DNA of 32,304 nt from an uncultured Alphaproteobacteria bacterium (GTDB taxonomy: Bacteria; Pseudomonadota; Alphaproteobacteria; HIMB59; GCA-002718135): positions 1 through 32,304 of the forward strand of contig CACDMT010000015.1 of assembly GCA_902553945.1 (NCBI GenBank). The letters run 5' to 3'. Shown in pieces: positions 1 to 32,304 of the stretch (position 1 is the first letter of the stretch; every line of letters starts with the position of its first letter). Position numbers and translations under genes: made by a program. The notes under the pieces were generated by a model. The model worked only from the letters and a program-made list of their open reading frames with translations. It was not told the origin of the DNA and ran no database searches.

Positions 1-431
1 TTTAAAAAAAAAGTATCAACAACCTGATTAAAAACTGTTGTTACTAAACCAACTTCATACCAATTATTGTTTAAATCATAAAAGACAGTATTAAGAAAGG
101 CTATAGAGACAAATAGTAGAAAAAATTTTAACAATACTAATCTATTTTTAATTCCTAAGAAAAATTTAGAGCCATTAATTAGTAAAAAAATAGATATAAA
201 ATAAGATGAATGCCCAAATAAAACCATCATCAAACTTGATGTATATGCGCCAACATAACCAAGATAATTAGAAATATTGTCAGAGTATGTATTATCAGCA
301 TATTGAGAAAATCCAGGATCATCTGAACTATATGAAATTAAACTAATAAATAGAAAAATTGAAAATATAGATATGGTGATACCAAGTGAAAATTTTAATA
401 TAAATAATTTAAATGACCCATATTTGAACAT
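1..431 (-). CDS. ftsK: DNA translocase FtsK, N-terminal part (runs off the left edge)
   Basis: This is the first 143 codons of an inner-membrane DNA translocase that acts at the division septum in chromosome segregation. The reading frame was translated by hand on the minus strand from the ATG at 429-431 and stays open to position 1. Hydrophobic segments lie at about residues 8-34, 62-86 and 98-118. Between the first two are the short periplasmic-loop signatures typical of FtsK N-domains: SYSSDDPGFSQ (residues 33-43) followed by NYLGYVGAY (55-63). An in-frame stop lies shortly upstream of the ATG, which fixes the start. The RecA-like motor and gamma domains would lie outside the window. The gene diverges from the UbiH-family gene with about 50 bp between the starts. 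The family call rests on the N-terminal signature alone. Confidence 0.82.
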   Translation of the reverse strand, partial: MFKYGSFKLFILKFSLGITISIFSIFLFISLISYSSDDPGFSQYADNTYSDNISNYLGYVGAYTSSLMMVLFGHSSYFISIFLLINGSKFFLGIKNRLVLLKFFLLFVSIAFLNTVFYDLNNNWYEVGLVTTVFNQVVDTFFL

Positions 432-480
432 ATATAGTATCTTTGTAATACATTTAGATTATGGTAATTCGAAGAAAATT

Positions 481-1662
481 ATGAAAGAAATTTATACCAA
501 TATACACATAATAGGCGGGGGTTTAATTGGATTAGCCACCGCATATTGTTTGTCTAAACTTAGTTATAATATTGTTGTTTCTGATAAAAAATCTACTTTT
601 GCAGATCTTAATAACAAAGATGATAACAGAACCGTTGCTATTTCAGAAGGAACAAAAAATTTTCTTGAAGAGTTAGGGGTTTGGAAAAGTTTATACAAAA
701 ATAGCGAACAAATTAAAGAAATAAAGGTTGTTGATAGGAATTTTACAAACAACCTTGTTTTTGAAAATAAAAGAAGTAAATCAAATTTAGGCTACATTAT
801 CAAAAACAAAACCATACTTAAAAAAATATATCTAAGATTAAAAAGTATGAAAAATGTAACTTTCATATCAAATTCAAATGTTTGTTCAATTGATTATAAA
901 AATAATTATATATATTCAAAGAGCAATGTATCATTGATTAAGTCAGATTTAATCATTGCTGCTGATGGTAAAAACAGTAAGGTTAGAAATATTATCAAAA
1001 CCCCACTTTATAAAAAAAATTATAACCAATCAGCTTTGGTTGTTTGTTTCACACATAAAAATAGTCACAACAATACTGCATATGAGTTTTTTTATAAAAA
1101 CGGACCCTTGGCTATTTTACCAATGAAAAAAGAATCTGGTAATTTTTGTAGTTCTATAGTTTGGTCTAATGATGCTGATATTCTAAATCAACTTATGTCA
1201 ATTGATGAAAGTGAATTAATAAATATATTAAACGAAAAAATACACCAATCAGTTGGTAAGGTAAAAAAGATTTTTTCAAAAAATCTATTTCCACTTACAT
1301 CTCATTTAAATTCTAAATTTTATGATAAAAGATTAATATACGTTGGTGATTCAGCACACTCAATACATCCAATAGCCGGACAAGGTTGGAATCTAGGTAT
1401 GAGGGATGTTAAAAAAATATTTGAAATTTCAAAAAAATATCATGAACTAGGTATTGATTTAGGTGGATTAGAATTTTGTAAAAAATATAATGACAAATCA
1501 TATTATGATGCATATCAACTTTATCAGATAACAGATAAGTTGGATTATATTTTTAAGCTCAATAAACCACCTTTTTTGTTTATTAGATCATTAGGTTTTG
1601 ATATTTTAAATAAGAACGATAAAATTAAAAATTTAATTAGTGACTTTGCAATGGGTGTTTAA
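481..1662 (+). CDS. UbiH/UbiF/Coq6-family FAD-dependent monooxygenase
   Basis: This is a flavoprotein hydroxylase of the family that adds hydroxyl groups to the ubiquinone ring; it would act at the inner face of the membrane. The 393-residue product has the three family signatures: the FAD dinucleotide motif IIGGGLIGLATAY (about residues 10-22), a DG motif (ADGKNSKVR), and the GD motif GDSAHSIHPIAGQGWNLGM near residue 290. I chose the ATG at 481 because MKEIYTNIHIIGGG places the Rossmann strand at the very N-terminus. An upstream in-frame ATG at 373 would add 36 residues overlapping the ftsK start. Which ring position is modified (UbiH, UbiF, UbiI or a broad-range UbiL/M type) cannot be read from sequence. 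The stop shares the bases TTAA with the stop of the convergent LON-domain gene. Confidence 0.88.
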   Translation: MKEIYTNIHIIGGGLIGLATAYCLSKLSYNIVVSDKKSTFADLNNKDDNRTVAISEGTKNFLEELGVWKSLYKNSEQIKEIKVVDRNFTNNLVFENKRSKSNLGYIIKNKTILKKIYLRLKSMKNVTFISNSNVCSIDYKNNYIYSKSNVSLIKSDLIIAADGKNSKVRNIIKTPLYKKNYNQSALVVCFTHKNSHNNTAYEFFYKNGPLAILPMKKESGNFCSSIVWSNDADILNQLMSIDESELINILNEKIHQSVGKVKKIFSKNLFPLTSHLNSKFYDKRLIYVGDSAHSIHPIAGQGWNLGMRDVKKIFEISKKYHELGIDLGGLEFCKKYNDKSYYDAYQLYQITDKLDYIFKLNKPPFLFIRSLGFDILNKNDKIKNLISDFAMGV

Positions 1663-2255
1663 TTTATACTTTTTTGTTCACCTGTTTCATAAATTTCTAA
1701 TTCAATTATCGACAATAATTTATTATAAAAATCAGTAATATTTTTAGTTTCTAATAATGTTTGTTTTTCAATATCTTTAAATGGAGATACCATTGCTATA
1801 AACTTAATAAGTTGATCTATATCAATTTTATCAATTTCGCTTAAATCAAGATTTATATTTTTAATATTTATATAGTTTTGATAGTTATTTATTAATTTTG
1901 AACGCATATCTTCACTCAATTTATTTTTTATATCTGGTTTATAAGTTAAAATATTTGCAGATATCATCCTGAATTTATGTTTTTTATCTAACTCTTTATT
2001 TATCTTAAAACAGCTAGATCCAGAGAGGCTAATAAGATATCTTCCATCATTTGTTTCACTAAAACTCACTATTTTTCCAAGACAACCAATTTTAAAAAGT
2101 TTGTTTTTACTATCTGATTGTATCATTCCTATATACCGTTTGTTTGCTAATGCGTAATCAACCATTTCTAAATATCTTTTTTCAAAAATGTTTAACGGCA
2201 TATTTGTTCCTGGAAAAAGTACTGCACCATTAAGAGGAAAAATTGGTATTTCCAT
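1659..2255 (-). CDS. LON N-terminal substrate-binding domain protein (LonN/PUA-like)
   Basis: This 198-residue stand-alone LON N-terminal domain (PF02190 type) lacks the AAA+ ATPase and protease parts of Lon. The signature is at the N-terminus: IPIFPLNGAVLFPGTNMPLN, followed by IFEKRYLEMVDYAL and a GRYLISLSGSSCF segment. The biochemical role of these short proteins is not established. The start is the ATG at 2253-2255, one base after the stop of the CnoX reading frame (2257-2259). Longer upstream starts would overlap that gene and add residues unlike the family. Alphaproteobacteria commonly carry a thioredoxin/CnoX-LON-(Trm112)-UbiH neighbourhood; the small Trm112-type gene is missing here. 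The close spacing implies co-transcription and translational coupling with ProX and CnoX. Confidence 0.85.
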   Translation of the reverse strand: MEIPIFPLNGAVLFPGTNMPLNIFEKRYLEMVDYALANKRYIGMIQSDSKNKLFKIGCLGKIVSFSETNDGRYLISLSGSSCFKINKELDKKHKFRMISANILTYKPDIKNKLSEDMRSKLINNYQNYINIKNINLDLSEIDKIDIDQLIKFIAMVSPFKDIEKQTLLETKNITDFYNKLLSIIELEIYETGEQKSIN

Positions 2256-2256
2256 A

Positions 2257-2553
2257 CTAAGAAAACATAATCTGTGAGAGTTTTTTTCTATAGACAATTG
2301 TATATTCATTAGTATTACCAAGTACATCAAAAAATTCTAACATTTTTATTTTTATCTTATCTTTGTTTTTTGGATAATTTTTTAATAATAACTCCATACA
2401 ACTTTCATAATCTTGAATAGAGAAATATTTATCAGATACCTCTAATATTAAATTAATATCATTTGGCTTTTTTTCTAATTTATTAATCAAGTCATCAATA
2501 TTTGGTCCTGATAAATTTTTTTTAATAATATCTAATTTTTTTATTAATTTTTT
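2257..2553 (-). CDS. cnoX: CnoX/YbbN C-terminal TPR segment, out of frame with the N-terminal part
   Basis: This is the C-terminal part of the CnoX/YbbN thioredoxin-TPR protein, in a different frame from the thioredoxin part. The frame is open on the minus strand from 2553 to the TAG at 2257-2259. It begins within the poly-A tracts and continues LDIIKKNLSGPNIDDLINKL, then two TPR-like helix pairs and a closing NEYTIVYRKKLSQIMF, which matches the usual YbbN ending of the type (EYRRRLASLLF). No good ATG of its own is visible; the best internal start is a TTG at 2490. It is best read as the tail of the upstream thioredoxin gene, reached by a one-base frame change (see findings). If the frame is restored, the whole protein is 288 residues, close to E. 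coli CnoX (about 284). Confidence 0.72.
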   Translation of the reverse strand, partial: KKLIKKLDIIKKNLSGPNIDDLINKLEKKPNDINLILEVSDKYFSIQDYESCMELLLKNYPKNKDKIKIKMLEFFDVLGNTNEYTIVYRKKLSQIMFS

Positions 2554-3124
2554 TTATTTCATCTTTTTCTTTAACTTCTTTTTCTAAAGAACTAATGAAC
2601 GTATCAAATTCTTCAAATTGCCTTAGTTCAATAAGACATTCTAAATAAAGCTCTAATGCTCTTATTTCTTCGGGATTGTTAGCAATAAACTCAAGTAATA
2701 AATCTTTATTTTCCTCAAATTTATTTTCAGACATTCCAATTTTTATTTGTTCATAAAATTCAGTGAAATCTTCATTTATTTTTGAACCTAAACATTTTTC
2801 AACAAAATCGATAATTTGTTTTTCTGGAAGAACACCCTGAAAAGCATTAACTATTTGTTTATTTTTAAAAGCATAAACAGTTGGTATTGATTGTATTCTT
2901 AGTTGAGCGGCAATTTGCTGGTTATCATCTATGTTAATTTTTACCAATGTTACTTTGTCTCCACATTGTATAATAATCTTTTCTAATAGAGGTGTTAATT
3001 GTTTACAAGGACCACACCAAGGTGCCCAAAAATCAACAACAATTAATTTATTTTGACTGGCTTCAACGACCTTATCATTAAAATCAACCTCATTAACATC
3101 AATTATATTGTTATTTTCATTCAT
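2522..3124 (-). CDS. cnoX: CnoX/YbbN-like thioredoxin-fold co-chaperone (N-terminal part; frameshifted at its 3' end)
   Basis: This is a thioredoxin-like chaperone/holdase of the CnoX (YbbN) family, cytoplasmic, which protects oxidised clients and hands them to GroEL or DnaK in characterised members. The thioredoxin domain covers residues 8-110 with the active-site motif WAPWCGPCKQL. Both cysteines (C37, C40) are present and so is the cis-proline region IQSIPTVYAF. Alpha-helical TPR-type sequence follows from about residue 115. As read, the frame ends early at residue 200 (KKINKKIRYY). The missing C-terminal repeats are encoded immediately downstream in another frame. I chose the ATG at 3124 rather than the TTG at 3133; it overlaps the ProX stop by 8 bases (ATGAATGA). 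The gene lies between ProX and the LON-domain gene. Confidence 0.85.
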   Translation of the reverse strand: MNENNNIIDVNEVDFNDKVVEASQNKLIVVDFWAPWCGPCKQLTPLLEKIIIQCGDKVTLVKINIDDNQQIAAQLRIQSIPTVYAFKNKQIVNAFQGVLPEKQIIDFVEKCLGSKINEDFTEFYEQIKIGMSENKFEENKDLLLEFIANNPEEIRALELYLECLIELRQFEEFDTFISSLEKEVKEKDEIKKINKKIRYY

Positions 3125-3632
3125 AAATATCAACTACACTATAAGTGTCCAAAGAAAAAATATTAATTTTTTTTTTATTTTCAAGAATAAAACCAATAAA
3201 CTCTTTAGTTTTTATTGTTATGGTAGTTGTATTAATAAGTGGGTGGAAATTAACTACATTACTTCTCGCAAGTTTTTCATCTAAATAAAAAGAAACTTCA
3301 TTTTTTTTATCATTTAAAAGGGAGTATGGTGAAACAGATCCAGGCCTAATACCTAAGTATTTTTGTAAATATATCTCATTTGCAAATGAAAGGTTCTTGG
3401 CATCAATTGATTTAGAGAAACGTTTTAGATCAATTTGAGCATTTTCATCACAGCTAAAAAGAAAAAATTTATTTTTTTTATTTTTTAAAAATAAGTTTTT
3501 TGTATGTGACCCATCAATTTCTCCCCTTAATTTTTCCGAGTCTTCTACGGTAAACAATGGTTTGTGATCATGAATTTGAAAATCTAGACCTTTTGCTCTA
3601 AGTAATTCTAATAAATCTGATTTTGACAACAT
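3117..3632 (-). CDS. ProX/YbaK-family prolyl-tRNA editing deacylase
   Basis: This 171-residue free-standing editing domain belongs to the INS/YbaK superfamily, ProX-like subgroup (ProXp-ala), which hydrolyses mischarged Ala-tRNA(Pro) in trans. Visible family motifs are FTVEDSEKLRGEIDGSHTKN with the conserved lysine in KNLFLKNKKNKFFLF, the loop GIRPGSVSPYSLLND, and the FHPLINTTTITIK segment near the C-terminus. The length matches the single-domain family (about 165-175). It is the first gene of a leftward operon and its stop overlaps the CnoX start. It diverges from crtI with 57 bp between the starts. Specificity (Ala-, Cys- or other mis-tRNA) is inferred from subgroup resemblance only. Confidence 0.83.
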   Translation of the reverse strand: MLSKSDLLELLRAKGLDFQIHDHKPLFTVEDSEKLRGEIDGSHTKNLFLKNKKNKFFLFSCDENAQIDLKRFSKSIDAKNLSFANEIYLQKYLGIRPGSVSPYSLLNDKKNEVSFYLDEKLARSNVVNFHPLINTTTITIKTKEFIGFILENKKKINIFSLDTYSVVDIYE

Positions 3633-3689
3633 AAATTTAATTATATTAATAAAGAAATAAGGTATTTAAATAAAAATTGAAAATTAAAA

Positions 3690-5168
3690 ATGAATAAAAA
3701 AGCAATAGTAATTGGTAGTGGTTTTGGGGGAATAGCTGTTAGCTTAAGATTAAAAAAGCTAGGTTTTGATACAACAATTATTGAAAAACTTAATGACATA
3801 GGTGGAAGAGCGAGAGTTTTTGAAATTAATGGATTTAAACATGATGCAGGCCCAACAGTTATAACTGCACCTTTTTTATTTGATGAATTGTTTGATTTAT
3901 TTAACAAAAAAAGAAGTGATCATTTAAATTTTGTATCATTAGAGCCTTGGTATAGATATTATTTTCATGATGGTAAAACTTTTGATTATTCCTCTACTAT
4001 TGAAAAAACAAATAATGAAATAAATAAATTTAATAAAAAAGATGTTGATGGGTATTCAAAATTATTAGAACAATCAAAAAAAATTTTTGATATTGGATTT
4101 ACAAAGCTTGGAGATCAGCCTTTTTTATCTTTTTTTAAAATGCTTGTTTTGATTCCAAGTTTAATTAAATTAAAAAGTTACTTGACTGTTTCACAACTTG
4201 TAAATAAGTATTTAAAAAACCCATATCTAAGAAAAGCATTTTCCATTCATCCACTTTTAGTTGGTGGCGATCCTCACACAACAACTTCAATTTATTTACT
4301 TATTCATTATTTAGAGAGAAAATGGGGAGTTTATTTTTGTATGGGGGGCACTGGTAAAATTGTATCTGAGTTAAAAAAATTAATGATTGAAAATGATATC
4401 AAAATTAAAACAAACACTAATGTAAAAAAACTTATTGTTGAAAATAACAAAATTATAAACATAGTAACAGATAACGAAAATATAACAGATTTTGATCTTG
4501 TTGTTTGTAATGCAGACCCACCAACAGTTTATTCTGAGATGCTTAAAAATTTTAACCTTAGAAGGCCATTTAGAAATCCAAAAAAATTACAATACTCAAT
4601 GGGTTTGTTTGTGCTTTTTTTCGGCACTAAAAAAAAATATGACAATGTTGCACACCACACTATTTGGATGACTGAAAGATTTAAATTTTTGTTAAATGAT
4701 ATTTTTAAAAAAAAAATATTACCAAAAGACTTTTCTTTATATATTCACCGACCTACTGCAACAGATAAATCTTTTGCACCAGAGGGTTGCGACAGTTATT
4801 ATGTATTATGCCCTGTTCCTAATTTACTAGGAAAAATTGATTGGGACAAAGAATCAAATAAATTAAAAGATAGAATTATAAATGAATTATCACGAACAAT
4901 AATGCCTGGCTTAGAAAATAAAATAACGAATGCATTTTGGATGAGCCCAAAAGATTTTAAAAATGATTATAGATCAATGCATGGATCTGGCTTTTCTATT
5001 GCACCTATTTTTTCTCAATCAGCTTGGTTCAGATATCACAATAAAGATAGTAAAATTAATAACCTTTATTTTTCTGCCGCAGGCTCTCATCCTGGTGCGG
5101 GAATACCAGGAGTTCTTTCTTCAGCGAAAGTTGTTGAAAAAATTATTAAAGATGATTTTAAATTATAA
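3690..5168 (+). CDS. crtI: Phytoene desaturase CrtI
   Basis: This FAD-dependent desaturase/isomerase introduces four double bonds into phytoene to give lycopene. The 492-residue length is normal for bacterial CrtI. The N-terminus carries the dinucleotide-binding fold IVIGSGFGGIAVSLRLKKLG followed by GGRARVFEINGFKHDAGPTV. The C-terminus has the hallmark SAAGSHPGAGIPGVLSSAK. Other family landmarks are HPLLVGGDPHTTTSIYLL and the GVYFCMGGTGKIV block. It is the first gene of a tight carotenoid operon and its TAA overlaps the crtB ATG (TAATG). Desaturation number (three-step neurosporene versus four-step lycopene) cannot be told from sequence, but the downstream CrtY and Blh imply lycopene. Confidence 0.93.
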   Translation: MNKKAIVIGSGFGGIAVSLRLKKLGFDTTIIEKLNDIGGRARVFEINGFKHDAGPTVITAPFLFDELFDLFNKKRSDHLNFVSLEPWYRYYFHDGKTFDYSSTIEKTNNEINKFNKKDVDGYSKLLEQSKKIFDIGFTKLGDQPFLSFFKMLVLIPSLIKLKSYLTVSQLVNKYLKNPYLRKAFSIHPLLVGGDPHTTTSIYLLIHYLERKWGVYFCMGGTGKIVSELKKLMIENDIKIKTNTNVKKLIVENNKIINIVTDNENITDFDLVVCNADPPTVYSEMLKNFNLRRPFRNPKKLQYSMGLFVLFFGTKKKYDNVAHHTIWMTERFKFLLNDIFKKKILPKDFSLYIHRPTATDKSFAPEGCDSYYVLCPVPNLLGKIDWDKESNKLKDRIINELSRTIMPGLENKITNAFWMSPKDFKNDYRSMHGSGFSIAPIFSQSAWFRYHNKDSKINNLYFSAAGSHPGAGIPGVLSSAKVVEKIIKDDFKL

Positions 5169-6049
5169 TGCACAATATAAAATTTAATTCTTTAGATGAC
5201 TTAAAAAAAGAAGGTAAAAGTTTTTACTGGGCCAGTTTTTTTCTACCAAGAAATTTGAGAAACAATGTTGCAACTTTATATTCTATATGTAGAAATTTTG
5301 ATAATATCGCAGATAATGATGATAAGGATAGATCTAAAAAATTACAAATCTTAATTAATGAAATTAAGGCAAACAAAAACAACAAAATAAATAAATTTTT
5401 TACAGAAAATAAAATTGAAATCTCCATATTAGAAGATTTAGTTCAAGGCTTAATTTTAGATCAATCTTTAATTAGAATACAAAATGAGAAAGAACTAGTA
5501 ACGTATTCTTATAAAGTTGCAGGAACAGTTGGTTTAATGATGTCAAAAGTAATAGGTATAACAAATAACCAATCTAATTCTAGTGCCATAGACTTAGGAA
5601 TAGCAATGCAAATGACGAATATTGCAAGAGATATATTTGAGGATGCTAATATGAATAGGATTTATATTCCTTTGGATTGGATAAAAAACATAGATATAAA
5701 TCTTCTAAAAAATGAAAATAAAATATCATATGAACAAGAAGTTATTATTTCTAATGCAATATTTAGACTATTAGAATTATCAGAAAAATTTTATTTAAAT
5801 GGATTTGCTGGAATGAAATATATTCCCTTAAGACCAAGATTATCAATATTTATCGCTGCAAAAATATATAGGGGAATTGGTTTAAAAATTAGAAGAAGAG
5901 GAAAAAAATATAATAGGCAGAGAATATATTTAAATATTTTTGAAAAAATATTAATTACTTTTCAGTCATTTTTAACTTTTATATTTCTAACTGCTTTTAG
6001 TTATAAATATATTAAATTAAGAGACACTTTACCCAATGAAAATCTATAA
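5168..6049 (+). CDS. crtB: Phytoene synthase CrtB
   Basis: This is a squalene/phytoene synthase family enzyme that condenses two geranylgeranyl-PP to phytoene. The 293-residue product has the first aspartate motif in CRNFDNIADNDD (D45 and D49 hold the DxxxD spacing, though the usual second Asp is Asn46). The second metal-binding motif is in NIARDIFEDANMNRIYIP (D155, E158, D159). GTVGLMMSKVIG and ALDLGIAMQMTN-like helices match the family. A hydrophobic C-terminal tail (about residues 258-280) suggests membrane association. It starts on the crtI stop codon and its 3' end overlaps crtY by 14 bases, so all are translated from one message. No geranylgeranyl-PP synthase (crtE) is in the window. 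Confidence 0.92.
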   Translation: MHNIKFNSLDDLKKEGKSFYWASFFLPRNLRNNVATLYSICRNFDNIADNDDKDRSKKLQILINEIKANKNNKINKFFTENKIEISILEDLVQGLILDQSLIRIQNEKELVTYSYKVAGTVGLMMSKVIGITNNQSNSSAIDLGIAMQMTNIARDIFEDANMNRIYIPLDWIKNIDINLLKNENKISYEQEVIISNAIFRLLELSEKFYLNGFAGMKYIPLRPRLSIFIAAKIYRGIGLKIRRRGKKYNRQRIYLNIFEKILITFQSFLTFIFLTAFSYKYIKLRDTLPNENL

Positions 6050-7118
6050 AGCAGCTATAATAGGATTGGGTTCAAGCGGTCTTGCCGTTAACAAATTAAT
6101 TTATGACAATAAAGATAATGAGGTAATTGCATTTGATAATGCAAATATAAATAATAGAAATAACTACTTTGGGTTTTGGTTAACAAATTGGATGAAACCC
6201 TATGAAAATTTGATTGAAAAAAAATGGAATAGTTGGCAGATAAGTAATAACAATCTAAAAATAATACACAGTGATGAAAATCACCCTTACTGTGTAATTA
6301 GTTTTGAGAATTGGAAAAAGTTTTGTTTAGATACTAAAAATAAATTTAAATTAGTAAATAAAAAAGTAATTAAATATTTTCCTAAAGAAAATTTTTATAA
6401 AATAATTACCGAAGATAATAAGGAGTATTTAGCTGAAAAAATTTATGACTCAAGATTTAAAAAAAAAAGAAACAATGAATTAATTCAACATTTTTATGGA
6501 ATAACAATAAACACAAATGACAATACTTTTAATGATAAAAAAATAACACTTATGCATTTTACAAAAGTAGAAAATTTTTTACATTTTATTTATATTTTGC
6601 CATTTAGTCACAACAAAGCTCTTATTGAGTCAACGGTGTTTTCTAAAAATAATTTAAGTGAAAATTGGTACAAAGAACAAATAAATAAATATTTAAAAGA
6701 AAATTCAATTAATGTTACCCAAGAACTATCATATGAGAAAGGTATAATACCGATGTTTTTTGCTGACGAGAAAAAATCTCCCTATCCAAATATTTTTAAT
6801 ATCGGAATAAGGGGTGGAGCATGTAAGGCTTCTACCGGATATGCGTTTGCGTTCTTGGTAAAACAAATTCAGCTTTTAAAAAAAACAAATAGTAAAGAAA
6901 TAAATATTCATAGTTTTATAGAAAAGAAAATGGACCAAGTATTTTTAAATTATTTAAAAAATAATAATGAGTATGGTGATTCTTTTATTAAAATTGCTAA
7001 AAATTTAAATGGAAATGAATTTCAAGATTTTATGATGGGTCAATCAACCTTTAAAACTAAGTTTAAAATAATAAAGAGTATGCCAAAATTTCCATTTATT
7101 AAGGCATTATTTGGATAG
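6036..7118 (+). CDS. crtY: Lycopene beta-cyclase CrtY
   Basis: This FAD/NAD(P)H-dependent cyclase converts lycopene to beta-carotene. The 360-residue protein begins with a dinucleotide-binding motif IIGLGSSGLAVNKLI. It has the family strand ITLMHFTKVENFLHFIYILPF followed by HNKALIESTVF. Its C-terminal signature is IGIRGGACKASTGYAFAFLVKQI. Divergence from characterised CrtY proteins looks high, especially in residues 90-170. The call rests on these blocks plus the position between crtB and blh. Overlap of 14 bases with crtB and a 5-base gap to blh indicate one operon. Confidence 0.87.
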   Translation: MKIYKAAIIGLGSSGLAVNKLIYDNKDNEVIAFDNANINNRNNYFGFWLTNWMKPYENLIEKKWNSWQISNNNLKIIHSDENHPYCVISFENWKKFCLDTKNKFKLVNKKVIKYFPKENFYKIITEDNKEYLAEKIYDSRFKKKRNNELIQHFYGITINTNDNTFNDKKITLMHFTKVENFLHFIYILPFSHNKALIESTVFSKNNLSENWYKEQINKYLKENSINVTQELSYEKGIIPMFFADEKKSPYPNIFNIGIRGGACKASTGYAFAFLVKQIQLLKKTNSKEINIHSFIEKKMDQVFLNYLKNNNEYGDSFIKIAKNLNGNEFQDFMMGQSTFKTKFKIIKSMPKFPFIKALFG

Positions 7119-7123
7119 TTGTT

Positions 7124-7939
7124 ATGTTAGAACTTAATATACTAAATGTTATTTCATTTCTTTTAATATTTTTTATTGGCTTACCTCACGGGTCATTTGA
7201 TGGGGCAGTGGCATCTCTAGTAGGTTTTAATTCAAAATATGAATTCTTAAAATTTCTTTTATTTTATTTATTATTATTTTTTTTAGTTATTTTATTTTGG
7301 TTTTATTTCCCTATATTTTCACTAATTGTATTTTTGTTAATGACGATAGCCCATTTTGGTTTATGTGATTGGTCATTTTATAAAATTAATAATCATAAAA
7401 TTTTTGTTAGCTTTACATATGGTATGACAGTAATTTTTGGAATTATTTATTTTAATGAAGATCAATCATTTATAATTTTTGAATATTTAACAAACGAAAA
7501 TATTTATTTTTTTCAAGCATATTTATTTATACCTTATATTTTAACGATAATATCAATAATATATTTTATTTATATTTCTATTGCTGAATCAAAGTTAAGA
7601 ATTGGTATTTTGGAAATATTTTTTTTATTATTTATTTTTTATTTTTTTGATCCCCTATTGAGCTTTACAATATATTTTTGTTTTTTTCACACGTACAAAC
7701 ATCTAAGCCATTTAATAAAAAATGTTCTATTATATCTTCCAAATAAAAAAATCGTTCTTTATTCAACTATTGCCTTTACATTAATTTCATGGTTTGGTGG
7801 TATAACTATAGTTTTTTATTTGGCTCAAAATTTTTCACTTTATGAGTCAATTCTCAAAGTAATTTTTATTGGTCTTGCGGCTTTGACATTACCTCATATG
7901 ATACTTGTAGATTTAGTTTATAGACGCAAGTTCAATTAA
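7124..7939 (+). CDS. blh: Beta-carotene 15,15'-dioxygenase, Brp/Blh family (retinal-forming)
   Basis: This integral-membrane iron dioxygenase cleaves beta-carotene into two retinals, the chromophore of rhodopsins. The 271-residue product is strongly hydrophobic with about seven membrane segments. Family landmarks are GLPHGSFDGAVA (H22), AHFGLCDWSFY (H77), FFHTYKHLSHL (H189, H193) and LPHMILVDLVY (H258). H22, H77, H189 and H193 correspond in spacing to the four histidines proposed as iron ligands in characterised marine bacterial Blh, so the active site looks intact. As the last gene of crtI-crtB-crtY-blh it shows the operon exists for retinal rather than only for pigment. No opsin gene is present between 1 and 32304. 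Confidence 0.92.
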   Translation: MLELNILNVISFLLIFFIGLPHGSFDGAVASLVGFNSKYEFLKFLLFYLLLFFLVILFWFYFPIFSLIVFLLMTIAHFGLCDWSFYKINNHKIFVSFTYGMTVIFGIIYFNEDQSFIIFEYLTNENIYFFQAYLFIPYILTIISIIYFIYISIAESKLRIGILEIFFLLFIFYFFDPLLSFTIYFCFFHTYKHLSHLIKNVLLYLPNKKIVLYSTIAFTLISWFGGITIVFYLAQNFSLYESILKVIFIGLAALTLPHMILVDLVYRRKFN

Positions 7940-7954
7940 ACTTATGCTCTAATG

Positions 7955-7982
7955 TTGACTTATAAAACTAAAGTGTTAATTG
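7955..7982 (+). promoter_or_regulatory. Candidate sigma70-type promoter of tRNA-Gly
   Basis: TTGACT (7955-7960) and, 16 bases on, TAATTG (7977-7982) resemble -35 and -10 boxes placed about 10 bases before the mature tRNA 5' end. The AT-rich background makes chance matches common, but the TTGAC core and spacing are good. Confidence 0.4.
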
Positions 7983-7992
7983 TGTTTCTTAA

Positions 7993-8067
7993 GCGGGCGT
8001 AGCTCAGGGGTAGAGCGCAACCTTGCCAAGGTTGAAGTCGAGGGTTCGAATCCCTTCGCCCGCTCCA
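7993..8067 (+). tRNA. tRNA-Gly (anticodon GCC)
   Basis: The sequence folds as a complete cloverleaf. The acceptor stem is GCGGGCG paired with CGCCCGC. The D arm is GCTC...GAGC, the anticodon stem is CAACC/GGTTG with loop TTGCCAA, and the T arm has loop TTCGAAT. The anticodon GCC is at 8025-8027, and the terminal CCA is encoded (8065-8067). It is a strikingly GC-rich 75-base island in AT-rich DNA. It separates the retinal operon from the accessory glycan block. Confidence 0.96.
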
Positions 8068-8166
8068 AAATTCTAGATAAATTAGTTTTAATCGGCTTAA
8101 TATCGGCACTTGAAAAATTATATTCTTGATGAATTAAAAAAATTAATAGAGTTTCAAAATATTAAT

Positions 8167-8949
8167 ATGAAATTTGTCTCAATTTTACTTTTCCTAGTTT
8201 TTTATTCTTTTATGAATGTTTATGCTAAACCACCATACGATGGAACCATTTGGTACTTTCCAGATGTAATTAATTCTAATGATCCAACAACATTTCAGGA
8301 ATTAATTTATGTTGGACAAGATAATCGTGAAATGTTTGATCGAAGAAAAGGGGGGCGTTGGGTAACTAAAAAGGCATTCTTGTTTAATGCAATTTATGAA
8401 GATACAACAGTCGAAATTCAAGTTAACCCTGAGTTTAAAAATGTCGATAAAGATTTTGAAATTCAAGATAAAGCTTATAAAGAAGCGCTTTACTATTCTG
8501 AAATAATTGGAAGACTTCCAAACTTTTTACTTACAAATGTAAAAACTGTATGGATACATAAAGGAAATAAAGATTGGGGTGGTGGAAATGAAAACTTACT
8601 TATTCATACCGGTAGGAGTAAAGAATATATTTCCTTAGAAATAGTTGAAGAGGTTCTTATTCATGAGAGCGGCCATACTTCCTTAGATTGGAGTTGGGGA
8701 GGATTAATTAATCAAGCTCAATGGCAAAAAGCTAAAAGAAAAGATAAAGAATATATTTCTGACTACGCAAAAAAATTTCCTGATAGGGAAGATATTGCGG
8801 AGAGTATTTTACCATGGATTGCTGTACGTTATCGTTTAGACCGAATATCCAATGAAGATGCTGAAACTATTTTAAAAACTATACCCAATCGTTTAAAATT
8901 TTTTGATGAACAAAATTTTAATATGTATCCATTGGTCCCTCGGGATTAA
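8167..8949 (+). CDS. Secreted HExxH zinc-metallopeptidase-like protein of unrecognised family
   Basis: I do not recognise the exact family. From the ATG at 8167 the product is 260 residues and opens with a signal-peptide-like segment (MKF, hydrophobic core to about residue 18, then NVYAKPP). A TTG at 8110 would put 19 extra residues before the signal, so it is disfavoured. Residues 166-170 are HESGH inside VLIHESGHTSLDW, a canonical zinc HExxH site. About 40 residues later comes REDIAESILPWIAVRY (E208, E212), a plausible source of the third zinc ligand as in gluzincin-like peptidases that use an ED-xAE helix. The N-terminal region contains FQELIYVGQDNREMFDRR and an aromatic-rich PYDGTIWYFPDVI. 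A periplasmic or surface peptidase is the likely role; catalysis is inferred. It lies just after tRNA-Gly. Confidence 0.7.
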   Translation: MKFVSILLFLVFYSFMNVYAKPPYDGTIWYFPDVINSNDPTTFQELIYVGQDNREMFDRRKGGRWVTKKAFLFNAIYEDTTVEIQVNPEFKNVDKDFEIQDKAYKEALYYSEIIGRLPNFLLTNVKTVWIHKGNKDWGGGNENLLIHTGRSKEYISLEIVEEVLIHESGHTSLDWSWGGLINQAQWQKAKRKDKEYISDYAKKFPDREDIAESILPWIAVRYRLDRISNEDAETILKTIPNRLKFFDEQNFNMYPLVPRD

Positions 8950-8952
8950 TCT

Positions 8953-8997
8953 ATGATTAATAACGGAGCATTGCCACCCGGCGGATTTGGAAACTAA
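8953..8997 (+). other. Possible 14-codon micro-ORF in the 195-bp gap after the HExxH gene
   Basis: An ATG three bases after the HExxH gene's stop opens a short frame encoding MINNGALPPGGFGN and then TAA. Its bases (GCATTGCCACCCGGCGG) are unusually GC-rich for this window. It may be a leader-type peptide, a remnant of a deleted gene, or chance. The rest of the gap (8998-9144) shows a small inverted repeat, ACTAAT-GTAT-ATTAGT (8993-9008), and otherwise nothing recognisable. Confidence 0.2.
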
Positions 8998-9144
8998 TGT
9001 ATATTAGTTGGTAAAAATTAATCTTATAAAGTTAAGTAGCCTTTGCGTTTAAATATTGATACAATTATGCGTCGATAAATGTTATAGATTCATTAAGAAA
9101 AAAAACAATCTTCCACTTAATTACATCACAGAATAATTAATAAA

Positions 9145-9810
9145 ATGAATGATTTAAAAAAATTTTATGAAAATAATACAAAAAAAAACCTTAATAAATG
9201 GAAACATTATTTCGATATATACGATGAGAATTTTTCTAAATTTAGAAACAAAAAGATTACAATAATTGAAATTGGAGTTTTTAGAGGAGGCTCATTAACA
9301 ATGTGGAAGAGTTATTTTGACCCTCAAACGAAAATAATAGGTATAGATATTGACCCTGCATGTAAACAGTATGAAACAAAAAATACTAAAATATATATTG
9401 GTGATCAAACAGATGTAAGTTTTCTTCAGTCTATCTTAAATGAAAATGAAAAACCAGATATCATTATAGATGACGGTGGTCACACCAGTAATCAACAAAT
9501 AAGTTCTTTTAATTTTTTATTTCAAGAATTGAAACTTGGAGGAGTGTATTTGGTTGAGGATACTCACACATCTTATGCAAAAGAATTTCAAGATAGAGAT
9601 GACAAACTGACTTTTACAGATTATGCAAAAGTTTTATCAGATGAATTGAATGACTGGTATAGAATTAAAAATTATAAAATTTATAAACAAAAAATCGATC
9701 AAGTTGATGTAAGTTATTGGGCAAAATTTATATACAAAGTATCCTTTTATAATAGCATTATTGCTATTGAAAAAAGACGAAACGAAATTCCATATAGTGA
9801 AATAAGGTAG
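9145..9810 (+). CDS. Class I SAM-dependent methyltransferase, MycE/CmcI-like (sugar O-methyltransferase type)
   Basis: This 221-residue Rossmann methyltransferase shows motif I IIEIGVFRGGSL (about residues 40-51), the acidic ribose-binding IGIDIDPAC, the metal/active-site type PDIIIDDGGHTSNQQISSF, and GGVYLVEDTHTSY. The DDGGHT and EDTHTSY pair is characteristic of the mycinose/cephamycin-type O-methyltransferases (MycE, TylE, CmcI group) and of their relatives in polysaccharide clusters. The likely substrate is a hydroxyl on a sugar of a surface glycan; that is inferred from family and neighbours. It is transcribed rightward, convergent with the pyruvyltransferase-like gene. Confidence 0.8.
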   Translation: MNDLKKFYENNTKKNLNKWKHYFDIYDENFSKFRNKKITIIEIGVFRGGSLTMWKSYFDPQTKIIGIDIDPACKQYETKNTKIYIGDQTDVSFLQSILNENEKPDIIIDDGGHTSNQQISSFNFLFQELKLGGVYLVEDTHTSYAKEFQDRDDKLTFTDYAKVLSDELNDWYRIKNYKIYKQKIDQVDVSYWAKFIYKVSFYNSIIAIEKRRNEIPYSEIR

Positions 9811-9848
9811 TTATATAATAATATATTTATTTAAAATAAAAAAAATTT

Positions 9849-10556
9849 TTACTCATTAGTTAAAAATTGATTATAAATTTCATTGGCATATTTAATATTT
9901 ATATTTCTTGCTGATTCTAATGTTAAATCAGTTTGTAAATAATACATTTTTTCTGCTAATGGTTTTTCAAAGTTTTTACTATGATAAATTTCAACTTTTT
10001 TATCAAGTAATTTTGCCCAATACCAAATATGATAGGATGTAGTTATAACTTTTTCGCTAATAGAAATTTTATATATATTATCTTCAAACTTATCAATGTT
10101 AGTACTTTCACTTTTAGGTATCATTCTTTTGTAGTGACTAATTCTAACTTCACCTTTTCCACTTTTATTTATATGCTTATCAAAAATTTTTAACATACAC
10201 GACGCGCATGGAATGTATGTAAATATTGTATTTTCTTGTCTACACCCAATAAGGTTAAAATCATTATATAATTCTTTTAGTTGATATTCTTTATCAATAC
10301 CCACACCCCACAATATATATTTTTTAGCTTTAATTTTATTTATCCAAATATACAGCAGGTCGAACCACACTTTCGTGCTAATCAAACCACCCCCACCAAT
10401 TATTAATATATCACACTCAACAATCTCTTTTGGAGGCTTTAAAAAATCTAAAAAATAATTTTCATAACCATAATACTTAAAATATCTCATAGGTGCAGAC
10501 GCCATATCCCCTGCATTTTTTTTGTCATATCTATGAACATTGATAATTTTTTTCAT
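9849..10556 (-). CDS. Polysaccharide pyruvyl transferase family protein (short form)
   Basis: Members of this family transfer pyruvate from PEP to sugars of exopolysaccharides, giving acidic ketals. The 235-residue product has the N-terminal ending-in-glycines strand CDILIIGGGGLIS, ILWGVGID, the LIGCRQENTIF block and a C-terminal VITTSYHIWYWAKLLDKKVEIYH, equivalent to the family's SYHGLYWAILLGKPV. It is shorter than typical members (about 300-400 residues), lacking much of the middle. N-terminal NVHRYDKKNAGDMASAP matches the family's N-GDxxxxP start. It diverges from the glycosyltransferase gene at 10632. Pyruvylation of a glycan is the best guess, but short forms may do other transfers. Confidence 0.72.
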   Translation of the reverse strand: MKKIINVHRYDKKNAGDMASAPMRYFKYYGYENYFLDFLKPPKEIVECDILIIGGGGLISTKVWFDLLYIWINKIKAKKYILWGVGIDKEYQLKELYNDFNLIGCRQENTIFTYIPCASCMLKIFDKHINKSGKGEVRISHYKRMIPKSESTNIDKFEDNIYKISISEKVITTSYHIWYWAKLLDKKVEIYHSKNFEKPLAEKMYYLQTDLTLESARNINIKYANEIYNQFLTNE

Positions 10557-10631
10557 AAAAATAATAATTTTAATTCTTAAATATTGAACTCTGCCTTTTT
10601 GTAAAATACAATTTAAATCAATTTAGATATA

Positions 10632-11609
10632 ATGAATAATTTTGATCATATTTTATGGGTTTTTTCGTCTAAGGCCTTTTTACCCAGTGATATTATAGGC
10701 GGAATATATCCAGCAAATTTTTTAAAAATTAAGCAGTTAATTTTTTTATCAAACCATGATCCCTCTAAAACATTAGATATTTTAAAACCAAAATTAATAA
10801 TATTAGGAAAGTGTTTAAATTCAAATATTATAAACTTAACATTAGAGGCAAAAAAAAGAAAAATTTACATTATTTCAATATTTGATGACTGGCATTTTGA
10901 GCCTCAAAGCTCTAGAGAAAAAATTAAATTCAATTTTAACAAAGAATTAGCATTTTTATCAGACACACTAATTGTTAAATCAGAAGGTGCAAAAAAACTA
11001 ATAAAAAAAAATTTAAATATTGAATCTAGAATAATAAATGACTGTGTTAGATATAAATCGTTAGAACCTAGAAGCAAAATTAGTGATGAGCCTAAACTTT
11101 TATGGTTTGGCACATCATCTAATCATGATACGTTAATAACAGCAATAAATGAAATAATCGAAACTAATGTTTATTTTAGTTTATCAATAGTTACCAATGT
11201 AACAGAAAATATTAAAAATTTTATTGATAATATTAATAAAGATAAAATAAAAATTAAAATCATAGAATTTTCAGAAAGTGATCTTATAAAAGAAGCAGAA
11301 CTTTCAGAAGTTATTATAATACCACTATTTAATGATTTTAAGAGACTAGTTAAATCTTCAAATAGATTTGTGGATGCAATAAATTTTGGAAGATTGATAA
11401 TTACTAATAAAACAAAACTACACGATGAATTAAAACCTTATTGTTACTCCGGCAATATAATTGATGGAATAAATTGGGGAAAAAAAAATCAAAAAAAATT
11501 ATTTAACATGATTGTGAAAGGGCAAAATTTTGTAAAAAATTCATATAGTATTAAATCTATTGCTTTAGAGTGGAAAAAATTAATTAATGATAAAACAATA
11601 AAATTATAA
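10632..11609 (+). CDS. Glycosyltransferase-like protein (GT-B fold)
   Basis: This 325-residue protein looks like a GT-B glycosyltransferase. It has alternating strand/helix segments, with an N-half containing PKLIILGK and IISIFDDWHFEP and a C-half beginning PKLLWFGTSSNHDTLITAI. That is followed by ELSEVIIIPL and SSNRFVDAINFGRLIIT, equivalent to the acceptor/nucleotide-sugar loop (K-S-x-N-R) in family 1/4-type enzymes. No signal peptide or membrane segment is seen. Its stop overlaps the start of the AsnB-type gene (TAATG), so the two are co-translated. Sugar and linkage cannot be assigned. Confidence 0.7.
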   Translation: MNNFDHILWVFSSKAFLPSDIIGGIYPANFLKIKQLIFLSNHDPSKTLDILKPKLIILGKCLNSNIINLTLEAKKRKIYIISIFDDWHFEPQSSREKIKFNFNKELAFLSDTLIVKSEGAKKLIKKNLNIESRIINDCVRYKSLEPRSKISDEPKLLWFGTSSNHDTLITAINEIIETNVYFSLSIVTNVTENIKNFIDNINKDKIKIKIIEFSESDLIKEAELSEVIIIPLFNDFKRLVKSSNRFVDAINFGRLIITNKTKLHDELKPYCYSGNIIDGINWGKKNQKKLFNMIVKGQNFVKNSYSIKSIALEWKKLINDKTIKL

Positions 11610-13345
11610 TGTGTGGAATATACGGAATAACTGAAAATAACCCAAATCTTATAAGAAAAATAATTAATTTATGTAGTCATAGAGGCCCTGACGGCTCTGA
11701 AATTTATAATGATGAAAGAATAACATTGGGTCATAATCTATTAGCCATTACTTCTAGCCCTGCTGAAGGTATTCAACCTTGGTTATCAAATAATGGAAAT
11801 GTATTAGTTTATAACGGTGAAATTTTTAATTATGAGGATATACTTTTAAAATATAAAAAAAAATATTTACCTAAAACTTCTTGTGACACAGAATTATTAA
11901 GTTGGTTACTTGATAATTTTTCATATCAAGAAGTTATATCAAATACTATAGATTCTATGCATGCTTTTGCTTATTACAATAAAAAACAAAATGAACTTAT
12001 ACTTTCTAGAGATCATGTTGGAATAAAGCCAATTTTTTTTGCTGAAACAAAGTCTGGAATTATATTTTCTTCAGAAATAAAAGCTTTAGTAGATCAAGTA
12101 AAAACATCTAATATAATAGACAGACTGGCCCTTGCCTGTACTTGTATGCTCGGGGTAAACGTTTTACGACAAACCGTATTTAAAGGAATATATAAAGTTC
12201 TCCCAGGAGAAACTATAATTTATGATTTAATGAAAAAAAAGATTAAGAATTCATTTAGAACTTTAATAAAGCCTAACTCCAATAACAAATTTGACTCTGA
12301 TGAATTTTATTTTAAAACTTCAAAAGCAATCAATAATTCAACTCTAGGTTTGCGAAAGTTTGGAATATTTTTATCTGGTGGAATAGATTCATCTGTCATG
12401 GCTTATGAATTAAACAAATCTATTAAACCACTAAATACTTTTACTAACATTATGGATCCAAACATTATTATTAATAATGAAGATCATAATAGCGATGCTA
12501 CTATTGCTAGTAAATTTTCAAAACACGAGAATTTTAATCATCAGGAGGTTAGAATAACGCCAGAAATAATTTCTAAACACTGGGATAATACAATTAATAC
12601 TATTGAAGAGCCTAGATACAATTGGAATTTACCAATGTATTATTACACAAATAAAATTTTATCTGAAAGTAATATAGTCGTAACTATGGCAGGAGATATA
12701 GGGGATGAAATATTCGGTGGCTATCCACATTATTATAGAATGATGCAAATGAAAAACAAACCAAAAAGTTGGAGTGATTTTATTTTACTATGGATGCGAA
12801 AGTTTGCTGCACCAGTAAACTTAAATATGAAATTTAATTATAACGATCTTCACCAATTGCTTTTAACGGCATTGCCTGAAGAATTATGGAATCCAGATGA
12901 TTTAGCTAATTCCGCTATGGCTCTTGATTGTATAACAACTGTTTCAGAGGATTTTTTTTCTAGAAATGATAGATTTGGGATGAAATTTTCAATGGAAGGT
13001 AGATTTCCTTTAGCTTCTAAAGAGTTTATGCAATATTGCCTTTCCATTAATTCAAAATTTAAAATAGGCACTGATAAAACAGAAACTAAAATTCCAGTTA
13101 AGTTATCTTACAAAGATAAAATTCCTAGTTATATTCTCTTAAAGCAAAAGACCGGATGGTCTGTTCCAATAACAAGTTGGTTACAAGATTCAGACGTATT
13201 AAAAAACAAATATTTACAAACAATTAATACTGAAGATGGAATTAAAGAGATTTTATCAAAAAATAATTACAAAGATAATGAAAAAAGAATTATAATTACC
13301 TGGATGCTAAGAACTTGGGCACAACAATATAAAATGTCTATTTGA
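11609..13345 (+). CDS. asnB: Glutamine-hydrolysing asparagine synthase-type amidotransferase (AsnB family)
   Basis: This 578-residue protein has an N-terminal class II glutamine amidotransferase domain: the catalytic Cys2 follows Met1 (MCGIYGI), with SHRGPDG and VLVYNGEIFNYEDI. A C-terminal synthetase domain has the PP-loop FLSGGIDSS (about residues 255-262) and AGDIGDEIFGGYPHYY near 360, with Ile in place of the usual Gly in GDGGDE. Such enzymes make asparagine, but AsnB paralogues embedded in O-antigen or capsule loci (for example WbpS) amidate sugar acids. The location in a glycan operon favours the second use; the sequence does not decide. It overlaps the upstream glycosyltransferase stop and ends at the start of the Kps-like gene. 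Confidence 0.88.
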   Translation: MCGIYGITENNPNLIRKIINLCSHRGPDGSEIYNDERITLGHNLLAITSSPAEGIQPWLSNNGNVLVYNGEIFNYEDILLKYKKKYLPKTSCDTELLSWLLDNFSYQEVISNTIDSMHAFAYYNKKQNELILSRDHVGIKPIFFAETKSGIIFSSEIKALVDQVKTSNIIDRLALACTCMLGVNVLRQTVFKGIYKVLPGETIIYDLMKKKIKNSFRTLIKPNSNNKFDSDEFYFKTSKAINNSTLGLRKFGIFLSGGIDSSVMAYELNKSIKPLNTFTNIMDPNIIINNEDHNSDATIASKFSKHENFNHQEVRITPEIISKHWDNTINTIEEPRYNWNLPMYYYTNKILSESNIVVTMAGDIGDEIFGGYPHYYRMMQMKNKPKSWSDFILLWMRKFAAPVNLNMKFNYNDLHQLLLTALPEELWNPDDLANSAMALDCITTVSEDFFSRNDRFGMKFSMEGRFPLASKEFMQYCLSINSKFKIGTDKTETKIPVKLSYKDKIPSYILLKQKTGWSVPITSWLQDSDVLKNKYLQTINTEDGIKEILSKNNYKDNEKRIIITWMLRTWAQQYKMSI

Positions 13346-13350
13346 TTAAT

Positions 13351-14100
13351 ATGTTTGTTATTCAAACAGATCATTTTGTAAATCAAAATATCACAAATAG
13401 TTTTGCTAAGGGAACCAATTCTAAACTGATAAATATTAAAGAATATAAATTTAATGAGTCTGATAAAATTGCATCGTATGGTATTTTAAGAGGTACTGGT
13501 GAAATATTAAAAAAATCTAATAATTTTTTATATATTGACCATGGATATATTAATGCTTCAGAAAGAAGCTTTAGTAACAAAGGAACATTAATAAAAAATC
13601 TTGATGGTTATTTTAGAATTGTTAAAAATGATTTTATTGGTTTTAAAGTTAACAATTATGATGAAAACAGAATTAAAAAATTAGATCTTAAGTTTTCTCC
13701 CATAAGAAAATCAGGAGAATACATAATTCTATCAGAGCCATCAGCAAATATGAAAAATTTTTATAATTTAGATAACTGGGTAGAAGATACAATAAATAAA
13801 ATTAAAAATTACACAGATAGAAAACTTTATGTTCATAATAAATTTTCTGAAATTCCATTAGATAAATTACTTACAAGAGCCTGGGCTTTTGTTAGTTTTC
13901 AATCTACAGCAGGTTTTAAATCAATGTTAAAAGGTGTGCCTGCACATTTTACTCACAAAAATCTTAGTAATATTAATTCAATCGAAAATATTGAGTTTGG
14001 TAAAATTAACTATGATGTTTTTAAATCATTATCTTATAATCAATGGACTCTTGAGGAAATGGAACAAGGAATAATGAATAATTATTATGATATTAAATGA
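13351..14100 (+). CDS. Capsule/polysaccharide synthesis-like protein (KpsC/KpsS-type C-terminal motif)
   Basis: This 249-residue protein is of uncertain family. The C-terminal third holds LLTRAWAFVSFQSTAGFKSM followed by LKGVPAHFTHKN and, at the end, YNQWTLEEMEQG. This pattern (AWALVTxxSTxxxxA...GIPV...AYNQWTLEEIxxG) recurs in KpsC/KpsS-like capsule beta-Kdo transferases and in related phage and marine proteins. The N-terminal part contains FLYIDHGYINAS, also reminiscent of that group. I chose the ATG at 13351; a TTG at 13342 overlaps the AsnB stop (TTTGATTAATATG). It is the third gene of the GT-AsnB operon. A sugar-transfer or export role in surface glycan assembly is inferred. Confidence 0.6.
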   Translation: MFVIQTDHFVNQNITNSFAKGTNSKLINIKEYKFNESDKIASYGILRGTGEILKKSNNFLYIDHGYINASERSFSNKGTLIKNLDGYFRIVKNDFIGFKVNNYDENRIKKLDLKFSPIRKSGEYIILSEPSANMKNFYNLDNWVEDTINKIKNYTDRKLYVHNKFSEIPLDKLLTRAWAFVSFQSTAGFKSMLKGVPAHFTHKNLSNINSIENIEFGKINYDVFKSLSYNQWTLEEMEQGIMNNYYDIK

Positions 14101-14103
14101 GCA

Positions 14104-14700
14104 CTATTTATTAATTAGTGATATATTAAAACTAATTACAATTCTTTCTTCATCAGATAAATTTTCATTTACTGAGTGATCCAAATAACTTGGAAACATT
14201 ACCAACCCACCTTCTGATGGACTTATTGAATTTACCATAGCATTTAAACTATTTGGTTCTTTTGCCGTAGGGTGAAAATAAATTGGCGCTGGTCTTGGGT
14301 CATAAAAAACAATATCACCAGAATTTTTAGGTGCTCTAACATAATATGCAGCACTTAAAGCACTATTCCCATGATGATGACGTGAATTAGCGGCACCACC
14401 TTTATTAATAATTGCCCACATATTAGAAATTTTAACACTTTGTTTAATTAAGTCCCAACTCATATCGTTTAATATTTTATTTATTTTAGGTGATATTAAC
14501 TCAATAAATTTTTTTGGAATCTCATGTTTCATATCAAAATCTTTTGAGTGCCAACCCTTAATATTGCTTTTTACTACACCTTTATTATCTATATTTTGTA
14601 ATTCATTGATGTAAGAATATAGTAATTCATTAGTTTCTTTGTAATTTTCAACTTTTGAAGCCCAAACAGGTGTTGAAAAAAAAAGATTAGGTGAATTCAT
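14104..14700 (-). CDS. Putative 2-oxoglutarate/Fe(II)-dependent oxygenase (TIGR02466-like)
   Basis: This 198-residue protein belongs to a small oxygenase family found in marine bacteria and cyanophages. Visible blocks are LFFSTPVWAS at the N-terminus, NKGGAANSRHHHGNSALSAA, then YYVRAPKNSGDIVFYDPRPA. The C-terminal strand MFPSYLDHSVNENLSDEERI is where the distal iron histidine and the 2OG-binding arginine (EERIVISFN) would sit. It is a double-stranded beta-helix fold enzyme, probably a hydroxylase. The substrate is unknown; in this context it could modify a glycan, glycolipid or amino sugar. It is convergent with the Kps-like gene (3-base gap) and divergent from the TPR-sulfotransferase. Confidence 0.82.
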   Translation of the reverse strand: MNSPNLFFSTPVWASKVENYKETNELLYSYINELQNIDNKGVVKSNIKGWHSKDFDMKHEIPKKFIELISPKINKILNDMSWDLIKQSVKISNMWAIINKGGAANSRHHHGNSALSAAYYVRAPKNSGDIVFYDPRPAPIYFHPTAKEPNSLNAMVNSISPSEGGLVMFPSYLDHSVNENLSDEERIVISFNISLINK

Positions 14701-14716
14701 ACAAATATTTATTTTT

Positions 14717-16411
14717 GTGTATAATAAAAATATATTTAAATCACAATCTAGTAAACAGTTAATGCAAAAAATAAGTACTAATTTAAAAAAAGATTATGAA
14801 ACATTAGTAAAATTAGGAATATCTAATATAAAAAGTAATAACTTTTCAGAAGCTATAAAAGACTTAAAAAAGGCAATAAATATTGATAATAAAGCTCCTT
14901 TAGCTCATATAAATTTAGCTAATCTACATATAATTAATAAAAATTTAGATCTATCACAAGAAATACTTTTTGAATATATTCAAAAGTTTGGTTTTAATGA
15001 AAAAGTAGCAAATCATTTAGGAAAAATCTGCTTTAAATATAAAAAATTTATAAATCTAGAAAAATTAATCACTTTATCAAAATTAAATACAAATAAGGTT
15101 GAAAAAGAAAAATATTTTATTTTTTTTCTTAAAGGTAGGCGTCATGAAATATTAGATGAAACTACTAAGGCTATAATTGCATATAAAAAATCGATAGATT
15201 GTAACAAAAGATATGAGCAGACATACAACTATTTACTTAATTTACTTGAAAAAACTAATGATTTTTTAACATTAAAAAAATATATTGATATTGGTATTAA
15301 AAATACAAAAGAAGAAAATAATATTCACAACTTTTTATTTTACAAATCTCTTTTATTAAATAGGTTAAATAAATTTGAAGAATCTGAAAAAATTATAAAT
15401 AATGAAAAATTAGAAAATCATTTTTATCATAATAATTTCTTTTATTTAAAATTATTAGATATTAGAGCAAAAAACAATGAAAAACTAAAAAATTTTAAAA
15501 TTGCATTTAATAATATTGAAAAAAGAAATAAACTACTTCAGTCACTAGATGAAAATAAAATTTATAATAAAGAAGTAATATATGAAACTATAAAAAAATA
15601 TAAAAACTTTTATAAATTTGAAAATTTTAATAAAACATCATCAATAAACCAAAAAAAAAATCGTCAAATAGTTTTTCTAGTTGGTTTTCCAAGATCTGGT
15701 ACTACTTTACTAGATACAATTTTAAGAACTCATTCAAAAATATCTGTATTAGAAGAAAAGCCATATTTATTAGAGTCGAGACATGAATTTTTTAAAAAAA
15801 ATGATAATAAATTAGACTCTTTATTAAATATTTCACCTAATCAAATAAATAATATTAGGGAAAGCTATTTCCATAAAATTAATATTAAAGAATATTCATT
15901 AGATTCAACAATTATTGATAAACTACCTTTATCAATGATTGAATTGGGCTTTATTAAAACTATTTTCCCAGAGTCTAAAATTATTTTGGCACTAAGACAT
16001 CCATGTGATGTTGTTATAAGTTGTTATTTTAGTTATTTTAAGATTAACGAGGCAATGATTAATTTTTTAGATTGGAATGATACAATTAATTTTTATAATA
16101 AAACTTTTGATCTTTTTGAATTTTATGAAACTGAACTTAAAATAAATTATTATAAAATTAAGTATGAAGAGATTGTATTCGATTTTAAGAATCAAGTTGA
16201 AAAAATCTTAAATTTTCTTGATTTAAAATATGAAAAAAGTTTAGAAAATTATTATAATACTGCTAAAAAAAGAGAAAAAATATCAACACCTAGTTACTCT
16301 CAAGTTGTACAACCTTTATATACAAGTTCAATTGATAGGTGGAAAAATTATAAACAAATAATTAATCCTGAAGATAAACTTAAAAAATGGATATCTAAAT
16401 TTAATTATTAA
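14717..16411 (+). CDS. TPR-repeat sulfotransferase
   Basis: This 564-residue two-part protein begins with about 300 residues of TPR-like helical repeats (for example NFSEAIKDLKKAINIDNKAP) and ends with a sulfotransferase domain. The PAPS 5'-phosphosulfate loop is VFLVGFPRSGTTLLDTIL (about residues 318-335), the 3'-phosphate site is ILALRHPCDVVISC (about 420), and the C-terminus has SSIDRWKNYKQ. TPR-sulfotransferases are common in marine Alphaproteobacteria; the substrates are mostly unknown (glycans, lipids or peptides). The start is taken as GTG at 14717; an ATG at 14762 would shorten it by 15 residues. It is divergent from the oxygenase gene with only 16 bases between the starts. Confidence 0.85.
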   Translation: MYNKNIFKSQSSKQLMQKISTNLKKDYETLVKLGISNIKSNNFSEAIKDLKKAINIDNKAPLAHINLANLHIINKNLDLSQEILFEYIQKFGFNEKVANHLGKICFKYKKFINLEKLITLSKLNTNKVEKEKYFIFFLKGRRHEILDETTKAIIAYKKSIDCNKRYEQTYNYLLNLLEKTNDFLTLKKYIDIGIKNTKEENNIHNFLFYKSLLLNRLNKFEESEKIINNEKLENHFYHNNFFYLKLLDIRAKNNEKLKNFKIAFNNIEKRNKLLQSLDENKIYNKEVIYETIKKYKNFYKFENFNKTSSINQKKNRQIVFLVGFPRSGTTLLDTILRTHSKISVLEEKPYLLESRHEFFKKNDNKLDSLLNISPNQINNIRESYFHKINIKEYSLDSTIIDKLPLSMIELGFIKTIFPESKIILALRHPCDVVISCYFSYFKINEAMINFLDWNDTINFYNKTFDLFEFYETELKINYYKIKYEEIVFDFKNQVEKILNFLDLKYEKSLENYYNTAKKREKISTPSYSQVVQPLYTSSIDRWKNYKQIINPEDKLKKWISKFNY

Positions 16412-16560
16412 ACTTTTTCTTTAAAATATTTTTCAACTAACTTTATTGTTTTAAAAATACGCTTTTGATATTTACTATAGTTTTTCCTACCACTTGCAAT
16501 TTGAGGATGCTTTTTAATTAAAAAATTTATATATCCTGGTGTTTTATTATCTATATTCAA
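16408..16560 (-). CDS. Possible small protein (50 aa) coupled to purH
   Basis: A minus-strand frame starting at the TTG at 16558-16560, which overlaps the purH stop (CATTGA), runs 50 codons to a TAA at 16408-16410. The product begins LNIDNKTPGYINFLIKKHPQ and ends LVEKYFKEKV, and is lysine-rich and helical. An in-frame stop lies two codons upstream, so TTG is the only reasonable start. The frame ends four bases into the 3' end of the convergent sulfotransferase. It fills exactly the gap between purH and that gene, which favours a real gene in such a compact genome, but there is no recognised family and no ATG. It could be a remnant of a longer protein. Confidence 0.4.
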   Translation of the reverse strand: MNIDNKTPGYINFLIKKHPQIASGRKNYSKYQKRIFKTIKLVEKYFKEKV

Positions 16561-18068
16561 TGTTTAAACAGTCTATTTTTAGTAAAATATAAAATGATTT
16601 TATTTTTTATACAATAATTAATTATTTTTTTATCATTAATTGAGCCAGATGGTTTTACAATAGCAATACATGAATTTTTATTTAAGATTTTAACACTATC
16701 AGTAAATGGGAAAAAACCATCCGATCCACAAACAAAATTTTTTATTTCAAAATTTTCTTTTGAATTTTTTAAAGCGATATTTAATGAGTCAACACGGTTA
16801 GTCTGACCAGCTCCTATCCCAATAGTTTGTTGATCCTTAACTAAAACAATTGCATTAGATTTTAAATGTTTAACAACTTTAATACAAAAAAGTAAATCTT
16901 CATATATTTTTTTCGAAATAGGCATTGTGGTTATTGGCTTAATAAAATTTTTATTTATTTTATCTAAATCCTTGTCTTGATATAAAGTGCCAAATATAGT
17001 TGACCTAAATTGTCTTTTTATTTTTATTTGATTATCAATTTTTAAAATTATTAAATTCTTTTTTTGTTTTAAAATTTCTAAAGTTTTTTTGTTATAATTT
17101 GGCGATACAATTACCTCAAAAAAATAACGGTTTATTTTTTTTGCAAGCTTTTCAGTAATTTTTTTATTTAATAAAACTATACCTCCAAAAGCACTTTTAC
17201 TATCAGATTTATATGCCTTATTAAACGCTTGTTCAATTGTGTTAGCTGAAGCAACCCCACATGGATTTGTATGTTTTATAATTACACAAGTTGGTGTATC
17301 AAATTCACTTAAGCAAGAAAGTCCACTATCAACATCAATAATATTGTTATAACTTATTGGTTTGCCATTTAGTTGCTTATTAAAAATATTTATAGATTTG
17401 TTATTTGTTATATATGATTTTTGATTTGGATTTTCTCCATATCTTAGATAATTTTGATTTTTAGCACTTTCTATATTAAACCAATTAGAAATTATATTAT
17501 CATATGCACTGGTTTTTTTAAAAGTTTTTAATGCCATTTTTTTTCTAAAATTTAAATCAGTTTTACCAAAATTTTTATTCATATTTATTATAAGTTTGGA
17601 ATAATCATTTATTTCAGAAATAGTTGTGATAAATTTAAAGTTTTTACTTGCTGCTCTTAACAAAGATGGGCCTCCAATATCTATCATTTCTATAATTTTA
17701 TTTTCATCTTTGCTTTTCTTTATTATATTTTGAAATGGGTATAAATTAACAATAATTAAGTCTATATCTATAACTTTTAAATTATTTATTTCATTTATAT
17801 CCTTTTGATTATCTCTTTTAAACAATAGCGAAGCATATATTTTAGGATGTAATGATTTAACTCTTCCACTTAAAATTTCTTTAAATTTTGTAATTTTATT
17901 TATATCTGTAGAACTATATCCTAGTTCTTTAATTTTTTTTGATGTTCCTCCAGTAGATATAAAACTGTATCCAAATTTAGTTAAGTTTTTACATAAATAA
18001 GATAATCTTTTTTTATCGTACACAGATATTAAAGCATATCTAGTTTTTAAATTTTTTGTATTGACCAT
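16557..18068 (-). CDS. purH: Bifunctional AICAR transformylase/IMP cyclohydrolase PurH
   Basis: PurH carries out the last two steps of de novo purine synthesis: formylation of AICAR with 10-formyl-THF and ring closure to IMP, in the cytosol. The 503-residue product has the cyclohydrolase (MGS-like) domain first, with FISTGGTSKKI and SGRVKSLHPKIYASLLF. The transformylase domain follows, with YLRYGENPNQ, the catalytic IIKHTNPCGVASA, AFGGIVLLN, IGAGQTNRVDS and GSDGFFPFTDSV. Length and motifs are complete. The start (ATG at 18068) lies 22 bases inside the end of the heparinase-like gene. The order rsmB, heparinase-like, purH is widespread in Alphaproteobacteria, so this is an ancestral operon. 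Confidence 0.95.
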   Translation of the reverse strand: MVNTKNLKTRYALISVYDKKRLSYLCKNLTKFGYSFISTGGTSKKIKELGYSSTDINKITKFKEILSGRVKSLHPKIYASLLFKRDNQKDINEINNLKVIDIDLIIVNLYPFQNIIKKSKDENKIIEMIDIGGPSLLRAASKNFKFITTISEINDYSKLIINMNKNFGKTDLNFRKKMALKTFKKTSAYDNIISNWFNIESAKNQNYLRYGENPNQKSYITNNKSINIFNKQLNGKPISYNNIIDVDSGLSCLSEFDTPTCVIIKHTNPCGVASANTIEQAFNKAYKSDSKSAFGGIVLLNKKITEKLAKKINRYFFEVIVSPNYNKKTLEILKQKKNLIILKIDNQIKIKRQFRSTIFGTLYQDKDLDKINKNFIKPITTMPISKKIYEDLLFCIKVVKHLKSNAIVLVKDQQTIGIGAGQTNRVDSLNIALKNSKENFEIKNFVCGSDGFFPFTDSVKILNKNSCIAIVKPSGSINDKKIINYCIKNKIILYFTKNRLFKH

Positions 18069-19579
18069 TTTTCCACTTCTTTATTCTTTATTGCTAATCC
18101 TTTTATTACAATTTGTTTAATTTGATGAGTTTTGTTTTTATCAACATATATACTATCTTCTATATGTAATTGTGACTCAGACTTAAATAACCACATATTA
18201 TTTAAAGGCGTTTTTAATATTATGTTTTTCTTATTATTTGTTAAATTATAAGTAATTCCAGGCATTAAATGAAACCTAATGTGATAGACAATTTTATTTG
18301 ATAAAGTTTTTAAAGATATTACTGTATCCTCTCCCTCTAAAATAAAATCATTTTTATTTATTTTTAGTTTTCTTTTAATTATTTTACTAAATTTTTTTAC
18401 GTATCCATTATGTGAGCCTTGTAAAGTTGTGAAATTTTCTGAATCTTCTCTATTAAACGATACTTTTTGAGGAAATTTAATATGCGGATTTTTTTCTTTA
18501 ATTTCACTAATATTTGTATTTTGCAAAATAAGAGTTGAGTGAGCTGCACTATATCTAAGAAATTCTGGATTTTTACCCATACTTTCTGAAGCTCCACAAT
18601 TGGTAATAATTTTTTCAGCATCAGCACTTAATTCAAAAGATAGTGTTCCAGAACTTAGAGTGCTACTAACCTCATCTTTATTTGGTTGAACAACATCAAA
18701 AAAAATTCTTTTTTTAGTATCAATATAAAAAGCAATCCCATTATTGTTGTCTAAAAATGATCTTAATTTAAGATATTCATCTTTATTAATGCTGTTATAA
18801 ATTTTTTCAGTATAATTGTTATTAGTTCCATTAAACAAGGGAAGACTTCCGTTTAAATGAAAATATTGATTTAATATTGAAGACATTACAAGTACTGAAG
18901 AGTTTAAGTTTTTTGGAATTTCATAATCAAAATATAAAAAAATATTTTTAATTTCAGTAAGATTATTAATAAATTTTGCATGTTCAAGTAAATTATAACT
19001 TTTATGCATACCAAATTTATCAATTTGATTATCTAATATATAATCGATTAAAAATAAAAATTTTTTATTAAATTTATTAACCAAAAAACTTGCTAATATA
19101 GCGGCTTTTAAATCATAAGAAGTTATATTAGTAAATTTTTTATTATTAAATTCAAACAAAACTCTATTTATATGAAATAATACAATTTTATTTAATATTT
19201 TTTTTTCAGTTACTGATGAAGAGGAAGTTATAAATTCATAATTATAAAGTATATTAATTAATCTTTTAGACGCAAAATCTTTATTCCATGGATAGTTAAT
19301 TTTGTTTTTGTTAATTTTAAACCATAAAATTATATTTTTTCTGGAGAGATTTATACCAATTTTACCCCCAAGATTTTTAGAAAAATTCAGAAAATCAAAA
19401 TTTATTACATAATCATTTTTTAATTTGTAAAAGTTTTCTTTAAAGATAAAAGATTTAACTTGTTTATAATTAGTAAAGTCAATTTGTTTAAAATTTAAAT
19501 CTTTATAATTAATTTTATTATTATTAGGTAAGAAAGGTAATTTTAAATATATTAATATTATTTTTTTTATTATTTTCAT
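18047..19579 (-). CDS. Heparinase II/III family protein
   Basis: This 510-residue protein has the heparinase II/III-like fold. The N-terminal (alpha/alpha) half includes WFKINKNKINYPWNKDFASKRLIN. The C-terminal beta-sandwich half contains SGTLSFELSADAEKIITNCG and FLRYSAAHSTLILQNTN, the alginate-lyase-type Tyr/His region, and IVYHIRFHLMPGI. Members cleave uronic-acid-containing polysaccharides by elimination, but the copy conserved between rsmB and purH in Alphaproteobacteria has no established substrate. The start is rich in lysine and isoleucine (MKIIKKIILIYLKLPF), more like an amphipathic N-terminus than a clear signal peptide. It overlaps purH by 22 bases and follows rsmB by 5 bases. Confidence 0.85.
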   Translation of the reverse strand: MKIIKKIILIYLKLPFLPNNNKINYKDLNFKQIDFTNYKQVKSFIFKENFYKLKNDYVINFDFLNFSKNLGGKIGINLSRKNIILWFKINKNKINYPWNKDFASKRLINILYNYEFITSSSSVTEKKILNKIVLFHINRVLFEFNNKKFTNITSYDLKAAILASFLVNKFNKKFLFLIDYILDNQIDKFGMHKSYNLLEHAKFINNLTEIKNIFLYFDYEIPKNLNSSVLVMSSILNQYFHLNGSLPLFNGTNNNYTEKIYNSINKDEYLKLRSFLDNNNGIAFYIDTKKRIFFDVVQPNKDEVSSTLSSGTLSFELSADAEKIITNCGASESMGKNPEFLRYSAAHSTLILQNTNISEIKEKNPHIKFPQKVSFNREDSENFTTLQGSHNGYVKKFSKIIKRKLKINKNDFILEGEDTVISLKTLSNKIVYHIRFHLMPGITYNLTNNKKNIILKTPLNNMWLFKSESQLHIEDSIYVDKNKTHQIKQIVIKGLAIKNKEVEKWSIQKI

Positions 19580-19584
19580 TTCTT

Positions 19585-20856
19585 TTAATTATTTTTAATT
19601 AAACATGCAGCGAAATAACCATCTATATTAAATTTGTCTATTTTTTTGGGCAAAGTATTCATATATTTATTTTTTAAAAAGTTTTTTGCATATTCTGAGC
19701 TATTTTTAAATGCACATAAATCTAGAGTAAAATTTTTATTTCTTTTTAAAAAATTATCTACTTGTTCAGTTGTTTCTTCTTTAAGAAAGGAACAAACCAT
19801 ATACAAAATTACACCTTTTTTATTTAAAAAAGTGCTAGCTTTATTTAATAACCCTTTTTGTAATTTTATTAATCCTAACATGTCTGGAGCTGATGTTTTA
19901 AATAAAATTTCAGGGTTTTTCCGTATTGTTCCTATGGATGAGCATGGTGAATCTAAAATAATAAAATCATATTTTTCTTTTAAGTTTGTATTTAATAAAT
20001 CTAAATTTAGTATTTTAGCTTTAAAATTTAATCTTTTTAAATTTTCATTTAAATTTTTTAATCTAAATTTACTTTTATCATTTAGTGTCAACGAGATTTT
20101 TTTTGAAAGTATTTGAAAAGATTTGCCTCCAGGAGCAGAGCATAAATCTATAATTTTTTTATCTTTAAAATTATAATTTAAGTTTGATATTGGCCATGAA
20201 GATGAAAAATCCTGTACCCACCAATTTCCATATTTAAAAGATTTGATATTTTGTAATTTTTTTCTCTCTAATAAAAATGCTGAATTTGAAGATGTATAAA
20301 AAATTTTTTCTTCAAAAGTTTCCATTTTTTCTTTGTTTTTAAAAACTAAATGAAGGTTAGGCTCTTGGTAGAAATTATCTACAAATAATTTTTTTTCAGA
20401 TATTGTAAGATTTTTAGCTTTTCTTTGAAACCAGTTTGGGAGATCACTAAATTTCATCCTGATATTTGAAAGATTTTCTTTATCTCTATTTATATTTTTA
20501 AGAGTAGCATTAATTAAACCTGGATTCACCCTAATTTTTTTTGCTAAACTTACACTACAATCTATAACTGCGTATTCTTTAAATTTCAAAAAAACAATTT
20601 GAGTAACTGCACTCAAAAGTAAAATTTCTTGACTAAAATTAGATTCTTTTCTTAAATATTTATTAATTATTTTTTTGACAAAAAAATACCGTCTCATTGA
20701 ATTTAAACATACGTTATTAATAAAGGATCTATCTTTTTCAGAAAATATATTAATTTTATTCTGAATAGTTTGACTATCAAAATTTATATTATTTTTTTTT
20801 ATTTCACACAAAATTTCATGAATTATTAATCTAGTTTTAATACCCTTATTCATCAT
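19585..20856 (-). CDS. rsmB: 16S rRNA (cytosine-967 C5)-methyltransferase RsmB
   Basis: RsmB methylates C967 of 16S rRNA with SAM. The 423-residue product has an N-terminal NusB-like RNA-binding domain (about residues 1-135). The NOL1/Nop2/Sun methyltransferase domain follows: SAM motif IIDLCSAPGGKSFQ, the release cysteine in DSPCSSIGTIRKNP (C305), and the catalytic cysteine in ILYMVCSFLKEET (C355). The usual YSTCS becomes YMVCS, a mild variant that keeps the cysteine. Two adjacent ATGs (20856 and 20853) could both serve as start. It is the first gene of the leftward rsmB-heparinase-purH operon and is divergent from thymidine kinase, with about 80 bp between. Confidence 0.9.
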   Translation of the reverse strand: MMNKGIKTRLIIHEILCEIKKNNINFDSQTIQNKINIFSEKDRSFINNVCLNSMRRYFFVKKIINKYLRKESNFSQEILLLSAVTQIVFLKFKEYAVIDCSVSLAKKIRVNPGLINATLKNINRDKENLSNIRMKFSDLPNWFQRKAKNLTISEKKLFVDNFYQEPNLHLVFKNKEKMETFEEKIFYTSSNSAFLLERKKLQNIKSFKYGNWWVQDFSSSWPISNLNYNFKDKKIIDLCSAPGGKSFQILSKKISLTLNDKSKFRLKNLNENLKRLNFKAKILNLDLLNTNLKEKYDFIILDSPCSSIGTIRKNPEILFKTSAPDMLGLIKLQKGLLNKASTFLNKKGVILYMVCSFLKEETTEQVDNFLKRNKNFTLDLCAFKNSSEYAKNFLKNKYMNTLPKKIDKFNIDGYFAACLIKNN

Positions 20857-20936
20857 TATTTATTAATATAATCTAATTTGTAGCAATTTATTTAAAAGGT
20901 ATGTTATATCAATATTTATAATAAATATTTAAATAA

Positions 20937-21488
20937 ATGAGAGGAAATCTTGAAACAATAGTTGGTGCGATGTTTGCTGGTAAAACTAGTGAATTGCTAA
21001 AAAGGATATTATGGGCAAAGCATCAAAATAAGAAAATTATTGTAATAAAACCAAGTATAGACAACAGGTATTCAAGTCAAAAAATCATTACACATAATGA
21101 TTTAAGTCATGAGTGTTTTGCTATGATAAATTGGAAAGAAACTTTAGAACATTTTTCATTTAAAAAAGATAATACCGACGTAGTCTTTTTAGATGAGATT
21201 CAATTCATGGATACAAATGAAACCCTTTCAAATATTGAAAAAATTTTAAATGAAGGAATAGATGTTGTCTGTGCAGGCCTTGATCAAGACTCAAGAGGAA
21301 GGCCTTGGGAAACATCTTCTATGGTATTGGGTTTATCTGATAAAATTTTAAAGATTTATGGTTTTTGTAATGTTTGCGGAATGGAAGCAACAAAAACTTA
21401 TAGAAAAACTGAAGGAGGAGACAGAACACAAGTGGGTGCAGCAAATATTTATGAGCCCAGATGTCTAAAACATTGGGAGCCAAGATAA
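20937..21488 (+). CDS. tdk: Thymidine kinase (type II)
   Basis: This 183-residue enzyme phosphorylates thymidine to dTMP for salvage. The P-loop is GAMFAGKTSE (residues 10-19). The Walker B/lasso-flanking segment is VVFLDEIQFMD, followed by VVCAGLDQDSRGRPW. The zinc ribbon uses CNVC in the third quarter and CLKH at the C-terminus. The substrate loop KTEGGDRTQVGAANIYEPRC is intact. A weakly SD-like AT-rich leader precedes the ATG. It is a single gene between divergent rsmB and convergent acs, with 2 bases between the last two stops. Confidence 0.94.
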   Translation: MRGNLETIVGAMFAGKTSELLKRILWAKHQNKKIIVIKPSIDNRYSSQKIITHNDLSHECFAMINWKETLEHFSFKKDNTDVVFLDEIQFMDTNETLSNIEKILNEGIDVVCAGLDQDSRGRPWETSSMVLGLSDKILKIYGFCNVCGMEATKTYRKTEGGDRTQVGAANIYEPRCLKHWEPR

Positions 21489-21490
21489 TT

Positions 21491-23413
21491 TTAAATATTC
21501 ATTCTATTCTTTATTAGGTCATCAACAACACTTGGATCTGCTAGAGTAGAGGTATCCCCCAATTTATCAAATTCATTTTCTGCAATTTTTCTCAAAATTC
21601 TTCTCATTATTTTTCCAGATCTTGTTTTTGGTAATCCAGAAGTAATATGAATAAAATCTGGATTAGCAATAGGGCCAATTTTTTCACGTATAGTATTTTT
21701 AAGCTCCTGTATTAATTTACTTGATGACTCTTCCTTGGCGTTTAATGTAACATAACAATATAATCCACTACCTTTTATATCATGAGGATATCCAACTACT
21801 GCTGCTTCAGCAACTTTTGGATGAGAAACAAAAGCACTTTCAATTTCCGCCGTTCCAAGATTATGTCCAGAAACTATAATCACATCATCAACCCTTCCAG
21901 TAATCCAATAATATCCATCTTTGTCTCTCTTACATCCATCTCCAGTAAAATACTTACCATCAAATTGAGAAAAATAAGTTTTAATAAATCTATCATGATC
22001 CCCATAAACAGTTCTCATTTGACCAGGCCAAGATCTCTTCATGCAGAGCATTCCTTCACATTCACCTTTGAGCTCAACACCATTACTATCTACAATACAA
22101 GGCTCAATTCCATAAAAAGGTTTTGTTGCTGAACCTGGTTTTAGTTCAATAGCACCAGTTTGAGGAGAAATTAATATTCCACCAGTCTCTGTTTGCCACC
22201 AAGTATCAACAATTGGACATTTAGAATTTCCTGGAACTTCAAAATACCATTTCCAAGCTTCAGGATTAATCGGCTCTCCAACTGTACCTAATAATTTTAA
22301 TGAATTTCTTCTAGTTTTGTTTACAGGATCATTACCTTCACGCATTAAAGATCTAATTGCTGTTGGTGCGGTATAAAAAATATTAACTTGGTGTTTATCA
22401 ATAATTTCCCAAAACCTAGAAAAATCTGGATAATTAGGAACTCCTTCAAACATTAACGTTGTAGCACCATTTGAAAGTGGACCATAAATTATATAACTAT
22501 GCCCAGTTATCCAACCAATATCAGCAGTACACCAATAAATATCTCCTTCATTATAATTAAATATATATTCATGAGTCATTGATACATAAACAATGTAACC
22601 CCCTGAAGTATGCATTACACCTTTTGGTTTACCAGTAGAGCCTGATGTATATAAAATAAACAAAGGATCCTCAGCACCCATAACTACAGGATCACACTTA
22701 TCATTTACTTTTTCTAAAAGTTCGTCAAAATAAATATCTCTTTTTTTAATTAGATTAATTTTATTACCTGTTCTTTTAACTATTAAACATTTTTTTACAT
22801 CAGGACATATTTCTAATGCTTTGTCAGTTGTTTCTTTTAATGGAATTATTTTACCACCTCTTAACCCCTCATCTGCTGTTACAACAAATTCAGATTTACA
22901 ATCTTGTATTCTTCCTGCAATTGAATCTGCTGAAAATCCTCCAAAAATTATTGAATGAACAGCTCCAATTCTAGCACATGCTAGCATAATATATGCTAGC
23001 TCTGGTATCATTGTTAAATATATTGTAACCCTGTCACCTTTTTTAATACCAGATTCTTTAAGAGCATTTGCAAATTTACATACATTTTTTAATAATTCAG
23101 CGTAGGATATTTTTTTTACATCAGAAGGATCATCGCCCTCCCAAATAATTGCAATTTTATTTGGATTTTTTTCTGCATGTCTATCTATACAATTGTAAGA
23201 AACATTTAGTTCACCATCTTGAAACCAACTTATTTCAACGTTATCTTTTGAATAAGTTACTTCACTAGTTTTAGAAAATTTTTTAATCCAATCGATCCTA
23301 TTAGCTTGTTTTGACCAAAAAGAAGAATTATCATTAATTGATTCATGATAAAGTTTATCATATTCCTCTTTGTTTACTTTAGCTTCTTTTAACCAGTTAT
23401 CATTTATAATCAT
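21491..23413 (-). CDS. acs: Acetyl-CoA synthetase
   Basis: Acs activates acetate with ATP and CoA to acetyl-CoA via acetyl-AMP. From the ATG at 23413 the protein is 640 residues, standard for Acs; an upstream TTG extension ([12 protein letters not shown]) is unlike the family. Motifs include the ACS N-domain [20 protein letters not shown]-binding [47 protein letters not shown] with hinge DDVIIVSGH, and the C-terminal [13 protein letters not shown], whose lysine is the known acetylation site in the family. It would let the cell use acetate from the surrounding water. It appears to form its own transcription unit, downstream of tsaD and the EVE gene in the same direction. Confidence 0.95.
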
Positions 23414-23499
23414 TGAATATAGATTAATTCGAAAAACTATTAAATTCAACTCTATTAATTAAAAAATATAACTTTATTTGAATATTTTTAAGCTCTAAA

Positions 23500-23910
23500 T
23501 TATTTGTTAGATAATTTTATAATTATATCCCATTCAATTTTTTTTACTGGCATTACCGACAAGCGACTTTGTTTTACTAAGGCAATTTGTGTTAATTTAT
23601 TATTTTCTTTTATTTCCTGTAATGTAACTACTTTTTTCAATTTCTTAATTGCTTTAACATCAACAACAACAAACCTTCCAGTTTTATCTGTAGGGTCAGG
23701 ATAAAATTCTTTAACCACTTTTACAATTCCAATTATATTTTTTTCATTAACTGAATGATAAAAAAAACATAAATCACCTTTTTTCATTTTTTTTAGATTA
23801 TTTCTTGCTTGGTAGTTTCTTACACCATCCCACATTGAGGGCCCTTCTTTAACTTGATCCTCCCATGACCAAGTATTTGGCTCAGATTTTAATAACCAAT
23901 AATTTATCAT
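23500..23910 (-). CDS. EVE domain-containing protein
   Basis: This 136-residue single EVE (PUA-like) domain belongs to a family thought to recognise modified bases in RNA or DNA. Landmarks are the opening YWLLKSEPNTWSWEDQ, MWDGVRNYQARNNLKKMKKG, the DLCFFYHS strand, GIVKVVKEFYPDPT and LVKQSRLSVMPV near the end. Length equals the usual stand-alone form. It overlaps tsaD by 4 bases (ATGA). The tsaD-gpsA-YciI-EVE neighbourhood is frequent in Alphaproteobacteria; here gpsA and the YciI-like gene are absent from this spot. The link to the t6A tRNA-modification enzyme TsaD may be functional or only ancestral. Confidence 0.9.
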   Translation of the reverse strand: MINYWLLKSEPNTWSWEDQVKEGPSMWDGVRNYQARNNLKKMKKGDLCFFYHSVNEKNIIGIVKVVKEFYPDPTDKTGRFVVVDVKAIKKLKKVVTLQEIKENNKLTQIALVKQSRLSVMPVKKIEWDIIIKLSNK

Positions 23911-24920
23911 ATGAGTTTTTTCGCTATCTCCAATCTTGGATTAATATCAAAATATAAATTTTCTTTATTTTTATTATAGTTTTTATTACATGCCCATGCA
24001 ATCATTGCAGCATTATCACTTATCATCTCTTTAATTGGAAAGAAAATTTTGATTTTATTTTTTTTAGCATTATCTTCTAATTTCTTTTTAATATATTTAT
24101 TATTTGCAACACCACCAACAATTGAAACTGATTGAATATTAATTCCTTTTTGCTTCATATTTTCGATAGCTAATGATAATTTTAAATTAAGTATATCACA
24201 AATATTTTTTTGAAAAGAAGCAGACAAATTATATATAAACTCATTATTAATTTTATTTTTTTTAACCATTAGGCTTATGTGGGTTTTTATTCCTGAAAAA
24301 GAAAAATTTAAGCTTTTTTCTTTTGTCATAGGTTTTGGTAATTTAAAAAAATTTTCATCACCAAGTTTAGCCTTTTTTTCTAGTTCTGCTCCACCAGGAT
24401 AAGGTAATCCAATTAATTTAGCAACTTTATCAAATGCCTCTCCTAGTGCATCATCAACACTTTCTCCAATTAATTCAACACTAGTTTCATTATTCATAAA
24501 GTAAATTTGAGTATGTCCTCCTGTTAAAAGCATAACAATTTGAGGGTAATCAATAGTATTATTAAAACTTGTAGATAATAGATGGCCCTCTAAATGATTC
24601 ATTGGAACAAATGGTTTCTTATACCCAATCGCTAAAGATTTAACAAAAGTAGAGCCAACTAGTAAACAGCCGGCCAAACCAGGACCACATGTTGCTGTAA
24701 AGATATCAATATTTTTAGGGTTAAACGTAATATCACTAAATATGTCATGTGTTATTTTTTGAAGGATTTGCAAGTGAGATCTTGATGCTAATTCGGGTAT
24801 TACACCTCCAAATTTACCATGTATTTCTTGAGAAAAAATAGTATGTTTAATAATTTCCTTGTTTTCCATTAAACAAATAGAAGTCTCATCACATGAGGTT
24901 TCTGCGGCAAAAATTAGCAT
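23907..24920 (-). CDS. tsaD: tRNA N6-threonylcarbamoyltransferase TsaD
   Basis: TsaD transfers the threonylcarbamoyl group to A37 of ANN-decoding tRNAs (t6A), with TsaB and TsaE as partners elsewhere in the genome. The 337-residue ASKHA-fold protein has AAETSCDETSICL, GGVIPELASRSHLQ, the iron-binding PMNHLEGHLLS, LLTGGHTQIYF, DDALGEAFDKVAKLIGLPYPGG, LNFSFSGIKTH and SIVGGVANN, all intact. It is the first gene of a leftward pair with the EVE gene and divergent from the mitofilin-like gene, with 61 bp between the starts. Confidence 0.96.
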   Translation of the reverse strand: MLIFAAETSCDETSICLMENKEIIKHTIFSQEIHGKFGGVIPELASRSHLQILQKITHDIFSDITFNPKNIDIFTATCGPGLAGCLLVGSTFVKSLAIGYKKPFVPMNHLEGHLLSTSFNNTIDYPQIVMLLTGGHTQIYFMNNETSVELIGESVDDALGEAFDKVAKLIGLPYPGGAELEKKAKLGDENFFKLPKPMTKEKSLNFSFSGIKTHISLMVKKNKINNEFIYNLSASFQKNICDILNLKLSLAIENMKQKGINIQSVSIVGGVANNKYIKKKLEDNAKKNKIKIFFPIKEMISDNAAMIAWACNKNYNKNKENLYFDINPRLEIAKKLI

Positions 24921-24981
24921 AAAAATTTGGTACTATATTTTCCGCTGTTAAACAACAAACTAATAATGATAAATAAAAGAT

Positions 24982-25851
24982 ATGAAAAGAATTATTGATA
25001 ATTTTTATGTGTTATCAAAACTATCCACTAGTTTAATACTCCTATTTATTATAATTTTTATGATATATATTTTTTATCAAAATTATCGAAAAGAAAATGA
25101 AATCGTCCAACAAAACATTTTAATTGAAGATGACTTTAATGCAAGTATTGAAAAAAACAACAATCAGATAAAGAATATTTCTACTGAGATAAATGAAACT
25201 AAATCTTCTTTAATAGAAATAGAAAAAGTAATTAAATCCTTATCTAGTAAAAAATCTGAACAAGAATTTGCAAATATAAATAAAAATATGGAAGTGTTAA
25301 CACAAAATATAAAATATTTATCTGAAGAAATAAAAAAAATTAAAAATAATGATACAATTTTAAATCCAGAAATTATTGACGATGGTACATCTGATGTAAT
25401 TAACCTAATATTAATAAAATATGAAAACAACTCTCCGCTTAATAGTGAAATAGATTATCTAAAAAAAATTTATGGTAATAAAAAACCAGAAATTTTTGAA
25501 AAAATAGAAATACTACTTTTAAAACCTTATAACGGACATATTTATCTTGAAAATTTATTTACAAGAGAATCAGATGATTTTTTTAAGAACAAAATAAAAA
25601 ATAAATCAAATTTTTTTATAAGTGAAATTTTTTTACCATATGTAACTATATCCCCTTCTTCAGAAAACAATGTTGACGAAGATTCTATAAAACTAATTAA
25701 AGAATTAAAAAATAATATTAAAAATAATAAAATAATATCTGCTTATGATAAAATTAATAATGCAAAAGATTTAAAAGAATCGTTTTCTAAGTCTTTAAAA
25801 GAAATGCAAAAATATATTGAATTTAAACTTCAACTTAATAAACTAATTTAA
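24982..25851 (+). CDS. Mitofilin/Mic60-like membrane coiled-coil protein
   Basis: This 289-residue protein has a single N-terminal membrane segment (about residues 15-33, SLILLFIIIFMIYIF). A periplasmic coiled coil follows (about 50-125) rich in Glu, Lys, Ile and Ser. A helical C-terminal part ends FSKSLKEMQKYIEFKLQLNK. This layout plus its place before a HemY-domain gene and beside tsaD fits the alphaproteobacterial Mic60 (mitofilin homologue), which shapes intracytoplasmic membranes and tethers the envelope in studied species. Sequence identity to the Mic60 signature cannot be judged by eye, and the protein is short. Its TAA overlaps the next ATG (TAATG). HemC and HemD, the usual upstream partners, are absent. 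Confidence 0.6.
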   Translation: MKRIIDNFYVLSKLSTSLILLFIIIFMIYIFYQNYRKENEIVQQNILIEDDFNASIEKNNNQIKNISTEINETKSSLIEIEKVIKSLSSKKSEQEFANINKNMEVLTQNIKYLSEEIKKIKNNDTILNPEIIDDGTSDVINLILIKYENNSPLNSEIDYLKKIYGNKKPEIFEKIEILLLKPYNGHIYLENLFTRESDDFFKNKIKNKSNFFISEIFLPYVTISPSSENNVDEDSIKLIKELKNNIKNNKIISAYDKINNAKDLKESFSKSLKEMQKYIEFKLQLNKLI

Positions 25852-27152
25852 TGTTTAGAATCGCTTTTTTTGTAACTCAATTATTAGTTTTAATATTAAT
25901 AATTTCTCATATTTTTTCAAACCCTTTTGTTGTTTCTTTTGATATAGAAAATTTAAAATATACTTTTTCATCAAATTTTTTTATTGGTTTGATAATTTTA
26001 TTTATTTTTTTAATTATTTTTGTTTTTTATATTTTTTTTAGATCAAGAATATCATTCAGTAAATTTTTACTTAAAAATAAATATAAGAAAATAGAGAAAG
26101 GTTATAACTATTTTGTAGATGGAATGATAGCTCTCGCAAATAAAGATAATAAAACTGCAATAACCGCACACAGAAAGATGAATAATTTTTTGAAGGACGA
26201 TCCTTCATTATCTTTATTGCTTCAATCAGAAGTTTATAAAATAGAAAAAAAATATTCAGAACTGAAAAATATTTATGAAAGAATGCTTAAATCTAAAAAA
26301 ACAGAAACATTAGGATATAGAGGCCTAATGGAACAGAACTTAAATAACCAAGATTACCATCATGCATTTATTTATGGTGAAAAACTTTTTTATTTAAATC
26401 CAAAAATTGAAAAAATATATGAAACTTTAGTATACATAGTTGCGAAAACTAGAAATTGGAATCAATTAATTTCAATCACTGATAAAGCCTACACTTATAA
26501 CTTAATAACAAAAGATAAATCAAATGAAAATAAATCGATTGCTTTATTTGAAATAGCAAAAGTTAAACTAAACAGTGATTTAAAAGAAACCATAAAAATA
26601 ATTACTAAAGCCTTAGATTTAAACAAAAACTTTCCACCTTTTATTAAACTGCAACTTGAGGCTATATCAAAAACTAAAAATATTAGTAATTTAAAAAAAT
26701 TAATCAAAAATTATTGGTACAAAAATCCAAATTCATTATTACGTTATGTTTTATTAGATATTATTATAGAAAATAATTTAGACAATTTAGATTTTATTAA
26801 ACAATTAGTAAAAAATAATTTTAATGACGAAGAGTCAAAAAAATTATTTATTTTTTTTGCTATTAGAAATAAGGAATGGAAATTAGCCAGAGATAATATT
26901 ATTGGTATCGTGGGTTCAAACCCCTCAAAGGAAATTTGTAATTTTATGGCAGAAATTGAACTTGGTGAAAAAGGTGATAAACAAAAAAGTGATGCATGGA
27001 TTTTAAGATCTCAAAATGCAAGTGTTGAAAATTTATGGGTTTGTAAAATTACTAACCACTCTCAACTTGACTGGGACTCAGTATCAATATCTGGACATTT
27101 TAATTCTCTTGTATGGACCAAACCAAAAATGCTAAACTTATTAGATAATTAA
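25851..27152 (+). CDS. HemY-domain TPR membrane protein
   Basis: This 433-residue protein has two N-terminal membrane segments (about residues 2-22 and 44-66), a long stretch of TPR-like helical pairs, and a characteristic C-terminus: WVCKITNHSQLDWDSVSISG followed by HFNSLVWTKP. This tail and the N-terminal architecture are those of the proteobacterial HemY N-domain family. The name comes from co-occurrence with heme genes; it is not the protoporphyrinogen oxidase HemY of Gram-positives, and the molecular role is unclear (envelope or membrane scaffolding has been proposed). It is preceded directly by the Mic60-like gene and followed one base later by a glycosyltransferase, so the three form one operon. 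Confidence 0.82.
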   Translation: MFRIAFFVTQLLVLILIISHIFSNPFVVSFDIENLKYTFSSNFFIGLIILFIFLIIFVFYIFFRSRISFSKFLLKNKYKKIEKGYNYFVDGMIALANKDNKTAITAHRKMNNFLKDDPSLSLLLQSEVYKIEKKYSELKNIYERMLKSKKTETLGYRGLMEQNLNNQDYHHAFIYGEKLFYLNPKIEKIYETLVYIVAKTRNWNQLISITDKAYTYNLITKDKSNENKSIALFEIAKVKLNSDLKETIKIITKALDLNKNFPPFIKLQLEAISKTKNISNLKKLIKNYWYKNPNSLLRYVLLDIIIENNLDNLDFIKQLVKNNFNDEESKKLFIFFAIRNKEWKLARDNIIGIVGSNPSKEICNFMAEIELGEKGDKQKSDAWILRSQNASVENLWVCKITNHSQLDWDSVSISGHFNSLVWTKPKMLNLLDN

Positions 27153-27153
27153 T

Positions 27154-27855
27154 ATGAATTTAAATTTCTATATCGGATATGATTCAAAAGAAGACATAGC
27201 TTATAGGGTTTGCAAACATTCTTTACTAAAGAATGCTAAAATTAATGTAAACGTACTATCACTTAAACTTGATGAACTAGTCGCAAAAAATCTTTATACA
27301 AGAAATATTGATCCTTTAGCTTCAACTGAATTTACATACTCAAGATTTTTAGTTCCACATCTTGCAAAATATAAAGGTTGGGCAGTATTTTGTGATTGTG
27401 ATTTTATATTCTTCCATGATGTGGGAGAGCTTATTAATAATTTAGATCCAAATAAAGCGGTTTATTGTGTTCAACATGATTATACACCAAAAGAAAAACA
27501 CAAAATGGATGGTCAAAAACAAACAATTTATCCAAGAAAAAATTGGTCAAGTTTTATTGTTTATAATTGTTCCCATCCAAGTACAATGCAGCTAACCATA
27601 GAAAGGGTTAACAGTGAAACTGGGGCATACTTGCACCAATTTAAATGGTGCAAAGATAATGAAATCGGATCATTGGATGAAAGATGGAATTGGTTAGAAG
27701 GGTGGACATCATCTCATAATAATTCTAAACCTTACGCAGTTCATTACACAAGGGGTGGACCTTGGTTTTCTGAATGGCAAGATGTTGAATTTGCAGATGA
27801 ATGGAACAAAGAAAGAGACGAGTATCTTTCAAAAAAATTCACAATAGATTTATAA
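27154..27855 (+). CDS. GT-A glycosyltransferase-like protein (GT8-like)
   Basis: This 233-residue protein resembles family 8-type glycosyltransferases. It starts with NFYIGYDSKEDIAYRVCKHS, has TYSRFLVPHLA and the metal-binding acidic motif WAVFCDCDFIFFHD (DCD, the DxD equivalent). The second half is NWSSFIVYNCSHPSTM and ends AVHYTRGGPWFSEW, the HxxGxxxPW-like C-terminal block. It is compact and lacks a membrane segment. The nucleotide sugar and acceptor are not predictable. It follows the HemY-domain gene by one base, and its stop abuts the stop of the convergent TPR-glycosyltransferase in the palindrome TTATAA. Confidence 0.78.
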   Translation: MNLNFYIGYDSKEDIAYRVCKHSLLKNAKINVNVLSLKLDELVAKNLYTRNIDPLASTEFTYSRFLVPHLAKYKGWAVFCDCDFIFFHDVGELINNLDPNKAVYCVQHDYTPKEKHKMDGQKQTIYPRKNWSSFIVYNCSHPSTMQLTIERVNSETGAYLHQFKWCKDNEIGSLDERWNWLEGWTSSHNNSKPYAVHYTRGGPWFSEWQDVEFADEWNKERDEYLSKKFTIDL

Positions 27856-29628
27856 AAAACTATTAATCAAATTTTCTTTTTCAAGAATGGTTTCTATATT
27901 CAAAAGTTTTATTGATTTGTACCATGGAGTTATATCACCTGGTTGATTCCAATAATGAAATATAGCATGATTTGTTGGTTTTATTAAAAGAGTTTTTACT
28001 CCTAAAGAACCAGCAAGATGAGCAGTACTATTACTAACAGATATAAATAAATCCAAATTTTTTAAAACCCCTGCTAATTTATCAAAATCATTAAACAAGT
28101 CTAAATTTTTTAAAGTAATTATATTTTGATTAAATTTCTTATTAAATTTTAGAATTTCACTATCAACATCACCATATTGAAGGTTAATAAAATTACAATT
28201 TTTTGTATTAAATATATTTTTTATATTTTCTAAGTTTAGAGATTTTTCTGCTGCATATCTGTTTTTAAAACTTTTCCATGATATACCTATGTTATATTTT
28301 TCTTTTAATTTATTTAATTGATTTTTTGAGTCTTTAATTAGCTTATCATCAGCATATAAAAAACAACCATCATTAAAATTATTAATATTATTTCTAAAAA
28401 ACTTTCCTAAACTTCCAGCGTAAATTGCGTAATCATATTGATCTAAAGCTATCTGATTTTGTGATATTTTACCTAATTCTAAAAAACTTTCTTTATATTC
28501 AGGGAAAGAGTTTTTAAAAATATTCATTAATCTTTTATCACACTCAATTGTAACATTTTCACAACACCGCAATAAATCATAATACATCGTTCCATATAAT
28601 ATCTCATCTCCAACTCCTTGTTCTCTTAAGACTAAGATTTTTGATTTAGGATTAATTTTATTTTTTGTTAAAAGTTTTTTTCTAATTTTATTAATTGAAG
28701 AATTTCTTTCGATAAAATCAGATAGATTTAATCTGCCATCAAAAAAATTCCAACCTTTTTTGTAATCTTGTTTTCTTAAATAAATCAAAGATAATATTTT
28801 TTGAATATTGCCATCTCTCATATTGAGTTTATAAGCCTGTAAAGAATATTTTTCAGCCATATCAAAATTATCAATATCAAAATATGCTTTTGCTAAATTA
28901 TTTATTATAGATGGGTTTTTAGGATTAAGTTTTAAAGCATTATTATATAATTCAATAGATTTATTATATTTGCCCTCTTCTCTATAAAAACCCGCAAGAT
29001 TGTTAATTATTTCATAGGAGTCACTCTTAATACTATAAGCTTTAGATAGATATTTTTCAGCGTTGTTTGAGTCTCTTTTTTCATGATATATTCTACCTAA
29101 TGAATTAAGAATAACATGACTATTTTTATTTATAGACAGTGCTTTTTTTAAAATATTTTCTGCTTTATCAAAATCATTTGTTGAAAAATAATTTAAACCA
29201 AGAATATTCATGCAGTTAATATCTTTTTTTTTGTTTAAATAATCTTTACAAATATTGATGGATTCATCATATTTTTTTAATTTATATAAAACAAAAGCTT
29301 TATCCATCATTAGATTGTCTAGATTATTATTGATATTAATAACCTTATTTATTAACAAAAGTGCTTCAGAAAAATTATCCTCCTTTATATTTAACAAATA
29401 AAGGTTTATCATTGCCTTCAAGTTTTTATTATTTTTTATTAAAAATAAATAGTTTGCTTTTGCATCTTCGTTGAGATTTAGTGATTGTTCTATTACTGCC
29501 AAGTTAAAACGAAGTTGATCATCGTCTTTATTTTTATTAAAAATTTTTTTTAATTTTTTATATGCTCTTTCTTTATTACCAAGGGTAAAATCTTTTAAAG
29601 CTAGATTAATTTCATTATTTTTATTCAT
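27850..29628 (-). CDS. TPR-repeat glycosyltransferase (GT9/GT41-like C-terminal domain)
   Basis: This 592-residue protein begins with roughly eight TPR repeats (about residues 1-290; for example YNKSIELYNNALKLNPKNPS). After a linker comes a GT-B type domain. That domain begins ILVLREQGVGDEILYGTMYY (about 325-345), like heptosyltransferase-family N-lobes. It continues NIGISWKS and FINLQYGDVDSEI, and ends LFISVSNSTAHLAGSLGVKT, whose STAHLAG mirrors the PTHIAGALG loop of GT9 enzymes. Such TPR-GT fusions are common in aquatic bacteria; protein, flagellin or surface glycan targets are possible. Its start is the ATG at 29628, and the region between it and the Bax-inhibitor gene holds only that gene's terminator. 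Confidence 0.8.
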   Translation of the reverse strand: MNKNNEINLALKDFTLGNKERAYKKLKKIFNKNKDDDQLRFNLAVIEQSLNLNEDAKANYLFLIKNNKNLKAMINLYLLNIKEDNFSEALLLINKVININNNLDNLMMDKAFVLYKLKKYDESINICKDYLNKKKDINCMNILGLNYFSTNDFDKAENILKKALSINKNSHVILNSLGRIYHEKRDSNNAEKYLSKAYSIKSDSYEIINNLAGFYREEGKYNKSIELYNNALKLNPKNPSIINNLAKAYFDIDNFDMAEKYSLQAYKLNMRDGNIQKILSLIYLRKQDYKKGWNFFDGRLNLSDFIERNSSINKIRKKLLTKNKINPKSKILVLREQGVGDEILYGTMYYDLLRCCENVTIECDKRLMNIFKNSFPEYKESFLELGKISQNQIALDQYDYAIYAGSLGKFFRNNINNFNDGCFLYADDKLIKDSKNQLNKLKEKYNIGISWKSFKNRYAAEKSLNLENIKNIFNTKNCNFINLQYGDVDSEILKFNKKFNQNIITLKNLDLFNDFDKLAGVLKNLDLFISVSNSTAHLAGSLGVKTLLIKPTNHAIFHYWNQPGDITPWYKSIKLLNIETILEKENLINSFL

Positions 29629-29637
29629 AAATCAAAC

Positions 29638-29665
29638 AAAAAACCCAGTCTAAAGAAAGACTGGG
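29638..29665 (-). terminator. Rho-independent terminator of the Bax inhibitor-1 family gene
   Basis: A perfect 8-bp stem CCCAGTCT/AGACTGGG with a 6-base loop (29644-29665) is followed, reading leftward, by six T residues (29638-29643). It lies 26 bases past the stop of the gene at 29691-30443 and just before the start of the TPR-glycosyltransferase. It is the clearest intrinsic terminator in the window. Confidence 0.88.
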
Positions 29666-29690
29666 CTTAGTAAATGTTTAAAGTTGAAAA

Positions 29691-30443
29691 TTATCTTCTT
29701 TGTCCAAATAATTGTAGCAATAATATAAATAAGTTTATAAAATCTAGGTATAATTTAAGTGCACCCATCAATGCTTTTTTTGATCCTATTTCTTCGCTAT
29801 CACCACCATAGTACATATTTTTGATATTTTGTGTATCATAAGCTGTTAGGCCTACAAATACTAAAACACCTATTACTGATATTCCAAATTGTAGTGCAGA
29901 AGATCCAATAAATATATTTACAACACTTGCAATTATTACACCAATTAATCCCATGAAAAGGAAGCCACCTAATTTAGTTAAATCTCTTTTTGTTGTATAT
30001 CCATACAAGCTCATAGCTCCAAAAGTACCTGCGGTAATAAAAAATACTCTAGCAATTGAACTTTGTGTAAATTCAATAAATACTGAAGCTAGTGAAAGAC
30101 CCATTATACTTGCAAATAACCAGAAAGTAACCTGTGCTGCTGATACAGTCATTTTATTTATTCTTGCACTCAAATAGAATACAAAACCTAATGGGGCTAA
30201 CATAATTACCCATTTAAGTGGTGAACCAAAAAGTAAAGCGCCAATTTGAGTAACTCCAACTATTTGTCCTAAATCATTCGTAACTATTGAAGCTTTAGCA
30301 AAGAAATAAGCTATAAAGCCAGTAAGTAACAAGCCAATTGTCATATAATTGTAGACTTTAAGCATATAAGCTCTCAAGCCTTCATCAATTACTGCTTGAT
30401 CTACTGTTTTAGTAAATGATCGTTGATTAAAGTCTAATGCCAT
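29691..30443 (-). CDS. Bax inhibitor-1/YccA family membrane protein
   Basis: This 250-residue integral inner-membrane protein has seven predicted hydrophobic segments, as in the BI-1 (UPF0005, YbhL/YccA) family. Landmarks are RAYMLKVYNYMTIGLLLTGF, LMGLIGVIIASVVNIF and the C-terminal GLTAYDTQNIKNMYYGG followed by ALKLYLDFINLFILLLQLF. The aspartates of the family's pH-sensing pair are candidates in AYDTQ and LYLDF. Bacterial members act as calcium-leak channels or FtsH-modulating proteins in the cases studied; which applies here is unknown. It is monocistronic, with a strong SD, a candidate promoter and its own terminator, which suggests higher expression than its neighbours. Confidence 0.93.
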   Translation of the reverse strand: MALDFNQRSFTKTVDQAVIDEGLRAYMLKVYNYMTIGLLLTGFIAYFFAKASIVTNDLGQIVGVTQIGALLFGSPLKWVIMLAPLGFVFYLSARINKMTVSAAQVTFWLFASIMGLSLASVFIEFTQSSIARVFFITAGTFGAMSLYGYTTKRDLTKLGGFLFMGLIGVIIASVVNIFIGSSALQFGISVIGVLVFVGLTAYDTQNIKNMYYGGDSEEIGSKKALMGALKLYLDFINLFILLLQLFGQRR

Positions 30444-30448
30444 AATTT

Positions 30449-30454
30449 CTCCTT
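30449..30454 (-). promoter_or_regulatory. Strong Shine-Dalgarno site of the Bax inhibitor-1 family gene
   Basis: Reading leftward, AAGGAG lies five bases before the ATG at 30443 (AAAAGGAGAAATTATG). Most genes in the window have weak or no SD, so this one stands out and fixes the start. Confidence 0.8.
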
Positions 30455-30465
30455 TTAATTAATAC

Positions 30466-30494
30466 TAATATCGCTATAAATCAGACAATTTCAA
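30466..30494 (-). promoter_or_regulatory. Candidate promoter of the Bax inhibitor-1 family gene
   Basis: On the minus strand TTGAAA (30489-30494) and ATATTA (30466-30471) are separated by 17 bases, matching sigma70 spacing and placing transcription start shortly before the SD. In AT-rich DNA this is suggestive only. Confidence 0.4.
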
Positions 30495-30514
30495 GGCATT
30501 TTAAAAAAAATACT

Positions 30515-31570
30515 ATGAGATATAGAAAATTAGGAAATACCAATATTGACGTCAGTGTAATTTGTTTAGGAACTATGACATTTGGGGAACAAAATACCCA
30601 AGAAGAAGGTTTTGAACAGATGGACTATGCAATTGACAGAGGTATAAATTTTTTTGATACAGCTGAACTTTATGCAGTTATGCCTAAAAGAGAAACTTAT
30701 GGTAAAACTGAAGAAATTATAGGTAATTGGTTTAGAGAGAGAAAAAATAGGGACAAAGTAATTTTAGCTTCAAAAATAGCTTCAAAATCAGAAGATGATC
30801 TTCATTGGATTAGAGAAGGTTCTAAGAATTTAGGATTCGATAAAAAAAATATGAATTTAGCAATTGATAACAGTCTAAGAAGGTTAAAAACTGATTATAT
30901 TGATTTATACCAACTTCATTGGCCTGAAAGAAAAGTTCCAAAATTTGGAGTTCTTGATTTTAATTATGATGCTACTGATAACGAATGGACTGAGATTGAG
31001 GAGGTTTTAGAAAATCTTGACCGTTTGATAAAAGCAGGAAAAATTAGATACGTAGGTCTATCAAATGAAACACCATGGGGGGTAATGAAGTTTTTAGAAC
31101 TATCAAAAGAGAAAAATTTACCAAGAATGATGTCTATTCAAAATGTATATAGTCTTGTAAATAGAGTATTTGATATTGCTAATTCAGAAGTTTCTTTAAG
31201 AGAAAAGTGCGGACTTCTTGCATATTCTCCATTAGCTGGAGGAAGGCTTAGTGGAAAATATATTGAAAATAAAAAACCAATAAATGCTAGATATACTATT
31301 TGGCCTAGACGCTTTAGTCGTCATCACACAAAAAGAGGAGAGATAGCCATAGAGTCATATTTTAAATTAGCAAAGAAATATGGCATTGCACCATCAACAT
31401 TTGCTAATTCTTTTGTCAACGATAGACCGTTTGTTACTAGCAATATAATTGGTGCAACCAACATGGATCAACTTAAAGAAAATATAGATAGTATTGAATT
31501 AACTTTGTCTAAAGAAATTTTAAACGAGATTGAGAATATACATTTATCAGATCCAAATCCTTGTGTTTAA
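30515..31570 (+). CDS. Aldo/keto reductase (Tas-like)
   Basis: This 351-residue NADP(H)-dependent TIM-barrel oxidoreductase has the complete AKR tetrad: D48 and Y53 (NFFDTAELY), K87 (ILASKIA) and H135 (LYQLHWPER). It opens with MRYRKLGNTNIDVSVICLGT, followed by MTFGEQNTQEE, and includes IRYVGLSNETPWGVMKF and the coenzyme loop IIGATNMDQLKEN. Length and opening resemble the E. coli Tas/YajO-type subgroup. The physiological carbonyl substrate is unknown. It diverges from the Bax-inhibitor gene with 71 bp between the starts and is convergent with the fructosamine-kinase-family gene (5-base gap). Confidence 0.92.
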   Translation: MRYRKLGNTNIDVSVICLGTMTFGEQNTQEEGFEQMDYAIDRGINFFDTAELYAVMPKRETYGKTEEIIGNWFRERKNRDKVILASKIASKSEDDLHWIREGSKNLGFDKKNMNLAIDNSLRRLKTDYIDLYQLHWPERKVPKFGVLDFNYDATDNEWTEIEEVLENLDRLIKAGKIRYVGLSNETPWGVMKFLELSKEKNLPRMMSIQNVYSLVNRVFDIANSEVSLREKCGLLAYSPLAGGRLSGKYIENKKPINARYTIWPRRFSRHHTKRGEIAIESYFKLAKKYGIAPSTFANSFVNDRPFVTSNIIGATNMDQLKENIDSIELTLSKEILNEIENIHLSDPNPCV

Positions 31571-31575
31571 ATTAA

Positions 31576-32304
31576 TTAAATTTTAATTCTATTTAATAAA
31601 TTTTTTACATCTTTAACATATTTTCTATCCCACAAATGTACATTCAGAAGAGAATAATATAATTGATAGATAGGTTCATAATTCATATATTCTTTATCAA
31701 CTTTTATAATATCGTTATATTTTTCTATGAAATTGTCGCCAATAAAACTTGGATTAAACCATCTCAAATAAGCAATTTCTAACTCATTATGTCCATAAAA
31801 CGACCCTGGATCAATAAAGCCAACAAAATTATTACTATTAAAAAGTATATTTCCTTCCCATAAGTCACCATGTAAAAGAGAGGCTTTAGGTTTTTTTGGA
31901 ATATAATTTTCTAAATTTTTTAACAATAACTCAATATTTTTATTAATTAAAGGGTCCATTGACTTAGACCTATTAATAATCTCATAAATATAACCAAGCC
32001 TATGTTCCCTATAAAAATCAACCCAATTAGTACTTCTTTTATTATTTTGTTGTAGACCACCAATTTGTGTATCAAAAATAAATCCATATTTATTATCACT
32101 AAAGTAATGCATAGAAGTTATTGCACTTAATAAATCAAACCTAGTTTCATTAGGTAGCAAACCATTATTATTTGTATATGACATAACTAAATAATTTTCA
32201 TCATCAGTATAAGCTTTAGGGAAAAATTCTAGGTTTAAGTTATTTAAAAATATAAGGTTTTTAGTTTCTGAACTAATTGCATTAAAAGAATAATTTTTTT
32301 TATT
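31576..32304 (-). CDS. Fructosamine kinase family protein (N-terminus beyond the right edge)
   Basis: This is the C-terminal 242 residues of a fructosamine-3-kinase/APH-fold kinase. The frame is open to position 32304, so the start is outside the window; the internal ATG at 32184 is not the start. Matching blocks are SSETKNLIFLNNLN and YLVMSYTNNNG (the N-lobe and hinge), GGLQQNNKRSTNWVDFYREH, the catalytic LLHGDLWEGNILF (Asp two after His, near 31850-31871), and GFIDPGSFYGHNELEIAYL (the metal-binding DPG region). Family members phosphorylate ketosamines (glycated amines) for deglycation; small-molecule kinase activity is inferred. It is convergent with the aldo/keto reductase, which is in keeping with sugar-adduct or carbonyl clearance, though that link is speculation. 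Confidence 0.85.
   Translation of the reverse strand, partial: NKKNYSFNAISSETKNLIFLNNLNLEFFPKAYTDDENYLVMSYTNNNGLLPNETRFDLLSAITSMHYFSDNKYGFIFDTQIGGLQQNNKRSTNWVDFYREHRLGYIYEIINRSKSMDPLINKNIELLLKNLENYIPKKPKASLLHGDLWEGNILFNSNNFVGFIDPGSFYGHNELEIAYLRWFNPSFIGDNFIEKYNDIIKVDKEYMNYEPIYQLYYSLLNVHLWDRKYVKDVKNLLNRIKI

Follow-up and report, generated by a model that had tools for sequence, protein, structure and literature searches.

The cnoX (ybbN) gene of an uncultured alphaproteobacterium of the HIMB59 lineage is interrupted by a one-base frame change in an A-rich stretch. The break most likely stems from an error of the sequencing workflow or from a private mutation that arose by chance, and not from a regulated frame switch. 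It is private to one assembly and absent from the relatives that have the gene. The window analysed here is the whole of a 32,304-nucleotide contig (CACDMT010000015.1), part of a 1.15-Mb, 58-contig assembly (GCA_902553945.1) with a completeness of 62.8% and a contamination of 0.1%. The surroundings of the cnoX locus have a G+C content of 24-26%.

On the minus strand, an aminoacyl-tRNA editing-domain gene (3117-3632; PF04073, E 5.6e-28), which overlaps the start of cnoX, is followed by cnoX and then by the gene for a LON substrate-binding-domain protein (1659-2255; PF02190, E 8.3e-33). In the list of open reading frames, two carotenoid-like genes adjoin this cluster on the plus strand (3690-6049); we take them to encode the phytoene desaturase CrtI and the synthase CrtB.

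The sequence-only reading had described cnoX as split by a single-base frame change, and the minus-strand frames, the stops and the Pfam domains all agree with it. The 5' part starts at the ATG at 3124, carries the thioredoxin domain with a WCGPC motif (PF00085, E 6.4e-28) and runs for 200 codons (2525-3124) to an early TAA at 2524-2522. The C-terminus lies one base further on, in a frame that is shut upstream by the TAA at 2556-2554, begins right after it at 2553 and ends with the TAG at 2259-2257. Its 98 residues match TPR_20 (PF14561, E 6.5e-15), and this second frame is therefore genuine coding sequence. Removing one base rejoins the two parts into the 288-residue protein that had been calculated before, a length shared by 18 of the 26 orthologues in the genus. 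The rejoined gene finishes, as also read earlier, one base ahead of the LON-gene ATG (2255-2253); in the DNA alignment, most same-genus relatives have this ATG one or zero bases after the cnoX stop. The literal product of 200 residues comprises the whole thioredoxin domain, the next region and about seven out-of-frame residues, the last of them IRYY.

The order of the domains, thioredoxin and then TPR_20, is that of CnoX/YbbN (E. coli YbbN, 3QOU; Caulobacter CnoX), and the alignment of 3QOU with an unbroken relative, L014, spans residues 5-285 (E 1.8e-25). CnoX/YbbN proteins are described as combining holdase activity with a hand-over to GroEL/DnaK, and the WCGPC motif found here fits the Caulobacter CnoX type and not the SXXC type of E. 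coli, as these are characterised in PMC6282202. Unlike in these known systems, the break here separates the thioredoxin part from most of the TPR part, so that TPR_20 stands in another frame and not in the same protein as the thioredoxin domain. Judged by its domains, the locus is the cnoX gene, and its literal product would not be a full CnoX.

The two frames are open together for 29 bases (2553-2525), and the frame change must fall there or in the A8 that borders this zone. Three tracts on the coding strand had been named as the region of overlap, an A8 (2548-2555), an A7 (2536-2542) and a second A8 (2516-2523). Their coordinates are exact, and the first two reach the zone. The third lies outside it and, because it starts within the stop codon, cannot be the switch point. 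A MAFFT alignment with 29 relatives, each of which has one base fewer at the junction, assigns the extra base to the AA in TTAAT (2545-2544), and the residues implied by this placement (I or V, then L or I) give the best likeness to the closest relatives. Since the base is aligned between the two long tracts, its exact position in the A-rich stretch is not uniquely resolvable. Three runs of at least seven A within 45 nt are found in 3 of 285 homology-supported genes of this genome; such a cluster is thus uncommon but not unique.

The comparison covered 60 relatives, sampled at one genome per species, with the source species represented by this assembly alone. Of these relatives, 47 (26 of the same genus and 21 from another family of the order) have a C-part match, always within an open frame of 251-319 residues, and in all 47 the N- and C-part matches share contig, strand and frame. 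The other 13 genomes, having no C-part match, are uninformative and were left out of the frame count. Among the 36 other species of the genus, 26 have cnoX, and the remaining ten had at most a short thioredoxin match, which would be unsurprising in incomplete assemblies. The gene is open in all 26 orthologues (besides those of 288 residues, seven have 287 and one, at a contig end, has 251). A split cnoX therefore occurs in 0 of the 47 relatives with a C-part and in 0 of the 26 same-genus orthologues. Privacy to one assembly, at this sampling of one genome per species, is what is expected of an assembly or amplification indel. An error, a recent mutation and a slippage that makes two products had all been put forward; the base missing from the relatives fits the error and, equally, the private mutation, and the two-product slippage is not supported. 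The frameshifted A-tract arrangement is not conserved in any of the 47, and a conserved recoding is rejected.

Identity to the 19 nearest orthologues of the genus (L004-L022) is 70-77% for the 5' part of cnoX and 62-71% for the 3' part. Nei-Gojobori counts were made on the two parts separately. Against the 19 relatives, the C-part has a pN of 0.16-0.20 and a pS of 0.49-0.66. Its dN to L022 is 0.178 here versus 0.210-0.257 for the 18 others, and the corresponding N-part values are 0.188 versus 0.193-0.226 for the 17 others of equal length. The mean dN against L004-L020 is 0.205 for the C-part versus 0.135 for the N-part. A three-point estimate with L022 assigns the C-part a dN of 0.073 on this branch versus 0.132 on that of the sister group L004-L020 (N-part, 0.056 versus 0.079), and the C-part excess thus belongs to the L004-L020 branch. 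By these substitution counts, both halves of cnoX are still under constraint. An old pseudogene, in which constraint downstream of the break would be relaxed, is rejected, as the C-part dN is not raised here. Because the C-part is not accelerated, the break is either very recent or not real.

Homopolymer frame breaks elsewhere in the genus were surveyed by comparing stretches of five assemblies with one another's predicted proteins. Every open reading frame of at least 100 codons served as a query, so that the codons compared include some antisense frames. The identity cut-offs were 50/40% in the initial round and 55/45% in the five-assembly comparison and a further-locus survey. The initial round and the five-assembly comparison covered parts of each genome, and in the survey as a whole a break that lies in a small gene or close to the end of a gene escapes detection. 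The source genome has three sporadic breaks in 132,609 codons, all reading as one extra base and all at homopolymers of at least seven or, for cnoX, in the A-rich cluster. The second affects a permease, presumably a PotB-like ABC permease, at a T7 run (L187, 11226-11231, contig C9); this gene is open, with no internal stops, in at least 34 relatives (67-100% identity, among the matches listed). The third is caused by a G9 run in a membrane-protein gene, which we take to be PAP2-like (L051, ~6923, contig C20), in a genome of 27% G+C, and this G9 may be a phase-variable tract or another artefact. Runs of at least seven G or C number 5 in 810 kb of the source genome versus 0 in 1.95 Mb of four relatives.

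Among the other assemblies, G014 (59% complete) shows one sporadic break in 74,555 codons, at a T7/A7 (L271, ~6013) in a gene that matches L245 13101-14124. In the three assemblies that are 86-89% complete, no sporadic break was found in 330,758 codons (G022, 140,130; G023, 102,109; G019, 88,519). The further survey of 48 loci (44,524 codons), with 11 of 59 omitted as repeats of stretches or contigs already included, gave one break, at an A10 run of G005 (65% complete; L013, ~692), in a gene that is presumably CrtI-like. Breaks thus occur in the less complete assemblies (59-65%) and in none of the three more complete ones, a contrast of four events that was picked out once the data were known (0.385^4 = 0.022). 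The chance of at least three of four breaks landing in the source genome is 0.049, likewise an after-the-fact figure.

Several hits were dropped from this count. A hit in the window (21358-21716) and those in L183 and L053 were judged, on reading of the three frames, to be chance antisense-frame alignments. The purH hits in G022, G023 and seven further loci were removed because the split is common to ten genomes. In the window, purH is a single 503-residue gene (16557-18068, minus strand), and it is also open in six other same-genus genomes and in all 15 other-family genomes with a match. It is split in ten same-genus genomes (L067, 16063-17542; L200-L209 examined), at what appears to be, on our assumption, the boundary of its two enzyme domains. 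The two parts lie on separate contigs in G014, an A7 run stands beside the split in G022, and no match was found in 9 of 41 genomes. Judging by this distribution, the split is probably a gene fission in one clade.

An artefact of a single-cell workflow is favoured, with moderate confidence, over a real slippage mutation. On this reading, one additional base in the A-rich stretch, private and not conserved, disrupts the frame of an otherwise ordinary cnoX/ybbN gene, and this base would have arisen in vitro during whole-genome amplification, short-read sequencing or assembly at a homopolymer-rich site. The living cell would then probably produce a normal 288-residue chaperedoxin. We infer the addition in vitro as well as the single-cell origin of the assembly, the latter from its contig number, its completeness and contamination and its relatives. 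The 13 nearest named relatives all carry AG- names, the style used for the GORG-Tropics single cells (PMC11247762), and look like single-cell assemblies; 4 of the 13 are labelled 'MAG' in the title. For the workflow of the same centre, an average of 3.0 indels per 100 kb has been reported from benchmark cultures (PMC6122165, PMC9771814, PMC11247762). The cnoX break resembles such indel errors in being single-base, homopolymer-associated and private, and in occurring at a rate below that average. The published rate predicts about 12 indels in the 398 kb compared, where three breaks were observed, and about 30 in the 992 kb of the three more complete relatives, where none was; it therefore does not transfer simply to these genomes.

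A real private loss of frame is the strongest competitor of the artefact, and we hold it to be quite possible, if somewhat short of an even chance. Replication slippage would have added the base in the poly-A cluster in the lineage of this cell, and in the absence of MutS and MutL such indels would be frequent and would persist briefly at a mutation-selection balance. Neither mutS (PF00488) nor mutL (PF01119) was detected in any of 41 genomes, 10 of them at least 90% complete, in a search that gave a positive result for 11 of 14 known control genomes, and NucS was found in one of the 41. On this gene content, the lineage seems to be without known post-replicative mismatch repair, and real private slippage mutations are thus expected at some level. 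When mutS was deleted in two Vibrio species, the rates of single-base indels, most of them in homopolymers, went up 473- and 334-fold (PMC5854121), and the deep-sea SAR11 subclades Ic and IIa.A have likewise been described as lacking mutS and mutL (PMC12374537). In Mycobacterium smegmatis, which is without mutS/mutL, short insertions outnumbered deletions (141 versus 66), and 79% of the small indels fell in simple repeats (PMC4938668). The single extra base in each of the three breaks of the source genome, together with its G/C runs, speaks against the artefact and for the mutation, as it could mean a growth of runs in this lineage. On the other side, the more complete relatives, which also have no detectable mutS or mutL, show no break in their 330,758 codons, and the published workflow indel rates would be sufficient alone.

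Slippage or recoding of any kind is improbable here, even when all its forms are taken together. Nearly all of this small weight goes to a functional or tolerated transcriptional slippage, itself very unlikely, in which the RNA polymerase would drop a base in some transcripts and thereby allow both a short and a full-length CnoX. The genome is AT-rich, an A8 and an A7 stand at the junction, and family-level similarity is kept in both frames. In this respect the locus is like tssM of Citrobacter (A11; PMC4256274) and dnaX of Thermus (A9; PMC1088944), where an A-tract at the junction could give two lengths. An A8 run in human apoB has been reported to yield about a tenth of full-length product, and the products of six pseudogene-like split bacterial genes would be restored by slippage at 9-base runs (both PMC1088944). 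Unlike in tssM and dnaX, the tracts here are A7 and A8 and not A9-A11, below the minimum of nine used in the bacterial survey of PMC1088944, and the two-frame arrangement occurs in 0 of 47 relatives, whereas a functional slippage would be expected to be conserved. The direction is also unfavourable. The tssM slippage adds adenosines (PMC4256274), whereas rescue of the cnoX frame needs a one-base deletion (or a two-base insertion), and transcription of such runs loses bases less often than it adds them. Among the transcription errors of Buchnera, 151 of 157 insertions but only 16 of 57 deletions were located in homopolymers, and the deletion rate in runs also climbed with run length (PMC5574713).

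Run counts in the 285 homology-supported genes (263 kb), set against 50 synonymous shuffles, bear on the same point. A7 runs (358 observed versus 303 +- 11 expected) and A8 runs (187 versus 146 +- 9) are over-represented, A9 runs are at expectation (51 versus 49), and only A10 runs are avoided (8 versus 17.8 +- 2.7). By the logic of PMC1088944, the lack of avoidance of A8 indicates that transcription in this organism is not seriously disturbed by such a run.

A programmed +1 ribosomal frameshift has the right direction, with a stop codon after the shift, and is nevertheless extremely improbable: the A_AAA_AAA heptamer (2555-2549) favours -1, visual inspection of TAT TAA revealed no prfB-like site, the RNA structure downstream is nothing notable (z = -1.0), and the +1 arrangement is not conserved among the 47 relatives with a C-part. 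A -1 shift is ruled out by its direction. An independent start of the C-part is unlikely because all candidates (TTG 2490; ATGs 2397, 2343 and 2268) lie inside the TPR_20 match.

The case shows that, unless relatives or reads are consulted, the disruption of a conserved gene in a single incomplete genome should not be taken for gene loss or recoding. A real break in cnoX would leave the cell with a thioredoxin-only protein of 200 residues and without the TPR half, the part in which chlorination turns E. coli CnoX into a holdase (PMC6282202). Translation of cnoX would then end about 270 bases before the LON gene and would no longer adjoin it. In Caulobacter, a cnoX deletion has been reported to show no effect on growth in heat shock or oxidative stress (PMC6282202), so that a cell could get by with a private loss for some time. 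Single cells of AT-rich marine bacteria without MutS and MutL may each carry a handful of private poly-A or poly-G frameshifts in ordinary genes, kept at a mutation-selection balance. The cnoX break would then be one snapshot of a standing load that becomes visible through single-cell genomes, perhaps softened by weak transcription slippage; this broader picture is a tentative one, and we consider it rather unlikely. Were the break real, it would make frameshift load directly visible in a marine lineage in which MutS/MutL mismatch repair is not detected.
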